Positions 1 to 64,000 of a DNA stretch of 64,000 nucleotides are shown here, piece by piece. This stretch comes from Bacteriovoracaceae bacterium (GTDB lineage: Bacteria > Bdellovibrionota > Bacteriovoracia > Bacteriovoracales > Bacteriovoracaceae): assembly GCA_016786485.1 (NCBI GenBank), contig JAEUWD010000042.1, positions 1-64,000 of the forward strand, given 5' to 3'. The translations under genes were made by a program, and so were the position numbers. A model generated the notes under the pieces. The model was not told the origin of the DNA and did no database searches. It saw nothing but the letters and a program-made list of their open reading frames with translations. Position 1 is the stretch's first letter. Each line of letters opens with the position of its first letter.

Positions 1-123
1 GAGAAGAGAGTACAACACGCGAAGACCTCATAGCAGTCTGGGTTATAAACCACCAGCGCCAGAGAGTTTTAGAATTGTCGATGGAGTTTTAGCGTGCTAG
101 AGAAACATACTTAACAGTGGACG
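1..123 (+). mobile_element. Right end of an IS3-type insertion sequence (partial)
   Basis: The left edge of the window holds the end of an insertion sequence: the transposase C-terminus stops at 98-100 and is followed by about 20 non-coding bases before a headless reading frame begins at about 121-124. The exact terminal inverted repeat cannot be set because the left end lies outside the window. The tract aacagtggac near 112-122 resembles the tgga-containing tips of some IS3-family elements; this is inference. Confidence 0.6.
2..100 (+). CDS. IS3-family (rve integrase) transposase, C-terminal tail, 5' end off window
   Basis: Reading from base 2 gives 32 codons to a TAG at 98-100, containing YNTRRPHSSLGYKPPAPESF. 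This is the characteristic end of the DDE integrase core in IS3-family OrfB and related transposases (YN..RPHSSLGY.TP). Such proteins cut and join element ends in the cytoplasm. The start and the catalytic DDE residues are outside the window. The reading frame is intact as far as it can be seen. The family is secure; the exact IS group is not determinable. Confidence 0.82.
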   Translation, partial: RREYNTRRPHSSLGYKPPAPESFRIVDGVLAC

Positions 124-345
124 ATGGATGGGGTCTGCTCAAAGGTAAATGAAATAAAAGTTGAATACGCTGTTGCTCATAGAATCTTTAATCGACTTTT
201 TTCGAATGGGATATTAGATAAAGTTAGTGACAAGTGGGTTGAGCACACAGGTATAAATTTTAATTATTCAGAACTATCTAAAGAATTTAATGATTACCTT
301 GGTTTTGGGATGAAAGTTTATTTGGAAGATAAAAAAATACAATAG
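124..345 (+). pseudogene. 3' remnant of a gene interrupted by the upstream IS
   Basis: A 73-codon frame begins right where the insertion sequence should end, has no ribosome binding site, and ends 11 bases before the next gene. The product is soluble with no motif I recognise, and the frame probably continued upstream before the insertion. It is most simply the C-terminal remnant of a disrupted gene that was co-transcribed with the NERD gene. It could instead be a small intact gene starting at ATG 124. Confidence 0.5.
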
Positions 346-356
346 GTCATATTGAT

Positions 357-1055
357 ATGGGTATAATTAATTGGGTGTACAAAAACTTTTTTAAAGGATG
401 GGTTGGTGAGCAGAAGGCTTCCTTGGCCCTTTGGCTTACACTCGATAGTCAAATTTATAAAAGATTTCATGACATTATTCTTCCGTCATCCAATGGCACG
501 ACACAAATAGATCACGTTTTAATTTCACATTACGGAGTTTTTATCGTTGAAACCAAAAATAAAACAGGATGGATATTTGGGGGAGATGAGCAAGAGCAGT
601 GGACGCAAACCGTTTTTGGAAAAAAGTATCAGTTTCAAAATCCAGTCAGGCAAACGTATCGACAAAAAAGAATCCTTGCCGAATTTCTTGGAATCAGTGA
701 ACTTTTTATTTATCCAGTCGTTTACTTTGTTGGAGACTGTAAATTTAAGACACCACTTCCATCCAACGTAATTAACTATGGTCTTGGAAATTATATAAAA
801 AATTTTAATGAACAGATACTTTCGCAAGATGAAGTTAATCGGATGATAGCGGTACTGGAGCAACACTTGTCAGGTTCAAATCTTTCAAATCGTGACCATG
901 TACGTTCATTGAAAGAACGTCATAATTCAAAAACAATTTGCCCGAAATGTGGTGGTAGTTTAATTGAGAGGGTCGCAAAAAAAGGTCCAACATCGGGTTC
1001 AACATTTCTTGGTTGTGGTAATTACCCGAATTGTAAGTTTAGTCGAAGCATATAA
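357..1055 (+). CDS. NERD-domain protein with C-terminal topoisomerase-type zinc finger
   Basis: Residues of about 10-130 match the NERD (nuclease-related) domain, with the restriction-endonuclease-like core QIDHVLISHYGVFIVETKN: the Asp and the E-x-K supply predicted metal and catalytic residues. The C-terminus (about 195-232) is a zf-C4_Topoisom ribbon, CPKCGG...CGNYPNCKF, with four cysteines. NERD proteins are suspected nucleases seen on plasmids, in phages and near defence genes; the true substrate is not known. The gene follows the IS-truncated remnant by 11 bp, so both probably belonged to one transcription unit. The domain call is firm; any defence role is inference. Confidence 0.85.
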   Translation: MGIINWVYKNFFKGWVGEQKASLALWLTLDSQIYKRFHDIILPSSNGTTQIDHVLISHYGVFIVETKNKTGWIFGGDEQEQWTQTVFGKKYQFQNPVRQTYRQKRILAEFLGISELFIYPVVYFVGDCKFKTPLPSNVINYGLGNYIKNFNEQILSQDEVNRMIAVLEQHLSGSNLSNRDHVRSLKERHNSKTICPKCGGSLIERVAKKGPTSGSTFLGCGNYPNCKFSRSI

Positions 1056-1141
1056 TAAGCTTTAAAATAGGACTGTAGTTTTTCGTATTTTTTCTGGTAT
1101 TTTTAATTAATAATATTAATCATTTGAAACATCGTCACTAC

Positions 1142-1166
1142 CTCCACCACCAAAAACGTGGTGGAG
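1142..1166. other. Perfect 9-bp-stem hairpin in the 1056-1339 gap
   Basis: CTCCACCAC (1142-1150) and GTGGTGGAG (1158-1166) pair around a 7-base loop. No T-run follows on the + strand, so it is not a clean intrinsic terminator. The rest of the 284-bp gap between the NERD gene and the next likely start at 1340 is AT-rich. An in-frame upstream extension from 1124 has no convincing start, and I see no further gene. Confidence 0.45.
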
Positions 1167-1339
1167 CATCAAAGTGTAACTCATCAAAATTATTCAAATT
1201 CTCATTTGTGATTCAAACTCGTAAGTCATTGGAAATCAGTCTAAATCATGAGAGCTGTATGTCTTATGTACTACTCGGCTGTAATGAAATTTTGACCTGT
1301 TCAAATAAGTTTATTCTTACAGTTGCCGATATAAGTGTA

Positions 1340-2260
1340 ATGACACAACATAAAGATTTTTCTAAGCATTTTATTTTACTCCATTCGTTTCAAATAATTC
1401 TCTTAGCTATATTCTTCACATTTTTAGTTAATACAGATTATTGGATAGGTTCTTTATTAGTCGTCGGATTTATAGAGTTTTTTATATGCAAAAAACTTAT
1501 TAAGGTAATGAAGCTGCGATTCACGCAGCTTTATCCTAATCATGCAATAAGCTCTAAATTTGTTTTTTTGATGATGCTGCTTCCACCACTTTACATCATC
1601 TTTTGCTTTAAACTTTTTGTTAAGAACAAACCCTCAAATAGTACAAAACCTCCAATCATTACCCAAAATAAATTTATAAATCTACTTTTGATTGCTATCA
1701 TTGTTATTCAATATGCCTTTATTCCCAAAACTATCTTCTTGACGGGAAGCCCTTCCGTTTATTACCTAACTAATCTTATTCGAAACGTGGAGTTAAGTTT
1801 AAAGCTTATTAATGATTCATCTAAAGCAGAGGTTTACCAGAGTACATTTGATACATATCTCACAAATTATAATCAAGCCCCTACATCCACAGAACTCATC
1901 ATCATCATGACACTTTCTGCGATTGTGATTAGCAAACATCAAATGAAAGACAAAATAGCGCACGAATCACTTATAAGACTTTTAAGCGAATTTAAGAAGT
2001 TTCTGGATTACGGCCATCGCAAAAAAATAAATTTTTCCGACTACAGCCTGATTCAATGGCTGGCCCCAGCTGGACTAGTTGAAATCGCATTTATTTCAGC
2101 CCTGGAAAATGAGCTTAATAAAAAATCTAATTTATATTTTTTAAATTATGCAGAAGAAATTCTAGAACAGATCAAAAAATCCCCCAAACAAATCCCTCTA
2201 GAATATCAAGAACAAATTAAAAATTTTGAAAATTCTTTTTCAAAATTCAAAGGGTTGTAA
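1340..2260 (+). CDS. Hypothetical membrane protein with cytoplasmic C-terminal domain
   Basis: From ATG 1340 the protein is about 306 aa, with hydrophobic segments near residues 10-30, 32-48, 75-95 and 115-135, then a mostly soluble helical C-terminal half rich in Lys, Glu and Asn. An upstream ATG at 1124 would add 72 poorly hydrophobic residues with no ribosome binding site, so 1340 is preferred, though weakly. It lies 2 bp before the zinc-ribbon rhomboid-like gene and is very likely co-expressed with it. I recognise no family. Confidence 0.6.
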   Translation: MTQHKDFSKHFILLHSFQIILLAIFFTFLVNTDYWIGSLLVVGFIEFFICKKLIKVMKLRFTQLYPNHAISSKFVFLMMLLPPLYIIFCFKLFVKNKPSNSTKPPIITQNKFINLLLIAIIVIQYAFIPKTIFLTGSPSVYYLTNLIRNVELSLKLINDSSKAEVYQSTFDTYLTNYNQAPTSTELIIIMTLSAIVISKHQMKDKIAHESLIRLLSEFKKFLDYGHRKKINFSDYSLIQWLAPAGLVEIAFISALENELNKKSNLYFLNYAEEILEQIKKSPKQIPLEYQEQIKNFENSFSKFKGL

Positions 2261-2262
2261 AC

Positions 2263-3261
2263 GTGAACTGCAGTAACTGCCAAACTAAATTACATCCGAA
2301 GTTTCTTGATAAGATCCCCATTTATCATTGCTATAAGTGCAAGTCCCACGGAATACTTGGTCGGAATCTTAAACTTTCGATGAAGTTGGAAGATTACAAA
2401 AAATTAATCCAAAATATAAAAGCCCCAGTTGTGCAAAAACGAAATTGCTGTATATGTGACATTCCGTACCATACTGTGAATTGGTTGAATCAAAGCTACG
2501 AAGTTTGTCATAAATGCAAATTGGTTTGGTCCAATGAGAATGGCTTGGACCAGATGAAGCTTAGCAGTGACTTGCATGAGAAGAACGAATATGATGAGGA
2601 TTCACTACTGGAAGTCGAAGGTCTAGGGCTTGATATTAATGAAGTGATACAAACTTCACTTTCAGCTCCACAAATAACCACGCATCAAGCATCAAAGAAA
2701 ATTCCTGTTTATACAATCATCCTGGCGATTGTTACGTATTTAGTTCATAAAAATTTTCAGCATCCTGGTTACTTTGTTCAAGCTGTTGAAATACCAAAGG
2801 CTTTTACGGACATGAGTTGGTTATTCGCCAACTTTTACATCATGGCCTTCGGTAATTTGGTTTTCTTTTTTCTATTCGCCTCGGTTGTCGAAAAGTATCG
2901 CTCTGAAAAAAAATTGATTATCTCATATGTGACGTCCATTCTGGGCTCCCTGGCTTATATCAAATACGTCGGTCAGCGCCCTAGTGTGTATTCGCTTTTA
3001 ACCTTAGGTACGGTTGGTGTGATGGGGACATTCATCGCCTTATTTCCTAATGCAAAAATGTCATTAAGTGGTTTAAGTGTTGGCATAGAAAAGCGGCCCA
3101 ATTTTGTAAAATTCACTTTTAGAGTTAATGCAAACCTTGTGATTTTTTTCTATTTAATATCTGCATGTTCATTAGTTGTTATCAATACAGGACACCACTA
3201 TTTACCATTTGAATTGCTTGCTTCATTGATAATCGGATTGCTGGTTGGTTTCGAAAAATAG
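2263..3261 (+). CDS. Zinc-ribbon plus rhomboid-like membrane protein lacking catalytic residues
   Basis: The GTG start at 2263 follows the previous stop by 2 bp. Two N-terminal CxxC pairs (C3/C6 with C23/C26) form a zinc ribbon; a second Cys cluster follows near residues 62-85. From about residue 145 there are six hydrophobic segments with a rhomboid layout: LFANFYIMAFG matches the TM2 HxxxN...FG signature, and LGTVGVMG...LFP matches TM4 GxSG. The catalytic Ser is Val, the TM2 His is Trp, and the TM6 His is not evident. If the fold is right this is a rhomboid pseudoprotease. Rhomboids with N-terminal zinc ribbons are known, so the architecture is plausible. Confidence 0.6.
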   Translation: MNCSNCQTKLHPKFLDKIPIYHCYKCKSHGILGRNLKLSMKLEDYKKLIQNIKAPVVQKRNCCICDIPYHTVNWLNQSYEVCHKCKLVWSNENGLDQMKLSSDLHEKNEYDEDSLLEVEGLGLDINEVIQTSLSAPQITTHQASKKIPVYTIILAIVTYLVHKNFQHPGYFVQAVEIPKAFTDMSWLFANFYIMAFGNLVFFFLFASVVEKYRSEKKLIISYVTSILGSLAYIKYVGQRPSVYSLLTLGTVGVMGTFIALFPNAKMSLSGLSVGIEKRPNFVKFTFRVNANLVIFFYLISACSLVVINTGHHYLPFELLASLIIGLLVGFEK

Positions 3262-3298
3262 TTTGGGGAAAGCAGATGGCTGGTAACCTTAAACTAAA

Positions 3299-3874
3299 TT
3301 ATTTCCAGAATTGCCACCATGATTTTTTTGGTTTTGTACTACCAAGCAATTCTGGTGGTATAGGTCGCTCTAGCTCAAAATTTCTTTTTTGAATTGAGAA
3401 CTTAAATTTGGGCCAATCTTTTTCGTTGTCGTCTAAGAAAAAATATCTACCGAGAATTTCATCTGAAGTAACAGTGTCAAAAATGACTCCGTCTAGAGAA
3501 AACCTTTCCGTAGACCAATCAGTTCCATCTTTAGAAAGTGCAATCAAGCAGAGCCCGTCAGTTGCGATTATCTGATTGTTTGGCTTAACGACCACGAAAG
3601 AATACAAAGTATCATCTTTTGATTTGGTTAAAACTTTTCTGAGTTTCGCATCTATGAAATAACCTTGGCCATTGGCAATAACAAAAAATAATTCGTCGAG
3701 AACACACTCAACTTTAGATTTACCACTGCGACCCGAGCTAAATTTACCAATCCAAGGTTCAGAGAGTTCATCCTCAAAGAGTATCCAGACCAAATTATTA
3801 TCTTCTGAAGTCCCAAAGTTGACTTCCGTAAAGGATCCTGAGACTGGAATAGTGTTTAGAAGTGAAGCTTTCAT
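3299..3874 (-). CDS. Hypothetical cytoplasmic protein, 191 aa
   Basis: An intact frame without signal peptide or membrane segment. It is rich in beta-type alternation (short W/F/I strands with acidic loops) and ends in a basic, tryptophan-rich tail KPKKSWWQFWK. The composition suggests a beta-propeller or immunity-protein-like fold, but no motif is diagnostic. It is convergent with the rhomboid-like gene and sits downstream of nothing obvious. I do not recognise it. Confidence 0.6.
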   Translation of the reverse strand: MKASLLNTIPVSGSFTEVNFGTSEDNNLVWILFEDELSEPWIGKFSSGRSGKSKVECVLDELFFVIANGQGYFIDAKLRKVLTKSKDDTLYSFVVVKPNNQIIATDGLCLIALSKDGTDWSTERFSLDGVIFDTVTSDEILGRYFFLDDNEKDWPKFKFSIQKRNFELERPIPPELLGSTKPKKSWWQFWK

Positions 3875-3924
3875 ATACTTTCTAAGCTATCATTAAATTA
3901 AAGGATTTCAATACACATTTTGAA

Positions 3925-4788
3925 TTAAAACTGCACCTGCGCACTCGCAGATGCCTTTGCCAAAACTCCGATATTTTCTTCTTCCGTTTGCATGCTTCTT
4001 AAAGCGGAAACAGTGTTCATCGCATTGGTATAGAGACGCTTTTTTTCATACTCAGTGCTGCCGTTATAGCTTTTGATGGCCAGTTCGAAGATGTGTTTAA
4101 GTTGTGCTTTGGGATTGTTATTAATTTTATTTGAAATCGTGACTTTTAAATGAATAGCGGCATAAATAATTGAAAGCTGTGGATCGGCTGTCATAATCTC
4201 AAGTAATTTTGCCGAGGCATTTCGGTTCATTTTGTAATAATAATTATTTCCAACTTTGGTCTCATGAAAAATTTTGATTTTTTTCATGCTGGGTAAATCC
4301 CAAACATCCGTCCAATTCTCAAAACAGTTCTCTACGACATCTCTAAAATATTCAATACCCTTTGCTCCAGCATTAATTTCATTATGATATTTGTATTGAG
4401 CAGCGTGGTCCGAATCTAAATAGCCTAACTGATCAAAAACTTCATGAAGCGCAATTGAAGTAAACTGAGCAATGCCTCGAGCGCCAGTATTACTCGTAGC
4501 ACTGGTTTTGAAGGCCGATTCACCCTTCAGTAGGCCAGCTAAATAGTAAGCATCTATTTCAAAGCAACCCGCGGTCTTAATCACCATTGTGGCAATTTGC
4601 AGTGCCGAGAATTTTTGATTAGGTTCTTTTCCGTGATGTATATTCAAAATATGTTGCGCTAAAATTTCAGGAGTGAGGTCAGCTTGGTTGTAGATATAGT
4701 ATGAGTCAGCAACGTGGTAAGTATCCCAATGTCCGAAAGACCATGCCATCTGAGTTGTTAGTACGAAATATGTTATAAACAATTTCAT
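3925..4788 (-). CDS. Secreted lytic transglycosylase-like (SLT domain) protein
   Basis: ATG 4788 gives a signal peptide (MKLFITYFVLTTQMAWS) and is preferred over 4851, whose extra 21 residues are charged. Near residues 80-125 lies the SLT-type pattern LLKGESAFKTSATSNTGARG followed by IAQFT: the Glu in KGESAF is the expected catalytic acid, and the N-x-GARGIAQ-type loop is the usual second motif. Such enzymes cleave the MurNAc-GlcNAc bond of peptidoglycan in the periplasm. The remaining C-terminal half is helical and unassigned. The gene stands alone. Confidence 0.72.
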   Translation of the reverse strand: MKLFITYFVLTTQMAWSFGHWDTYHVADSYYIYNQADLTPEILAQHILNIHHGKEPNQKFSALQIATMVIKTAGCFEIDAYYLAGLLKGESAFKTSATSNTGARGIAQFTSIALHEVFDQLGYLDSDHAAQYKYHNEINAGAKGIEYFRDVVENCFENWTDVWDLPSMKKIKIFHETKVGNNYYYKMNRNASAKLLEIMTADPQLSIIYAAIHLKVTISNKINNNPKAQLKHIFELAIKSYNGSTEYEKKRLYTNAMNTVSALRSMQTEEENIGVLAKASASAQVQF

Positions 4789-4909
4789 CTCTGGCACTAT
4801 ATGTAGAGGGCGTGTGATTTCCCAGCGTAAAATCCTAAAAGAAAATCTCACCCGTGTAAGCTTCGGTTAGGAAATGAAGTAAGTAAGCGTGATTACATTG
4901 CTTGATGAA

Positions 4910-4923
4910 TTTCAAATTTGAAA
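4910..4923. promoter_or_regulatory. 14-bp perfect palindrome upstream of the ORF6N gene
   Basis: TTTCAAATTTGAAA lies about 80 bp before the ORF6N start, in a 212-bp divergent gap that otherwise shows only AT-rich promoter-like sequence. It is a candidate operator for the DNA-binding ORF6N product; no experimental motif is known to me. Confidence 0.3.
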
Positions 4924-5000
4924 AAGGATTAAACGAAAATAAGCAAATTCTTGAGATTGATTTTTGTTACTGATATCTCCTTTAAAAATTGGAGGCTCAA

Positions 5001-5510
5001 ATGACAGAAATTACAGCGAAAAAAATTGAATCAATGATTTATGTGATAAGAGGGCAAAAAGTGATGCTCGATAGTGATCTATCTTTGCTATACGAAGTCG
5101 AAACCAAAATGCTTAAGCGTGCAGTTCGTCGTAATATTGAACGTTTCCCTGAAGATTTTATGTTCGAATTAACAGCTCATGAGCTAGAAAATTGGAGGTA
5201 CCAATTTGGCACCTCCAATAAAGAAAAAATGGGCTTGAGAGTTCGACCCTTTGTTTTTACTGAGCAAGGGGTGACTATGCTTTCCAGCGTACTTAATAGT
5301 GCAAAAGCCATTCAGATTAATATATCGATTGTTCGAATATTTATCAAAATGAGAAGGTTATTAGCATCAGATGAATCGCTTAGTGATAGAGTTGGAAAGC
5401 TTGAAAAAGGGACTGATAAATTATTTCGAATTGTTTTTGAAAGATTAGATAATGTTGAAAATAATATTCCATCAGTTCCTAAAAATCGAAAAAAAATTGG
5501 CTTAAAATAA
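5001..5510 (+). CDS. ORF6N-domain DNA-binding protein
   Basis: The ATG at 5001 is preceded by a strong GGAGG (4991-4995), so it is chosen over TTG 4989. Residues 5-115 match the ORF6N domain of phage antirepressor-like proteins: IYVIRGQKVMLDSDLSLLYEV near the start, RNIERFPEDFMFEL, then the central FTEQGVTMLSS motif. A C-terminal helix of about 45 residues follows. Members are common on phages and genomic islands and are thought to bind DNA. The segment encoding WRYQFGTSNK is an almost perfect palindrome whose architecture is repeated just after the stop codon. The family assignment is firm; the biological role is unknown. Confidence 0.88.
   Translation: MTEITAKKIESMIYVIRGQKVMLDSDLSLLYEVETKMLKRAVRRNIERFPEDFMFELTAHELENWRYQFGTSNKEKMGLRVRPFVFTEQGVTMLSSVLNSAKAIQINISIVRIFIKMRRLLASDESLSDRVGKLEKGTDKLFRIVFERLDNVENNIPSVPKNRKKIGLK
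5191..5219. repeat. 29-bp palindrome A inside the ORF6N gene
   Basis: Arms ATTGGAGGT (5191-5199) and ACCTCCAAT (5211-5219) are perfectly complementary; between them lies aCCAAtTTGGc, itself a palindrome apart from one A/C pair and the centre. The layout is 9+1+4+1+4+1+9. It encodes the Y-Q-F-G-T-S segment of the ORF6N protein. Confidence 0.85.
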
Positions 5511-5529
5511 AGGTTCCGTGAGTATGCCG

Positions 5530-5558
5530 TTTTGAAGTACCAAATTGGCACTTCAAAA
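5530..5558. repeat. 29-bp palindrome B just downstream of the ORF6N gene
   Basis: Arms TTTTGAAGT (5530-5538) and ACTTCAAAA (5550-5558) flank aCCAAaTTGGc, giving the same 9+1+4+1+4+1+9 layout and the same A/C mismatch as palindrome A, with different but still self-complementary arms. It lies exactly 339 bp (113 codons) from palindrome A. Read in the frame that follows the ORF6N stop codon it encodes LKYQIGTSKQG, a typical ORF6N internal sequence, and then meets a stop. Confidence 0.85.
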
Positions 5559-5581
5559 CAAGGTAGCGCTTAGGAGTCCAT

Positions 5582-5866
5582 TTAAGAGTTTCGAAACATT
5601 CGTCTTAAACTCTTTTGATTACTATAGCGATGAGATTTCGGCCGCGTTCCACGCAGTTTATAAAACTTCAATTGAAAATTCTGTGCTTTTTGATACTTTC
5701 GGTTTTTATATTTCTTCTGCTGCCGACGATTTTTTTGGCGAATATCATCGAGCGCCCATTGGATAGCATGTTGGCTGAGTCGATAACTACGCGCATATCT
5801 GAACAGATTAATGTCGTACAATGTGAAACTAAAAACCATCAAGATGATGGACATCAGGTGTTTCAT
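5582..5866 (-). CDS. Small secreted, very basic hypothetical protein
   Basis: ATG 5866 is preceded by GAGGTG at a good distance. The 94-aa product has a hydrophobic N-terminal stretch (MKHLMSIILMVFSFTL) like a signal peptide or anchor, followed by a tail very rich in Lys, Arg, Gln and Tyr. Such a tail could bind nucleic acid or an anionic cell wall; this is speculation. Overlapping + strand frames lack comparable start signals. It is convergent with the ORF6N gene. Confidence 0.5.
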   Translation of the reverse strand: MKHLMSIILMVFSFTLYDINLFRYARSYRLSQHAIQWALDDIRQKNRRQQKKYKNRKYQKAQNFQLKFYKLRGTRPKSHRYSNQKSLRRMFRNS

Positions 5867-5966
5867 AATCACCTCACATAAAAAATTTTGAGATTAAAAA
5901 TTAAAAAAGAATGTGAGAGATTATGTATTCATGATGCTGTTATTATAGCGTGAGTTTAAATTTTCT

Positions 5967-6689
5967 TCAAGGTGCTTTCGTGATGACCCACTCATATAAA
6001 CTATAATTCGGTAGGTCTGCCAATTGCTTCGCGCTTTTGAGTGCCGTAAGTGTTGGCTTTTCTTGAAGTAGGCGATAGGCCTTGATCTTGAGCCCTGGAA
6101 TCAAAAAGCTCATGGCCAAAAAGTCGGCTTTATTTAACGGTGAAATTTTAAGCTCGCCTCCAACTTTAAGAACACGCATTAATTCTTTTAATGCTAATCG
6201 CTTGAGTTCTAAAGAACCATTCAATGAAAGGACGGAAAAAGTTGAGAGAATAATATCGTAGTGGTTGCGAGGTTTTGGGATATCTAACATGGAAGCACCA
6301 AAAACATTTTCTGGAATTTGATTTTTCGGAAGGTTTAAAAATTTAATATCCAACCCTTCCGCATCGACTCCCAGCTCGCGCAAATTATGAACCACTTTTC
6401 CATTGCCACATCCGGCATCTAGCACCTTTTTATTTTGCCATTTCTTTGGAGTAAGCGAGTCTTTGGAATAAATGGCCGGAAAAATCTTATTCGCAGTTAA
6501 AAGTTCATTTAAGCTTCGGTTGGTTGGCGTGTAATAAGAAGTTTCAATCTGACCAGGGCTCGCTTCATAGGTCACGGCAATTTTGTCGTTATAAATCGTA
6601 ACCTGACCGCTTAAGCGAATTTTATCGTCACAAGTGTTGGCCCAAGCCTCTAGATTTAAAAGAATAACTAATGCTAGCAATCGACTCAT
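5967..6689 (-). CDS. SAM-dependent methyltransferase carrying an N-terminal signal peptide
   Basis: The class I methyltransferase core begins with KVLDAGCGNGKVVHNLRELG (motif I, near residues 88-107), then the acidic loop EGLDIKF, DIILSTFSVLSL (motif IV) and a C-terminal strand. Upstream of it, MSRLLALVILLNLEAWA is a plausible signal peptide with cleavage near residue 17-18. This is odd because SAM is not expected in the periplasm. No internal ATG would give a complete cytosolic enzyme. The N-terminal stretch may instead be a membrane anchor. The substrate is unknown. Confidence 0.75.
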   Translation of the reverse strand: MSRLLALVILLNLEAWANTCDDKIRLSGQVTIYNDKIAVTYEASPGQIETSYYTPTNRSLNELLTANKIFPAIYSKDSLTPKKWQNKKVLDAGCGNGKVVHNLRELGVDAEGLDIKFLNLPKNQIPENVFGASMLDIPKPRNHYDIILSTFSVLSLNGSLELKRLALKELMRVLKVGGELKISPLNKADFLAMSFLIPGLKIKAYRLLQEKPTLTALKSAKQLADLPNYSLYEWVITKAP

Positions 6690-6722
6690 GGGCGGAGTCT
6701 ACCACATCCCTGGCGTGATACA

Positions 6723-6739
6723 ATGTATAGAAAATACAT
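6723..6739. promoter_or_regulatory. Inverted repeat in a divergent promoter
   Basis: ATGTAT (6723-6728) and ATACAT (6734-6739) are separated by 5 bases in the 110-bp gap between the divergent methyltransferase and lipoprotein genes. The position suits an operator serving one or both promoters. The binding protein is unknown. Confidence 0.35.
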
Positions 6740-6799
6740 CGATTGGTGCATTTTACATGCGGGCTTGCGATAAATCTGGATTATCTGTATATGTACAAC

Positions 6800-7744
6800 A
6801 TGAAAAAATTAATTATCTTCCTTTTAGCTACTCAACTATTTAGTTGTCATCATGACAAGTATGAAACTAATGCCGCTAGAAAAGCCGCAAAGCACTCCTT
6901 GGGCAGGCTTAAAGACGAAGTTCGCTCATTGCGTTCCTGGACTCTAAATCGCTCTAAAAAGCTTTCACTAGAGACTATGTTGATTTTGATTACTGGGCCT
7001 TTAACTTCAGGACTGAATGACCTGAAAAAACCTAAAAATGAGTCAATCGCAAAAGCTATTTTAAGTGCTCTGCGATTTGAACTTGATTACCTCAAGCAAG
7101 AAGTGGCTTTAAGTCCGGTCAAAAAACATAATTTGATTAACATTCAAAATGAAATAAAAATTTTAGATAATCTACTGGAACAAGCTTATTCAAGACTTGA
7201 AAAAAACAACTATCGCTACACGGAACTTAATCAAGCTTGGATGGATTGGATTATGTTAGGAATTAAACAAGAAACTCCTAAGACCCGAATCTATTCACAA
7301 ATTAAGCCAGAACTCATTGAGGAAGTGGAACGTGAATCTTCGATGAAACAAAAAAAATATATCGAGCAAATTTATCGCCTAGTAGCAATGAGAGATAACT
7401 ACTTCAACAACCTCACAACTCTTGTTGGTCAAGAAGCTATATCTGATGAAACATGGCCACGTTTGAAGTATTCGGCCATTCGTTCAGTCCTCTTTGGCGA
7501 ATTACTGGCAGAAAAGATGTCTTCATCACCAATGGCTTTTATTAATCCTGTTTTGATTGATCAAGTTGAAAATGATGATGGTGATAAAAATTGTAAGTTA
7601 AAATCATCAATCCCGGTCGCCACCGGTGACGAAGCTGGAACAATGAATGGCAGTGTAACTGCAACGCCTAAAGGTGACTCACCTGCCATTAAGTGCAAAC
7701 TCTCGGTTGAAGTTGTTCCACCACCAGTACCAGTTGTAAAATAA
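6800..7744 (+). CDS. Hypothetical lipoprotein, 314 aa
   Basis: ATG 6800 opens a short lipoprotein signal, MKKLIIFLLATQLFSC, with the lipidated Cys at residue 16; an upstream ATG at 6743 would place charged residues before it and is rejected. The mature part is predominantly alpha-helical with heptad-like stretches to about residue 230. A Thr/Pro/Val-rich tail containing two cysteines follows. No family is recognised. It is likely anchored in the outer or inner membrane on the periplasmic side. Confidence 0.7.
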   Translation: MKKLIIFLLATQLFSCHHDKYETNAARKAAKHSLGRLKDEVRSLRSWTLNRSKKLSLETMLILITGPLTSGLNDLKKPKNESIAKAILSALRFELDYLKQEVALSPVKKHNLINIQNEIKILDNLLEQAYSRLEKNNYRYTELNQAWMDWIMLGIKQETPKTRIYSQIKPELIEEVERESSMKQKKYIEQIYRLVAMRDNYFNNLTTLVGQEAISDETWPRLKYSAIRSVLFGELLAEKMSSSPMAFINPVLIDQVENDDGDKNCKLKSSIPVATGDEAGTMNGSVTATPKGDSPAIKCKLSVEVVPPPVPVVK

Positions 7745-7785
7745 CTTCTAATCCTCATTGAGTTAAGTCGAACTCGGAGCATGAT

Positions 7786-8418
7786 ATGAATATATTCCTG
7801 CAAGGTTTTTTCTTACAGGCGAGTCTTATCCTAGCTCTAGGGGCCCAGAATATTTTTGTTCTCAATTCGGGGTTGCATCGTAAACGACACTTACTTGTGG
7901 CTTTTCTTTCTTCTATCTGTGATATGACCTTGATTTTGATTGGAGTGTTAGGCGTCGCTACGGTCTTTGTTCAGGTTCCAATTTTAAAAATTATATTTGG
8001 TGTCGTTGGTGTTGGTTTTTTAGGGTATTACGGACTTCTCAAGCTTAAAGAAGCTAAAGCGAATACTGTCTTTAGTGAAAATAGTTTTTCGGCAACGACG
8101 CTAAAACAAACAGTTTTAACCACACTTGCCTTCAGTCTTTTGAATCCACATGTTTATTTAGATACCGTTGTGCTCATTGGTGGTTACTCCGCTAAATTTC
8201 AAGGCGTCTTTAGTCGATTTTTGTTTGGCTTGGGCGCTTCTGCGTTTTCATTTCTATGGTTCTTTGGCTTGGTTCTACTGGCATCCGCTGGGAACAAGCT
8301 TGTTCATAATAAAAAAGCGATGCGAACGATTTCAGCATTATCTGGTATTATCCTGCTTTGGCTGTCAGTGAGACTTGGAATTGATGTTTTTGATTGGATT
8401 AAAGTGGAGTCTTTTTAG
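7786..8418 (+). CDS. LysE/ArgO-family amino acid exporter
   Basis: The 210-aa protein has six hydrophobic segments and the family hallmark GFFLQASLILALGAQNIFVL at the N-terminus, where the GAQN motif is diagnostic for LysE/ArgO. LNPHVYLDTVVLIG in the middle matches the conserved NP-x-x-x-x-D loop. These inner-membrane proteins export basic amino acids such as lysine or arginine; the exact substrate is not readable here. The start follows a CGGAGC site. A DUF167 gene follows 9 bp later. Confidence 0.88.
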   Translation: MNIFLQGFFLQASLILALGAQNIFVLNSGLHRKRHLLVAFLSSICDMTLILIGVLGVATVFVQVPILKIIFGVVGVGFLGYYGLLKLKEAKANTVFSENSFSATTLKQTVLTTLAFSLLNPHVYLDTVVLIGGYSAKFQGVFSRFLFGLGASAFSFLWFFGLVLLASAGNKLVHNKKAMRTISALSGIILLWLSVRLGIDVFDWIKVESF

Positions 8419-8427
8419 AATTTTGTT

Positions 8428-8646
8428 ATGAAAATTTCAGTCAGTGTAAAAACTCGTTCTAAAAAAGAGTCAGTGGAAAAACAAGACGACACAGCTTATG
8501 TCGTGCGAGTTAATACGCCACCAGTCGATGGGAAGGCCAATGAGCGTGTGGTTGAGCTTTTAGCGGATCACTTTCAAATTTCAAAGAGTTCGGTTCAGCT
8601 TCTCTCAGGCCATAAGTCCAAAAAGAAAGTGTTTGAAATCAAATGA
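8428..8646 (+). CDS. yggU: DUF167 (YggU) family protein
   Basis: The 72-aa protein shows the whole YggU pattern: an initial beta strand, VNTPPVDGKANERVVELLAD in the centre, and SSVQLLSGHKSKKKVFEI at the end. Length and motif agree with the family. The cellular function is not established. It lies 9 bp after the LysE-like exporter and is probably co-transcribed with it. Confidence 0.88.
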   Translation: MKISVSVKTRSKKESVEKQDDTAYVVRVNTPPVDGKANERVVELLADHFQISKSSVQLLSGHKSKKKVFEIK

Positions 8647-8679
8647 TAGTTACAGATGCTCTAACTTAACCTACATCAA

Positions 8680-9186
8680 TTGACCCGCCTGAACCGATTT
8701 GCTAGTTTGGGTGCTATGCTTACAACATTATTATTATGGCCTTTATTATCCATTGCTCAGGTGGAGTGTCTTCACAAAAAAACCAATATTGATACTTATA
8801 GCAAATCGCGCTTAGCCGTGTATGAAGATCAAAAAAACAAAAATGAATTTGAAAAATTATATGTTGTTGAATTTTCTTCAGAAGAACTATCAGGTGATGG
8901 GAGAGTTTATGTTGCCACCAACAAGTGGGAAGGGCTTTCTTGTCATGTGAAACTTATCGAAGAAGGGATTCTTGAGTGCGAGCATTGGTCAAAAAATAAA
9001 CGTGATTTAGAAATTTCAGCGAATAATGGCCGTCTCACAGTGCTTAAAGGCGGTACTAAACTTAAATCAATCGGGCGCGATGAGTTTTTTGATAAGTTTC
9101 AAATTCTATCTCAGGGAACCGCCGTGGTTTATCAACAACCAGTGGGCGCGTGTAAAATGATTTATGCTCAGGAGCAAAGTAAGTAA
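8680..9186 (+). CDS. Hypothetical secreted protein
   Basis: A TTG start at 8680 gives an n-region with two Arg followed by a hydrophobic core and LLSIAQ, a standard signal peptide; ATG 8716 would remove the positive residues. Neither start has a good ribosome site. The mature part of about 140 residues alternates polar and hydrophobic residues and has four cysteines, suggesting disulfides in the periplasm. No family is recognised. It is convergent with cueR. Confidence 0.6.
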   Translation: MTRLNRFASLGAMLTTLLLWPLLSIAQVECLHKKTNIDTYSKSRLAVYEDQKNKNEFEKLYVVEFSSEELSGDGRVYVATNKWEGLSCHVKLIEEGILECEHWSKNKRDLEISANNGRLTVLKGGTKLKSIGRDEFFDKFQILSQGTAVVYQQPVGACKMIYAQEQSK

Positions 9187-9196
9187 TTCAGTGGGA

Positions 9197-9595
9197 TTAT
9201 TTAGCTCTGCACTTTTCCAATTCATGAAGGATGGGACAATCCGGGCGATCATCTCCATGGCAATTTAAAACCAGTTCATCAAGTGTTTTAAGCATAGCTT
9301 GGATTTCTGCTAGCTTTTTCTGCAACTCTTTTTGATGCTTAAGTGCAATATTTTTGACATGAGAACTGGAACGAGTTTTATTTCGCCAAAGACTGACAAG
9401 CTGTTTTGTATCTTTCATCGAAAAACCAAGTTCGCGAGATTTTTTTACAAACTTAAGAATGTGGACATCTTTTTCCGTGTAGAGACGATAGCCTGAAAGA
9501 TTTCTGCCCGCTTTGGGAATAATTCCCATTTCCTCATATCGACGAATCATTTTGCTATTGAGTTCACTGAGAGCAGCGACTTCACTGATTTTCAT
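9197..9595 (-). CDS. cueR: CueR-type copper-responsive MerR regulator
   Basis: ATG 9595 has an upstream GGAG and overlaps the copA stop as ATGA. The N-terminal MerR helix-turn-helix ([20 protein letters not shown]) is followed by a dimerisation helix and a C-terminal metal loop, [12 protein letters not shown]. This matches the two-Cys loop that binds Cu(I), Ag(I) or Au(I) in CueR. CueR bends a long-spacer promoter to activate copA. The gene is last in a copA-cueR operon, so it is probably autoregulated through the dyads near 11.85 kb. Confidence 0.9.
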
Positions 9596-11793
9596 AAATT
9601 CTCCTTTATCATATTTGAAGCTTTCCATCTTTTAAGTAGTAACGAATTGGCCACCACACTCAATGAGCTTAAGGCCATCGCTGCACCTGCGATGACAGGG
9701 CTCAAGTGGCCCAAGGCCGCGAGTGGAATACCAATAATATTATAAATAAATGCCCAGAAAAGATTTTGTTTAATTTTACCATACGTTTTTTTTGAAATCG
9801 AAATAGCATCTGGAATGAGAAGCGGTGAACCTCTCATCAGTGTAATACCTGATGAATGCATGGCCACATCAGTTCCTGTTGCCATAGCAATTCCTACGTC
9901 CGCAGCTGCTAGTGCGGGAGCATCATTAATCCCATCTCCCACCATCGCAATAATTTCACCTCTTTCTTTATACTCTCGAATAATTTCTGACTTATGCTGA
10001 GGTAAAACTTCTGACCTCACTTCATCGATGCCTAATTCACTCGCCACTAAACGAGCACTGCCTTGATTATCGCCGGTTAACATGATGTTTTTGATTCCCA
10101 TTTTTTTTAGCATCTGTATCGTCATCTTGGCCGAGTCTTTTATCGTGTCTTTAAAAGTGATAATCGCTAAAACTTTGGGTGCTTCTAGTTCAATTAAATA
10201 TGAAATTGTCTCACCTAAGTTTTCTCTTGTTTGCGCCAAATCGGTCATGGTCTTATCATTCATATTCATTTCAACTAAGAGGCGCTTGCTCGCAATAGCA
10301 TATCTTTTCCCATCTACCTCAGCTTCTATTCCTCGCCCAGGCAATGCTTTGATATTGGTGGCTTCGAGTAATGTTATATTTTCTTCTTTTGTTTTTTTCG
10401 TCACAGCTCGAGCGAGTGGATGTTCACTGCCATTTTGTATGCTGGCAAGAATTGATAAGGCCTTAGCTTCAGAAAGATTAAAACTTTTAAGGAAGCTGAC
10501 TGAAGGTTTTCCTTCGGTTAAGGTCCCAGTTTTGTCAAAAGCAATCGTCGTGATTGAGTGGGCGACTTCCAGTGCTTCAGCGTCTTTAATTAGAATGCCT
10601 GCTTTGGCCGCAGCTCCTGTTCCCACCATAATTGATGTTGGTGTCGCTAGTCCAAGAGCACAAGGACAGGCAATAACCAAGACCGCCACCCCGTGCAAAA
10701 TAGCAGTTTCCCAATCCTTAAGTATAAATCCAGTCGCGACGATGGTGATGATCGCAATCACCAGGACCGCAGGTACAAAATACGCTGAAACTTTATCCAC
10801 CATTCTTTGAATAGGGGCTTTGACTGTTTGGGCGTCTTCAACCAAGCGGATAATTTTTGCCAACATGCTCTCAGTACCTAAAGCACTGACTTGGATTTGA
10901 ATGACACTATCACCATTGATAGAGCCACCGACAACCTTATCGTTCATTTTTTTATCCACCGGTAAACTCTCACCCGTAATCAGTGACTCGTCGACTTGTG
11001 TTTGTCCTTTGATAATGACACCGTCAACTGGGATACGCTCACCGGGGCGAACCAGAATAATATCTTTCAGACTTAAGTTTTCAATCGACAACTGTTTTTC
11101 CATGCCATCGCTTAAGACTTGGGCCGTACTTGGTTGTAATTTCTGCAGAGCTTTAATGGCCGTTGTTGTTTGCTGTTTCGCCTTAGACTCAAGATATTTT
11201 CCGATTAAAACTAAAGTAATAATAACCGCAGAACCTTCGAAATATAAATGTGGCGTATGGTGCGAAAGATGCTCACGGTGTTTAAGCATTAAATATAAAC
11301 TTAAACCGTAAGCCGATGTCGTTCCAATCGCGACCAGCAGGTCCATGTTGCCTGCTCTCGACTTGATAGCACTCCAGGCCGACTTATAAAATCTTGCGCC
11401 AATATAGAATTGAACTGGTGTCGCTAAAAGTAATTGCCACCAAGCCGAAGGCATCCAATGTAAACCAAAAGGCTCAAAAAGCATCGGGACCACCAGTGGA
11501 AGTGTAAGTAGCGCCGAAAGCCAAATACGAGACTTATCTTTTTTTAATTGAGCTTCTTTGTCTGATTTGTTTTTAACTGTTGTGACTGTCGCTTCGTAGC
11601 CAGCTTTGGCTATTAAATGAATAATTTTATTCACGTCAATATTCTGATCATGAAATTGCACGGTTGCCTTCTCGGTCGCGAGATTGACAGAAGCCGAACT
11701 GATCGCTTCATTGCTTTTTAATATTTTTTCAATTCGATTAACGCAAGATGCGCAGGTCATACCTTTAATGTCAAAGCTCATATTCTGTAGCAT
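9592..11793 (-). CDS. copA: Copper-exporting P1B-type ATPase CopA
   Basis: ATG 11793 follows an AGGAG and gives 733 aa. Residues 5-68 are one HMA metal-binding domain with GMTCASC. Then come the transmembrane helices, the actuator TGES loop, the intramembrane CPC ([11 protein letters not shown]), the phosphorylation site [11 protein letters not shown], and the hinge [19 protein letters not shown]. The C-terminal helices carry the [11 protein letters not shown] and [12 protein letters not shown] motifs typical of Cu(I) pumps. The enzyme uses ATP to export Cu(I) from cytoplasm to periplasm. It is translationally coupled to cueR. Confidence 0.95.
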
Positions 11794-11824
11794 AAATGCT
11801 CCTTTGTTTAGTTTTATGCTAATC

Positions 11825-11841
11825 CTTCCCACTATGGGAAG
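11825..11841 (-). promoter_or_regulatory. CueR-type dyad facing copA
   Basis: CTTCCC (11825-11830) and GGGAAG (11836-11841) flank 5 bases, 32 bp upstream of the copA ATG. CTTCC...GGAAG dyads within a stretched -35/-10 spacer are the classic CueR/HmrR operator form. Placement suits activation of copA-cueR. Confidence 0.65.
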
Positions 11842-11873
11842 CTCAAGTTTTTTATTTTTTAAAATAATGTTTG

Positions 11874-11894
11874 ACCTTCCCCCGACGGGAAGGT
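11874..11894 (+). promoter_or_regulatory. CueR-type dyad facing the HMA operon
   Basis: ACCTTCC (11874-11880) and GGAAGGT (11888-11894) are perfect 7-bp arms around 7 bases, closely matching the known CueR box. It lies 33 bp before the first gene of the rightward operon and is preceded by TTGACC, which also supplies a -35-like element. Confidence 0.75.
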
Positions 11895-11927
11895 GGATGA
11901 TGTGTTTAAGCCCTTAAAGGAGGTAAT

Positions 11928-12134
11928 ATGTATAAGTTTAAAATTGAGAGTCTTAATTGTATGAGTTGTTTTTATAACATCGAGGATATTCTAAAAGAAT
12001 ACGATAAAGAGGTAAAGGCCCAGGTCGATGTTAAGAATCGTTTACTTATTGTCGAGTCAAAAAAGCCACGGCCAGAATTGAGTCGATTGATTGAAAAAGC
12101 TGGTTATCCAATATCGAGTGTCAGTGAATCTTAA
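11928..12134 (+). CDS. Small cytoplasmic HMA-type metallochaperone
   Basis: A 68-aa ferredoxin-like HMA domain starting seven bases after AAAGGAGG. The metal site is NCMSC near residues 10-14 in place of the usual MTCxxC. There is no signal peptide, so it probably binds Cu(I) in the cytoplasm and delivers it to CopA or to CueR, as CopZ does. It is first in the operon driven by the CueR-like box. A Phe-Tyr pair after the second Cys differs from standard CopZ. Confidence 0.75.
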   Translation: MYKFKIESLNCMSCFYNIEDILKEYDKEVKAQVDVKNRLLIVESKKPRPELSRLIEKAGYPISSVSES

Positions 12135-12164
12135 TAAAATTTGGCCGTCACAAAGGAAGGAACA

Positions 12165-12803
12165 ATGTTTAAAAATTTAGTGGGAATATTTTGGCTTGTT
12201 TTTACAGCTTCAGCAGCTGCACATCCAGTTATTTTCAATGATGGTATTGTCGTGTCGTCTTCAAATATGGAAAGTTATAGTGATAACCAGCTCCTTTATA
12301 CTTTCACAAATAAATGGTCGACCGGTGTTAACCATTGGCGTTTTAGCCAAGGTAAAGAGATCACCGAGTTGGGCCTTGTTCGATTAAATCATCTCCTATG
12401 GAGGAGAAATGCAGATGATTCCCAGGCCAATATTTATCTCTTAAGTGGGATCGGTATGATGGATTCTGAGAACGATGCGCAAGGAACAAGTGAAGCGTAT
12501 ATGGGCGGATTTGAATTCGATTGGGAGACGCGAACACTTTTTACCGCTTTAAAGCACTATTATTTTTCGGGCCCTTCGCTCGCCGATTTTTCGATGACTC
12601 AAATGCGTATTGGTGTTTCACCTTTTGAGGCAGGTTTTGAAGAGTTACAGTCATGGCTTATGCTACAGGTGATGTATATGCCCGAGGTCGACTCGACGAT
12701 TGTTGTGACTCCGATGCTGCGTTTTTTCTATAAGAATGTTTTGTGGGAATTTGGTTCAAGTACCAGAGGTGAGTGGATGCTTAATCTGATGGTACACTAT
12801 TAA
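12165..12803 (+). CDS. Secreted, outer-membrane-like protein of the copper operon
   Basis: ATG 12165 follows AAGGAAGG and opens a signal peptide ending at TASAAAHP. The mature part of about 195 residues alternates aromatic and polar residues in strand-length blocks and ends in MLNLMVHY, a beta-barrel-like terminus, so an outer-membrane barrel is likely. I recognise no named family. Its place between two HMA genes suggests a role in copper handling at the cell surface. Confidence 0.6.
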   Translation: MFKNLVGIFWLVFTASAAAHPVIFNDGIVVSSSNMESYSDNQLLYTFTNKWSTGVNHWRFSQGKEITELGLVRLNHLLWRRNADDSQANIYLLSGIGMMDSENDAQGTSEAYMGGFEFDWETRTLFTALKHYYFSGPSLADFSMTQMRIGVSPFEAGFEELQSWLMLQVMYMPEVDSTIVVTPMLRFFYKNVLWEFGSSTRGEWMLNLMVHY

Positions 12804-12819
12804 TATAAAGGAGAAGTTT

Positions 12820-13095
12820 ATGAAAAAAACAATTTTAATCATGTTATGTACATTTTCCTTATCAGCTTTTGCTGGAGAAATTACGGTGAAAGTGAGTGGT
12901 ATGGTGTGCTCTTTATGTGCACAAGGAATTAAAAAGAAATACTCTGAAATTGAGGCGGTCAAAGAGGTTAAGGTTAATCTCGACACTAAACTAGTTCACA
13001 TTCAGACAAAAGATGGAATGGATGTTTCAGACACTCAGATCAACAACTTAATTAAAGAGGCAGGTTACAATGTTGTTTCAATTGAAAGGAAATAA
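12820..13095 (+). CDS. Periplasmic MerP-like HMA protein
   Basis: A signal peptide (ending SAFA) precedes one HMA domain with GMVCSLCAQG near residues 27-36. This is the layout of MerP, the periplasmic mercury or copper carrier that passes metal to MerT. The start has AAAGGAG upstream. The last 26 bases overlap the following MerT-like gene. Given the CueR boxes, copper is the more likely ligand; mercury cannot be excluded. Confidence 0.8.
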   Translation: MKKTILIMLCTFSLSAFAGEITVKVSGMVCSLCAQGIKKKYSEIEAVKEVKVNLDTKLVHIQTKDGMDVSDTQINNLIKEAGYNVVSIERK

Positions 13096-13447
13096 ATTCG
13101 CAAGCTGGTTAGGACTTTTCGGATCGTTTGGTACACTTTTATGCTGTGCTATTCCTTCTAGTCTGGTGTTGCTGGGTTTTGGCGCCACCATGGCATCATT
13201 TTTAGGCAACTTTCCTCAGCTTATCTGGTTGTCTGAGAATAAAGGAATCGTTTTCAGCGTGAGTTTTATCATGTTGGGCCTTTCTTATATCGCTCAGAAG
13301 TACTCTGCGATGCAAACTTGCCCGATCGATAAAAAAGAAGATTGTGAAACAGCAAAAGATTGGTCTAAACCACTTTTCTGGATTTCATTTAGTATTAATA
13401 TAATAGGTGCATTTTATGCCTTCATTTTACCAAAAATTTTGGATTAG
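13070..13447 (+). CDS. MerT-like inner-membrane metal transporter
   Basis: The 125-aa protein has three hydrophobic segments. TM1 contains a vicinal Cys pair (GTLLCCAIPSSLVLLGFGA) exactly as MerT does, and the loop after TM2 carries TCPIDKKEDCE, comparable to MerT's second Cys pair. MerT moves metal from MerP into the cytoplasm. An importer next to the exporter CopA is puzzling; it could feed metal to the pump or act in the opposite sense. The start has AGAGGCAGG and lies inside the MerP-like gene. Confidence 0.7.
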   Translation: MLFQLKGNKFASWLGLFGSFGTLLCCAIPSSLVLLGFGATMASFLGNFPQLIWLSENKGIVFSVSFIMLGLSYIAQKYSAMQTCPIDKKEDCETAKDWSKPLFWISFSINIIGAFYAFILPKILD

Positions 13448-13454
13448 GAGTTTT

Positions 13455-13847
13455 ATGAAATTAGTGTTTTTTCTTTTACTCAGTTTTTCGTTTTCAGCTT
13501 GGGCCCATCAGTTAGATTTTCAGCCGTATTTACAAATGCAAGAAGCGTTAGCGGCTGATGACTTCAAAACGGCACTCGCTTCTCATGAACGTCTTTGTAA
13601 GGATGAGCTTACAATGTACAAAGCAAGCTATCGAAACTGTCAAAATAAATTCACAAATATTGAAGAGCTTAGAGTTGCGTTCAAAGCTTTATCTGATTTG
13701 TATTTTCAGCATGGGGATAAAAAGGAAATAGGTAAGCTTCAAAAAGCGACTTGCCCAATGGCCAAAGCTAAATGGATACAGAAACCCGGCGAACTTAGAA
13801 ATCCTTATTATGGTAAGGCCATGCTGGATTGTGGTGAGAAAATTTAA
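13455..13847 (+). CDS. Periplasmic DUF3347-type protein
   Basis: ATG 13455 follows TAGGAG and opens a signal peptide ending SAWA. The mature part fits DUF3347: a helical segment beginning YLQMQEALAADDFKTALAS, then FKALSDLY, and the signature CPMAKAKWIQ...NPYYGKAMLDCG. DUF3347 occurs alone or fused to CusB-type adaptors and is linked to copper handling. It is the last gene of the copper operon, and its stop overlaps the end of the convergent lipoprotein gene by 4 bp. Confidence 0.8.
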   Translation: MKLVFFLLLSFSFSAWAHQLDFQPYLQMQEALAADDFKTALASHERLCKDELTMYKASYRNCQNKFTNIEELRVAFKALSDLYFQHGDKKEIGKLQKATCPMAKAKWIQKPGELRNPYYGKAMLDCGEKI

Positions 13848-15391
13848 TTTTCAACATACCATTTGAAGTCATTATACCAAGCTTCGATTTTTTTATTTTG
13901 TGATGACATCCAGTCTAAATTTTTATCATCAAGATAGAGTTTGAATGGTTGCCATGAGCTGATGGGTAGATCGGGTCTGCCTGGATAAACAGTGTGACCA
14001 ACATAATTAAAGAGTTTCACTGGCGATTGACCGTCAATAGTGATGGTCACGTCGAATCGGCCGTTCTCACCTTCACCTCGTACCATATACATGTCGAGTG
14101 TAAACCATACGCCGAGAGGTACTGGCACGGTTTTGTTATAAAGGACGCCGTATTTTTCTTCATCCGGCTGGCGCTGTTCACCTTTAAAGCGCCAATAAAG
14201 TGGTTTTTTTACACCATCAGAGCCGATAGCATCTTTTTGTATCGATAATCCCCATCGAGCAGATCCTGCGGAGTCACCACCCAGAGAGGAATCAAATTGA
14301 TTCCAAATTTCAAAAATTGTAAACCACTCAATTCTTGAACTCCAATTTACAAAGTGCCCGATTTCTTCACCCAGTTTCATGCGGTGGCTGGTGTGATAAA
14401 TAGGCAGATTGGTGGTCGGTTTAAAACGGATACTCATTTGTGTGCGTGAGACAGTTGATTTGGTTGGATCATCGTCAATGGTTCTGGCGTACATACATTT
14501 TCTTCCATTACAATCAACAATATCTTGATAAGCATAATTGATAGCATAACTTAAACGGTGATCGGTAATAACATTATTCAGCCGAACATTATCCACCAGC
14601 TCTTTAAGTTTATCCCATCCAACTAACTTGTTATCTGAATTGACCGTATGATTGATGCTAACGTTTGAGAAGTCTTCTGCAAAATAAACGGCAGCAGTTG
14701 GTACTGGAGTCGTGGTGCTGGCCGGATTAACGGTGACACTAAAAGTTTTTTTAGTTTCAGCATTTTTATCGTCGGCCGCAAAAAGTTCCAGATTATGAAC
14801 GCCTTGATCTGAAGACGCCTGTGGTTTTATTTCAAGTTTGCCAGTCCCGTTTTGATTATCAGTAAAGAACATAAAGCTTGGAAGAGATTGAGCAAAGCTC
14901 AGAGTAATTTTATCTCCTTGAGCATCGGTTGCACTGACATTTACATTTTGTGTTTCACCAACTTTTAAGCTCACATTACTAATTGAACTTAAGCTTGGAG
15001 CAGTGTTGGGAACGATACAGCTCGACCAACTCGACCATTGATTGTTTGAACAAGTGCGTGTTTGTTTGCCTGTGCCAGCAGTGGTGGTGCAACTGCGTTC
15101 TTCACTGGTACCTGCGGTACAAACAAAGACCACAGGAGTAATTGGAACGATACAGCTCGACCAACTCGACCATTGATTGTTTGAACAAGTGCGTGTTTGT
15201 TTGCCAGTGCCAGCAGTAGTGGTACAACTTCGTTCTTCACTCGTACCTGCGGTACAAACAAATATCTCTGGAATTTCAGGCGCCGTGTTTTCGCTAGTTG
15301 GATTATTATCCAAAATTGGCTCTGCTTCCGGCATCGGAACACAGGCATTGAACAGGGCTACAAAGATGATAATCGAGGACTTGATTTTCAT
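13844..15391 (-). CDS. Lipoprotein with two thrombospondin-like repeats, Ig-like domain and lectin/lyase-like domain
   Basis: From ATG 15391 a lipoprotein signal ends at LFNAC. Two near-identical 45-residue units follow, each with SCTTTAGTGKQTRTCS and QWSSWSSC, reminiscent of thrombospondin type 1 repeats. Then comes an Ig/cadherin-like domain of about 95 residues (SLKVGETQNVNVSATDAQGD). The C-terminal 270 residues resemble jelly-roll polysaccharide lyases or concanavalin-type lectins, with many aromatic strands. A surface-exposed carbohydrate-binding or -cleaving protein is likely. Its paralogue lies just upstream. The enzyme call is tentative. Confidence 0.7.
   Translation of the reverse strand: MKIKSSIIIFVALFNACVPMPEAEPILDNNPTSENTAPEIPEIFVCTAGTSEERSCTTTAGTGKQTRTCSNNQWSSWSSCIVPITPVVFVCTAGTSEERSCTTTAGTGKQTRTCSNNQWSSWSSCIVPNTAPSLSSISNVSLKVGETQNVNVSATDAQGDKITLSFAQSLPSFMFFTDNQNGTGKLEIKPQASSDQGVHNLELFAADDKNAETKKTFSVTVNPASTTTPVPTAAVYFAEDFSNVSINHTVNSDNKLVGWDKLKELVDNVRLNNVITDHRLSYAINYAYQDIVDCNGRKCMYARTIDDDPTKSTVSRTQMSIRFKPTTNLPIYHTSHRMKLGEEIGHFVNWSSRIEWFTIFEIWNQFDSSLGGDSAGSARWGLSIQKDAIGSDGVKKPLYWRFKGEQRQPDEEKYGVLYNKTVPVPLGVWFTLDMYMVRGEGENGRFDVTITIDGQSPVKLFNYVGHTVYPGRPDLPISSWQPFKLYLDDKNLDWMSSQNKKIEAWYNDFKWYVEN
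15009..15262 (-). repeat. Tandem 135-bp coding repeat (thrombospondin-like units)
   Basis: Two copies, 15009-15127 and 15144-15262, are nearly identical over about 119 bp with a period of 135 bp. They preserve the reading frame and add one 45-residue module to this lipoprotein. The neighbouring paralogue has one copy, near 16781-16899. Confidence 0.85.
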
Positions 15392-15516
15392 AGATATATA
15401 TCGGGATTTTAGCTTCATAGCTTAATTATCAGGGGGATTGGTGAAAGGGCCGATTTAAAACTAAAAAAATCAATAATTTTAAATAGTTACCGTTTAGCTT
15501 GAATATTTCTCCAGCC

Positions 15517-15594
15517 TTAAAATATGGTCAGTGTTACTGTGCTTCCGCCGCCTGTGCCACAACCAGCGTGATATAAAATATTTATTGAGTCAGT
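15517..15594 (-). other. In-frame, GC-rich 25-codon tail after the stop of the upstream paralogue
   Basis: Directly after the TAG at 15595-15597 the same frame stays open for 25 codons, encoding a Gly-rich end (AGCGTGGGSTVTLTIF), then TAA. It is more GC-rich than its surroundings. It may be a relic of a longer C-terminus or a readthrough extension; chance is possible for this length. Confidence 0.3.
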
Positions 15595-17028
15595 CTAGTT
15601 TTTGTACCAAATAATATTTTCATAATACACATCTAGTTTTTTGTTATTATTTTTCATCCAAGTTAAAATCGCTGGTGCTAAATAGAGTTTGTAGGGTTGC
15701 CAAGCTCCGACATAAAGATCTGGGCGGTCAGGATAAATGGTAGTACCCGCCTGATCAAAAATTGTTTTCGTGGTCTCTCCATCAACAGTAATCTTGATAG
15801 TAATTCGACCATTCTGGCCTTGGCCTCGTTTTAAATAAAAATCAAGTGTGAACCATTTGTCGATCGGTATCGGAATTGTTTTGTTATAGTATGGGGTTGT
15901 TGTGGTTTGACCAAAAAATTTTCTAAACATTTGCCCTTCTGGTTGCATGTATTCTCCATGGAGTGCCCAGTAGAGTTCGTTATTAGTTCCTTGATCTTTA
16001 AAAATACTAAAATCCCAGCGTGCTGAACCGGCACCATCGCCGTTCATATTGGGATCACGTTTATTCCAAACTTCAAAAATAACAAACCATGTGATCTTTT
16101 CACTAAATTGTTTGAGCGCGACTAAATCTGGCCCAAATTTCATGCGATGACTTGTATGATAAACTGATAAATTAGTCTCCGTTTTCATACTGAAACTCAT
16201 CTGCGCACGTGAAGTTGACGAGACATTCGGATCTTTTTCAATCGTTCTGGCATAGAGACAAGGCTTTCCACTGCATGATTGTATCTCTTGATAAGCATAT
16301 GTTGTCGTTCTATGATCGCTGACTGAATTGTTAAAAAAGAAACTATTAATAATTCCAGAACTATAAATACCACTGGCCGATGAAGATGTTCCCCAGCCAT
16401 CAAGATATCCAAGACCTGATGTCATACGTACTGAGGCACCACTAAAATCTTTGGAAAAATAAACCTCAGGTTGGGTGTTGGTGACGGTGCTGGCCGGATT
16501 AACGGTGACACTAAAAGTTTTTTTAGTTTCCGCATTTTTATCATCAGCTGCAAAAAGTTCAAGATTATGAACGCCTTGATCTGAAGACGCCTGTGGTTTT
16601 ATTTCAAGTTTGCCAGTTCCGTTTTGATTATCGGTAAAGAACATAAAACTGGGAAGAGACTGAGCGAAAGTGAGAGTAATTTTATCTCCTTGCGCATCGG
16701 TCGCACTGACATTTACATTTTGTGTTTCACCAACTTTTAAACTCACATTACTAATTGAACTTAAGCTTGGAGCAGTGTTAGGTACGATACAGCTCGACCA
16801 ACTTGACCATTGATTGTTTGAGCAAGTGCGTGTTTGTTTACCTGTGCCAGCAGTGGTGGTGCAACTGCGTTCTTCACTGGTACCTGCGGTACAAACAAAT
16901 ATCTCTGGAATTTCAGGTGTCGTGTTTTCGCTAGTTGGATTGCTATCCAGAATTGGCTCTGCTTCCGGCACCGGAACACAGGCATTAAACAGAGCTACAA
17001 AGATGATAATCGAGGACTTGATTTTCAT
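15595..17028 (-). CDS. Paralogous lipoprotein with one thrombospondin-like repeat and lectin/lyase-like domain
   Basis: ATG 17028 starts the same lipoprotein signal as its neighbour (LFNAC lipobox). One 45-residue thrombospondin-like unit, the same Ig-like domain and a diverged C-terminal domain of about 260 residues follow. The first 210 residues are almost identical to the neighbour even at DNA level. The C-terminal halves keep only the framework (AYQ, CxYARTI, YHTSHRMK, GSARW, PDLY). This pattern implies recent duplication or gene conversion of the 5' half. The protein is probably displayed at the cell surface. Confidence 0.72.
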   Translation of the reverse strand: MKIKSSIIIFVALFNACVPVPEAEPILDSNPTSENTTPEIPEIFVCTAGTSEERSCTTTAGTGKQTRTCSNNQWSSWSSCIVPNTAPSLSSISNVSLKVGETQNVNVSATDAQGDKITLTFAQSLPSFMFFTDNQNGTGKLEIKPQASSDQGVHNLELFAADDKNAETKKTFSVTVNPASTVTNTQPEVYFSKDFSGASVRMTSGLGYLDGWGTSSSASGIYSSGIINSFFFNNSVSDHRTTTYAYQEIQSCSGKPCLYARTIEKDPNVSSTSRAQMSFSMKTETNLSVYHTSHRMKFGPDLVALKQFSEKITWFVIFEVWNKRDPNMNGDGAGSARWDFSIFKDQGTNNELYWALHGEYMQPEGQMFRKFFGQTTTTPYYNKTIPIPIDKWFTLDFYLKRGQGQNGRITIKITVDGETTKTIFDQAGTTIYPDRPDLYVGAWQPYKLYLAPAILTWMKNNNKKLDVYYENIIWYKN

Positions 17029-17179
17029 AGATATATATCGGGATTTTAGCTTCATAGCTTAATTATCAAGGGGTTCGTGAGAGGACGGGAGTAAAAAGGC
17101 AAAACCATGTAGTTTCAGGTTGTTAGGTGACGTTTAGATACCTTTAAATGCCTTAAAAGATGGCCAGGTTTTTAAAAGC

Positions 17180-18259
17180 TTACTTTTGAATTAAGGTTGG
17201 GGCCAGTTCGAGTTTAAACTCAAACTTTTCTTCTTTTAGAGGCACCGTTTTTGGGTACTCAGGCTTTCGAGTCGTTGCTCGCATCACAAGCCATAGTGTT
17301 GGATTACCATCTTGATCTTTTTGAACGTATTGATCGATACCAACCCAGGCCTGAGATTCCTCTTCAAGCATTTTGGCCACATTTTCCTTCGGGTAAGTTT
17401 TTTTAATTTCATAAGGACGGTAGTTTTTAAAAAAGAATCCGCGCGAATCCCACAGCTCTTGAACCCCTAAGCTGTTTCGTGTGTTCTCATGATAAGGGCC
17501 GTAATTCCATAAGTTGCTAACTGTCCCAAATCGCGGTTTGTACGACCATGAATTAAAAATCCATTCGGCATTATCTGAATCTCTGGATAAAAAGGCGTCG
17601 AGTTTTTCTCTGATATTAATAAGATTTTTATCTATTTCACCTTTATGTAAATAAAGCGCTATCGGCTCATTGACAGTCAGCTGTAAGCCTCCAAGAAACA
17701 GAAAAAGATCTTCAAATCTTAAGTCGGCATCAAGTGATTTAGAGATGGCGCCTAAAGTAAAAGAGCCAACTCCTACCATGGTATTGATGAATCGTTTGGC
17801 TTGTGCCATACGATTTGATGGTGTCATCTTTAATTCGTTAATCAAGTTTGCCATTAATTCTAACTCGTCATAAAACTTTTTTATTTCTTTGTGACCTTTA
17901 ATTTGGATTGAAGCTAAAATATTATTCTTGGTTACATCTTCATTTTTATTTTTCCACATGTACTCAATGCCGTAGAGTTGGCTTTTAAGTTGTTCTTTTT
18001 GGCGAGAAGAGAGTCGCTTGGAATCTAAATTGAGATTTAGTATTTTTGCCTGTGGCGTTTCCATACTCATTTTTAGGCGTAATTGGCGAAGTGAATGAAA
18101 TGCCTCATCGAAATTATTGGCGAGACTGTCAGCGAAACTATTGCCATTTTTTAAGGCCATAATAAAAGCTGAGCAGTTATTTATAGGGTGTGTTTGGGTC
18201 TGACCCAAAGTGGGTAAGGATAAAAGAAACAAACTTAGTAACAGATGAAGTGTTTTCAT
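17180..18259 (-). CDS. Hypothetical secreted protein, 359 aa
   Basis: A clear signal peptide (MKTLHLLLSLFLLSLPTLGQ) is followed by about 335 mainly helical residues with a central hydrophobic, glycine-containing segment (FINTMVGVGSFTLGAIS) that could insert in a membrane. The C-terminal third has aromatic, strand-like sequence including WLVMRATTRKPEYP. I recognise no family. It stands alone, upstream of the duplicated lipoproteins on the same strand. Confidence 0.65.
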   Translation of the reverse strand: MKTLHLLLSLFLLSLPTLGQTQTHPINNCSAFIMALKNGNSFADSLANNFDEAFHSLRQLRLKMSMETPQAKILNLNLDSKRLSSRQKEQLKSQLYGIEYMWKNKNEDVTKNNILASIQIKGHKEIKKFYDELELMANLINELKMTPSNRMAQAKRFINTMVGVGSFTLGAISKSLDADLRFEDLFLFLGGLQLTVNEPIALYLHKGEIDKNLINIREKLDAFLSRDSDNAEWIFNSWSYKPRFGTVSNLWNYGPYHENTRNSLGVQELWDSRGFFFKNYRPYEIKKTYPKENVAKMLEEESQAWVGIDQYVQKDQDGNPTLWLVMRATTRKPEYPKTVPLKEEKFEFKLELAPTLIQK

Positions 18260-18377
18260 AAAGCCTGTGTAGCACTTTGCGTTATTCTGTTCAATAAAGC
18301 TTTGAATATTAGGTCATTTTTACTTATGTTTTAAGCTAGAACTATTTAAGGTTTGTAAAAAAATTTGATAGCTAGTC

Positions 18378-18434
18378 TTGACGATAGAAAATCCCAAATT
18401 ATTTTAAAAATGTGATGGATAATCCATCTTTTTT
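18378..18434 (+). promoter_or_regulatory. Promoter-like element with adjacent palindrome and T-run
   Basis: TTGACG (18378-18383) and TATTTT (18400-18405) are 16 bp apart and look like a sigma-70 promoter for the gene at 18537. Immediately after comes GATGGATAATCCATC (18414-18428), an arm-loop-arm dyad, then six T. The dyad may be an operator at the transcription start, or a terminator ending a short RNA begun at TTGAAT-17-TATGTT (18302-18330). The rest of the 18260-18536 gap shows no gene. Confidence 0.4.
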
Positions 18435-18536
18435 CAATGGTTTAAGTTCCAAGCTTAGATTGTTGTGAAAGACGTATATCTAAGACCTCGGAATAAGCCA
18501 TTGAGTAATAAATTGCTTTATTCACAAGGAGGTTTT

Positions 18537-18890
18537 ATGAAGCGTAATCAAGAAATCGTTGGAATTCTTAATCCAATTGAATGGGACGAAAAAGGTGAAG
18601 TAAAAACCTTTTCTATTTATTCATTTGATAAGGACGATATTATTATCGAAAAATATCCGCATAAACAAAAACTGAAAAAATTGCTCAACAAACAAGTCCA
18701 AGCTCTCGGGACTATTCGAAAAGATAAATATGGTGAAATGTTTATTCATTTAAAAAGTATTCGCGAGTTTATTGGACCAACCAATCCATCTTTAAAGATG
18801 AAGCGGCCTTACTATTTTAATCCATGGTATGACGAATTTGAGTTATCAATTCCCAAAGAACATATCATGTTTAATGAATTATACCCCTAG
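18537..18890 (+). CDS. Hypothetical basic protein, 117 aa
   Basis: ATG 18537 follows a strong AGGAGG (18527-18532) and is chosen over an upstream GTG at 18465. The protein is soluble, Lys-rich and beta-like, with no cysteine, signal peptide or known motif. It ends inside a perfect 26-bp palindrome that includes its stop codon. I do not recognise it; a nucleic-acid-binding OB-like fold is conceivable from its KxxGE and KDKYGEMFIHL strands, but this is speculative. Confidence 0.65.
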   Translation: MKRNQEIVGILNPIEWDEKGEVKTFSIYSFDKDDIIIEKYPHKQKLKKLLNKQVQALGTIRKDKYGEMFIHLKSIREFIGPTNPSLKMKRPYYFNPWYDEFELSIPKEHIMFNELYP

Positions 18891-18901
18891 GGGTATAATT
18901 C
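18876..18901. terminator. 26-bp perfect palindrome spanning a stop codon, terminator-like
   Basis: GAATTATACCCC and its complement meet at TA without a spacer, covering the stop codon at 18888-18890. A T-rich tract (TATTTTTTTAG) follows two bases later. The transcript would fold into a strong hairpin around CCCCTAGGGG, consistent with an intrinsic terminator before the ABC operon. A protein-binding role is also possible. Confidence 0.6.
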
Positions 18902-19019
18902 CTATTTTTTTAGTCAATTTTTTCGTGATGATAAATTTTTTTTGAGACGTCCCTTGACGTAAAAAAAAGCATAACCATTTGTATGACTAAGTAACCCGTT
19001 TATAACTAGGGAGTTTAAA

Positions 19020-19763
19020 ATGATTCAAGTGAAGAATCTTTCAAAGTCCTTTGAGTCTTCAAAAGGACTTAAACTAGCGGTGAATGACGTTAGTTTTAGT
19101 GTTGAACCAGGTGATGTACTGGCATTTCTGGGGCCTAACGGTGCCGGTAAATCTACCACCATGAAAATGATGACCGGATTTCTCAACCCTACTGGAGGTA
19201 CGGTTAATTTCGGTGCTCTTAATGTGCAGAAAAACACTAAAGAGTGTCAGCAAATCATCGGTTATGTTCCTGAAAATGCCCCTCTTTATTCTGAAATGAC
19301 AGTGGCGGATTTTTTACAGTTCTGTGGCGAAGCTCGGGGCCTACAGAACTTAGAAGAGAAACTAAAAGACATTTCAAAGTCTTGTTACATCGAAAATGTG
19401 CTCGATGAAAAAATCGAAAATTTATCAAAAGGGTACAAACGAAGAGTTTCGATTGCACAAGCATTGATACACGATCCCAAATTTCTGATTCTGGATGAAC
19501 CGACTGATGGTTTAGATCCAAATCAAAAACAACAGATACGTGAGCTTTTAAAAAAACAGGCCCAGCAGAATAAGACGATTGTCATCTCAACGCATATTCT
19601 GGAAGAGGTCGATGCTATTTGTAATAAAGTCGTTTTGATCGCCGATGGAAAGATTAAGTTTTCTGGAACCGTTGAAGAATTTAAAAAGAATTCGTCTAAA
19701 GGGAAATTAGAGGAGGTTTTCCGTGCACTGACGAGCTCAAGTAAGGAGGTATTATATGCTTAA
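19020..19763 (+). CDS. ABC transporter ATPase, GldA-like
   Basis: The 247-aa ATPase has Walker A GPNGAGKST (residues 38-46), Q-loop, signature LSKGYKRRVSIAQAL, Walker B FLILDEPTDGLDP and switch HIL. The start has AGGGAG upstream. The next genes encode its permease, a GldG-like auxiliary protein and a DUF4340 protein. That order matches the GldA-GldF-GldG type ABC systems linked to gliding in Bacteroidetes and present, with unknown cargo, in many other phyla. Its 3' end overlaps the permease start by 8 bp. Confidence 0.88.
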   Translation: MIQVKNLSKSFESSKGLKLAVNDVSFSVEPGDVLAFLGPNGAGKSTTMKMMTGFLNPTGGTVNFGALNVQKNTKECQQIIGYVPENAPLYSEMTVADFLQFCGEARGLQNLEEKLKDISKSCYIENVLDEKIENLSKGYKRRVSIAQALIHDPKFLILDEPTDGLDPNQKQQIRELLKKQAQQNKTIVISTHILEEVDAICNKVVLIADGKIKFSGTVEEFKKNSSKGKLEEVFRALTSSSKEVLYA

Positions 19764-20526
19764 GAATTTTATTAATGAAATTAAAAGCTATGAAACTAAA
19801 GCTATTTCTTCACGTGAATGGACCTATCTTCTTACGTCAGTTTTAGGTGCCGTCTTCCTTGCTATTTTTCTTTCATCAATCGGTCATCTTACTTTTGAGC
19901 CAGGCCGAGGCAGTTTTTATTTAAGAGGCCAGGCTGATTTAAAACCTTTTTTTGATTATCTCCCATGGGTGATGGCATTTTTTATTCCAGCAATGTCCAT
20001 GCGACTTTGGGCCGAAGAGCGAAAGTCAGGTAGTATTGAATTTTTACTTACGCTTCCAGTGACAACCACCCAGGCCGTATGGGGAAAATTTTGGGCCGCG
20101 TGGAAGTTCATGGGCTTCGCTTTAGTCCTTACTTTTCCCATGGTGCTGACACTTTTCTTTTTAGGCAGTCCAGATATTCCTTCTATCATAACGGGATATC
20201 TCGGTGCTTGGTTACTGGCAGGTCAAATGCTAGCGATGGGTCTGTTTGCTTCTTCGTTAAGTAAAAATCAAGTCACCAGTTTTATTCTTGGCTCTGCTTT
20301 GTTAACACTTTTTATGCTTTTCGATTCACCAGTCCTGATCGATTTGATTGATGACTGGTTACCTGCGTACATATTAGCTCTCATCGAAAACTTAGGACTT
20401 TTACGACATTTTGGACATTGGATTCAAGGTGTTGTTCGCGTCGGCAGTTTGCTCCCAATGTTATTGAGCATCGTTTTCTGGAATTGGGCAACTACTGTGG
20501 TTATCGATAAATTTAAAACACGCTGA
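19756..20526 (+). CDS. ABC-2 type permease, GldF-like
   Basis: The 256-aa inner-membrane protein has about six hydrophobic segments, with the ABC-2 coupling-helix region RLWAEERKSGSIEFLLTLPV before TM3, typical of GldF/NosY-type permeases. An AAGGAGG precedes the start. It pairs with the upstream ATPase. The substrate is unknown; in related systems roles range from cell-surface assembly to gliding motility. Confidence 0.85.
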   Translation: MLKNFINEIKSYETKAISSREWTYLLTSVLGAVFLAIFLSSIGHLTFEPGRGSFYLRGQADLKPFFDYLPWVMAFFIPAMSMRLWAEERKSGSIEFLLTLPVTTTQAVWGKFWAAWKFMGFALVLTFPMVLTLFFLGSPDIPSIITGYLGAWLLAGQMLAMGLFASSLSKNQVTSFILGSALLTLFMLFDSPVLIDLIDDWLPAYILALIENLGLLRHFGHWIQGVVRVGSLLPMLLSIVFWNWATTVVIDKFKTR

Positions 20527-20533
20527 GGTATAT

Positions 20534-22351
20534 ATGAAAAATTTTTACAAAGATTGGAATAAAATTTTATGGGCGGGATTGTTGTTTGTAGCATTGAGTT
20601 TTGTTTCATCAATAGTTTTTCGACCATTAACTTTTGATTTAACCGCACAGAAACTTCATACGCTCTCTCAAGGCTCAAAAGAAATACTTAGAAAACTTCC
20701 TGAAGCTGTGACATTTAAATTTTACTACTCAAAGACAGCAGCATCTAAAGGCTCTGAGCAAATTCGTGTTTTCAACAATCATTATGAATACACCAAGGAG
20801 TTATTACAATTATTTGAATCACACTCACAAAATAAAGTGAAACTAGTCGTGGTCGATCCTCGTCCGGATACAAACGAGGAAGAAGAAGCGGTGATGAGTG
20901 GTTTAAAAAAGTTTCAGCTGACTGATACCGAAACTTATATTTTTGGTTTAGTCGCACAATCAAGTTCTGGGACACAGAAAGTGATTGAATTTTTTGATCC
21001 AATGCATGCTGAAAAACTCGAGTATGAAATTTCTAAATTACTGACTTCACTTTACCAAAGTAATAAAAAGCGCTTGGGTATCATTTCTCAAGAAGAACTA
21101 ACTTCCGGACAAGAGTGGTGGGTGTCGCAGCTGTTTGACGATCTCTACACAACAACTTCCATTGCAAAAGATGTTACTGAAATTAAAGACGTCGATATTG
21201 TTTTATTATTTGGGGCAAAAGGCCTGCAAGAAAAAGCGGTTAAAGCCTTAGATCAGTTTGTCGTAAATGGCGGCAGAGTTTTTATGGCCGTTGACCCACG
21301 ACAAAGCTGGGCCGCTCAGGAAGATAGTCAATTATCTGTTCTGGTAAGTTTACTCAAAGCATGGGGACTCAGCATACCTGAAAATAAATTTGCTGGAGAC
21401 CTGCAGTACGCCGCTTATGGCAGAACAAGCTCCTTCATGCCGGCGCAAAGATTGTTACCAGTTTTTCAGTGCCAGGGCAAATGTTTAAAAGAGGTTGAAT
21501 CACCAACCACGGCATCATTTAATCAACTGACTTTTGTTTACCCAGGAGTTATTCAAAATGAGGGGCTATCAAAAGATCTAAAACTACAGCCGTTAGTTCA
21601 GACTTCTGCTAAGGGAAATGTGTATGAAGATACTGGTTATGGGCTTCATTCGCCACAAACAGTAATTGAGAGATTTCGTGAAGGTGATAAGCCCGTTATC
21701 ATCGCTGCTCGTTTAGATGGTAACTTTCCTGCGGCATTTTCAGAGACAAAAGTTCCTGCCGATAGAAAAGCTGGCTCGGTAGTGCTAGTTGCTGACCAAG
21801 ATTTTCTGAGAAATGAGTTCGCTTTTTCTCGAGAATTTTTGGGTGCTAGACCTGCCAATGATAACGTCGCATTTTTACTAAATAATTTGGATGCTTTAAC
21901 GGGCTCACAAGATTTAATGGAGATCCGTTCAAGAGGCACCGTGACTCGTCCTTTTACAACCATTCAAAAAATACAGTTGGCCTCTGATCAAGAAACGATT
22001 GGCAAAGTATCCAGTATCAATGCTTCTATTGCGCGCTTCCAGTCAGAACTTTCCGGGCTCGCCAGTAAAGCGAATGAAAATAACTTAGGGGTTATACAGT
22101 CCGAAGGATTGCGCAAACAAAAAGAACTTCAGCAAGAAATTGCACGTATGAAACGTGAGTTGCGTGAAGTAAAACGCGCTGGACGTGAGAGAGTAGAGCA
22201 AATTGGTAGTGCTCTATACTTTTTTAATGTCGCTGCGGTTCCTATTTTTCTGGTGATCATTTACTTTGTTATACAGAACAAACATAAAAAATTAATTAAA
22301 CAAGAAGGAGGAAAAGGTTATGAAAATTATGACCATGCCAAGACAGCGTGA
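20534..22351 (+). CDS. GldG-like ABC auxiliary protein (ABC_transp_aux)
   Basis: Residues 13-30 and about 565-585 are membrane segments enclosing a long periplasmic region, the usual GldG topology. The N-terminal part contains TAQKLHTLSQGSKEILRKLP, the conserved start of this family, and the centre a Rossmann-like domain with GGRVFMAVDPR. A coiled coil (about 505-560, rich in Glu, Lys and Arg) precedes the last helix. It follows the permease by 7 bp and overlaps the DUF4340 gene by 32 bp. Confidence 0.85.
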   Translation: MKNFYKDWNKILWAGLLFVALSFVSSIVFRPLTFDLTAQKLHTLSQGSKEILRKLPEAVTFKFYYSKTAASKGSEQIRVFNNHYEYTKELLQLFESHSQNKVKLVVVDPRPDTNEEEEAVMSGLKKFQLTDTETYIFGLVAQSSSGTQKVIEFFDPMHAEKLEYEISKLLTSLYQSNKKRLGIISQEELTSGQEWWVSQLFDDLYTTTSIAKDVTEIKDVDIVLLFGAKGLQEKAVKALDQFVVNGGRVFMAVDPRQSWAAQEDSQLSVLVSLLKAWGLSIPENKFAGDLQYAAYGRTSSFMPAQRLLPVFQCQGKCLKEVESPTTASFNQLTFVYPGVIQNEGLSKDLKLQPLVQTSAKGNVYEDTGYGLHSPQTVIERFREGDKPVIIAARLDGNFPAAFSETKVPADRKAGSVVLVADQDFLRNEFAFSREFLGARPANDNVAFLLNNLDALTGSQDLMEIRSRGTVTRPFTTIQKIQLASDQETIGKVSSINASIARFQSELSGLASKANENNLGVIQSEGLRKQKELQQEIARMKRELREVKRAGRERVEQIGSALYFFNVAAVPIFLVIIYFVIQNKHKKLIKQEGGKGYENYDHAKTA

Positions 22352-23297
22352 TCACATTTTACCCGCATTAGCACTGGTAGTGTTTCTTCTTGGTGGTATT
22401 TTATTTAAATATGATCAAAGACTGCCTGAGACAGTGTGGGAAGGTCGTGATTTGATTGCTGGCCTTGAACCAAAAGAGCTAACCAAAATTATATTTAAAA
22501 CTAAGGAAAAAACATTTTCCATTTCAAAACAAGGAGATGGTTTTGTTGTCGATTCACAAAACTCTGCACCTGCAGATATGCAGAAGATAAACGAAGTTAT
22601 TTTACGTTTAGGTGGAGCACAAATTACAGGCGTTGAAGGCAGTAAGGCGGATTGGGATAAAATGAATGTTTCTGATTCTCAATATGAGCTACAGGTTGAA
22701 CTTTTCACAAGAGGTGATTCTCCTAAGTGGAAAGTCTACCTTGGAAAAGTTATTAATGGTAAATCGGGTCGAGCGGCTCGATTGAATGAGCAAAATGAAG
22801 TTTTTGCGACTAAAGATTTTCTTTATATTCCGACCAATGATACTGAGTATATCTCAAAAATAGCCTTTGACCTTAGTAAGGTAAAAATTAAGTCAGTTGA
22901 ATTATCTAACAAAGTGGCGAAGGTCGATGAAAAGAAATTTGTAAAAGATGATTTGATATCAGTTTTATCGCCTCTAAAGGTCCTTAATCATTTTAAAACC
23001 GGTGCACTTCCACCAGAATTTGTGAATTTAAAATGGGAATGGACGGCACAGCTAATGAGTGAGAGTGGAGTTTTATATAATGTAAGTTGGGCCAAAGTTG
23101 GTGAGAGATGGCTGGCCAAGGCCCAAGCGAATATGAACCAGACCATCACGGAACTCGGCCCGATTGTGGATATAAGTGTGTTAACCCAAAAAGCTGATGT
23201 CGATCGATTCAACCAATCAAAAATGGGTTGGGTATGGGAGCTTGATAGTGAAAGTGTTAATAAACTTAAAAATGTTTTAATGTTAAATACAAAATAA
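22320..23297 (+). CDS. DUF4340 membrane-anchored protein
   Basis: After AGGAGG the 325-aa product has one N-terminal anchor (residues about 12-28) and a periplasmic part of repeated beta modules, with WEGRDLIAGLEPKELTKIIF at the start and a YLGKVINGKSGRAARLNE-type strand. This is the DUF4340 pattern, found almost always next to GldG-like genes. It probably completes the ABC complex on the periplasmic side. The function is not established. Confidence 0.82.
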   Translation: MKIMTMPRQRDHILPALALVVFLLGGILFKYDQRLPETVWEGRDLIAGLEPKELTKIIFKTKEKTFSISKQGDGFVVDSQNSAPADMQKINEVILRLGGAQITGVEGSKADWDKMNVSDSQYELQVELFTRGDSPKWKVYLGKVINGKSGRAARLNEQNEVFATKDFLYIPTNDTEYISKIAFDLSKVKIKSVELSNKVAKVDEKKFVKDDLISVLSPLKVLNHFKTGALPPEFVNLKWEWTAQLMSESGVLYNVSWAKVGERWLAKAQANMNQTITELGPIVDISVLTQKADVDRFNQSKMGWVWELDSESVNKLKNVLMLNTK

Positions 23298-23335
23298 TAA
23301 TTTAACTGAAGTACGACCTGAGCTATACTGCATGC

Positions 23336-24427
23336 ATGAAACGTCGTCATTTTTTAGGTTTTTTATTTATTATACCTTTCAGCGCTTGGGCAAAGAATAT
23401 CTTTAGTCATCTTTTTGGATCGAAGGAAGCAGTTATGATAAAGCAGTCAGCTCCGATTGATTTTCACTGGCCAACGCAAGAGCCATTTTTATTTTGCGCT
23501 CACCACTACGACCACTATCCTGCTGGTAATCAAAACTTAGGTCTTGACCCTGTTCACTTTGCTGGTCGACAAATGGGTGCTGATTTTCAAGTTAAAGATG
23601 GCTTCCGCCTTTATCACGGAGCTGAGGTTCCTGGTTTTCCGGTCCATCCTCATCGAGGATTTGAAACAATTACCATTGTGAGGAAAGGTTATGCTGATCA
23701 TGCAGATTCGCTGGGAGCCGCTGGTCGTTACGGCGAAGGCGATGTGCAATGGATGACGGCCGGAGCTGGAGTTCAGCACTCAGAAATGTTTCCACTGCTG
23801 AATAAAGATAAAGAAAATACACTTGAACTTTTTCAAATTTGGCTCAACCTTCCTAAGAAAAATAAAATGGTATCACCAGACTTTAAAATGTTATGGGCCA
23901 ATACCATTCCCAAAATCAACAAAGATAAACTTGAAATAAGTATTATCAGTGGAGAGTATGGTGATACTAAATTTTATCAAGCACCAAAGAATAGTTGGGC
24001 GGCTGATCCTGAAAACCAGGTCAATTTATTACTAGTTAAGCTTAAGAAAAATGGTGTTTTTGAATATCCTAGTAAATCACAAGTTAACCGTTCACTGTAC
24101 TTTTTTGAAATGGGACAAGTGGAAGTGAATCAAGAATTGATTTCTCAAAAACGTGCACTTTTTGTTGAACCTGACATTAAATTAAAAATAAAGGCACTGG
24201 CCGATTGTGAATTTCTCCTGATGGAAGGTAAACCTATCGGAGAGCCGGTGGTGCAGCAAGGCCCGTTTGTGATGAATACTCGTCAAGAAATTATCCAAAC
24301 TATTCGTGATTATCAACAGACCCAGTTTGGTGGTTGGAAGTGGCAGCGAAATGATATGGTTCATGGAGATAAGATTGAACGATTTGCGAAATACCCCGAT
24401 GGACGAATCGAAAGACCAATGACTTGA
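23336..24427 (+). CDS. Pirin-family cupin protein with twin-arginine signal
   Basis: The bicupin fold is clear: HYDHYPAGNQNLG, then HPHRGFETITIV with the metal-binding His residues, and GDVQWMTAGAGVQHSEM. Long pirins of this type are iron-binding, and some have quercetinase activity. The first 20 residues (MKRRHFLGFLFIIPFSAWAK) resemble a Tat signal with RRHFL. An internal ATG at 23435 has a much better ribosome site, AAGGAAG, and would yield an ordinary cytosolic pirin. Export, dual localisation or misassigned start are all possible. The methyltransferase gene follows with a one-base overlap. Confidence 0.82.
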   Translation: MKRRHFLGFLFIIPFSAWAKNIFSHLFGSKEAVMIKQSAPIDFHWPTQEPFLFCAHHYDHYPAGNQNLGLDPVHFAGRQMGADFQVKDGFRLYHGAEVPGFPVHPHRGFETITIVRKGYADHADSLGAAGRYGEGDVQWMTAGAGVQHSEMFPLLNKDKENTLELFQIWLNLPKKNKMVSPDFKMLWANTIPKINKDKLEISIISGEYGDTKFYQAPKNSWAADPENQVNLLLVKLKKNGVFEYPSKSQVNRSLYFFEMGQVEVNQELISQKRALFVEPDIKLKIKALADCEFLLMEGKPIGEPVVQQGPFVMNTRQEIIQTIRDYQQTQFGGWKWQRNDMVHGDKIERFAKYPDGRIERPMT

Positions 24428-25236
24428 TGAGCTTGTCTAATACCAAAATGTTGAAAATGAATGAGCTCGATACCTTTGTCGAAAATCATTTAAATCTCCA
24501 AGTAAAGATTTCTTATCGTGAACATCATGATTTCCTTCTTCGTCATGGTTTGAATGAGTGTTCGCACGTGCTGGATATTGGTTGCGGTAATGGAACTTTC
24601 GTTGCGCGCCTGGCACAAGATTATTCTGAAATTCAATTTGTAGGAATTGATAAACGCAAACAATGTGTGGAGAGTTGTCAGAAGCTTGTTAGTGAAAATT
24701 TTCAGGCGCAACAAGTTGATATGTTTTCCCGTGATAGTCAGTTTGATTTTTCACAGTTCGATGGTTTTTTGATGAGATATTTTCTCCTGCATGTGGATAA
24801 TTCACAGAAAATACTCGAGCACTTGAAAAATAAATTGAAGCGACCCTCACGGTTTTGGATTATTGACTTGGATTGGTCGCAGTTTAAGTGCGAACCTCCA
24901 CACCCGACTTTTGATTTACTGACCAAGCTCGTGAAAGATTTTTGTTCGAAGATTTCCGTACATTCGATGGGTGGTCAAAATGTGCTGCCGCTGTTGCAGA
25001 AACTTGGCTATCAAAATATCGTGGTAGAACATATTCCATTTTCGACTCAAACAATTGCACGCGATGAACTCACGCTTTATCTTAAACAAGAAGTAATCTG
25101 TTATTCATACATGAGTGGTAAATCAGAAAATGATTCTGAAACAGCCGAGATAATACGATTCATTGATGAAGATGTACGTTCCGGAAAATTCCAGGTTTCT
25201 TATGGCATGGTTTTGCTTTTTGCTGAGCTTTCATAA
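24427..25236 (+). CDS. Class I SAM-dependent methyltransferase
   Basis: ATG 24427 shares its first base with the TGA stop of the pirin gene. Motif I is HVLDIGCGNGTFVARLAQDY (near residues 43-62), followed by FVGIDKRK, QVDMFS and a late WIIDLDW strand. The C-terminal third is helical and substrate-specific. Small-molecule methylation in the cytoplasm is likely; the substrate is unknown. Translational coupling suggests a shared regulation with the pirin. Confidence 0.8.
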   Translation: MSLSNTKMLKMNELDTFVENHLNLQVKISYREHHDFLLRHGLNECSHVLDIGCGNGTFVARLAQDYSEIQFVGIDKRKQCVESCQKLVSENFQAQQVDMFSRDSQFDFSQFDGFLMRYFLLHVDNSQKILEHLKNKLKRPSRFWIIDLDWSQFKCEPPHPTFDLLTKLVKDFCSKISVHSMGGQNVLPLLQKLGYQNIVVEHIPFSTQTIARDELTLYLKQEVICYSYMSGKSENDSETAEIIRFIDEDVRSGKFQVSYGMVLLFAELS

Positions 25237-25297
25237 ACGAAATAAACATTAAAAAAATCGATTAAAAGTTGAATGAGAGTCTATTAATAAGGCATAA

Positions 25298-25337
25298 ACT
25301 TATAAGTATTGACAAGTACTTCATTTTGAAGTAAAAA
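25298..25337 (+). promoter_or_regulatory. Promoter with two palindromes upstream of the XRE regulator
   Basis: TTGACA (25309-25314) and TAAAAA (25332-25337) are 17 bp apart. ACTTATAAGT (25298-25307) just upstream and ACTTCattttGAAGT (25318-25332) in the spacer are palindromes sharing ACTT/AAGT half-sites. The layout suits autorepression by the HTH protein encoded 37 bp downstream. Confidence 0.5.
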
Positions 25338-25373
25338 GAAGGGAGATGTAAGTGAATGCGAAGGTGAACAAAC

Positions 25374-25688
25374 ATGACTATTAAGAAAAAAAATTATTTT
25401 GAAGAACTTGAAAAAGAGTATGGCAAACTTTCGTTTGGAGATGTTCTAAAAGCTTTCAGAGCGTCTGAAGAAATTTCACAAACTGATTTCGCTAAAAAAT
25501 TAGGACTTTCTATTCAAAATGTATGCGACATTGAAAAGGGACGAAGAATTCCGTCACCTTCAAGAACAGCACGGATTGCAAAAAAGTTAGGTTTACCAGA
25601 AAAGGCCATGATTGAGTTTTCAATTCGCGATTCACTAAAATCAGAAGGACTTAATTATAACGTTAGGTTGGAGAAATCGATTAATTGA
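25374..25688 (+). CDS. XRE-family HTH regulator
   Basis: Residues 22-80 form a Cro/C1-type HTH: LKAFRASEEISQTDFAKKLG, then LSIQNVCDIEKGRRIPSPSRT with the recognition helix. The short N- and C-terminal extensions resemble antitoxins of the HigA kind, but I see no toxin gene beside it. It probably binds the paired palindromes in its own promoter. It is convergent with the SET-domain gene, 3 bp apart. Confidence 0.8.
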   Translation: MTIKKKNYFEELEKEYGKLSFGDVLKAFRASEEISQTDFAKKLGLSIQNVCDIEKGRRIPSPSRTARIAKKLGLPEKAMIEFSIRDSLKSEGLNYNVRLEKSIN

Positions 25689-25691
25689 TAA

Positions 25692-26279
25692 TTATTTAGG
25701 TTGTTGCTTCTTTAGTGAGACATATTTTTTTGCATCACCTTCCAAAAATTTATTTAATTGCGTTAGTGTCTTTTTCGGAATGAGATCCCAAAGTGGTTGA
25801 GAGACTGCGCGAGAACTTTGAAGAGCTTCTTTGATCTTCACATCCCAAGTATCAACTAATTTATCAAAGTTATCGCCGCTAATACTTTTTCGACAATTAG
25901 CTTTATCACAACTAAAAACCATGTAGTGACCAGTCGAAATCCCACCGTAGTCAGTGGTGATTTCCTCTCCTGGATGGATATCAGTCACTGCCACATCAAA
26001 CTCGTAGCCAGTCGAAAGTGTATTGGAGTAGCAGCAATGATTCATGTATTTTCCAAAATCCCAACATAAGATCAATTTGGAATCAGAAGAGTTATAGGCA
26101 TATTTTTCTAAAATGGTTTTATAAGGTTCTTTATGAAAGCGCTTATCTTTTGGGTCTATAACGAGATCGAGATTATCGTTAACGAACGTGATCGTACCTT
26201 TGGGAATAAATTCCTTGGCAAAAAGTCCGTAACCTTTTTCATCTGAAATCCATCGAATGATGGCCGACTTGATAAGCAT
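25692..26279 (-). CDS. SET-domain protein
   Basis: The 195-aa protein has the SET sequence order: GYGLFAKEFIPKGTITF near the N-terminus, YMNHCCYSNT (the NHxCxxN motif) near residue 82, and PGEEITTDYGG (the E..YDYG-type motif) near residue 108. A four-Cys post-SET-like segment is incomplete (CDKANCRKS). SET proteins methylate lysines with SAM. In bacteria they occur sporadically, often by transfer, and targets are usually unknown. Its ribosome site can pair with upstream sequence, see 26287-26324. Confidence 0.82.
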   Translation of the reverse strand: MLIKSAIIRWISDEKGYGLFAKEFIPKGTITFVNDNLDLVIDPKDKRFHKEPYKTILEKYAYNSSDSKLILCWDFGKYMNHCCYSNTLSTGYEFDVAVTDIHPGEEITTDYGGISTGHYMVFSCDKANCRKSISGDNFDKLVDTWDVKIKEALQSSRAVSQPLWDLIPKKTLTQLNKFLEGDAKKYVSLKKQQPK

Positions 26280-26286
26280 ATAACCT

Positions 26287-26324
26287 CTTACCTCAATAAG
26301 GTTAGATTAAACGCAGGAGGTAAG
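26287..26324 (-). promoter_or_regulatory. Inverted repeat overlapping the SET gene ribosome site
   Basis: In the mRNA sense CTTACCTC (26324-26317) pairs with GAGGTAAG (26294-26287), which contains the likely Shine-Dalgarno of the SET gene starting at 26279; the loop is 22 bases. The hairpin could limit translation or help terminate the chrA transcript. Confidence 0.4.
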
Positions 26325-26335
26325 GCAAGAGGGTT

Positions 26336-27520
26336 TTATAACAATAAACAGAAAGAAACGGCCACGGCACCCAAGACGACAATCCAAGAAGGTGCTTTCC
26401 AGCGCTCGAGTAGTAGAAAACCAATCAAGGCGAGTGCGAAATCCTTCCAAGAAAAAATGGCACTGATCCAAACGGGATTGTAAAGAGCGGCCAGTAGAAT
26501 ACCCACAACCGCGGCATTGAGTCCTAACATGGCTTGGCGAATTTTTGGAATACTTCTTAACTTTTCCCAGAAAGGCAAAGCCCCGACAATCAAAAGAAAG
26601 GAAGGCAAAAAAGCAGCGATTAAACAAATAAAAGCTCCCGTCCAACCATTCGGGGTTTGGGTAGAGATGGCGCCGAGATAGGCGCTAAAGGCAAAAAGAG
26701 GGCCTGGAATCGCGTTGGCCACGCCATATCCGGCCATGAATAAATCTTTTGAGACCCAACCATTCGGCACAACTTCTGCTTGGAGTAAAGGTAGGACAAC
26801 GTGACCACCGCCGAACACGAGTGAACCAGCCCGATAAAAACTATCAAAGAATTTAATGCTTGGTATTTGTGTGATTGATGCTAAAAAAGGCAAAAGAAAT
26901 AATAAAGTAAAAAACAAAAATAAAAAGATAAGACCTGTACGGTGAGAGTTTCTGTGTATGGGTTCATGGGGAAGCGAATCTGGTGCTTTTAAAAAAAAGG
27001 CACCAAAAATTCCAGCGAAGATAAGAACTAAAATTTGAGCGAACGCTGAGTTTGTAAAAAGAATGATAAGACATGCGATGATGGCAATTATCGCTTGTAC
27101 TTTGCCTTTGCAAAGTTTTTTCCACATGCCAAATACAGCTTGTGCCACGACCGAGACCGCAATAACTTTAAGCGCGTGCAGCCAATGCTGATGTTCTGAA
27201 ATATTAAGTTGAGTCACACCTAATGCGAAGAGAATAAGAATAATCGCTGATGGAAGCGTAAAACCTAGCCATGCTATTAATGCACCAAGAATCCCACCTC
27301 GGGATAGACCAACGGCCATTCCCACCTGGCTACTGGCAGGACCTGGAAGAAATTGGCATAACGCTACGAGATCAGCATACGCACTTTCACTAAGCCATTT
27401 TTTTCTTTGGACATATTCAACATGAAAATAACTTAAATGTGCAATAGGCCCACCGAAAGAAGTGAGTCCTAATCGTAATGAAGTAAGAAATAACTCAAGA
27501 TATTTCATCAAATAGTCCAT
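26336..27520 (-). CDS. chrA: ChrA-type chromate transporter
   Basis: The 394-aa protein consists of two homologous halves of about 190 residues, each a CHR domain. The first has FGGPIAHLSYFHVEYVQRKK and CQFLPGPASSQVGMAVG, the second FGGGHVVLPLLQAE and ANAIPGPLFAFSAYLG. It has about ten to twelve membrane segments. The family exports chromate by proton symport, but many members respond to sulfate or have unknown cargo; the adjacent YeeE/YedE genes make sulfur oxyanions plausible. The start abuts the preceding stop. Confidence 0.9.
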   Translation of the reverse strand: MDYLMKYLELFLTSLRLGLTSFGGPIAHLSYFHVEYVQRKKWLSESAYADLVALCQFLPGPASSQVGMAVGLSRGGILGALIAWLGFTLPSAIILILFALGVTQLNISEHQHWLHALKVIAVSVVAQAVFGMWKKLCKGKVQAIIAIIACLIILFTNSAFAQILVLIFAGIFGAFFLKAPDSLPHEPIHRNSHRTGLIFLFLFFTLLFLLPFLASITQIPSIKFFDSFYRAGSLVFGGGHVVLPLLQAEVVPNGWVSKDLFMAGYGVANAIPGPLFAFSAYLGAISTQTPNGWTGAFICLIAAFLPSFLLIVGALPFWEKLRSIPKIRQAMLGLNAAVVGILLAALYNPVWISAIFSWKDFALALIGFLLLERWKAPSWIVVLGAVAVSFCLLL

Positions 27521-27955
27521 TTAAAATTTGAGATATATTTCAGTCTTTTTAAACAATATCATTCCCACAATCATCGAACCAACAAAAATGATTGTACGTA
27601 AATCACCTGTTGCGAGTGTCGTTAATCCTGGACCAGGACAGAAGCCACCGAGTCCCCAGCCGAGTCCAAAAAGTGCAGAACCAAGAATTAAACGTGATGT
27701 GATATCTTTGCGATCGGGTACATGCCATTGCACATCAAATAAAGGAGATGAACGTTTGCGCACAAGTGGGTAGGCCACCATGTGGACACAAATGGCACCA
27801 ACCATGACAAACAAGAGTGATGGATCCCAATCACTGAAATTTAAAAAGCCGATAACCTTTTGTGGCTGAGTCATACCAGAGATCGCGAGGCCAATTGCAA
27901 AAATAAATCCTGCAAAAAATGAAACACTATTTATTTTTATTATTTTTGAATTCAT
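27521..27955 (-). CDS. YeeE/YedE-type (DUF6691) sulfur transport subunit
   Basis: ATG 27955 overlaps the upstream partner as ATGA. The 144-aa product has four membrane segments with FIFAIGLAISGMTQPQKVIG near the start and LGWGLGGFCPGPGLTTLATG, whose Cys lies in the transport path of this family. Such half-size pairs (PmpA/PmpB-like) are thought to import thiosulfate or related sulfur compounds. Confidence 0.85.
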   Translation of the reverse strand: MNSKIIKINSVSFFAGFIFAIGLAISGMTQPQKVIGFLNFSDWDPSLLFVMVGAICVHMVAYPLVRKRSSPLFDVQWHVPDRKDITSRLILGSALFGLGWGLGGFCPGPGLTTLATGDLRTIIFVGSMIVGMILFKKTEIYLKF

Positions 27956-28362
27956 GAGAGCACCTGCACGATGAGAAAGCCAAAAAACATGAAAGTTAAT
28001 GTTGCAATGATTGAACGAACCGAAAGACGACTGATTCCACAGACACCATGTCCGCTCGTACATCCACTACCCATAACCGTACCGTATCCGACCAATAGAC
28101 CTGCGATTGCGATTTGAGTCAGATTTCGGTCTGATAAATTTACTAGCAAGTCTGGAAAAATGAGTTGAATGAAAACACCACCACAGATCAAGCCTGCGAG
28201 AAATATCCATCGCCATAATCCTTCTTGAGTTGGTTTCGCGAGCGATGCGGCCACAATTCCACTAATACCTGTGACTCGTCCGTTGAAGAATAACATCATG
28301 GTAACCGCCACACCGATCATGGCGCCACCAATTAAGGGAGATAAGTACTGTTCAAGATTCAT
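27952..28362 (-). CDS. YeeE/YedE-type sulfur transport subunit
   Basis: The 136-aa half-transporter has four membrane segments and the family signature GYGTVMGSGCTSGHGVCGIS, with two cysteines expected to handle the sulfur substrate. It is translationally coupled to the second half-subunit downstream, so the two likely form one heteromeric channel in the inner membrane. The upstream gene ends only 1 bp before its start. Confidence 0.88.
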   Translation of the reverse strand: MNLEQYLSPLIGGAMIGVAVTMMLFFNGRVTGISGIVAASLAKPTQEGLWRWIFLAGLICGGVFIQLIFPDLLVNLSDRNLTQIAIAGLLVGYGTVMGSGCTSGHGVCGISRLSVRSIIATLTFMFFGFLIVQVLS

Positions 28363-28363
28363 T

Positions 28364-29200
28364 TTATTCCTTTTGAGGTAGTGAAAAACGCTGGCTTAAT
28401 TCTTGTAAATTTAGTTCTTGTAAAAGTTTGTTGACACGTTCGATAGTGCGTTTTCTCGGGCCCTCGATATGTGTCGCGATGATAAGTTCATTTTTCATGG
28501 AATGTTCAAAGCCGACCAATTCAGTAATTGTCACTTGATAACCATGGGCCTCAAGTCGAAGACCGCGTAATACATTCGTGATATGACTTCCAAATTCGCG
28601 CGTATGAATCGGATGTCGCCAAATTTCAGTCATTGGATTGGCCAATTGTTTTGATTTATTTTGACGTAAAACTTGTGCCACCTCGGCTTGGCAACAAGGA
28701 ACTAAAACGATGTGTTTCGCTTGTTTTTTTAAGGCAAAATCAATCGCATCGTCAGTCGCCGTATCGCAAGCATGTAAAGCTGTCACCATATCTATTTTTT
28801 CAGGTAAAAGTTGAGAGTGAATGGAATCGGATACAGATAAAGAATGAAAAGACATTTTTGGAAAATTTAATTTTTGTTGTAGTTCAATGGATTTTTTGAC
28901 TAATTCTTGCCGTGTTTCGATGCCATAAATATGACCTCTTTCACCAAGTGTTTTAAAAAATAAATCATAAATAATAAAACCCAAATAAGATTTTCCTGCA
29001 CCATGGTCAATAACAGTTAATTCAGCATCTGATTTAGCCAAGTCTTTAAGTAATGGCTCAATGAAATTATAAAGATGATAAACTTGTTTTAGTTTACGAC
29101 GACTATCCTGATTAATCTTTCCATCTCGCGTGAGGATATGCAGCTCTTTCAGCAGCTCAATTGATTGGCCATCACGCATTTCTTCTAATGGTTTTTTCAT
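28364..29200 (-). CDS. Methyltransf_32 (METTL25/RRNAD1-like) methyltransferase
   Basis: The 278-aa protein carries TVIDHGAGKSYLGFIIYDLF (SAM motif I with the family's DxGAGKS form), the acidic IYGIETR strand, VTALHACDTATDDAIDFAL and VLVPCCQAEV. These ALHACDTATD and PCCQ-E motifs are hallmarks of Methyltransf_32. Substrates in bacteria are not established; RNA or protein are both considered. The start overlaps the stop of the secreted Cys-protein gene as ATGA. Confidence 0.82.
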   Translation of the reverse strand: MKKPLEEMRDGQSIELLKELHILTRDGKINQDSRRKLKQVYHLYNFIEPLLKDLAKSDAELTVIDHGAGKSYLGFIIYDLFFKTLGERGHIYGIETRQELVKKSIELQQKLNFPKMSFHSLSVSDSIHSQLLPEKIDMVTALHACDTATDDAIDFALKKQAKHIVLVPCCQAEVAQVLRQNKSKQLANPMTEIWRHPIHTREFGSHITNVLRGLRLEAHGYQVTITELVGFEHSMKNELIIATHIEGPRKRTIERVNKLLQELNLQELSQRFSLPQKE

Positions 29201-29916
29201 AATTTAGGAATGACCATCGGATTTGGTCTATTGAAATAATAATCACAGCTAAGACTTCGACTAAACTTGAGTCGACTTACTGGCAGAATATTTAGTTTCG
29301 TCGCGATTTTATTCATAAGACTTTTTTGTTCGAAGATGTGTTCGAAAACAAAACCCATATGAAATTCAAAATCTGAAAGTTTTAATTTCTCTTTTGATGC
29401 CTTGAGAATGTCGTAAGCATTAAGACCCACGACTTCATACTTTTTCGTCATCGCAATACTTTCGGCTTTATTTTCCCAAAACATATCTCCCACATCATGT
29501 CTGAGTGTGAACATATCTGTCAGATAGTCTTTAAGTGGAACAACGGTAGGCTCTTTTTTGTAGCTATAGTCATAGACCATGCCGTTATGAACAACAAATG
29601 CGTGGTAGTGCCATCCACCCGAGCCATTAGTTATATAAGTCGGATCGAGAGGGGAAGGGACTGAGCCACCCCAACGATTTTGATAATATTTAACCAGTCC
29701 AAAATAATCAAAACCTTTATTGGTTATTTGCCAAAGCTGAGTGTTTGAAAGGTCGATTTTGCTTTCATCTAGCCATTTAATGAATAATTGAGAATTATTG
29801 CCACAATATGAAGATTGAATATCTGGGTTTTCCCAGTTTTTTTTGAAAATTTCAAACTCGCGTTCTTGAGCAAAAAGAGTACTAAAACTAACAAAAAATA
29901 AAATGAGTAATTTCAT
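29197..29916 (-). CDS. Secreted protein with predicted Cys-His-Asp catalytic triad
   Basis: A signal peptide (MKLLILFFVSFSTLFAQ) precedes a 222-residue domain. SYCGNN (C38), GGWHYHAFVV (H105) and MVYDYSY (D116) occur in the order and spacing of transglutaminase/papain-like enzymes, and W-x-YH...VYD recalls the N-terminal glutamine amidase NTAQ1. A periplasmic or secreted amidase, transamidase or peptidase is my inference. No other family motif is visible. It is translationally coupled to the methyltransferase gene. A hairpin abuts the start codon and no Shine-Dalgarno is seen. Confidence 0.65.
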   Translation of the reverse strand: MKLLILFFVSFSTLFAQEREFEIFKKNWENPDIQSSYCGNNSQLFIKWLDESKIDLSNTQLWQITNKGFDYFGLVKYYQNRWGGSVPSPLDPTYITNGSGGWHYHAFVVHNGMVYDYSYKKEPTVVPLKDYLTDMFTLRHDVGDMFWENKAESIAMTKKYEVVGLNAYDILKASKEKLKLSDFEFHMGFVFEHIFEQKSLMNKIATKLNILPVSRLKFSRSLSCDYYFNRPNPMVIPKL

Positions 29917-29936
29917 AATCTAGCAATAGCTAGATT
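29917..29936 (-). promoter_or_regulatory. Hairpin abutting a start codon
   Basis: In mRNA sense AATCTAGC-TATT-GCTAGATT directly precedes ATG 29916. The 8-bp stem occupies the place of a ribosome binding site. It may be an operator dyad at DNA level or a translation-controlling hairpin. Confidence 0.5.
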
Positions 29937-30010
29937 CGCTACATCTTGTCAAACACTAAGGCTAGTTTGCTAAGGCCTAAAGGCATAAAAAATTCTTCAT
30001 TTGTTATTCC

Positions 30011-30030
30011 TATTTTAATCAATTAAAATA
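30011..30030 (+). promoter_or_regulatory. 20-bp palindrome upstream of the DUF2892 gene
   Basis: TATTTTAAT and ATTAAAATA flank two bases, about 45 bp before the DUF2892 start, and are followed by AT-rich promoter-like sequence. An operator is possible, although the base composition makes chance palindromes common. Confidence 0.3.
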
Positions 30031-30073
30031 AGTCCTATCTATAATTTATAGCTTAGGTCTCAGGGGGGAGAAA

Positions 30074-30271
30074 ATGAAAAAAAATGTTCATCCAATTGAA
30101 AGAGTTGTAAGAGTGGTTTTCGGATTAGGTCTTATTTCAATGGCCTTCATTGGTCCAGAAAATAAGTGGTTTTTGGTGGGAATTGTACCTGTGCTGACTG
30201 GCGCTCTTGGTTGGTGCCCTCCGTACCAACTGCTTGGTATTTCAACTTGTAAGTTAGACAAAAAAGTTTAA
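30074..30271 (+). CDS. DUF2892 small membrane protein
   Basis: The 65-aa protein begins MKKNVHPIERVVRVVFGLGL and ends with GALGWCPPYQLLGISTC, the standard DUF2892 (YgaP C-terminal-like) pattern with two membrane helices. A GGGGGGAG ribosome site precedes the ATG. In YgaP this domain is fused to a rhodanese, so a link to sulfur or cyanide metabolism is conceivable. The potassium channel gene follows after 16 bp. Confidence 0.85.
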   Translation: MKKNVHPIERVVRVVFGLGLISMAFIGPENKWFLVGIVPVLTGALGWCPPYQLLGISTCKLDKKV

Positions 30272-30287
30272 TCGGCCAGCATAAGGC

Positions 30288-30647
30288 ATGACAATTTTAA
30301 CAAGTCTCAAAATTTTTTTTCGAGAAATTAAAACGGTTATTTCAACTCCGACCTTTATTATCCTTACGATTCTAGGTAATGCACTGATTGGTACCGTGGG
30401 CTTCATTTTTTTTTGGCTCGAGCAGGGAATTAACCCGAATCTTCATAGTTTAATCGATGCAATATGGTGGGCATTTGCTACGGCAACGACCACCGGTTAT
30501 GGTGATATCGTCCCAATTTCCACCGCGGGCAAGATCGTTGGTATTTTTCTTATGTTGGTCGGTACAGCGCTTTTTGCGATGTTTACGGGACTATTCGCTG
30601 AAGCCATTCTCACTAATGAGCACCTTGGTCAAAACAAAAAAGATTGA
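30288..30647 (+). CDS. Two-helix potassium channel pore protein
   Basis: A 119-aa protein with two membrane helices around a pore loop, WWAFATATTTGYGDIVPIS, containing the TTTGYGD selectivity filter. It forms K+-selective tetramers like KcsA. No RCK, cyclic-nucleotide or voltage-sensing domain is present, and the C-terminal tail is short. It is probably co-transcribed with the DUF2892 gene. Confidence 0.9.
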   Translation: MTILTSLKIFFREIKTVISTPTFIILTILGNALIGTVGFIFFWLEQGINPNLHSLIDAIWWAFATATTTGYGDIVPISTAGKIVGIFLMLVGTALFAMFTGLFAEAILTNEHLGQNKKD

Positions 30648-30655
30648 ACAAGATG

Positions 30656-31447
30656 CTAAGCAAGTGCTGTTTTTGAATCAGATTTTTTGCTAAATTGTTT
30701 TATTTTAAGTTTGTGGTAATCGATAAATGAAACAAATGTCATGAGCATCGAAATGACCATGACAATTAAAAAACATTTAAATCCGATGATTGGGAAAATA
30801 ATCGCACAAGCAGTAGCTCCCAATGAAAAGAATGCAAAAGTTAATATGCGCGTAATATTCACAATTCGTTCTTCACTGAAGCGATTGCCTGGTCTTTCAG
30901 GCTTAAATGTTCGGATTAAGTGCAGTCCGATATCAGTAGATAATCCGGTTAAGTGAGTGACTCTAATTTTCCCGTAGGTCGACCATGTTACGAGAGAGTT
31001 TTTAAGTCCACAAATAAAGCACATCAAGCCAATAATACCGAACTCGATGATATTATAGTTTTCATCTGCATCAAATCGACTCCCGCTATCAACTAAGCCG
31101 CTTTCTCCGATCAAGATAAGTAACCCGATCAAGATTGTGATTAAAGCTTGAACCATGTGATATTGTGGCGTTTCACCTTCGGGTAACTTTTTATCAAGCA
31201 TGTAAGAAGTTATGACTCCACCACCAATAAAAGCAATCGGGATGATGAGAAGCTCTAGACCAAAAAAATATTTTTCGTGGCCTAAAGCAATTCCAACTTG
31301 GGTTCCAAAGCCAGTAACATGTGAAACAAATTTACCTGTCGCCAAAAAACCCGCAGAATTTATAAACCCTGCCTTGAAGGCCGAAGTTAACCATAACCAG
31401 TTGTTCTGCGGTGAAAAGATCTCTTTTGTGTTTGTAATATGAATCAC
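30656..31447 (-). CDS. DUF1275 (YoaK-type) membrane protein
   Basis: The 263-aa protein has six or seven hydrophobic segments and the family start FKAGFINSAGFLATGKFVSHVTG, followed later by CGLKNSLVTWSTYGKIRVTHLTG. These two motifs define DUF1275. The transport activity is not known. It lies 21 bp downstream of the carbonic anhydrase gene on the same strand, so they may be one operon. Confidence 0.85.
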   Translation of the reverse strand: MIHITNTKEIFSPQNNWLWLTSAFKAGFINSAGFLATGKFVSHVTGFGTQVGIALGHEKYFFGLELLIIPIAFIGGGVITSYMLDKKLPEGETPQYHMVQALITILIGLLILIGESGLVDSGSRFDADENYNIIEFGIIGLMCFICGLKNSLVTWSTYGKIRVTHLTGLSTDIGLHLIRTFKPERPGNRFSEERIVNITRILTFAFFSLGATACAIIFPIIGFKCFLIVMVISMLMTFVSFIDYHKLKIKQFSKKSDSKTALA

Positions 31448-31468
31448 ATGTACCTCGCTTAATTAATT

Positions 31469-32080
31469 TTATAAGAATTGAACTTTTCCGTTGGCAATAT
31501 CGTAAACGCCACCAACGATATTGATCTTTTTACTATGTACCAGGTCAGCCAAGATATGCGAGCTACTGATCAGATCTTGGATTCCTTTTTTTACATTGTC
31601 GACAGTTACCTGTTGTACCAAGTCGTTTGGTGTTACATGTTTTAACATTTTCACATCAGGTATGGCGCGTTGTATTTTTTTTGTGACAAAGTGTAAGTGA
31701 CCTAGATCGACATTATCAATCGCTCCCTTAACCGCTCCACAAGAAGTGTGACCTAAAACCACAACCGTTTTTGCACCAACCACTTTACATCCAAATTCAG
31801 TACTACCAATAATTTCTTCATTAATAATATTCCCTGCAATACGTATGCTAAAAATATCTCCTAAACCTTGGTCAAAGATGAGTTCCGGCGTGGTACGCGA
31901 ATCCATACAGCTAATGACAACGGCGAAAGGATGTTGGCCATCAGATGTTTCGTTAACTTGCTGAAGCAGATTACGGTTAATTTTAAGATTATTAACGAAT
32001 CTTTCATTTCCCTTTTTTAAGAGTTCAATAGCACTGTCTGGTGTAATTTGCTCTTGAAGTTCCTTTGTGAGTGTTCTCAT
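31469..32080 (-). CDS. Beta-class carbonic anhydrase
   Basis: The 203-aa enzyme shows ISCMDSRTTPELIFDQGLGD (first zinc Cys plus the Asp-Arg pair), IRIAGNI and LGHTSCGAVKGA (zinc His and Cys). It interconverts CO2 and bicarbonate. No signal peptide is present, so it is cytoplasmic. A LysR-type gene is divergent across a 129-bp gap containing a LysR-like dyad. Confidence 0.93.
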   Translation of the reverse strand: MRTLTKELQEQITPDSAIELLKKGNERFVNNLKINRNLLQQVNETSDGQHPFAVVISCMDSRTTPELIFDQGLGDIFSIRIAGNIINEEIIGSTEFGCKVVGAKTVVVLGHTSCGAVKGAIDNVDLGHLHFVTKKIQRAIPDVKMLKHVTPNDLVQQVTVDNVKKGIQDLISSSHILADLVHSKKINIVGGVYDIANGKVQFL

Positions 32081-32098
32081 TTTTGCCTCATTTTTATA

Positions 32099-32120
32099 TC
32101 AGCATTATTGCCAATGCTGA
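32099..32120. promoter_or_regulatory. LysR-type operator between carbonic anhydrase and its divergent regulator
   Basis: TCAGCATT (32099-32106) and AATGCTGA (32113-32120) are perfect 8-bp arms with a 6-bp spacer, close to the T-N11-A dyad form bound by LysR proteins. The site lies 19 bp from the carbonic anhydrase start and 90 bp from the lysR start. Confidence 0.6.
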
Positions 32121-32209
32121 ATTTTCGTTCATTTTCTTATTTCACGCAAATGCATAATAATTAGCATATCTATCACTTTTTATGATATATAACTTTTGGA
32201 AGGATATTT

Positions 32210-33082
32210 ATGAAGTGGCTCAATTTACATCATCTCAAATACTTCTTTGTCATTGTAGAAGAAGGGACCCTTACAAAGGCAGCTCGAAGGCTTCTGGTGG
32301 GGCAGCCGGCATTGAGTGCTCAGCTTAAACTTTTTCAACAAGCTCTTGGTGCCTCACTCTTTATCCGACAAGGCAAAAAGTTGGTCCTGACTCCTGTCGG
32401 AGAGTATGTTTATAAATATGCTAAAGCGATTAAAGGTTTAGAAGATGAACTCTTATCTAACTTAGACCATGTCACGAACTATGAAGAAAGAGAGTTAGTT
32501 CTCGGAGCACAGGAAAGTGTTCCTAAGTCGGTACTGGCGAGGGCGATTATGACGATCCAGAAAACACGACCAGTTTTTATCAGAGTTATTGAAGGTACCG
32601 GAGATGAACTTTTTAATTTATTAACGGTCGGAAAGATTGATATTTTTATTGGAAATTTTAGACCACTTAGTACGACCAAAGAAGTTCTTTATAAAAGTCT
32701 AAGTAAGGAAGAGGTTTATGTTTGGGGGTCCAAGAGTAAGTCGAATTTTCAGAAAAATTTTCCGCGCTCACTGAATGGAGGCGATTTTATTCTTTCGGGT
32801 CTTCAAAACCAATTAAGACATGATTTTGAGAAGTACATGCTCGAATCTGGCATGAAATTTCACGTGAGTGTCGAGGCACAAGATACAGCACTTCAAAAAG
32901 AGCTTGCGATGGGCGGTCTTGGTTTGCTTCTTTTAGGTCAAGATAGTGCTAAGGCCTGGGTAAAGTCAGGTCGTCTTGTTAAGATTGGTAAACTTCCGGG
33001 GATAGTGGAAGAGTATTGGCTAGGTATTGTAAAAAAAGATTTAGACAATCAATTTATTACCGAGCTCATGGCCGCTTTCTAG
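32210..33082 (+). CDS. LysR-family regulator, NhaR-like
   Basis: The N-terminal winged HTH reads LHHLKYFFVIVEEGTLTKAA then LLVGQPALSAQLKLFQQALG, characteristic of NhaR-like LysR proteins, followed by the effector domain to residue 290. A good GGAAGGAT precedes the ATG. It is divergent from the carbonic anhydrase, pointing to control of that gene, and is followed after 7 bp by the photolyase-like gene. NhaR in E. coli senses Na+; the signal here is unknown. Confidence 0.85.
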   Translation: MKWLNLHHLKYFFVIVEEGTLTKAARRLLVGQPALSAQLKLFQQALGASLFIRQGKKLVLTPVGEYVYKYAKAIKGLEDELLSNLDHVTNYEERELVLGAQESVPKSVLARAIMTIQKTRPVFIRVIEGTGDELFNLLTVGKIDIFIGNFRPLSTTKEVLYKSLSKEEVYVWGSKSKSNFQKNFPRSLNGGDFILSGLQNQLRHDFEKYMLESGMKFHVSVEAQDTALQKELAMGGLGLLLLGQDSAKAWVKSGRLVKIGKLPGIVEEYWLGIVKKDLDNQFITELMAAF

Positions 33083-33089
33083 ATAAAAT

Positions 33090-34583
33090 ATGTTATCGTT
33101 AAGCATGAGTGACGCAGTTATTATTCTAGGTGATCAATTATTTCCGCATACCTTTTATACTCAATATAAGAAACTTCCGGTTTTTATGGCGGAAGATTTC
33201 GAGCTTGCTACACATTTTAAATATCACAAGCATAAAATTGCCTTTTTTTTCATCTCGATGCGAACCTATTCTGAAGAACTGACTCGACATGGTTTTCAGG
33301 TTCATTATGAAAAATTGTCATCAGTGAACTTTATGGAAAACCTTGCAAACTTTGTAAAAAAAAATCAAATCAAAAAACTGATAGTGCCTGAAGTGCAAGA
33401 TAAGTTTTTTGAAAAAAGCCTGCTCGATTTTTCAAAAGAACAAAGTGTCACTATCGATTTTATCACTTCGCCCATGTTTCTTTGTTCACGCCAAGAGTTT
33501 AAAAATTATCTCGCAAAATATTCGAAACCATTCATGAAAACTTTCTATGAAGGTGAGCGTAAACGTTTGAACGTTTTGATGGCAAAAAATCAAAAGCCTG
33601 AAGGAGAGCAGTGGAGTTTTGATGTTGAGAATCGCAAAAAAGCCCCCAAGGAACTTACCAATAAAAAACTCCTAAAACCTACACCGAACATACATTTTGA
33701 TGATGTAAAAGAACTAGTTAATAAAAATTTTTCATCTCATCCAGGAAATATGGATGATTTCTGGTTACCAACAAGTCGGGAAGAGAGTTTAAAATTTCTA
33801 GAACATTTTATTAATCATCATTTAGATAATTTTGGTGATTATCAGGATGCTATTACTTCACGTGATCCTTTTTTATATCACTCGGTCATTTCACCGATGA
33901 TGAATAATGGATTCATTACACCAGATGAAATTATTCAGAGGGTGATCAAAGCTTATCGTACCAAAAAAGATATACCGCTTGCTTCGGTAGAAGGGTTTAT
34001 ACGACAAATTATGGGTTGGAGAGAGTTTGTTAGAGGTATCTATCAAAATTATTCAGAGAAGGAAGAGAGCTCGAATTTTTTTAATCACCAAAACAAGCTC
34101 GGACCTGCTTGGTATGAAGGGACGACCGGTATTCTCCCCGTGGACGATGCGATAAAAAAGGCCATACGCTATGGTTATTGCCACCATATTGAGCGGCTCA
34201 TGATTTTATCAAATATTATGTTATTAACTGAGATCCATCCTCAGGAGGTTCACAAGTGGTTTATGGAAATGTTTGTCGACAGTGCAGACTGGGTCATGGG
34301 GCCTAATGTTTACGGGATGGGACAATTTGCTGACGGAGGCTTATTTGCAACTAAGCCTTACATTTCGGGTAGTAACTATATTTTAAAAATGTCAGATTAT
34401 AAAAAGGGTGATTGGTGCGAAATTTGGGATGGGTTGTTTTGGCGTTTTATTGATAAAAACTCTAAGTTTTTTTTACGAAACCCACGCATGAGTATGATGG
34501 TTAAAACTTTTGAAAAAATGGATAATAAGAAAAAGCTGCGCATGTCCGAAGTGGCTGAAAAATTTATTCAGCAAATGTGCTAG
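33090..34583 (+). CDS. Photolyase-related protein (FeS-BCP/CryPro type)
   Basis: The start may be ATG 33090 or 33105 (MSDAVIILGDQLFPH). The N-terminal DPRP-like Rossmann domain is followed by a helical FAD domain with SVEGFIRQIMGWREFVRGIY and HHIERLMILSNIMLLTEIHP, then GMGQFADGGLFATKPYISGS and DWCEIWDGLFWRFI. This matches the iron-sulfur bacterial cryptochrome/(6-4) photolyase group, with Cys residues in the last 150 positions as cluster ligands. It would repair UV photoproducts or sense light. It follows lysR by 7 bp. Confidence 0.88.
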   Translation: MLSLSMSDAVIILGDQLFPHTFYTQYKKLPVFMAEDFELATHFKYHKHKIAFFFISMRTYSEELTRHGFQVHYEKLSSVNFMENLANFVKKNQIKKLIVPEVQDKFFEKSLLDFSKEQSVTIDFITSPMFLCSRQEFKNYLAKYSKPFMKTFYEGERKRLNVLMAKNQKPEGEQWSFDVENRKKAPKELTNKKLLKPTPNIHFDDVKELVNKNFSSHPGNMDDFWLPTSREESLKFLEHFINHHLDNFGDYQDAITSRDPFLYHSVISPMMNNGFITPDEIIQRVIKAYRTKKDIPLASVEGFIRQIMGWREFVRGIYQNYSEKEESSNFFNHQNKLGPAWYEGTTGILPVDDAIKKAIRYGYCHHIERLMILSNIMLLTEIHPQEVHKWFMEMFVDSADWVMGPNVYGMGQFADGGLFATKPYISGSNYILKMSDYKKGDWCEIWDGLFWRFIDKNSKFFLRNPRMSMMVKTFEKMDNKKKLRMSEVAEKFIQQMC

Positions 34584-34589
34584 GTATAA

Positions 34590-35018
34590 CTAACTGATCG
34601 TTATAACGGGTATAATTTCTGTCTTCACTGATTGTAGGATAAATCCGTTGTCGAGAGCTTTCTTTAATATAATCTGTGCTTTTTTTGAATCAGAAGCTTC
34701 TAGAATATCGATATGAAAAAATATTTTTTTCATACATGGTTTTTTGTTTTCATCTAAATCGACAATAAGTTCAGATTTCACTTCTATCTTGCTGAAATTT
34801 AATTTCGAATAATGCGCATAAACTTTAAAGGTTCCAATCAGACAATTTTGGAGTGCTAGCAAGTAAATATCTTCAGGACTAAGTCCGTCACCACTTCCAT
34901 CAAACTCCTTTGGTACAGCACAGTTAATTTGATGTTCTGAAGCTGAACATGACCAACTTGTTTTAATTCCTTCTAGCGATGTGGCGTTTCCAGAAAAAGA
35001 GAGTGGATAACTTATCAT
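34590..35018 (-). CDS. OsmC/Ohr-family protein
   Basis: ATG 35018 follows AGGAGT. The 142-aa protein has the OsmC arrangement: an N-terminal beta half, GDGLSPEDIYLLALQNCLIGTF with the peroxidatic-type Cys, then a strand-rich C-terminus. Such proteins often reduce organic peroxides with thiols. It is last in the operon headed by the TIGR01777 gene and convergent with the photolyase-like gene, in a neighbourhood typical of photo-oxidative stress. Confidence 0.82.
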   Translation of the reverse strand: MISYPLSFSGNATSLEGIKTSWSCSASEHQINCAVPKEFDGSGDGLSPEDIYLLALQNCLIGTFKVYAHYSKLNFSKIEVKSELIVDLDENKKPCMKKIFFHIDILEASDSKKAQIILKKALDNGFILQSVKTEIIPVITIS

Positions 35019-35031
35019 AAAGAATGACTCC

Positions 35032-35430
35032 TCATTTATTGAGAGCAAGTTTTAGTTTGTTCACAAGATATGAAACAAGCGCACATGAAACTATACCCCA
35101 GCCAACATCAATTATTATAATGGTTGAAGGCCAATGTGTGAGAATAGCTGCATTCGTAAAATCATAAATTCCATAAGTCACCAAACCAAAAGTGGCCCCA
35201 TAAAAAACAACTTTTTTAGAACTTAAGACAAAAATGTTAATGCCTAAAGCGAGGAGCAAGTAAACGAGCAACGCTGGAAGATAAGCGACATCAATACTGT
35301 TGTTCTGAATGCGCGCTATCGAGTTGAGATGTTGGTAAAAAGTATCACCTGTCACTAAATTAAACCAAGCGATATCTAAAATAATAAATAATATAACACT
35401 AAGAAAATAAATTAATAATTTAACCTTCAT
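35032..35430 (-). CDS. DUF2177 membrane protein
   Basis: The 132-aa protein has four membrane segments and the DUF2177 hallmarks LDIAWFNLVTGDTFY near the N-terminus, FGLVTYGIYDFTNAAILTHW in the third segment and DVGWG in the fourth. DUF2177 genes recur in light-inducible clusters under LitR-type regulators. Its start follows the stop of the preceding gene directly. The function is unknown. Confidence 0.87.
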   Translation of the reverse strand: MKVKLLIYFLSVILFIILDIAWFNLVTGDTFYQHLNSIARIQNNSIDVAYLPALLVYLLLALGINIFVLSSKKVVFYGATFGLVTYGIYDFTNAAILTHWPSTIIIIDVGWGIVSCALVSYLVNKLKLALNK

Positions 35431-36804
35431 TTATTTGCTCGTGAAAATTTTCGCGATAACTCTTCTGCGATATGAAAAAATTTTATTTACGTCAGATTTT
35501 ACTAACGGCCCTGTGATGGCTTCTCCTAAAAGTCCGAATGGCATTTTATAGTGCACTCGATCACGCATGAGTGTTCCACCTGCAAATTCGATAAACTCAT
35601 GAGTATGGTGCCATTTTTTATAAGGACCCTTAAGTTGCTCATCGGTAAATTGTTTGTTGACTTGCCAGCTTTCAATAAGTGTACGCCACTTAAGAGGGAT
35701 ACCATATAAGTTTAAGCGGTAATCAATCAGCGTGCCTTTCTGCATGTCAGGAGTTGATTTTTTTAGAACCTGAAATTTTAAATGTTTCGGCGTTAATACC
35801 TCTAAATTTTTTTCATCACTAAAAAAAGGGAAAATTTCTGAAACTTTATTTGGCAACCAGATCTCATACAAGGCTTCTTTTTGTCCCTTCGTAAGAGGCG
35901 AGCATATCTCATTGAGTGCACTGACTAAGGATGCAAATTTGAATTGAAAATTTGTTCCTTGGATTTTTTTTGAGGAAACTTTTTGCCCACCAGTTACTAA
36001 TTTTGACATTTCACCTAAGCCAATTTTTAATGCAATTGATGGAACTGGGATAAATAAATTTTTTCCTAATGCTTTGGCGAGAGTTTTAGAGAAAACTTTA
36101 TTCGTTGCCGGTTCTGGAGCAACAGCATTGTATGCTCCCTCAAGATTTGGGTTATTTACAAAATGAACGAACATTTGTGCTAAATCTTCAATGTGAATCC
36201 AACTCATCCATTGCTTTCCACTACCAATCACACCGCCGATACCTAGGCTAAAAAGCGGTAACATTTTTTCCATCGCACCACCGTGGCGAGAGAGAACAAT
36301 TCCGATACGTGGGTTAATAACTTTGACAGATTTTTGTTTTAGTTTTTTTGCTTCATCTTCCCAAGCTACGCAGACTTTAGCTAGAAAGTCGTTGGCTTGT
36401 GATGAGTTCTCATCGACTTCATTTTGAGTGTCTCCATAAATTCCGATGGCCGATGCACTTATGAATTGTTTTACACGTCCAGAGCTTGCCATAATAGCAT
36501 TGACTAGATTTCTTGTTCCAAGTTGTCGTGATTCTAGAATTTCTTTTTTACGTTTATTGCTCCAGCGTCCGGAAGCGATAGATTCCCCAGCTAAGTGAAT
36601 CACAGAATCAATCTCGTTAAAAACTTCAGGAGAGAGTGGGTTATTATAATGTTTCCATTCCACAAGCCTTGCTGGAAAGGGTAGTGAGCTTTGCGCTTCA
36701 TTCGTATTGCGAGTTAAAACCGTTAATTCATGTCCTTGAGATACAAGTAATTTACCGATTTCTTTACCGATAAGACCAGTCGCGCCCGTCATAAGTATGT
36801 TCAT
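35431..36804 (-). CDS. TIGR01777 NAD-dependent epimerase fused to SRPBCC domain
   Basis: Residues 1-300 form an extended-SDR domain: MTGATGLIGKEIGKLL nucleotide-binding motif, VIHLAGESI and a WSNKRKKEILESR loop, all typical of the TIGR01777 family. Residues 310-457 form a START/SRPBCC-like lipid-binding domain (VSEIFPFFSDEKNLEVLTP), a known fusion. The substrate is unknown. It is the first gene of a three-gene operon divergent from the B12-type MerR regulator, so its promoter is the likely target of the 11-bp repeats. Confidence 0.85.
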   Translation of the reverse strand: MNILMTGATGLIGKEIGKLLVSQGHELTVLTRNTNEAQSSLPFPARLVEWKHYNNPLSPEVFNEIDSVIHLAGESIASGRWSNKRKKEILESRQLGTRNLVNAIMASSGRVKQFISASAIGIYGDTQNEVDENSSQANDFLAKVCVAWEDEAKKLKQKSVKVINPRIGIVLSRHGGAMEKMLPLFSLGIGGVIGSGKQWMSWIHIEDLAQMFVHFVNNPNLEGAYNAVAPEPATNKVFSKTLAKALGKNLFIPVPSIALKIGLGEMSKLVTGGQKVSSKKIQGTNFQFKFASLVSALNEICSPLTKGQKEALYEIWLPNKVSEIFPFFSDEKNLEVLTPKHLKFQVLKKSTPDMQKGTLIDYRLNLYGIPLKWRTLIESWQVNKQFTDEQLKGPYKKWHHTHEFIEFAGGTLMRDRVHYKMPFGLLGEAITGPLVKSDVNKIFSYRRRVIAKIFTSK

Positions 36805-36872
36805 AAGAAATCCTTTGAAAAGAGTTGAAATATATCTTTAATTATTGCACAATATTTGAATAGTATCAATGG

Positions 36873-36905
36873 TGTTCATATGTTGTTCAAAGCCTATTCA
36901 AAAAA
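36873..36905. promoter_or_regulatory. Three 11-bp-phased direct repeats, CarH/LitR-type operator
   Basis: TGTTCA at 36873-36878, TGTTCA at 36884-36889 and TATTCA at 36895-36900 recur every 11 bp. Tandem 11-bp direct repeats are the known operator form of CarH, whose subunits bind them one each. The site lies between the divergent TIGR01777 operon and the B12-binding MerR gene. An inverted copy, TGAATA, lies at 36857-36862. Confidence 0.65.
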
Positions 36906-36915
36906 GAGCTAAGTT

Positions 36916-37842
36916 ATGAAAAACGTGAATATGAAGGCGCTTGTAAAGCTAGTAGGTATTAATCCCAATACTTTAAGAGGTTGGGAGAGGCGTTATCAAG
37001 CAGTTACGCCACAAAGAGGTGATGATGGTCGGCGGAGTTATTCAGCCGATGATGTTGAGCGTGTACGTTATTTATGGGAATTGGTACAGCGTGGACATAA
37101 TATTGGAAATATCTGCAAACTATCCACTCATGTCCTAAAGAAAATGCTTGGCGAAAGTGAGGCCATGTTAAGCCTAGCGAAGGCGGATACATCTGCTGTC
37201 GATAGACTCGAAGCTGTTATTAAAGCACTCGAAAAGTTCGATCTCGAACTACTCAATCAGCATTTACAAAAAGCCAGATTTCAAATGGGATTATTGGACT
37301 TAATAAACCAATTCATTTATCCCCTTATGAAACAGGTGGGAAGTCTTGTCGGTCAAAGTCGTTTAAGCATCTCTCAGGAGCACTTACTTTCTGCGCTTTT
37401 GCGTGATTATCTTGGTGCAATTCATCTTTCGCTTTCACCTTATGAGCTTTCGAATCGAGAAACTTCAAAGAAAATCTTAATGAGCACGAGGGAGGGTGAT
37501 ATCCATGAATTTGGAATATTAATCTCAGCAATATTATGCAATTATCATCGCTATCGTAACTATTACCTTGGTCCTAATTTACCAGTCAATGAACTGCTGG
37601 AAGCTGCCAATCGCTATCGACCTGATATGATATTGTTGGGCTTGATGAAACTCCCTAAGAAGCTAGAAGTCGTTACGAGTAAAGATTATTTGGCGTATCT
37701 CGATCAGAAACTTCCAAAATCCACAAGTCTTATTCTCGGTGGAAATGATATAGAGTCAGTGTTTGAAATGAAATTTAGAAGAAGTGTATTCTTTATGCAT
37801 AGTCTAGTCGAATTAGATAATATTTTGACAAGAGGCCTTTAA
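36916..37842 (+). CDS. B12-binding MerR-family regulator, CarH/LitR-like
   Basis: Residues 6-75 are a MerR DNA-binding domain (NPNTLRGWERRYQAVTPQRG). A helical bundle with E155-H156 and a Rossmann-type cobalamin domain with D195-x-H197-x-x-G200 follow, so the lower axial His ligand is kept. The Wx9EH capping Trp is V145 and the next residue is Gly, not the His used by CarH in the light state. The regulator may therefore be light-independent or sense differently. It is divergent from a photostress-type operon. Confidence 0.85.
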   Translation: MKNVNMKALVKLVGINPNTLRGWERRYQAVTPQRGDDGRRSYSADDVERVRYLWELVQRGHNIGNICKLSTHVLKKMLGESEAMLSLAKADTSAVDRLEAVIKALEKFDLELLNQHLQKARFQMGLLDLINQFIYPLMKQVGSLVGQSRLSISQEHLLSALLRDYLGAIHLSLSPYELSNRETSKKILMSTREGDIHEFGILISAILCNYHRYRNYYLGPNLPVNELLEAANRYRPDMILLGLMKLPKKLEVVTSKDYLAYLDQKLPKSTSLILGGNDIESVFEMKFRRSVFFMHSLVELDNILTRGL

Positions 37843-37913
37843 GTCTATTCAGATCTTGGCTATTAGAGTCTGCTGGAGTACTTAATACTAAATTCATTAA
37901 TATTGGGGTTGTG

Positions 37914-39134
37914 ATGAAGTGTCTTTTGGTATTTTTAATGTTTTTTTTGGTTGGTTGTGGTGTTGAGAAGACTCCTGAGTTGATGGAAGAGACTAATGAA
38001 AATATGAAAGCATCAAATGCGTTATTGAACGAGTTTGATGATAAAGTTGGGCAATTCCTAGAGTCTTGTTACATTTATCTTTTTAAACATGACATTATTT
38101 CCCCGTATGACACTCAAAAAAAGAATACGATATATTTGACTCAAAAAGTTTTCGACGAAAAGATTATGCAGGAACGCGAATGGGTTATGGAAGTCCCTGT
38201 AAAAGAATTAGAAATCCATTATTTAAAAGACGATCAAGCGTACTACGTCATACCTTCACAGTATCGTAAGTTAATACCGCAAAGTTCAGTTAAAAAAATA
38301 GCAAAGGAAGATTCTCTGTGTTTTTCAGTCGAAGAAATGATCGATACAAAGATTGAATCTACCAAAGAATCTGTTGTCGATTATATCGAAGATAACGACG
38401 ATATATTTCTTCAAAAAATTGCGGATATCCTAAGCGAAATTGAAGAAAGAAAAATTGATTGTAAAAAATATGAATTAGAGCGAGCGAAGCAAGCTTATCT
38501 TGATTCTCAAATAAAATGGTATCATTTCAAAAAGAAAAAAGAATTTAAGCTTCGTCAGAAATTTGCAGAGCTTGAAAAAAGCTTGGCACCGCACCCATGT
38601 CAACAAAGTCAAACATTTGAAGCTTTAAGTGATGAAAAGATTGCTGAATTAGAAAATAAGCATGATCAAGATTGGTCAACTTTTAAGACTTCCTGGGAAG
38701 CATATTATCAAGCATGGCAAGTTGATAAACGACTGGTTTTCAACCTTGAAGTCCGTGAGCAAATCAAAGTTCCAGCATTTACGAACACACGAGTTAAGGC
38801 CCTTTATCAATTAAGAAAAGAAGAATTTGCTAATAAATTTAAACTACTTGATTTGGCAGAAGCCTTTCTCCCTGTCGAAAATCCTGTAAAGCTTAAAAAG
38901 TTTTTAACTAATAATGAAAAAGGTATGCGCATCGATCCTGCGGTAAGCGTAGATTATTCTGAAGTTGAATTAGCAAGGATTGAATTATTAGGCACAATTT
39001 TTAAACGTTATTATTATTCAGGTAATACAAAAGCTGAAAAAGAGTTAATTCGTTATTTTATCGTTGATTCTGTTTTCTTATTATTTGAGCAACAACTTGA
39101 AGTTGAGCAGATTTCACAGAGTCGTTTAAAGTAA
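37914..39134 (+). CDS. Hypothetical lipoprotein, about 406 aa
   Basis: ATG 37914 is taken rather than the GTG three bases before it. The lipobox LVGC puts the lipidated Cys near residue 15. The mature protein is acidic and almost wholly helical, with coiled-coil-like stretches (about 160-240) and three further Cys residues. No family is recognised. Its end overlaps the convergent DUF2141 gene by 9 bp. Confidence 0.7.
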   Translation: MKCLLVFLMFFLVGCGVEKTPELMEETNENMKASNALLNEFDDKVGQFLESCYIYLFKHDIISPYDTQKKNTIYLTQKVFDEKIMQEREWVMEVPVKELEIHYLKDDQAYYVIPSQYRKLIPQSSVKKIAKEDSLCFSVEEMIDTKIESTKESVVDYIEDNDDIFLQKIADILSEIEERKIDCKKYELERAKQAYLDSQIKWYHFKKKKEFKLRQKFAELEKSLAPHPCQQSQTFEALSDEKIAELENKHDQDWSTFKTSWEAYYQAWQVDKRLVFNLEVREQIKVPAFTNTRVKALYQLRKEEFANKFKLLDLAEAFLPVENPVKLKKFLTNNEKGMRIDPAVSVDYSEVELARIELLGTIFKRYYYSGNTKAEKELIRYFIVDSVFLLFEQQLEVEQISQSRLK

Positions 39135-39536
39135 TCTTTTAAAAATTAATTCTAAGTTTAATGCATCTTCAGTTTCGAATACCACATCATTAAAAGTTGG
39201 TGGTCCAAAGGTAATTTTGGGATTTTTTGAGAAACCAAAAGCTTCATTTGGTATGCCTAAAAAATTTTCATCTAACTTTTGATTGTCATTTTCATCATGA
39301 AAAAATGCAATCGCATATCGACCCGGTGGAACTTCTAAATCGGTACAAGGTTCATCTGGATGATAAACAAAGCTTTGGATGCGATATGGGGTTTTATCTT
39401 CTTTTAAGAATGTCTCAGGAGAATTATGGATAGCAATTTGAATGATGGCATTTTGCTCTTTAAGATTTTTAAAGCATAGTTTAAGCGTCTGAGTGTTGGC
39501 TTGTGCTAGAGAAAAGATTAACCAGGTGAGAATCAT
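39126..39536 (-). CDS. DUF2141 secreted protein
   Basis: A short signal peptide (MILTWLIFSLAQA) is followed by the DUF2141 core: an early beta strand, VPPGRYAIAFFHDENDNQKL with the acidic DENDN loop, then GIPNEAFGFS. The signature is nearly complete over 136 aa. DUF2141 proteins are periplasmic or surface beta-sandwiches of unknown function. The start overlaps the stop of the desaturase-like gene as ATGA. Confidence 0.87.
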   Translation of the reverse strand: MILTWLIFSLAQANTQTLKLCFKNLKEQNAIIQIAIHNSPETFLKEDKTPYRIQSFVYHPDEPCTDLEVPPGRYAIAFFHDENDNQKLDENFLGIPNEAFGFSKNPKITFGPPTFNDVVFETEDALNLELIFKRLL

Positions 39537-40213
39537 ATATTGCTCGTTTTTTCCCTAAAAAGTGCAGGGTATTTTTTATCTTCTGTCCTACAAATTTTAT
39601 CCCAGAATGTAAAATAAAGACCATAATTTGTTTTAAAGCTCAGGTGGTGCAGTCCATGGTGAGTTGCGCCAATTAACCATTTGCCATCAACAGGGCGATA
39701 AACTTCGATATTGAGATGATTAATAAAGCTACTAATAGTCATTAAGATAAGTTGAATAATAATAACGAACGGATGAAGTGGAATGAAAATGATAATGGGA
39801 AAAAAAATAGCAATTTGAAGTAACGCTTCAAAGGGATGAAATGAAAAAGCCGTCCAAACAGAATTTGTAATTGAATCATGATGAACTTTATGGATCCAGC
39901 GATAAATCCGTGGCAGATGCATAAAACGGTGAAGCCAATAGTAATAGGTCTCATGAACTAACATTGCTAAGGCCAGACTGATTGGCATATACCAAAGGGG
40001 ATAATCGTTCACATCTATGTAAACTTTTGTCCATCCGTTCTGCCAACAAAGAAAGAGTAAGGGCGTGAAAAAAGCAAATATTAAACTGGTAAGAGCTGAA
40101 AAAAAGATTTCTCGCTTTTTTTGTTCAAGCTGACGTGGAGTTTTAGAAACTGTTTTTTGAATAGCAAATGGCTTAAACCATTTTTCAAAAACAAATTCTA
40201 TTGTATACGCCAT
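39533..40213 (-). CDS. Sterol desaturase/fatty acid hydroxylase superfamily protein (start uncertain)
   Basis: The di-iron His clusters are present: HETYYYWLHRFMH, HKVHHDS and THHGLHH. Such membrane enzymes hydroxylate or desaturate lipids with O2. ATG 40213 falls within a hydrophobic helix; the frame stays open upstream and encodes a better first segment (ATITFLFLGIFLRYLF), but the only start candidates there are ATT (40264) or other rare codons. The true start may be non-standard. It is in an operon with the renalase-like and DUF2141 genes. Confidence 0.83.
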   Translation of the reverse strand: MAYTIEFVFEKWFKPFAIQKTVSKTPRQLEQKKREIFFSALTSLIFAFFTPLLFLCWQNGWTKVYIDVNDYPLWYMPISLALAMLVHETYYYWLHRFMHLPRIYRWIHKVHHDSITNSVWTAFSFHPFEALLQIAIFFPIIIFIPLHPFVIIIQLILMTISSFINHLNIEVYRPVDGKWLIGATHHGLHHLSFKTNYGLYFTFWDKICRTEDKKYPALFREKTSNI

Positions 40214-40277
40214 AAAAAGATAGCGAAGAAAAATACCTAAAAATAAAAATGTGATAGTCGCAATTTCGTATTTTATA

Positions 40278-41075
40278 TTAAGTCCTGGTTAACAATGGCA
40301 AAAGATAATCGACTGAGGATAAGCTGCCCGGTATGCCAGTTTTTTCAAAATAATCGCCGGCAAAATAAATATTTTGATTAGCATATATTATTTGCGAAGA
40401 TGATGGAATCGTTTTTGTTACTTCAGAATAGCGCCATTTATGAGCATGGCAATCAAGGACATTACCATCTACCATATCCTTGAAATAGAGTTTAATCTCG
40501 TCTTTATCACGATTAATAAAATCACCCATAAATTCATTTTTTAAATGATAAAAAAGTAGTTCTTCACTTCCGTGTATTTTTCTTTGCTTTAGCGATAAGA
40601 ATTTATCCAGTTTGGTTGCATCGTAAGGTGTTTTGACCAATACCATAAACTGAATTTCAGGCTTGTATTCTGCATCATTTAAAAAGTCCGCATTTAGACC
40701 AGATTGCTTGAGAAGGATTTGGGTTTGTGGTGCGGGCGTGGTTAAAATAATATTTTGAGCTACGAGAGAATTATTTTTAGTGTCAAAAATTTCAAAATGA
40801 CTATTTTCCTTTCTCCAGAACTTCACTTCCCAGTTAGTTCGGATGTTAGTCTTAGTGGCTATTTCTTTAATCCATGAATGAGGGTCTGAAATGATAGTTC
40901 TAAGCTTGGGGTGAAAAAAGCTATCAGTGCCGTGATTTATTGATATATCTGTTAATCTGCGAGCAGCAAGACGGCCCCCGATACCGCGGGATTTTTCCAA
41001 TATCACATGATCTGATAGTTCATTGGCCAGTGAAACACCAGTGATACCAGCTCCGATAATGCAAAATTTTTTCAT
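40278..41075 (-). CDS. Renalase-like FAD-dependent amine oxidase (COG3380-type)
   Basis: ATG 41075 overlaps the M48 gene stop. The Rossmann motif GAGITGVSLANEL, then LEKSRGIGGRLAARRL (the second FAD motif with the characteristic GRLA-R) and the C-terminal IYFAGDYFEKTGIPGSLSS are those of renalase-like oxidoreductases. The natural substrate is unknown. Homologues often accompany photolyases and LitR-type regulators, as in this neighbourhood. Confidence 0.85.
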   Translation of the reverse strand: MKKFCIIGAGITGVSLANELSDHVILEKSRGIGGRLAARRLTDISINHGTDSFFHPKLRTIISDPHSWIKEIATKTNIRTNWEVKFWRKENSHFEIFDTKNNSLVAQNIILTTPAPQTQILLKQSGLNADFLNDAEYKPEIQFMVLVKTPYDATKLDKFLSLKQRKIHGSEELLFYHLKNEFMGDFINRDKDEIKLYFKDMVDGNVLDCHAHKWRYSEVTKTIPSSSQIIYANQNIYFAGDYFEKTGIPGSLSSVDYLLPLLTRT

Positions 41076-43054
41076 GACAAGTAATTCCAATACCACATAG
41101 GCAGAAGCATCAAAAAGATCCAGAAAAATATTTTCCAAAAGAAAGTATAACTGCGAGAGCTGTTCTTTAGCGAGCTAATTTTTTTGACTTCGATAAAAGG
41201 TGAAGGGGTCCGTCGATACCATCCTTCCACAATGACTTCTTCATCCAGATATTGACGGTACTTTAATAAACCGAAGAAAATGTTAAATCCAATCGGTTCG
41301 TGATTTAAATAAATAATACCAGTTGAGTCTTGCAACATCATGTCTTCATTAAAAATGATTCCTGCACTGCCGCGACCGATAATTTTTCCCTTAATTTTAA
41401 CCGCATAAGTTCGCACTGGTGAAACCTTGATTTGCTTTAAAAGCGAAGCAATCTTGTAATGATCAATACTGCCACCAGGATATGTGCACATCGTTCGAAT
41501 AATTCCACCTACCGCAAAGGCCGGAATAACATGTGTGAAAACTGTTTTTAAATCCGTCCCATAATAAAACAAAGCAGCCGACGCAGTTATAAGCGGTAAA
41601 AAATAAATGCCTAAATCCCAAATGAAATCATCCCAATAACTTTCTGGTTTTTTCAAATCGAAATAAATTTCAGGAGTGAGTTGCATTTGCACGGCTTGCG
41701 CGGCAATAGCATTTATTCTTTTGGCAATCAGTGGGTGAGTCGAATAGAGTTCATAAAAACTGGCCCATGGACTCCAGAGATCCCAACTCATAATATGTTT
41801 AACAGCTTCATCGTAATCATTGTCTTGCACGCGTCTGGCAACCGCTAAACTTTTTGAGGTCTCGATATTCATAATATTAAAAGCTTGCACTGAAAGTGCA
41901 TGACCTTTCTTATCGCCTTCATTTTTTTCTTTCGAAAAACTTCCCATTAACCCATAGCCAATTTTAATTAGCGCTTTAGCGAGAGCATTAGGTTTTTTTG
42001 TGACAGTAATGCTAAATCGGTCAGCGTGAAATTCACGATTTCTCGAAATAAATAAAACCAAAAATTGAGAAATATGATAACAAAAGTATGCAATAATCCC
42101 CGCGATGAGCGTGACACTGCCGGCTTTACCATTGTTGTTGGATGACGATCCTTTCTTAACTCGAATTGCATAGCGGTAAAGATGATAAAATAATACCGGC
42201 GCCAGCTGCGCGATGGTCATGATGAGAAAATCCCAATTTTTTATATGACCAAATTCATGAGCGACAACAGCCTCAACCTCATCTTTTTCTAAAAGCTCAA
42301 CCAAACCTTTTGAAAGAACAAGACGTGCACTCCTTGGTCCTTGCCCGTAAGTATAAGCTTGGGGAGTCATATCGTCGATAAGGCCTAGACGTGGCACCGC
42401 TATCTTTTGTGCTTTGGTTATTTTCTCGACGGCGAGTCGATATTTTTCTGGTAGTTCATGCAGCTCCAACCAACTTAGACTTCCAATTAATTTTAAGCTC
42501 CAATCCATAATCATCGGACCTAAGAAAAACTGAATAAAAACAAAAGCGATAGAAATCGCCATCGCCACTGAGTGGATAAGGATTTCAGACTCAACTAAAA
42601 AAACCATCAACGCAAAAAAAGCAGCATACATTCCCGTCAGCACATATAAAGCAGTCGAGCCAAAAGAGGGGACAGAAACTTTAATCGGAATTTTCGGTTT
42701 GGCAGGGCCAATTTTTTTAGCTGAGATTTTATCGGATTTTTGTAGGTGCTCGAATTCTCTGTGATCAAAGAAAAGCCCCTGACACGTTTCACATTCTTCC
42801 ACTTCCAGATTAAATTCAGGTATTCGTCCTTGGCGTAGCTTTTTTTTGCAATGAGGACAGGCATAGTTGGTTGGGCGAATTTCATTAAGACCTTTTTCAC
42901 GATAAGTATTTAGTGATTTTCTAGATTTAACAAAGAAGCTAAGTTCACCTTGGTCAAACCATACACCACTGCAACTGGAGCAGACATCAATCATCACTCC
43001 AGCACGAGAGAGAACTTCATTAAAAGCGGCATCACATTTTGGACATTTAAGCAT
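41072..43054 (-). CDS. M48 membrane metalloprotease with two N-terminal zf-TFIIB ribbons
   Basis: Two zinc ribbons open the 660-aa protein: CPKC...CSSCSGVWFDQGEL (residues 4-45) and CPHCKKK...CETCQGLFFDHREFEHL (about 63-105). Membrane helices and an M48 peptidase domain with VVAHEFGHIKNWD and the downstream E-x-x-A-D (FHADRFS) follow. The C-terminal 170 residues hold further helices and a beta domain. HtpX-like relatives cleave damaged membrane proteins. The ribbon fusion suggests substrate or nucleic-acid sensing. It leads an operon with the renalase-like gene. Confidence 0.87.
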   Translation of the reverse strand: MLKCPKCDAAFNEVLSRAGVMIDVCSSCSGVWFDQGELSFFVKSRKSLNTYREKGLNEIRPTNYACPHCKKKLRQGRIPEFNLEVEECETCQGLFFDHREFEHLQKSDKISAKKIGPAKPKIPIKVSVPSFGSTALYVLTGMYAAFFALMVFLVESEILIHSVAMAISIAFVFIQFFLGPMIMDWSLKLIGSLSWLELHELPEKYRLAVEKITKAQKIAVPRLGLIDDMTPQAYTYGQGPRSARLVLSKGLVELLEKDEVEAVVAHEFGHIKNWDFLIMTIAQLAPVLFYHLYRYAIRVKKGSSSNNNGKAGSVTLIAGIIAYFCYHISQFLVLFISRNREFHADRFSITVTKKPNALAKALIKIGYGLMGSFSKEKNEGDKKGHALSVQAFNIMNIETSKSLAVARRVQDNDYDEAVKHIMSWDLWSPWASFYELYSTHPLIAKRINAIAAQAVQMQLTPEIYFDLKKPESYWDDFIWDLGIYFLPLITASAALFYYGTDLKTVFTHVIPAFAVGGIIRTMCTYPGGSIDHYKIASLLKQIKVSPVRTYAVKIKGKIIGRGSAGIIFNEDMMLQDSTGIIYLNHEPIGFNIFFGLLKYRQYLDEEVIVEGWYRRTPSPFIEVKKISSLKNSSRSYTFFWKIFFWIFLMLLPMWYWNYLS

Positions 43055-43205
43055 GAATAATTATCGGGAAGTTGGTTGGGGAATATTACCGAAAAATACT
43101 TGAGTTTATTAATTTGGAAGTCATCTAACCGCATCCTTTAAGGAATGCTTGGCGTTCAGCACGAAAGAAAATAAGATAAATAACAATATTAATTAGTCGG
43201 AGGAA

Positions 43206-43571
43206 ATGATGGCAAGATACGTTGATGGATTTGTTATTCCAATAAAAAAAACAAACATGAAAGTTTATAAGAAAATGGCGGCGGAAGGAAAGAGACTATG
43301 GATGAAGCATGGTGCTCTTGAATATTACGAGTGTTACATGAATGACTTTCTTCCGTATGGTCTCGGTTTTAAAAAAATGTGTAAATTAAAATCAGGTGAG
43401 ACTGCCATTTTTGCTTTTATTGTTTTTAAATCGAAAGCGCATCGTAACCAAGTTAATAAGAAAGTTCATGCGGGAATGGACATGAGCAAAATGCCAAAAA
43501 TGCCATTTGACATGAAAAAATTTGCAGTTGCTGGCTGTGAAGTTATTCTGTACGGTTCAAAAAATGCTTGA
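43206..43571 (+). CDS. DUF1428 family protein
   Basis: After a CGGAGGA site, the 121-aa protein shows the DUF1428 (YbaA) pattern: ARYVDGFVIPIKKTN at the start, GALEYYECYMNDF, FIVFKSKAHRNQVNKK and MPFDMKKFAVAGCEVI at the end. It folds as a dimeric alpha/beta barrel. The function is unknown. It stands alone; the 151-bp gap upstream holds only AT-rich promoter-like sequence. Confidence 0.87.
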   Translation: MMARYVDGFVIPIKKTNMKVYKKMAAEGKRLWMKHGALEYYECYMNDFLPYGLGFKKMCKLKSGETAIFAFIVFKSKAHRNQVNKKVHAGMDMSKMPKMPFDMKKFAVAGCEVILYGSKNA

Positions 43572-43590
43572 AGCTGATGGTAAATATTAA

Positions 43591-43812
43591 TTAGTTCGAC
43601 AATAAATTTGATTTCTTTTTTTGTTCTGCTTCTTCGTTTTCTTTATAATTTCGATAATTCTGTGTATTGCGAGTTCGTTCATAATAACCAACACCAGATT
43701 CTCCTCGTTCTGTTGAAGCACGGTTATTTTCATAACCATCCAGCGCTCCCTTAAGAGTATTGCGGGAGCAAGACAGACAAGAAAATAATAAAATCAGAAT
43801 AATAAATTTCAT
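43591..43812 (-). CDS. Small hypothetical lipoprotein
   Basis: From ATG 43812 the signal MKFIILILLFSCLSC ends in a lipobox with Cys at residue 15. The mature part of about 58 residues is hydrophilic, Asn/Glu/Arg-rich and probably disordered, with GYENN and YYERTRNTQNYRNY segments. It overlaps nothing and follows the DUF1398 gene by 2 bp on the same strand. Confidence 0.6.
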   Translation of the reverse strand: MKFIILILLFSCLSCSRNTLKGALDGYENNRASTERGESGVGYYERTRNTQNYRNYKENEEAEQKKKSNLLSN

Positions 43813-43814
43813 GC

Positions 43815-44228
43815 TCAAATCCTTACTTCAGGATATTCTTCCAAATATTCTTCACCTTGGCATCCGTAATAAACAACAACACGTTTGGTAAAATCAACTT
43901 CGTATCCAACCACACCGGCGTTCCATGTAGCTGCCAGAAATTCAGGAAAAGTACTTTTGCCCGCTTGATCATTTCGGAGAGCGTGAATAAGAGCTTCACG
44001 ATCAAAGGGGGCAATATCGCTAGTGCCTGTGATGAGAGGTGTGCCTTGCATGACGACAGGACCAAGTTTGGTGACGTAAACACTTTGGCATGACGGTAGT
44101 GACCAAGTATTTTTTGTCACACCAGCTTGGTATAAAGTTTCGGCCAGGTAAGGGAAACCTCCCACCTTAGGTCGAATTTTCATCCCATGAGCGATGGCGG
44201 TCATTAAATTATCAATTGCTTTAGTCAT
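43815..44228 (-). CDS. DUF1398 family protein
   Basis: The 137-aa protein contains RPKVGGFPYLAETLYQAGVT, then FDREALIHALRNDQAGKSTF and FLAATWNAGVVGYEVDFTKR, the DUF1398 (YbcV) signature over its full length. An AGGGAG site precedes the ATG. Some members are annotated phage envelope proteins, without functional proof. It is followed by the small lipoprotein. Confidence 0.85.
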   Translation of the reverse strand: MTKAIDNLMTAIAHGMKIRPKVGGFPYLAETLYQAGVTKNTWSLPSCQSVYVTKLGPVVMQGTPLITGTSDIAPFDREALIHALRNDQAGKSTFPEFLAATWNAGVVGYEVDFTKRVVVYYGCQGEEYLEEYPEVRI

Positions 44229-44365
44229 AAAAACTCCCTATTCAATCGGCAGAGTATTGAATTTATTAAACTCTGCTAACTTTGACTATAGTTTGCTAGG
44301 AAACAGTTGTCATGGAATCTATTTATTGATTGATCCAATTCCAGGGCCATGCTATCAAGCTTTTT

Positions 44366-44824
44366 ATGAGTTTTTTGCGACTTATTCTACTCATCTTATT
44401 GGTTAATTCGGCTCAAGCGCAAGATTTCAAATCTTTACAAGAAAAGTTTCAGAAACAAGCTGGTCATCATTTATTTCAACTTGGTTCAGCGTTTGTCATT
44501 TTTGATTGTCATACTTATGATGCTAATGGTTCAAAAATGAAACTTGAACAATATATCATTCGATACGAAAGATATTATGGTTTAGTTTTGAGTGAAGACC
44601 TTGAATTTTTACCGATGAGTGATTTTATTGGCGTTTATCCTAACGGCGCCTATGCGAATGGTGAAGATAATGAAGGTGTGAAAACTTTTGTGATGGAAGC
44701 TTTTTCATTTCGAGCGTGGGATGAAAATCCAAAATATCTTCTAATGCAGTATCAGGAAAGAAATCAGGAACCAAGTTCATATTCAATGTGTTTCCCAGGC
44801 ATGGCCGTGCCGGAAGCAAGATAG
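44366..44824 (+). CDS. Hypothetical secreted protein
   Basis: ATG 44366 opens a signal peptide (MSFLRLILLILLVNSAQA); an upstream ATG at 44330 would precede it with polar residues and is rejected. The mature 135 residues are acidic and aromatic-rich, with two Cys (FDCHTY, YSMCFPG) that may form a disulfide. No family is recognised. Confidence 0.62.
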   Translation: MSFLRLILLILLVNSAQAQDFKSLQEKFQKQAGHHLFQLGSAFVIFDCHTYDANGSKMKLEQYIIRYERYYGLVLSEDLEFLPMSDFIGVYPNGAYANGEDNEGVKTFVMEAFSFRAWDENPKYLLMQYQERNQEPSSYSMCFPGMAVPEAR

Positions 44825-44829
44825 TTTAT

Positions 44830-45990
44830 TTACTCCACAACGATATCAACCTTACGTAATTCGCCATCAACTAGCGCACTCGTTTGGATGATTTTGTTGG
44901 TAACACCAATTTCATCCAAATAATTTTTCACGGCAATCGCTCGGCGTTTTGAAAGAAGGGTATTGTAATCATCTGTGCCTGTGCGATCGGCTTGACCACT
45001 TAAACGAATCTTTTGTTCTGGAGATAATTTACGGCTCATTTCTTTTAGTTGGTTTTTGTATTCAGAACTTAATTCTGTACTATTGCGAGCAAAATAAACT
45101 GAGTGAACCTTTTCTTCTCGAGCTTTAACTTGATACATTTCTGGCATTGGCGTGAGTGCTGTGTTTGGCGCAGAAATTTTAATTCCCACCATCACGCGAA
45201 AACGATCATCAGTAAAGTCACGAAGGTTACCACTACCAACCGAAGCATAGAGGCGTGAATTTTTATTAAGTGCATAATGCGTGTTGATTGACGTAAATTT
45301 CAAGAAATTATTTTCACCTTTATCCATGGTGTATTCTTGATAATACTCAGGACCAAACGAAAATTTATCACTGATGTAATAGTTTAAAGCCACGCTTGTT
45401 ACGATACGATTATATTGTTTTAGGTTCTGTGTACGAGCGCTATCTGTATAACGATAACCTGCGTTTCCGGCCATTTCCCACGCTTTGTAATTCTTCTGGG
45501 CGATAACTGAGAATTGTCCACCAAGTGAAGAGTCACTCAGTAATAAATCCTTATCGCCGGTTGGTAAAATTAATTGGGGAGAAAGGGCCAAGTTAATTCC
45601 CGCGACAGTGTATGGAAGTTGATAAATATAAACAGCATTCGTATCTCCCATCGCCCAATCAGATTCTTTCTGCGTTTGCATATTAACTTTATTGGCCGAA
45701 GTCGAAATACCCAAGTAGTGACTGGCACTGAAGAGATATCCCGCACGTAAATCTAAGGTATCAATGCGATTCACGAAATTTGAATTGGTACTATTTTGCA
45801 AAAGCGGTGATTGATGTGTGCCTAAACTTGAAGAAAAATAAACTTTAGAATTGGTAAATAATGAACTACGAGGCTTTAGTGTTTCTTGTGTATAAGTAAA
45901 GTTGTGCGAATGCGAAGGCGAGAAAGATTGCACGTTGATACTTTGCGCTTGCGCTATTGAAGTAAAAGCTAAAAAAATTAAATATTTCAT
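44830..45990 (-). CDS. OmpA-family outer-membrane protein
   Basis: A signal peptide ending IAQAQ is followed by about 250 residues of alternating strands, likely a beta barrel. The C-terminal OmpA-like peptidoglycan-binding domain has VYFARNSTELSSEYKNQL, then LSGQADRTGTDDYNTLLSKR with the Asp and Arg that bind diaminopimelate. It tethers the outer membrane to the wall. The start overlaps the stop of the upstream lipoprotein gene by one base. Confidence 0.83.
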   Translation of the reverse strand: MKYLIFLAFTSIAQAQSINVQSFSPSHSHNFTYTQETLKPRSSLFTNSKVYFSSSLGTHQSPLLQNSTNSNFVNRIDTLDLRAGYLFSASHYLGISTSANKVNMQTQKESDWAMGDTNAVYIYQLPYTVAGINLALSPQLILPTGDKDLLLSDSSLGGQFSVIAQKNYKAWEMAGNAGYRYTDSARTQNLKQYNRIVTSVALNYYISDKFSFGPEYYQEYTMDKGENNFLKFTSINTHYALNKNSRLYASVGSGNLRDFTDDRFRVMVGIKISAPNTALTPMPEMYQVKAREEKVHSVYFARNSTELSSEYKNQLKEMSRKLSPEQKIRLSGQADRTGTDDYNTLLSKRRAIAVKNYLDEIGVTNKIIQTSALVDGELRKVDIVVE

Positions 45991-46760
45991 TATTGTTCCT
46001 CGCTTACTTTAATATAAAGAGTTGGCTTCACTACCATCGTGTCATCGGCGATAGTAAAATAAATTGATTCTTGAACTAATAATCCAATAAGGTCTTCGGT
46101 AGAAGTGCCTAGGACTTTTGAAAGTTGGATATCGGCATCTAGAATTTTATAAGTTTTTTTATCGTGTTCTTGAGCGTGAGCAAGGAGATTAATAAATTCA
46201 TAAGTACTCATTTGATCCGTTGGCCCAGTCCAGAAATCGGGATTGCGATTTTTTCTAAAGAGTTGCAATAGCTTAGGATTTTCTTTAATTGCTAAACCAG
46301 AACAAAGTCTTAAATCCAGTGAACAAAGAATTTCTGTGCCTTTGTTTTTCTTATGAGTGTAGAGGTCGGTACGAATGACAATATCCAAAACAGTTTCTTT
46401 ATCAAAATCGATTTCTGGTAAATCAAAGGCAAAAACGGTTTGCACATTTTTTAGCGAATTATTTTCATATGCTGCTGATGGAGCAACCGCTTTGAAATGT
46501 TTAGTTGAGTAAGGCAGTACGATTTCATCTTCTTCGTTTATCGTACGTGCATCAATCTTATAAAGCTTGATTGTCGGCTCAGGACTTACGTCATCAATGG
46601 GGTCATCTGGTGTTGGTAATTCTGGATCAACGGGTTCATCACCTGGATCAACAGGAGTAATAATGGTTTCCACTTGTTTTTCAATTTGCGGATTATCACC
46701 ACAGCTTTGAAGAGTGATAAAACTGACGAGAATTAAAAGTATAAGTTTCAATGTGACCAC
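45990..46760 (-). CDS. Hypothetical lipoprotein preceding the OmpA-like gene
   Basis: The signal MVTLKLILLILVSFITLQSC has a lipobox (LQSC, Cys 20). A Pro/Asp-rich linker (residues about 33-62) joins it to a strand-rich domain with two Cys (about 145-155) that may pair. It shares an operon with the OmpA-like protein. The two may form an envelope complex; this is inference. No family is recognised. Confidence 0.65.
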   Translation of the reverse strand: MVTLKLILLILVSFITLQSCGDNPQIEKQVETIITPVDPGDEPVDPELPTPDDPIDDVSPEPTIKLYKIDARTINEEDEIVLPYSTKHFKAVAPSAAYENNSLKNVQTVFAFDLPEIDFDKETVLDIVIRTDLYTHKKNKGTEILCSLDLRLCSGLAIKENPKLLQLFRKNRNPDFWTGPTDQMSTYEFINLLAHAQEHDKKTYKILDADIQLSKVLGTSTEDLIGLLVQESIYFTIADDTMVVKPTLYIKVSEEQ

Positions 46761-46847
46761 ACCGGTTAAAGGTAAAATAAATCGATAATTAAATTCTGCA
46801 GCAAAAAAAGATTAAAGGCAATTTACTTATGCCGACAATAGCTCGAA

Positions 46848-46856
46848 AAAGCGCAA
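46848..46856 (+). promoter_or_regulatory. Ada-box-like sequence upstream of ada-alkB
   Basis: AAAGCGCAA, followed by GATT, lies 44 bp before the ada start. As I recall it, this matches the Ada box of the E. coli ada promoter closely. It is the only such sequence noted between the divergent lipoprotein and ada genes. Confidence 0.5.
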
Positions 46857-46899
46857 GATTCGGGTCGAAATAGTGAGTCATTAAATTTATAATGGTCCT

Positions 46900-47739
46900 A
46901 TGAAAAAGAATAAACTCGACGATTTTACCAAGATTGCGAAAGCTATTGCTTATATAAAGGCTCACTTTAAAGAGCAACCGCAATTAGAAGATATTGCCAA
47001 GGTGGTGGCGTTAAGCCCTTATCATTTTCAACGTATGTTTACTGATTGGGCGGGAGTGAGCCCCAAAAAATTTCTTCACTATATCAGTGTGGAATACGCT
47101 AAAAATTTATTACGAGAAGATAAACTTCCGTTATTGGATGCTGCTCACGAAACGGGGTTATCTGGCACGAGTCGTTTGCATGATCTCTTCATCAATATCG
47201 AAGGTATGACTCCCGGGGAATATAAAAATGGCGGAAGTGGTTTAACCATTAAGTATAGTTATGCACAAACGGTCTTTGGGCAAATGATGTTGGCCTCAAC
47301 CGACAAGGGTATTTGCTACATGGGATTTGAAAGTTCCAAGCAACCAGGACTTAAAAGATTAAAAGCAGAATTTCCTAAAGCTAAATATAGTGAGAAATCA
47401 GATAAGCTTCAAAAAGACGCTCTTCTTTTTTTCCAAAAAGATTGGTCGCACTTAAATGAATTAAAATTACATCTCAAAGGCACGCCTTTTCAAATTAAAG
47501 TTTGGGAAAGCCTGCTCAAAATTCCAATGGGAGAATTAGTTACATATTCAGACATTGCAAAACTTATCGAGAGTCCACAGGCTGCGCGTGCTGTCGGTTC
47601 AGCAATTGGAAAAAATCCTGTGGCCTTTATCATTCCTTGTCATCGCGTAATTCGTTCCACGGGTGAGTTTGGCGATTATATGTGGGGAGCGGATCGTAAG
47701 TGTGCCATGATTGGTTGGGAAGGAAGCCAAAAAGAATGA
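46900..47739 (+). CDS. ada: Ada-like AraC regulator fused to O6-methylguanine-DNA methyltransferase
   Basis: Residues 15-110 are an AraC-type HTH pair (VALSPYHFQRMFTDWAGVSP). Residues 120-190 are the methyltransferase N-domain, and 195-279 the active domain with IIPCHRVIRSTGEF, whose Cys accepts the alkyl group. The Ada N-terminal zinc domain that senses methyl phosphotriesters is absent. The protein repairs O6-alkylguanine and may activate its own operon, but by what signal is unclear. alkB follows with an ATGA overlap. Confidence 0.88.
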   Translation: MKKNKLDDFTKIAKAIAYIKAHFKEQPQLEDIAKVVALSPYHFQRMFTDWAGVSPKKFLHYISVEYAKNLLREDKLPLLDAAHETGLSGTSRLHDLFINIEGMTPGEYKNGGSGLTIKYSYAQTVFGQMMLASTDKGICYMGFESSKQPGLKRLKAEFPKAKYSEKSDKLQKDALLFFQKDWSHLNELKLHLKGTPFQIKVWESLLKIPMGELVTYSDIAKLIESPQAARAVGSAIGKNPVAFIIPCHRVIRSTGEFGDYMWGADRKCAMIGWEGSQKE

Positions 47740-48332
47740 AAAATATTTTACCTTACGATGGTGTGGTCAAATATTACGGTCAAGTTTGGAATCAACTCGA
47801 GAGTCAGAAATATTTCGAACTTCTGATGCGTGATATACTCTGGGAAAATGATCAGGCGATTATTTTTGGTCGACATTTAACGACCAAAAGAAAAGTAGCG
47901 TGGTATGGCTCACATCCATTTTCTTATACTTATTCAAAAGTGACTAAGCATGCACATCTCTGGTTGCCTTTTTTAAGTGAACTCAAAGAAGAGGTCGAAG
48001 GGAAAACTGGTGCCACTTACAATTCGTGTTTGTTAAATTTATATCACAATGGTTCCGAAGGTATGGCCTGGCATAGCGATGGAGAAAAAGATTTAAAAAA
48101 ACACGGTACGATTGCTTCACTCTCATTTGGTGCTGAAAGAAAATTTTGCTTCAAACATAAAATCGAAAAAGAAAAAATCGATATTATTTTAGAAAAGGGC
48201 AGCTTGCTTACGATGGAAGGCACGACACAAGATCATTGGTTACATCGTTTACCGCCCACCAAAAAAATTCACGAACCAAGAATTAATTTAACGTTTAGAA
48301 CGATTATTAATACAGATTATAACGGAGACTGA
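47736..48332 (+). CDS. alkB: AlkB-type 2-oxoglutarate/Fe(II) DNA dealkylase
   Basis: ATG 47736 overlaps the ada stop as ATGA. The 198-aa enzyme has NSCLLNLYHNGSEGMAWHSD with the iron-binding HxD, a distal His in DHWLHRLP, and EPRINLTFR with the Arg pair that binds 2-oxoglutarate. It oxidatively removes methyl groups from 1-methyladenine and 3-methylcytosine, in line with the ada partner. Its stop region overlaps the convergent Tsx-like gene by 26 bp. Confidence 0.9.
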   Translation: MKNILPYDGVVKYYGQVWNQLESQKYFELLMRDILWENDQAIIFGRHLTTKRKVAWYGSHPFSYTYSKVTKHAHLWLPFLSELKEEVEGKTGATYNSCLLNLYHNGSEGMAWHSDGEKDLKKHGTIASLSFGAERKFCFKHKIEKEKIDIILEKGSLLTMEGTTQDHWLHRLPPTKKIHEPRINLTFRTIINTDYNGD

Positions 48333-49035
48333 AAATCGCTGCTTTCATCGCGCCCGCCGTGCCAAGCTTGTCTTCTGCATAACGATATTGCACTCCGAAA
48401 TTCACTTTGTGAGTGAAGTCCCACCATAAACTGATAGCGCCGTTCAAACTATGAGATTTATTTCCATTACCAGAAGCGTAACTCGGGTCACGACCAAATT
48501 CTGTTTCATGCCAACTGACAATCCTGAATTTTTGCTCGGCCAAACTAAACATGTACATCATAAACCAACCAGTCATATAACCATTACTACCGGTATAGAA
48601 GGTCTGAACAGTATTATGAAAGCCTAGGAAGGGTTTAAAAAAGAAGTTCTTCTTCATCAGACGGTAGCCTAAACCTACTACGCGACTTTGATCACTGAAG
48701 CCATCTGAATGAAAAGAATAAACGTGACCATAAACACTGAAAGGAGTTTCACCAATATAATAATTCATGATGCCTTTCGAAGCGGTTCTTTGGTCAATCC
48801 CGGCATCATTCCATCTTTCTAAATCAAAGAAGCCGTAAAGATCACCCCAATCAAACTGCGCACCACCTTCAATTTCCACGTAAGAGAAATCTCTTTTTAA
48901 AGCATCTTTATTTTCAGTCGCTGTGTCCCAGTCCAAGTAATTCATACTAATATCCCCAAATCCCCAAAGATAATTGGCATAAGTATTTTGGGTAAAACTT
49001 GTGAATAAAAGAAGCAGTAGGGCGAGCTGCCGCAT
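48307..49035 (-). CDS. Tsx/OmpK-like outer-membrane channel
   Basis: A signal peptide ending NTYA is followed by YLWGFGDISMNYLDWDT, the N-terminal pattern of nucleoside-specific Tsx/OmpK channels. About twelve amphipathic strands rich in Trp, Tyr and Phe follow, with a C-terminal FSLRYNLY. It is probably a 12-strand barrel admitting nucleosides or similar small molecules. Confidence 0.8.
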   Translation of the reverse strand: MRQLALLLLLFTSFTQNTYANYLWGFGDISMNYLDWDTATENKDALKRDFSYVEIEGGAQFDWGDLYGFFDLERWNDAGIDQRTASKGIMNYYIGETPFSVYGHVYSFHSDGFSDQSRVVGLGYRLMKKNFFFKPFLGFHNTVQTFYTGSNGYMTGWFMMYMFSLAEQKFRIVSWHETEFGRDPSYASGNGNKSHSLNGAISLWWDFTHKVNFGVQYRYAEDKLGTAGAMKAAIFSLRYNLY

Positions 49036-49105
49036 GATGTAATCTCCTCATTTAACTGAAGACCATCAATTACTACTTGAGTTCGATAATGACAACGAGA
49101 AGTGC

Positions 49106-49375
49106 TTATTTAATTTTTTGGTTTGGGAGCGTTGGGGTAATTTCCACTTTTTCTTCGTTTTTTTGATCGGCCGAAGGGTGGCGTTTAGTGTTTTTTTCAC
49201 ATGAGCCTGAAAAGCCTAATAAATTATTAGCTGGCGCTTCAAAATGCAGGCCCTGACAGCAATTGGGAGCACCCGGGTAAACTGGTACAGATTCACCCTC
49301 TTTAATGCAGTCTGAGGCCAAAAGAGGTGAGCTTAATAAACCAAAAATGAAGATGAATTTACTTTTCGACATCAT
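49106..49375 (-). CDS. Hypothetical secreted cysteine-containing small protein
   Basis: Two in-frame ATGs at 49375 and 49372 follow GGAGGTG; the product is about 90 aa with a signal peptide (MSKSKFIFIFGLLSSPLLA). The mature part has four Cys (SDC, NCC, SC) in its first half and a polar Glu/Lys-rich tail. An 11-bp sequence covering the initiation region is duplicated just upstream. No family is recognised. Confidence 0.55.
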   Translation of the reverse strand: MMSKSKFIFIFGLLSSPLLASDCIKEGESVPVYPGAPNCCQGLHFEAPANNLLGFSGSCEKNTKRHPSADQKNEEKVEITPTLPNQKIK

Positions 49376-49447
49376 AACACCTCCATCATAACACGAATTA
49401 AAAGGGGTCAAAGTAGGTGAAATTTGCTCTGGTCGGTCTTTGCTATT

Positions 49448-51187
49448 CTAAAAATACTCTTCAGCGAAGACTTTTTCGGTGATTTTCCAGTATTTTTCCT
49501 GTTTGCGGGCAATAACGAAGGCTGGAAGCCTTAAAAGCTTCTGATACTTTATAACGTCTTGAGCGCTGGAAAACTCGCCACTAAGTTCAGGCCTTCTTAA
49601 ATGCGATCGAAGAAAGTTAATCTGAAATTTCTTCATGGATGAATGACCATTGAAAAAATGCGCCTCAGAAAGATACTTAGCATCGGCATCGTAATAACGA
49701 ACTTCTAAATAAGGATTTGAGTTTTTATCCAGACGCTCTTCAAAAGTAATTTTATCCGGCGTGAGCACATGAGCATTCTTTGAAAGCTTGGCCTGTTTTA
49801 ATTTAGCATCAGCATCTACCAGAGTTGCGCTACATTTTAAACAAGCTTTCGCTGTGAGATCATTTTCTGTTTGGCAAACGTGACAGATTTTATAACGGAA
49901 GCGATATCCACAAGGACGAATTTCATAAGTTTGTGGATCGTGAGTTGCGCCTCGGCACTTGCGGCCGAAGTGCTCAATAATATCGCCATCAGGTGTTACA
50001 AGGCCCCAAAAAGTATTTTCGAAACTACAATCAGGGCAGGGCACACTGACAGGTACCGAGTCTTTGTTTGGTTTTTTATCAGCAATTTCAGGCGTGTAAA
50101 TATCGTGTCCCATGCCAGTGTAGTCGAGAATGAAACAATCGGTTTTACCTGTATCTAAACGTAAACCACGACCAATGATTTGTTGGTAAAGACTATTAGA
50201 TTCTGTTGGACGCAGAATCGCGATGACATCCACATGAGGAGCATCAAAACCTGTCGTAAGTACCGAAACATTTACCAGATATTTGAATTTTTTATTTTTA
50301 AAGTCTTCCACAATTTCATCTCGTTCTGTGAGTGCGGTATCACCAATAACTAAACGAGCATCACCTTTAGGCAAAGAAGACATAATTTCTTCGGCGTGTT
50401 TAATACTCGCACTAAAAATCATCACGCCTTTGCGCTGAAAACGTTCTGCGATATCCACAATATTTTTTACAATAAGTGGTGTCAGTGCTTTCTGTGCTTT
50501 GAGCAGTTCTTCCACTTCGCTCTGGGTGTACATGCGATTTTTTTCAGTTAATTCAGAAAAATCATAACAGGTAACAGGAATATCGACGCGAACAGGTGTC
50601 GTAAGATATTTATTTTTGATCATGTAGGTGAGCGGGAGTTCATAAACACATTGCTTAAAAAAGCGTGGCTGATCAGTTTTTAATTCACCTTGATGAGAGT
50701 ATTCATAAATCCAACCTAGTCCCGTGCGATAAGGAGTAGCGGTCAGTCCTAAAATACAAAGTCGTGGATTGCGATCAAGCAGTTTCGTAATGACTTCTTG
50801 ATACTGAGTATCACCGTCGTCTGCGACGCGATGACATTCATCAATAACGAGTAGAGAAAAATTTTCGAAGAATTCATTAGGCGCGCGCGCCACTGATTGG
50901 ACACTCCCGAAAATGGCTTTGTGATCCCAATCTTTTTTACCAAGGCTCGCTGAAAAAATTCCTGCATCTAAACCGTAACTTGTATATTTTTTATGATTTT
51001 GTTCGACCAGTTCTTTCACATGTGCCAAAACTAGTACGCGACCTTTGGCGACCTTGGCCAGTTCTGCGATAACGAGGCTTTTTCCGGCCCCCGTCGGTAG
51101 AATAATCAGTGCTGGTGCGCGATGGCGCTTAAAATATTCAATCGTGCTATTAACGGCATCTTGTTGATAGGGGCGTAACTTGTACAT
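49448..51187 (-). CDS. radD: RadD-like superfamily 2 helicase
   Basis: The 579-aa protein has RPYQQDAVN (Q-motif-like), Walker A LPTGAGKS (residues 30-37), VIDECHR (DECH box, about 114-120), TATPYRTGLGWIYEYSHQGE and QQIIGRGLRLD (motif VI). The GLGWIYEY segment after motif III marks RadD (YejH). The C-terminal part has CPDC, C...C and CHVCQTE...CLKC zinc-binding pairs. RadD aids recombination repair through RecA and SSB in E. coli. It is encoded alone here. Confidence 0.88.
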   Translation of the reverse strand: MYKLRPYQQDAVNSTIEYFKRHRAPALIILPTGAGKSLVIAELAKVAKGRVLVLAHVKELVEQNHKKYTSYGLDAGIFSASLGKKDWDHKAIFGSVQSVARAPNEFFENFSLLVIDECHRVADDGDTQYQEVITKLLDRNPRLCILGLTATPYRTGLGWIYEYSHQGELKTDQPRFFKQCVYELPLTYMIKNKYLTTPVRVDIPVTCYDFSELTEKNRMYTQSEVEELLKAQKALTPLIVKNIVDIAERFQRKGVMIFSASIKHAEEIMSSLPKGDARLVIGDTALTERDEIVEDFKNKKFKYLVNVSVLTTGFDAPHVDVIAILRPTESNSLYQQIIGRGLRLDTGKTDCFILDYTGMGHDIYTPEIADKKPNKDSVPVSVPCPDCSFENTFWGLVTPDGDIIEHFGRKCRGATHDPQTYEIRPCGYRFRYKICHVCQTENDLTAKACLKCSATLVDADAKLKQAKLSKNAHVLTPDKITFEERLDKNSNPYLEVRYYDADAKYLSEAHFFNGHSSMKKFQINFLRSHLRRPELSGEFSSAQDVIKYQKLLRLPAFVIARKQEKYWKITEKVFAEEYF

Positions 51188-51219
51188 GGACTGAGACTAA
51201 CATAAAATTGGTACTACTA

Positions 51220-52212
51220 TCAACCCCATCCAACGTGCCAAACCGCCATAGCGTAGATCATACCGACCACAACGGTTGGAAGATCTGAAACGACTCCCCA
51301 TTTGTTGCCTTCTTCATATCGAACAATTTTATTGAAGAAAATTTCTTTAACTTTGAACATGGCCAGAATACTGCCAATAAATCCAAAGAAACTTAAAACT
51401 AAAAACCACAACATCCATATCGGAGTTCTTACGACATTAAGGGCCGTCATCAAGTTACTATCTTCAGTCGTCGCAGCTGCCGCTTCTTCGTCTGTAATAG
51501 GCGGTTCACTTACTGTTGGTTCTGCAATTTCTATTTTTTTAAATTCATTAAAAGTTTTTTGATCAATTTCACCCAGTCTGAGCTTGTCGCGCATTTCAAT
51601 ATATTTCGTCGTTGGTATCATGTGCTTACTTGAAGCAGTGAGAGCATTGATGGGTTGAAGCTGGAAGACACCTTTGATTTCTACCGTGTCACCAACCAGG
51701 AATTGATTATTGCGTAAAGGTTTGTTCCAAGTTAATTCAAAATCTTTTCGATTAATTTTAAAATTGAAATTCACGAAGCGATTATCTTTCTCCCAAGTAT
51801 CTTTAACTTCATCGGTAAGGGTATAGTCGATAGTGATTTTTTTCTTTTTGTCTTTAATCACGAGCTCACCTACCGCTTGATATTTATTATTACCTATTGA
51901 TGTCACCTTATTTGAATCAAATAAGATGAGAGGAAATTCTTTTGCCTGCAAGAAATCATTTGATTTTAAATGACCATCGCGCATGCCATTTCCACTTGAA
52001 ATCGAGGCCGCGTTAATAGAGAGACTAATCTTATTGGTTGCAAAATCCACAAAACCTTCGAATGATTGAAAACTTCCCGTTACTTCAGAAACTCCGAGGT
52101 AGGAAACTACGAATAGAATTTCTGAATGATTTTTATTAATCACCCATTTTTTTTCGTCAACGGCATACGCTGAAGTAAAGAGAGTGAGTAAAAGAATAAT
52201 TATTGTTTTCAT
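51220..52212 (-). CDS. YceI-family protein with C-terminal membrane extension
   Basis: ATG 52212 follows AAAGGG and opens a signal peptide ending TSAYA. Residues 20-190 are a YceI lipocalin-like domain (WVINKNHSEILFVVSYLGVS; GHLKSNDFLQAKEFPLILF). Beyond it lie a linker with a Glu/Thr-rich part, a membrane helix (PIWMLWFLVLSFFGFIGS) and a second hydrophobic segment at the end. YceI proteins bind polyisoprenoids in the periplasm; the membrane tail is unusual. Confidence 0.82.
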   Translation of the reverse strand: MKTIIILLLTLFTSAYAVDEKKWVINKNHSEILFVVSYLGVSEVTGSFQSFEGFVDFATNKISLSINAASISSGNGMRDGHLKSNDFLQAKEFPLILFDSNKVTSIGNNKYQAVGELVIKDKKKKITIDYTLTDEVKDTWEKDNRFVNFNFKINRKDFELTWNKPLRNNQFLVGDTVEIKGVFQLQPINALTASSKHMIPTTKYIEMRDKLRLGEIDQKTFNEFKKIEIAEPTVSEPPITDEEAAAATTEDSNLMTALNVVRTPIWMLWFLVLSFFGFIGSILAMFKVKEIFFNKIVRYEEGNKWGVVSDLPTVVVGMIYAMAVWHVGWG

Positions 52213-52343
52213 TTTGTGCCCTTTGAGAGGAAATATAATCATAAAATATGAGAAATTATAAGACCAAATAAAATTCCAAAAATAGCTTGATAATGTATGT
52301 GTTGCGGCGTATAAAACGACACACAAAAAACCAGTGAGAAAAT

Positions 52344-53177
52344 ATGAAATTCTTAATTCTATTCCTTATAACAACTCCAGCGTGGTCGATGTTCTTGTAT
52401 CCTGCGGGAACTGGTAAATGCCCGGGAGCCTATATCGCTAAAAATCAAGACGGTAGTAACTTGCGTCTCGATGTTTATAGTTCACAAGGTGTTTTGAAAA
52501 CTTCTTACGATAAAATGGAAACGAAACTCAGTTTCATCACGGACCATTTGGCCAAGAACATGGACATTCTGATGTTATCAACTGAACTTTGTTATGGTTT
52601 TTATAACGATGCTCAAACCACCGGTGATAATGCACTGGCCATGCAAACCGAAGGTGATGTGAAGTATCACCTGATTTTAGGTGCAAATTTCGTCAATCAA
52701 ATTCGTTATAAAGCTGATGAATATATCTCGCAAAAACTGCAAAGAATTAAACACGGGCTTGAAGTGAGTGGACTCAATAAAGAAGCGGTGGAAGATTTTC
52801 TTTTTTATCACGAATTCTCACACATCGTTCAGTATCTGCATAAACCAGATTTAAAAGCTGGGACGGATAAAAAACGAGAACTACACGCCGATTGTATGGC
52901 CGGTTTTTTCATCACCATTGATCGTCACCAACATGGGATGTATTTTTATGACCAAGCTTCAGTTGAAGCTTCATCGAAAATCTTTGCTTATGGTCTAGGT
53001 GATTTAGGAATTTTTGAGAAAGGTCATCATGGAACCCATGACCAGCGTGCACTTGCGACTCAAGTAGGGCAAACTTTGGCCAATAATTATAAAGACTATA
53101 ATCCAGAAAAACTTTCTTCAAAACAAATTTCAGACAAATGTTTAGAAGTGATGAATAAGACGGTTGAGCTTTACTAA
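52344..53177 (+). CDS. Secreted metallopeptidase-like protein
   Basis: The signal peptide MKFLILFLITTPAWSMF is followed by a helical protein with DFLFYHEFSHIVQYLH (HExxH near residue 157) and RELHADCMAGFFI, where the Glu and Asp resemble the third ligand motif (ELxADC.AG) of the neutral zinc metallopeptidases of the YpfJ type. The match to that family is partial, since the N-terminus differs. It is likely periplasmic or secreted and may act on cell-wall or prey proteins; the target is unknown. Confidence 0.72.
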   Translation: MKFLILFLITTPAWSMFLYPAGTGKCPGAYIAKNQDGSNLRLDVYSSQGVLKTSYDKMETKLSFITDHLAKNMDILMLSTELCYGFYNDAQTTGDNALAMQTEGDVKYHLILGANFVNQIRYKADEYISQKLQRIKHGLEVSGLNKEAVEDFLFYHEFSHIVQYLHKPDLKAGTDKKRELHADCMAGFFITIDRHQHGMYFYDQASVEASSKIFAYGLGDLGIFEKGHHGTHDQRALATQVGQTLANNYKDYNPEKLSSKQISDKCLEVMNKTVELY

Positions 53178-53288
53178 CTTACAAGGCCTTCTCGAAAATG
53201 ATGAATGAGTACCGAATAACGGTGGATATAGCTCGTAGCATTTCGTTATGTGTCTTGCATAAAGTTTAAATATGCTTAAGCTGAGTTA

Positions 53289-54398
53289 ATGCGTTTTAAA
53301 AAAAATGTAAATCGATTTTCTCTCGGCGTTGAGATCGAGCTACAACTGATCGATAAAAAAACTATGGACTTACGTCCATGTAGTCAACAAATCCTAAAAA
53401 ATTTGAAACAAAAAACCAAGCAAGTTAAATCTGAATTATTTCAAAGTATGATTGAAATTAATTCAAGACCACACACTCAGCTGGTCGACTTACAAAGCGA
53501 TCTTCAAGAACAAGTTTATTTACTTCAGCAGAGTTGTCAAAAAATGGATGTCGCATTATCTGGTACCGGTACACACCCCTTTGCCCGATATAATGAACGC
53601 ATCGTAACACCGGAACCAAGATACAAAGATTTGATTATAAAAAAACAATTAATAGCGCGCAGACTTCTTATATTTGGTGTGCATATTCATATTGGTTGTA
53701 CTTCTAAATCTGAGACTATTGAGCTAAATAATTTTTTTATTCATTATTTACCATTAATGCAAGCGATGACGGCAAGTTCACCTTTTTGGCAAGGAAAGGT
53801 AACAGGCTTGTTGTCTTCACGACCTACTATTTTTGAGGCCCTACCCACTGGTGGGCATCCAGAGATTTTCAAAAATTGGAAGCATTTTGAGGAAACAATT
53901 CATTTCATGACTAAAACTAAATCAATTCATTCGCATAAAGATTTATGGTGGGATTTAAGACCTAGTCCTGAGTACGGAACATTAGAACTGCGTGCCTGCG
54001 ATGGTCTTAATACCATTCAAGAAGTCATGGGACTTTGTTATCTTATTCAAGGTCTATGTCATCTTTTTCAACATCAGAAAAAGCCTATGCTGCCAGCCAT
54101 GCTTCCTAGTAATTGGATCATGCGAGAAAATAAATGGCGTGCTTGTCGTGATGGTATCGCGGCTGATTTGATAACACCTAATTATAAATTGGTCAGTTTT
54201 AAAAAATCTTTTGATAAGCTCATTACTTCGATCAATAAAAGTAACCAAAAATGGCGTAATGATAAATTTCATAAAAATTTAATCAATATGCGTAAATCAA
54301 CGAGCGCTTTGAGGCAGCTACGGGTCTTCAAAGAGACGGAAGATTTGTCCAAAGTTGTAAGTTTTAATTGTCTCGAATTCGAGCGTTCATACCGCTAA
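53289..54398 (+). CDS. Carboxylate-amine ligase, GCS2/YbdK family
   Basis: The 369-aa enzyme starts FSLGVEIELQLIDKKTMDLR and has SELFQSMIEINSRP, GTGTHPFARY, FGVHIHIGC and WWDLRPSPEYGTLELRACDG, the full GCS2 active-site set. Members ligate glutamate to amines or cysteine with ATP; YbdK-type proteins have weak glutamate-cysteine ligase activity. The exact substrate is unknown. A hairpin terminator follows. Confidence 0.87.
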   Translation: MRFKKNVNRFSLGVEIELQLIDKKTMDLRPCSQQILKNLKQKTKQVKSELFQSMIEINSRPHTQLVDLQSDLQEQVYLLQQSCQKMDVALSGTGTHPFARYNERIVTPEPRYKDLIIKKQLIARRLLIFGVHIHIGCTSKSETIELNNFFIHYLPLMQAMTASSPFWQGKVTGLLSSRPTIFEALPTGGHPEIFKNWKHFEETIHFMTKTKSIHSHKDLWWDLRPSPEYGTLELRACDGLNTIQEVMGLCYLIQGLCHLFQHQKKPMLPAMLPSNWIMRENKWRACRDGIAADLITPNYKLVSFKKSFDKLITSINKSNQKWRNDKFHKNLINMRKSTSALRQLRVFKETEDLSKVVSFNCLEFERSYR

Positions 54399-54406
54399 AT
54401 TTCCTG

Positions 54407-54436
54407 ATTATTACCTATCTTTAAGATAGTAATAAT
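54407..54436 (+). terminator. Hairpin after the GCS2 gene
   Basis: ATTATTACCTATCT (54407-54420) pairs with AGATAGTAATAAT (54424-54436), with one unpaired C and a 3-base loop. The 3' arm is AT-rich and only weakly T-rich beyond. It is probably the transcription terminator of the ligase gene. Confidence 0.5.
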
Positions 54437-54505
54437 TTCAGTAAATGATAGGCACCTCAAAAAAAATTGGTTAGTATAATCCCAAACCTTTAACAAAGAA
54501 GTTTT

Positions 54506-55855
54506 ATGACATCTGCAAAGCAACTTATTCGAAGTCTCACTCTTACTGACAGTATCGGTATTGTCGTTGGTTCAATTATTGGAACCGGAGTCTTTTTGAA
54601 AACCGCTACGATTGGTGCGCTGGTCGGTAGTCCTGGAATGGTTCTTTTGGTTTGGGTTGTGGCAGGGATTTTGTCTTTGACAGGGGCACTGGCCTACGGT
54701 GAATTAGGAAGTTTAATGCCAGAAGCTGGCGGTGAATATGTTTACATGAAAGAAGGTTATGGAGATATTTGGGGTTTCTTATACGGATGGATGCGCTTTT
54801 GGATTGGTTCAACTGGCTCGATTGCCGCATATGCTGTTGGTGCCATGACTTTCTTAAGCGGTGCCGTTGATTTGTCTGCTGTTGGTGGCAAGACAGGTGC
54901 TGCCGTTATTTCAATTGTTATTTTCTCAGCTTTAAATTGTTTGAGCGTTGCTTTCGGCGGGATGTTGCAATCTGGGATGACTTTTTTAAAAATACTCATG
55001 CTTTTAGGAATTAGTGTTGGGATTTTCTTTTTTGCTGACGTTGGAACGATGTCACACATGTCTGAAGCGATTGAAGTGCCAGGTGGATTGCCTTGGTGGT
55101 CAGCTTTTGGTTCGGCTTTACTAGCAGCTCTTTGGGCGTACGATGGTTGGAATAATCTACCGATGGTTTCAGGGGAAATTAAGAATCCGCAAAGAAATAT
55201 CCCCCTTTCTTTGGCCTTAGGTATGGTTGTTATTTTAGTCGTTTATGGTCTGGTCAACGTCGCTTATTTTTATGCACTTCCCTTTTCTGAAATTGTGAAT
55301 TCCAATTCAGATGCTTTCCCAGATGCACTTCCTGTTGCGACTAAAGCTGCGATGACCTTTTTAGGTTCTTACGGATTAGTCATCCTATCACTGGCCTTTG
55401 CATTCTCTGCTATTAGTGCCATGAACGGTTCTATTTTAACAGGTGCTCGTGTTCCATATGCCATGGCAAAAGACGGATTATTCTTTAAAGGTCTAGCGAA
55501 CGTAAATGAAAAAGCCAGTCCGATGATTTCAGTTCTGGTGCAAGCTGGGGTTTCAATTCTCCTCGCGATTTCTGGAACCTTTGATCAATTAACTAACTAT
55601 GTTGTTTTCTCATCTTGGATTTTCTATGCGATGTGTACGGGAGCTGTTTTTATTCTTCGTAAAAAACGTCCAGATGCTCCACGAGCTTATAAAACTTTAG
55701 GTTACCCAGTGCTTCCGATTATCTTTATTGTTTTGGGTGTTTTGCTTTTGATCAATACTGTTTGGTCGAGTCCAAAAGAGTCACTCATTGGATTAATCCT
55801 GATTCTTGCTGGTGTTCCGGTCTTTTATTGGTTTAAGCGTAGTCAAAAAGCTTAA
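54506..55855 (+). CDS. APC-family amino acid permease
   Basis: The 449-aa protein has twelve predicted membrane segments and the APC motifs GIVVGSIIGTGVFL in TM1, LGSLMPEAGGEYVYMKEGYG, and LWAYDGWNNLPMVSGEIKNP around TM6. It closely resembles heteromeric-type LAT antiporters of bacteria (SteT-like). It exchanges or imports neutral amino acids; specificity is not readable. It follows a hairpin and is convergent with azlD. Confidence 0.9.
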   Translation: MTSAKQLIRSLTLTDSIGIVVGSIIGTGVFLKTATIGALVGSPGMVLLVWVVAGILSLTGALAYGELGSLMPEAGGEYVYMKEGYGDIWGFLYGWMRFWIGSTGSIAAYAVGAMTFLSGAVDLSAVGGKTGAAVISIVIFSALNCLSVAFGGMLQSGMTFLKILMLLGISVGIFFFADVGTMSHMSEAIEVPGGLPWWSAFGSALLAALWAYDGWNNLPMVSGEIKNPQRNIPLSLALGMVVILVVYGLVNVAYFYALPFSEIVNSNSDAFPDALPVATKAAMTFLGSYGLVILSLAFAFSAISAMNGSILTGARVPYAMAKDGLFFKGLANVNEKASPMISVLVQAGVSILLAISGTFDQLTNYVVFSSWIFYAMCTGAVFILRKKRPDAPRAYKTLGYPVLPIIFIVLGVLLLINTVWSSPKESLIGLILILAGVPVFYWFKRSQKA

Positions 55856-55886
55856 TTCGAGGGGGCTTTGCTCTGTTTGGTTTGGG

Positions 55887-56210
55887 TTATTGAGCGGTCA
55901 CAAAATAAAGTAATAGCATCCCAAAACCAATCACCACAATAGTTTTACGAACGAAATAACAAAGAATACTGGACGCTATCAGCACTAGAAATCTTTCTTT
56001 GCCACTAATGGCTTCGACAATCCCTTGATGAAAAAAAGTTGCTGGCACAAAAAGTGCCGGGAAAATGGCCGCCGGAATATAAGTGAAGAGTTCTCTCACT
56101 CGCGGTGAAAGATTCATTTTTTCAGAGAACGCAATAAAAGAGCCTCGAATAAGAAGTGTTCCAACGCAAAGTAAGAAAGTGATGATGAGAAAATAGTTAT
56201 TGTCGATCAT
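55887..56210 (-). CDS. azlD: AzlD-type branched-chain amino acid transport subunit
   Basis: The 107-aa protein has four hydrophobic segments and the family pattern LIRGSFIAFSEKMNLSPRVRE followed by FTYIPAAIFPALFVP. AzlD is the small partner of AzlC in exporting branched-chain amino acids. Its start overlaps the azlC end by 14 bp. Confidence 0.85.
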   Translation of the reverse strand: MIDNNYFLIITFLLCVGTLLIRGSFIAFSEKMNLSPRVRELFTYIPAAIFPALFVPATFFHQGIVEAISGKERFLVLIASSILCYFVRKTIVVIGFGMLLLYFVTAQ

Positions 56211-56904
56211 GATTTCTCCTACGATTGATAATAAACCAAGCCAGAGCTATCGAGATGAGCGCTGTCACCATGAGACCAGTCCGTAAGGGGAGTTCATAAA
56301 GGAGTAGGGATAAAACCGAACTAAAGAGCGCTACGAATTTATGGTTTTTACTTTTTAGGGTTGGAATGAGTAGCGCTGCAAAACTTAAAGCGATCGCAAA
56401 ATCCAATGAGATCCTTGCCGGAGCAAAGTTTCCGAAAATATAACCCATGAGAACTGAAGTATGCCAAACCATTTGCATACAAACTGCGGTTCCTAAATAA
56501 AAATCGGTTGCGTCTTTGTCGCTATGAAATTTATGTTGATTGGCGTTCATGGTGGCATAACTTTGATCAGTTAAACAGAAAGCACACAAAAACTTAGTGA
56601 GGGGGCTTGCACTCTTTAGATAAGGAGCCATGGCCGCACTATAAAGTAAAAATCTTGAGTTGATAATAAGACCCGTGATAACGATAACAAAAATCGCAGC
56701 GTTCATTTTCATGAGATTGGCCGAAGCTAATTGAGCTGCACCTGCATAGAGCGCCCAATCCATTAGCATGGCCTGCCAAAATTTAAGTCCGGTTTCAGAA
56801 AAAGCTGAGCCAACCACTGCACCAAAGGGAATAATCCCTGAGACAATTGGAATAACTGATATAAAGCCCATTTTAAAAAATTTCATTTTGACTTTGTATA
56901 GCAT
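56197..56904 (-). CDS. azlC: AzlC-type amino acid exporter subunit
   Basis: The 235-aa inner-membrane protein carries SVIPIVSGIIPFGAVVGSAF at the start, MDWALYAGAAQLASANLM and FLCAFCLTDQSYA, the AzlC/YgaZ motif set. With AzlD it exports branched-chain amino acids or their analogues. ATGs at 56904, 56886 and 56871 are possible, without a clear ribosome site. The gene is divergent from the parvulin gene. Confidence 0.87.
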   Translation of the reverse strand: MLYKVKMKFFKMGFISVIPIVSGIIPFGAVVGSAFSETGLKFWQAMLMDWALYAGAAQLASANLMKMNAAIFVIVITGLIINSRFLLYSAAMAPYLKSASPLTKFLCAFCLTDQSYATMNANQHKFHSDKDATDFYLGTAVCMQMVWHTSVLMGYIFGNFAPARISLDFAIALSFAALLIPTLKSKNHKFVALFSSVLSLLLYELPLRTGLMVTALISIALAWFIINRRRNHDRQ

Positions 56905-56922
56905 AGATACGACAAATTGACT

Positions 56923-57207
56923 ATGAACAAAAAGGAATCTAAAAGCTTAAAGGCTAAACACATTTTGGTACAACAAGAATTCGAAGCGAAAGATCTTCAG
57001 CGTAAACTGGCCGAAGGCAAAAGCTTCGAAGATCTTGCTCGGGACTTCTCTCTTTGCGGCTCAGCTGAAGATGGGGGAGATCTTGGAGAGTTCCCGAGAG
57101 GAGCGATGGTGGCAAGTTTTGAGCAAGCGCTACTAAAACTTAAGCCAGGTGAAATTTCTGATGTCGTTAAAACACAATTTGGTTATCATCTTATCAAACG
57201 ACTTTAA
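56923..57207 (+). CDS. Parvulin-type peptidyl-prolyl isomerase
   Basis: ATG 56923 is taken over TTG 56917. The 94-aa protein is a single parvulin domain: KAKHILVQQEFEAKDL, then EGKSFEDLARDFSLCGSAED, GGDLGEFPRGAM and KTQFGYHLIKRL. It isomerises Xaa-Pro bonds. Without a signal peptide it should act in the cytoplasm, like E. coli PpiC. It is followed after 15 bp by the ABC-F gene. Confidence 0.9.
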   Translation: MNKKESKSLKAKHILVQQEFEAKDLQRKLAEGKSFEDLARDFSLCGSAEDGGDLGEFPRGAMVASFEQALLKLKPGEISDVVKTQFGYHLIKRL

Positions 57208-57222
57208 ACGGAATTTTATCAC

Positions 57223-59019
57223 ATGGCCGCTCCACAAAGTTTATTGCAATTAAGTAACGGTTATAAAGCCTATGGCACACAAATGTTGTTTGAAGATGCA
57301 ACCTTTGCGATCAACGAGGGCGAGCACGTTGGAGTTATTGGTCCGAACGGTGCTGGCAAATCGACACTATTTAAAATTTTAATTGGTTCTGAAGATTTGG
57401 GAGACGGAAAGGTTATTCGTTCCCATGCGCTTCGTTTAGGTTATCTTTCACAACACGATCATTGGGGTGAAAATGAAACCGGTAATGATTATCTCGAGCG
57501 TGTTTGTACCATTCCTGTTTGGGAAGCCAAGATGGCAGGACAAGACATGCAAATCCCTGAAGAAATTTATGAGAAACCAATTTTAAGCTTAAGCGGTGGT
57601 TATCGCATGCGCATTAAGTTGGTGGGATTACTCGGTATGGATCCTAATCTGATGTTATTAGATGAACCAACCAACTACTTAGATTTAGAAACGACACTTT
57701 TACTCGAGCGTTTTCTACAGAATTACGAAGGTGCGTTCTTGCTCATCTCTCACGATCGGGAAGTGCTTCGTCGAACCACGGATCATATTTTAGAAATTGA
57801 AAGTGGGGCGATGGTAAAATATAGCGGCAATATCGATGATTATTTTGAACAAAAAGAATTGATGCGCACTCAACTGGCGGCAAAAGCGCAAAGCCAGGCG
57901 CAGAAAACCAAAGCTGTTATGGATTTCGTGGCTCGTTTCGGTGCTTCAGCGACGAAAGCGAAACAGGCCCAAAGTAAATTAAAGTCATTAAAGAAAATGG
58001 AAGTGATCGAATTTAAACCCGTTCCGATTCGCGCGGCAATTCAGATCCCGCAACCCAATCACACCGGCCGAACGGTGATGACATTAGATAATGTGAGTTT
58101 TGGTTATCCTAATAAAACCGTATTAAAAAAAGTTAGCATGGAAATTCGTCGTGGTGATCACGTGGCCGTCGTGGGTCTTAACGGTGCGGGTAAATCGACC
58201 TTACTTAAAGGTTTGGCCGGAACAATTGAACCACTCAGCGGAAAACGTACTTTGGGCCACCAGGTTGAACTGGCCATATTTAATCAGCACGTGGTGGAAG
58301 TATTAAATCCTGCCCATTCAGTTTATGAATCCTTGGAAGAAGTAACAGATATTACCATCACACCTCAAGAGATTCGTGCCATGGCCGGCTCTTTATTATT
58401 TTCAAATGATCACATCACAAAAAAAATAAAAGTCTTATCTGGTGGAGAAAAGTCGAGGGTTGCGCTGGGGAGAATTCTTTTACAGAAAGTTCCTTGTATA
58501 CTTCTCGATGAGCCTACCAACCACTTAGATTTTCAAACGGTAGAGGCACTAATTCAGGCCCTTAACAAATATACTGGTACCGTCATCGTGGTTAGCCACG
58601 ACCGTGGTTTTATCGGACGAGTAGGAACAAAAATTCTGGAAGTCACTAAAGGTGAAGTAAATGTTTACCCCGGAACATATGATGAGTATGTTTGGAGTTT
58701 ACAACAGCGTTTGGCCAATAATGAAATCGAGGAAGAGTCGTCGGCGATAGAAATCCCGAAAGTTGAATTACCTAAAAAAAATCCACGTAAAGATCTTTCC
58801 AAAGAAATTCGAAATTTAGAACGTAAAATAGAGCAATGCCAGGAGAAAATTTCTAAACTGGAAAAAGAAAATGAAGAGCTGAATGCTAAGATCGTTTCTG
58901 GTGTTAAAAATTCCCAAGAGGCTGTAAAAAAAATGTCGGATAATGGTATTGAAATCCAAAATCTCGAGGTAGAGTGGTCGAGTTTAGAAACAAGTTTAAG
59001 TGAATTAAAAACAAACTAG
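57223..59019 (+). CDS. ABC-F ATPase (translation factor type)
   Basis: The 598-aa protein has two ABC domains without membrane segments: GPNGAGKST (about 43) with LSLSGGYRMRIKL and LLLDEPTNYLDL, then GLNGAGKST with VLSGGEKSRVALG and LLDEPTNHLDF. An interdomain linker with Ala/Gln/Lys-rich helices and a C-terminal coiled coil (540-598) complete it. ABC-F proteins act at the ribosomal E site. It resembles YheS or Uup more than EttA. Confidence 0.9.
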   Translation: MAAPQSLLQLSNGYKAYGTQMLFEDATFAINEGEHVGVIGPNGAGKSTLFKILIGSEDLGDGKVIRSHALRLGYLSQHDHWGENETGNDYLERVCTIPVWEAKMAGQDMQIPEEIYEKPILSLSGGYRMRIKLVGLLGMDPNLMLLDEPTNYLDLETTLLLERFLQNYEGAFLLISHDREVLRRTTDHILEIESGAMVKYSGNIDDYFEQKELMRTQLAAKAQSQAQKTKAVMDFVARFGASATKAKQAQSKLKSLKKMEVIEFKPVPIRAAIQIPQPNHTGRTVMTLDNVSFGYPNKTVLKKVSMEIRRGDHVAVVGLNGAGKSTLLKGLAGTIEPLSGKRTLGHQVELAIFNQHVVEVLNPAHSVYESLEEVTDITITPQEIRAMAGSLLFSNDHITKKIKVLSGGEKSRVALGRILLQKVPCILLDEPTNHLDFQTVEALIQALNKYTGTVIVVSHDRGFIGRVGTKILEVTKGEVNVYPGTYDEYVWSLQQRLANNEIEEESSAIEIPKVELPKKNPRKDLSKEIRNLERKIEQCQEKISKLEKENEELNAKIVSGVKNSQEAVKKMSDNGIEIQNLEVEWSSLETSLSELKTN

Positions 59020-59029
59020 GAGATATACC

Positions 59030-59248
59030 GTGGCAGATCTTAAAGCAAAAGATGTGAATAAATTAGAAACTTGGAACGAAAAAGAATTACGTAAACTACG
59101 TATGACTATCAAAAATAGAATTAGTTCATTTCAAGGTTCAGGTAAACTAAAAGAGCTTAAAGATAATCATCCGCTATACGATTTAAATGTCGATGATTGC
59201 AATGCACTTTTAGAAAAAGTCATGAAAGCTGAAAAAGTAAAAAAGTAA
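59030..59248 (+). CDS. Small hypothetical soluble protein
   Basis: A GTG start at 59030 follows AGGAGA, 10 bp after the ABC-F stop, so it is probably co-translated. The 72-aa helical protein is Lys- and Leu-rich with LETWNEKELRKLRMTIKNRI and LYDLNVDDCNALLEKV. It has no known motif; a ribosome-associated role is only suggested by its neighbour. Confidence 0.7.
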   Translation: MADLKAKDVNKLETWNEKELRKLRMTIKNRISSFQGSGKLKELKDNHPLYDLNVDDCNALLEKVMKAEKVKK

Positions 59249-59824
59249 CTATCTCGGGTCAATCGATTTTACACCAGTAAAGCTACCATTGAGGTGAATC
59301 GAGCTAATGGCTTGCCATCTTTTTGATAACTCATTCCAAAAGGTCACTTCCCAGTTGTCTTGAACTTTTTCCAGTTTAAAAATAAGTGTGTGCTTTGCAT
59401 TGGTTAAAACATTTTTTAATATTTGTACTTCGAGTATACCACCAGTGGCATCACTAATTTTGGTATTTTTATAAAGATTGATCCAAGCAGCATCCACTTC
59501 AATGCCATAACGGCGTGGCCGCATAAAAGGTATTGGTTTAGTTATTTTGTTAATAGTATCGAGATTTAGTTTTATAATAGGGTGTCTCTCATCATAGTAA
59601 CCGGAATCTGTTTGTGAAGTATAGGGATTGGCGACAGGTTTATTGATGATAAGAGTAGTAAGTTTATCGTTTACGTCAGTGCATACTCTTATCTTGCCGT
59701 TACCCGGGTAAGCTTCATAATCTGTTGTTATATCAAGAAACTCATAGCAGAAAATTTCTTCATTTTGATAGGCAAAGCTTTTTGTCATGAAGCAAAGAAA
59801 AATCAACCAAAGAAACTTATGCAT
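59249..59824 (-). CDS. Hypothetical secreted protein
   Basis: A signal peptide (MHKFLWLIFLCFMTKSFA) is followed by a strand-rich 170-residue protein with a Cys pair (FCYEFL and RVCTDV, about 25-50). No known motif is visible. It is divergent from the thiolase gene and convergent with the small gene at 59030. Confidence 0.65.
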   Translation of the reverse strand: MHKFLWLIFLCFMTKSFAYQNEEIFCYEFLDITTDYEAYPGNGKIRVCTDVNDKLTTLIINKPVANPYTSQTDSGYYDERHPIIKLNLDTINKITKPIPFMRPRRYGIEVDAAWINLYKNTKISDATGGILEVQILKNVLTNAKHTLIFKLEKVQDNWEVTFWNELSKRWQAISSIHLNGSFTGVKSIDPR

Positions 59825-59908
59825 ACATCCTCAACTACAGTAGCGAACGGGTGTACTTTAGACCTATAATTGTGTAAAATAAAGCTAAAATTAAAAGGTG
59901 AGTAAAAT

Positions 59909-61183
59909 ATGAGTTTTTCAAAAAAAGTAGCCATCATTAAAGGTCTCAGAACCCCATTTGTGAAGTCACAAACCAACTATCTTGGGAAATCAAACCAGGA
60001 TTTATTAGGTACGGCCTTCAATCAATTAGTGGAAAAAACGAATTTGAAAGGGGTGGAGCTTGGTGATGTGATCACCGGGACTGTTATGAATCATCCTTTC
60101 GATTGGAACCTTTCACGTGAAGTCGTACTCGGCAGTGCACTTGCGGCAGAAACTCCAGGCATGAATATTCAGCGCGCGTGTGGGACAGGTTTAGAAGCTG
60201 CGAATTTGATCGCTTTGAAAATTGCTAGCGGACAAATTGAAGCGGGCATCGCCGGCGGGAGTGATACCAACTCTGATATTCCTTTGATTGGTCAAAGAAA
60301 GCTCACACATTTTTTAATTAAATTACAAAACGCTAAAACGACAGCAGAAAAACTTAAACAATTATTAAAATTTAAATTTTCAACTTTGAAGCCACAGTTG
60401 CCAGTCGTCAGAGAACCACGCACTGGTCTTTCGATGGGTGAACATTGTGAATTGATGGTGAAAGAATGGAAAATTAGTCGCGCTGATCAAGATCAGCTGG
60501 CCTATGAATCTCATCAGAAAGCAGCCAAAGCTTATGATGAGGGTTTTCATGATGATTTGATTGTGGAAACAGCGGGCTTAGTGAAAGACACTATTACTCG
60601 TAAAGAAACATCGATTGAAAAATTGGCCAAATTGAAACCAGCTTTTGATAAATCAGCTGCGGGTTCACTAACTGCAGGAAATTCAACACCATTGACCGAC
60701 GGAGCTTCAGCAGTATTATTAGCTTCACCAGCTTTTGCGAAAGAACACGATTTAGAAGTGATGGCCTATTTTGTGGATTGTGAAGTCGCAGCAGTGGATT
60801 TTGTTCATGGTGCAGGTTTACTAATGGCCCCCACCGTAGCGGTTTCAAGATTGTTAGAGCGAAATAAATTGAGTTTACAAGATTTTGATTTTTACGAAAT
60901 TCATGAAGCTTTTGCTGGCCAAGTGTTGTGTACACTTAAGGCTTGGGAATCGCCTGATTATTGTAAAAACGTTTTAAAAAGAGATAAACCACTTGGTTCC
61001 ATCGATCGAAATAAAATGAATGTGAAAGGTGGAAGTCTCGCTTTAGGACATCCTTTTGCAGCGACCGGTGGTCGTATCGTGGCGTCAGCCGCTAAAATTC
61101 TTAAAGAGCATGGCAAAGGTCGTATTCTGGTGAGCATTTGTACCGCTGGCGGTATGGGTGTCGCTGCGATTATCGAGCGTTAA
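59909..61183 (+). CDS. Thiolase (acetyl-CoA C-acyltransferase), FadI-like
   Basis: The 424-aa enzyme has NIQRACGTGLEAANLIALKI with the acyl-accepting Cys, the His-containing NVKGGSLALGHPFAATGGR, and SICTAGGMGVAAII with the second Cys. Length, and the extra loop around residues 130-160, fit FadI-type trifunctional thiolases more than AtoB. It cleaves 3-ketoacyl-CoA in beta-oxidation. It is followed by a VOC gene that starts one base after the stop. Confidence 0.9.
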   Translation: MSFSKKVAIIKGLRTPFVKSQTNYLGKSNQDLLGTAFNQLVEKTNLKGVELGDVITGTVMNHPFDWNLSREVVLGSALAAETPGMNIQRACGTGLEAANLIALKIASGQIEAGIAGGSDTNSDIPLIGQRKLTHFLIKLQNAKTTAEKLKQLLKFKFSTLKPQLPVVREPRTGLSMGEHCELMVKEWKISRADQDQLAYESHQKAAKAYDEGFHDDLIVETAGLVKDTITRKETSIEKLAKLKPAFDKSAAGSLTAGNSTPLTDGASAVLLASPAFAKEHDLEVMAYFVDCEVAAVDFVHGAGLLMAPTVAVSRLLERNKLSLQDFDFYEIHEAFAGQVLCTLKAWESPDYCKNVLKRDKPLGSIDRNKMNVKGGSLALGHPFAATGGRIVASAAKILKEHGKGRILVSICTAGGMGVAAIIER

Positions 61184-61184
61184 T

Positions 61185-61568
61185 ATGAAAATGGGTTACA
61201 CCTTAATTTATGTGGATGATGTCGCCAAGACCATGGATTTTTATGCTAAAGCTTTCGGCTTAGAAAAAGGTTTTCTACATGAAAGTCATCAGTATGGTGA
61301 GATGATAACTGGTGAAACGAAATTAGGTTTTGTAAATCATGAGACAGCTGGTTCACATGGATTTGAGTATGAAAAAATTCAGGCAAAAAAAGTCGCACCT
61401 GGAATAGAAATCGGTTTCGTCACAAAAGATGTGAAGAAAGCTTATCAGACCGCAGTGAAAGCTGGAGCGAGTGCCGTCAGTCAACCAACAACAAAACCTT
61501 GGGGACAAGAAGTCAGTTACGTGCGTGACTGTAATGGTTTATTAATCGAAATATGTTCACCGATGTAA
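61185..61568 (+). CDS. VOC-family (glyoxalase-like) protein
   Basis: ATG 61185 lies one base after the thiolase stop. The 127-aa protein has two babb repeats with LIYVDDVAKTMDFYAKAFGL at the start and VSYVRDCNGLLIEICSP at the end, the VOC superfamily pattern. The metal-ligand Glu is present in LIEI, while the His ligand of repeat 1 is not evident. It may be a glyoxalase, dioxygenase or resistance protein. Confidence 0.82.
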   Translation: MKMGYTLIYVDDVAKTMDFYAKAFGLEKGFLHESHQYGEMITGETKLGFVNHETAGSHGFEYEKIQAKKVAPGIEIGFVTKDVKKAYQTAVKAGASAVSQPTTKPWGQEVSYVRDCNGLLIEICSPM

Positions 61569-61577
61569 TTGGAAAAA

Positions 61578-62258
61578 ATGTATACACTCAATATTGCTAA
61601 TAAAAATTATTCTTCATGGTCACTTAGACCTTGGATTCTTTTGCAAGCTCTGCAGATTCCGTTCAAGGAAAATCTTATTCCCTTTGCAGCTCCTGGTGAG
61701 TGGGAGAAATTTCGAAATATTTTACCCAGTGGGAAAGTGCCTTGTTTGCAAGATGGTGAGCAATTGGTTTGGGATTCCTTGGCGATTGTTGAATACCTGG
61801 CAGAAGCCCATCCTCAGGTTTGGCCAAGTGATAAAGCGACTCGGGCCTGGAGCCGAAGTTTGGTGGCCGAGATGCATTCAGGTTTTCAAACGCTTCGAAA
61901 TATTTGCAGTATGAATTGTGGTGTACGAGTTCAGTTAAACGAAATCAGCGCAGATTTAAAAAAAGATATGGCACGCATTGAAGATCTTTGGTCAGAAGGT
62001 CTTAAGAAATTCGGCGGTCCTTATTTAGCTGGTAATAAGTTTACCGCAGTCGATGCTTTCTACGCTCCCATTATTTTTAGAATTCAAACCTATCAATTGC
62101 CAGTTCGTGCAGAGACAAAAAAGTATATGCAGACGATGTGGCAGCTACCAGCGATGAAGGCATGGTATGAAAGTGCGCTCAAGGAAACTTGGCGTGACCA
62201 AGTCCACGATGATGACTTGGTAAAGTTTGGGAAAGTTATTGAGGATTTAAGATGTTAG
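61578..62258 (+). CDS. Glutathione S-transferase-like protein
   Basis: ATG 61578 is preferred over TTG 61569. The 226-aa protein has NKNYSSWSLRPWILLQAL (the Ser/Tyr activation loop), GKVPCLQDGEQLVWDSLAIV with the cis-Pro and the E/D-S glutathione-binding site, and an all-helical C-domain. It resembles small bacterial GSTs annotated YfcF-like. The substrate is unknown. The following gene overlaps by 7 bp. Confidence 0.88.
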   Translation: MYTLNIANKNYSSWSLRPWILLQALQIPFKENLIPFAAPGEWEKFRNILPSGKVPCLQDGEQLVWDSLAIVEYLAEAHPQVWPSDKATRAWSRSLVAEMHSGFQTLRNICSMNCGVRVQLNEISADLKKDMARIEDLWSEGLKKFGGPYLAGNKFTAVDAFYAPIIFRIQTYQLPVRAETKKYMQTMWQLPAMKAWYESALKETWRDQVHDDDLVKFGKVIEDLRC

Positions 62259-62902
62259 CTTATGAACAAACGGGTGAAAAATTTAATTTAACGACATATT
62301 TTAAGGCCCGCGAATTATGCATTCAAACCACTGATAAAATTATTTCTCAGATTGAAGTGGGAATGAACGAAACCGATATTAAAGAGATGGTAGAGGAAAA
62401 TTTTCGTCAGGTCGGAGTGAAGAAGTTTTGGCATCCGACCAAAATTCGCATTGGCCAAGATACCGTCAAAACTTTTCGTGAATTATCCAACCCTGATTTG
62501 AGAGTCAAAAAAAATGAAATTTGTTTTGTGGATTTTGGACCCATCATAGATGAGCACGAAGCTGATTATGGTCGAACATTTTTATTTGGGACAAAAAATA
62601 CCAATCATTTAATTCAAAGTAGTGAAGACATTTTTCAATTAACGGCAGCGAAATGGAAGAGCGAAGGTTTGAACGGTATTGCTCTTTATCAATATGCATC
62701 TAATTTGGCCTATGCACGAAATTTACGTTTGAATCCATTAATGTCCGGCCATCGCTTAGGTGATTTTCCGCACAAATTATTTTCTTCTGAAAAATTATTT
62801 GAAATCGATACCGTGCCAACGAAAGATTTATGGGTTTTGGAAATCCATGTCATTGATGAAAAAAATAATGTTGGCGCTTTCTTTGAAGATATCTTAAGCT
62901 AA
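62252..62902 (+). CDS. M24 peptidase-like (creatinase/aminopeptidase P fold)
   Basis: The 216-aa protein has the pita-bread core: GMNETDIKEMVEENFRQVGV, NEICFVDFGPIIDEHEADYG with the first metal-binding Asp pair, and HRLGDFPHKLF. The C-terminal LEIHV contributes a Glu. The usual late Glu-x-Gly pair is not obvious, and the length is short for an aminopeptidase, so it may be a peptidase homologue. It overlaps the GST gene. Confidence 0.75.
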   Translation: MLAYEQTGEKFNLTTYFKARELCIQTTDKIISQIEVGMNETDIKEMVEENFRQVGVKKFWHPTKIRIGQDTVKTFRELSNPDLRVKKNEICFVDFGPIIDEHEADYGRTFLFGTKNTNHLIQSSEDIFQLTAAKWKSEGLNGIALYQYASNLAYARNLRLNPLMSGHRLGDFPHKLFSSEKLFEIDTVPTKDLWVLEIHVIDEKNNVGAFFEDILS

Positions 62903-62928
62903 ATCAACTTTAGACTTAAGAGGTTCTT

Positions 62929-63468
62929 ATGAAATTTATTGCTTTATTCTCATGCATTTTTATTTTTGCGAATGCCCATGCCAAACTGGATATGAAACCT
63001 GGTTTATGGGAAGTGACAGGGAAATTAAATGTAGGTGGTTTAGAAGTTGATCCATCTGCTATGGCCAAAACTTTAATGGCCAAGATGAATGCTGAGCAAA
63101 AAAAGAAAGCTGAAGAAGCACTCAAGAAAGTAGCTGGTGGCCAAAGTAAAGGTTTGATGGATGGTGAAGGTTACAAAATGTGCTACACCAAAGAACTTCT
63201 CGAGAAAGATCACAATATCGCTAAAATGAAGAATGATAAATGTAAGCAAACCAATGTGGTTCGCAAAGACAATACCATTTCCTTAGATTTTACTTGTGAA
63301 GATGGGACTAAGGGTAAAGGTAAGTGGACACTTAAAAATCAAGAGTCTTACACAGGTGAAGCTGAAGTGACACTGAAAGATGGTAAGAGTGGCAAAATGA
63401 AATTCGATGGTAAATTCAAGTCGGCTGATTGTGGCGACATCAAACCTATCAAAGTTGATAAAAAATAA
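62929..63468 (+). CDS. DUF3617 secreted protein
   Basis: A signal peptide (MKFIALFSCIFIFANAHA) precedes KLDMKPGLWEVTGKLNVGGL, the diagnostic DUF3617 start. A Lys/Ala-rich helical insert, YKMCYTKELLEK and a strand-rich half with CEDGTKGKGKW follow. DUF3617 proteins are periplasmic or envelope proteins of unknown function. AAGAGG precedes the start. Confidence 0.88.
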   Translation: MKFIALFSCIFIFANAHAKLDMKPGLWEVTGKLNVGGLEVDPSAMAKTLMAKMNAEQKKKAEEALKKVAGGQSKGLMDGEGYKMCYTKELLEKDHNIAKMKNDKCKQTNVVRKDNTISLDFTCEDGTKGKGKWTLKNQESYTGEAEVTLKDGKSGKMKFDGKFKSADCGDIKPIKVDKK

Positions 63469-64000
63469 TTATTCTACTGTCGTTAGAAAAGCTTTAACTT
63501 TTTTCTGAATTGATTTCCAACCCTTTTTTCCCATGGCCTTTTCATCGTGGACTAAATGACGATATTGAATGGCGGCATCTTTTGATTTAGTAATCTCGAT
63601 ATATTTCCAAGTCTCTAAGCCCTCATCTTCAATTAATTTTTTTAATCCTGGCCCTGAAACGAGCTCATCTTTTTTATCAATTAAAACTAAGGTCGGAACA
63701 TGTAAATTTTGAGTTTGAATATTATGATTAAATCGTTTTAGCAGTATGGATAATTGATTATAAACTCCTACGACTAGCGAACTATTGGCGGCATAATCAT
63801 CGGGCGTGAAACTTGGAATGTAATTGAGTGGGTCGAGTGGAATACTTAATAAAAAACGTGAACCCCATTTCAGTTTCAGTGCTGGTGCGACCAAAATCAT
63901 TTTCTCAAATGCAACTTTGCTTTCATTTTGTAAAACAGTACCAATCAAACCACCGATAGAGTGTGCCAAAAGATAAATAGGTGAGTCTGGATTTTCGCTC
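63469..64000 (-). CDS. Alpha/beta hydrolase, N-terminal part off window
   Basis: The frame is open to the right edge and encodes SPIYLLAHSIGGLIG, the nucleophile elbow (G/A-H-S-x-G), near the truncated N-terminal side. The later PTLVLIDKKDELVSGPGL holds the catalytic Asp, and YRHLVHDEK the His. This is a lysophospholipase-like serine hydrolase. The start lies beyond base 64000; the TTG at 63969 is internal. It is convergent with the DUF3617 gene. Confidence 0.82.
   Translation of the reverse strand, partial: SENPDSPIYLLAHSIGGLIGTVLQNESKVAFEKMILVAPALKLKWGSRFLLSIPLDPLNYIPSFTPDDYAANSSLVVGVYNQLSILLKRFNHNIQTQNLHVPTLVLIDKKDELVSGPGLKKLIEDEGLETWKYIEITKSKDAAIQYRHLVHDEKAMGKKGWKSIQKKVKAFLTTVE

Follow-up and report, generated by a model that had tools for sequence, protein, structure and literature searches.

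The regulator locus

The window, that is, the whole stretch of 64,000 nucleotides analyzed here, which comes from a relative of predatory bacteria, encodes a MerR-type regulator that faces a divergent operon across an intergenic region containing three phased repeats. The features of the locus are as follows:

33090-34583, plus strand: photolyase-related protein (DPRP and FAD_binding_7), downstream of a LysR gene (ORF, profile matches)
34590-35048, minus strand: OsmC-like protein, probable member of the divergent TIGR01777 operon (profile match)
35032-35430, minus strand: DUF2177 membrane protein, probable member of the same operon (profile match)
35431-36804, minus strand: TIGR01777 epimerase-type oxidoreductase of 457 aa with DUF1731 and an additional C-terminal portion; leads the divergent operon (profile matches)
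36841-36869, minus strand: putative promoter driving the divergent operon, TTGATA-17-AATAAT (consensus scan only; chance alone would give 1 in the region)
36845-36852, no strand assigned: TTGCACAA block, shared by the close clade (TTGCATAA in L007; TTGCACAG in L060 and L069) and containing an inverted TnnACA half-site
36873-36900, no strand assigned: operator of three TRTTCA repeats in 11-bp phase (repeat scans, conservation in kin)
36916-37842, plus strand: MerR-type regulator, CarH-like and Trp-less, 308 aa (ORF, Pfam, AlphaFold2 model, PDB matches)
37348-37353, plus strand: codons of V145-G146, aligned with TtCarH W131-H132 (sequence, alignment)
37378-37383, plus strand: codons of E155-H156, the EH of Wx9EH (alignment)
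37504-37506, plus strand: codon of H197, equivalent of the lower axial cobalamin ligand, TtCarH H177 (alignment)

In the regulator, a winged-helix MerR DNA-binding domain (PF13411, MerR_1, E 2.7e-13) is followed by a four-helix B12-binding_2 domain (PF02607) and a Rossmann B12-binding domain, for which the Pfam match is weak (PF02310, 25.8 against a cut-off of 32.1). TtCarH is the top match in a sequence search of the PDB, and TtCarH chains are also the best PDB fold matches of the AlphaFold2 model (pLDDT 93.3, pTM 0.76), with TM scores of the cobalamin domain, by target length, of at most 0.83; the low full-length TM scores of the model are probably due to domain placement. Identity to TtCarH is ~21% over the structural alignment, and the NCBIfam CarH model yields 80 bits against a cut-off of 400.

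The TIGR01777 and DUF1731 matches of the 457-aa protein stop near residue 300. On the other side of the regulator, a fatty acid hydroxylase gene and an FAD/NAD-binding gene lie nearby (39533-41138), the latter of which may correspond to the FAD oxidoreductases of light regulons.

A CarH-type operator in the divergent promoter region

The repeats are TGTTCA at 36873-36878, TGTTCA at 36884-36889, and TATTCA at 36895-36900, with N5 spacers. The triple TGTTCA-N5-TGTTCA-N5-TATTCA is unique within the window, where 0.04 occurrences are expected at up to 2 mismatches, and the exact triple occurs only once in the 2.98-Mb genome. On the opposite strand, the site reads TGAACA, TGAACA, TGAATA, that is, two full copies and one degenerate copy (TnnATA) of TnnACA, the published CarH operator repeat (PMC9304148), in the tandem 11-bp arrangement of CarH operators. 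The layout recurs upstream of seven close relatives, with TGTTCx/TGTGCx repeats before the start codon and a TTGCACAx block, the copy in L007 being degenerate. The preliminary description, which placed CarH-type 11-bp repeats in the divergent promoter, is borne out by this uniqueness and by the conservation in close kin. The predicted divergent promoter lies 3 bp from the repeats. When ~100 regulators were scanned, 11-bp TGTnnA triples exceeded shuffles in many, not all, Trp-less and Trp-bearing members. The repeat scan of the window detected no operator at the photolyase-related gene (33090-34583), which belongs to a light-damage context.

Signature residues of the regulator

TtCarH numbering falls into register without adjustment, so that V145 corresponds to W131, G146 to H132, E155 to E141, H156 to H142, and H197 to H177. 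Thus, the sequence and the TtCarH alignment uphold the preliminary assignments of V145 to the Trp site of Wx9EH with G146 beside it, and of a retained EH (155-156) and H197. No alignment shift, the caveat raised at that stage, brings the Trp back: the only two Trp residues, W23 and another near residue 54, both belong to the N-terminal DNA-binding part. The call of a missing His at position 146 is correct as to the residue; as a special trait it was rejected, because only 2 of the 13 tabulated Trp-bearing relatives carry His there. One more signature residue has changed beyond those named initially: in the B12 motif D/ExHx2G...SxT/V...GG, DIHEFG and G275-G276 are present, and the Ser of SxT/V is G242. 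Three of the four published light-responsive signatures, GxxW, EH, GxxH, and GxxxP (PMC11796333), are found in the protein.

Loss of the Trp across a Bdellovibrionota clade

The Trp is absent in ~106 relatives, nearly all of them from Bdellovibrionota. In a tree built without the trait columns, one branch (SH-aLRT 92) separates 106 Trp-less from 16 Trp-bearing rows; the tree is a quick reconstruction that contains some long branches and was drawn with a midpoint root. The Trp-less sequences come from Bdellovibrionota or from MAGs titled merely Proteobacteria or bacterium, and the Trp-bearing ones from Armatimonadota, Ignavibacteriota, Acidobacteriota, Myxococcota, Thermus, and one other Bdellovibrionota family. 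By this tree, the Trp loss is ancient and occurred once for the whole lineage. A local mutation is ruled out as the cause, since the loss runs clade-wide; so is absence of the Trp from the entire phylum, given the true Trp-type CarH of the other Bdellovibrionota family (L188, L192, and L194). These three sequences (family f6) cluster with the CarH of Thermus, on a long branch. In three Trp-less members (L065, L066, and L067), a Trp is present but shifted by two residues toward the N terminus (VGWMT...HEH).

The position of the Trp is occupied by Val in 70 and by Ile in 7 of 92 Trp-less sequences; hence, of the Val-Gly pair whose lineage-wide occurrence had been in question, the Val is lineage-wide and Gly146 is not conserved. 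The B12-related residues H197 (83%), E155 (90%), H156 (84%), P223 (90%), and G219 (98%) rank among the most conserved positions of the cobalamin domain in these 92 sequences, although the relatives share an identity of just ~30%. At the Ser position of SxT/V, 78 of the 92 have Gly, and some clade members have lost the His and EH. The latter losses, along with the two substitutions in the signature motifs, would be compatible with a decaying CarH remnant devoid of ligand control; with an intact ORF, a conserved operator, and B12 residues conserved over great divergence, we consider such decay highly improbable.

LOV genes and loss of the cobalamin ligand

Cys-bearing short-LOV genes (~190-204 aa, NCRFLQ) adjoin eight distinct regulators of the clade (L115, L124, L025, L242, L027, L251, L247, and L248), and all eight lack H197, with Ser, Arg, or Asn in its place. 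By comparison, H197 is absent in 6 of the 93 clade regulators scored as lacking an adjacent LOV gene, a score that, at loci with short flanks, rests on a genome-wide motif search. Fisher's test for the association of His loss with LOV gives p 1.5e-8, with rows that are not independent; the tree shows three separate LOV gains, and the independent-pairs (sign) test had too few pairs to reach significance. Two main layouts occur: the LOV gene follows TIGR01777 in the divergent operon, or it comes immediately after the regulator gene. One further pair is divergent. L131/L025 counts here as one case. Next to a His-retaining regulator (L037, also L265), a LOV relative with Leu in place of the Cys (GRNLAFLQG) is encoded directly downstream; signaling is still possible for Cys-less LOV (PMC4682037). 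The adjacency parallels that of PmlR2/PmSB-LOV (PMC9758184), although adjacency alone is no proof of partnership.

That a Cys-bearing LOV gene is adjacent only in His-less members suggests that the other members of the clade still use B12. A real rival, which we rate as unlikely, is a B12-independent repressor resembling CarA or class II LitR, with light arriving via a partner protein. CarA has the B12 motif and EH, lacks the Trp, and is B12-independent (PMC9304148), and class II LitR uses short LOV (PMC9758184), the kind of protein encoded beside some clade members. However, no NCRFLQ motif, short-LOV match, or BLUF match was detected in the window's genome, which is 98% complete, and its five PAS_9 matches carry no LOV motif; a partner of a non-LOV type may exist. 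The strong retention of the B12 residues, except mostly where LOV adjoins, also speaks against B12 independence.

Light-stress genes, adenosyltransferase, and a paralog

TIGR01777/DUF1731 dominates the neighbors of the Trp-less regulators (27 of 95 scanned), followed by FolE, lipocalin, DNA photolyase, and FAD oxidoreductases. Within 3 kb of the 51 His-bearing Trp-less regulators, TIGR01777 was found in 26 cases, photolyase in 9, and FolE in 8, and at least one query family is near 35 of the 51. OsmC lies near four other Trp-less regulators, and Polyketide_cyc is matched by nine scanned neighbors of related regulators. The regulons of Pseudomonas LitR include phr, folE, a dehydrogenase, and an FAD oxidoreductase (PMC9758184). 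The earlier proposal that the regulator controls the same type of genes as CarH fits these light-stress neighbors; its alternative of action without light becomes less likely, given the neighbor genes and the pattern of His loss with LOV gain. Its further suggestions, another cobalamin form or a different photochemistry, may still apply.

Such action without light would make the protein a sensor of cobalamin (AdoCbl, MeCbl, or the cobalt redox state), with a regulon that switches on when B12 runs short or under oxidative stress. In line with such a sensor, the adenosyl-stacking Trp is gone while the lower ligand is kept, and the same genome encodes a second Trp-less paralog (L002, also L054; contig C9) that, in our own reading of the neighboring gene's sequence, adjoins an acetyl-CoA-synthetase-like gene and for which the repeat scan gave no clear 11-bp operator. 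Thus, not all clade members serve light genes. Still, with photolyase, FolE, and lipocalin neighbors across the clade, and with an adjacent Cys-bearing light-sensor gene only upon His loss, both pointing to light, we regard a sensor unresponsive to light as improbable.

A PduO-type adenosyltransferase is present in the window's genome, in 23 of 23 regulator-bearing relatives, and in most other genomes of the family. Being near-ubiquitous, it discriminates weakly for the AdoCbl reading, and its co-occurrence was rejected as proof of AdoCbl use.

A proposed mechanism

CarH-like function is the best-supported mechanism for this regulator. We favor, with moderate confidence, a light-responsive and still cobalamin-dependent dark-state repressor with a reshaped, Trp-less upper-ligand pocket; cobalamin binding, light response, and repression are all inferred. 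In the dark, the regulator would repress a small light-stress regulon using cobalamin, most likely adenosylcobalamin, held via H197 under the Trp-less upper pocket (V145) characteristic of the Bdellovibrionota clade. The apo- or photolysed protein would let go of the three 11-bp repeats and so free its own promoter and that of the divergent TIGR01777-DUF2177-OsmC operon. Counting against this reading are the model in which Trp stacking is central to AdoCbl-specific assembly (PMC10442372, PMC9304148), the B12-independent CarA, the Gly in place of the SxT/V Ser, the PF02310 score below the cut-off, and a LOV association that rests on three independent gains only.

The Trp cap is regarded as essential to light sensing by B12 and as its defining feature. 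This claim becomes directly testable in an old clade that lacks the Trp and keeps the B12 ligand, the operator, and the light-stress genes. A bolder and less likely reading is a phylum-level clade of cobalamin photoreceptors without the Trp cap, operating through another upper-face geometry or cobalamin form; on several occasions, an adjacent flavin LOV sensor would have taken over from B12 in this clade, with the repressor and the light regulon kept. The neighboring LOV cases point to a possible route of chromophore swap for one repressor and so connect CarH with the Pseudomonas LitR that is driven by LOV. A literature search for a link of Bdellovibrio to CarH, or to cobalamin and photolyase, yielded no relevant paper.

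Comparison with known systems

The regulator resembles CarH/class I LitR (TtCarH) in domain order, fold, lower-ligand His, EH, the GxxH and GxxxP signatures, the 11-bp TnnACA-type operator, and light-stress gene context. It differs in lacking the Trp of Wx9EH and, judged by its sequence, falls outside the published definition of CarH by both signature motifs (PMC8156234) on this ground; the second motif is kept in part, with Gly for the SxT/V Ser. In one study, H132A TtCarH stayed mostly tetrameric in the light (PMC10442372), so DNA release may proceed in another way in a member that has neither the Trp nor the His.

With CarA of Myxococcus xanthus, the regulator shares the B12-ligand motif and EH without the Trp, the SxT/V Ser being the exception. 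However, reports of CarA are confined to a single myxobacterial suborder, and CarA works with CarS, whereas the Trp-less clade belongs to Bdellovibrionota; the two Trp losses are presumably separate, in a comparison where the tree held no CarA sequence. By analogy, CarA is a warning that retained B12 motifs need not mean B12 use.

Class II LitR (PplR/PmlR of Pseudomonas) is likewise a MerR repressor of phr/folE-type genes, and some clade relatives have an adjacent short LOV of the kind with which it works. Unlike class II LitR, which has no recognizable Rossmann B12 domain, the regulator keeps the Rossmann half and H197, its genome shows no short LOV, and its operator differs from the Pseudomonas site, TGTACA-N12-TGTACA. 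Finally, CtMerR of Chloracidobacterium (PDB 8jbs/8jbt) shares with it the combination of MerR and a B12 photoreceptor domain as well as the fold, but keeps the capping Trp (Trp156, PMC11796333) that is absent here.
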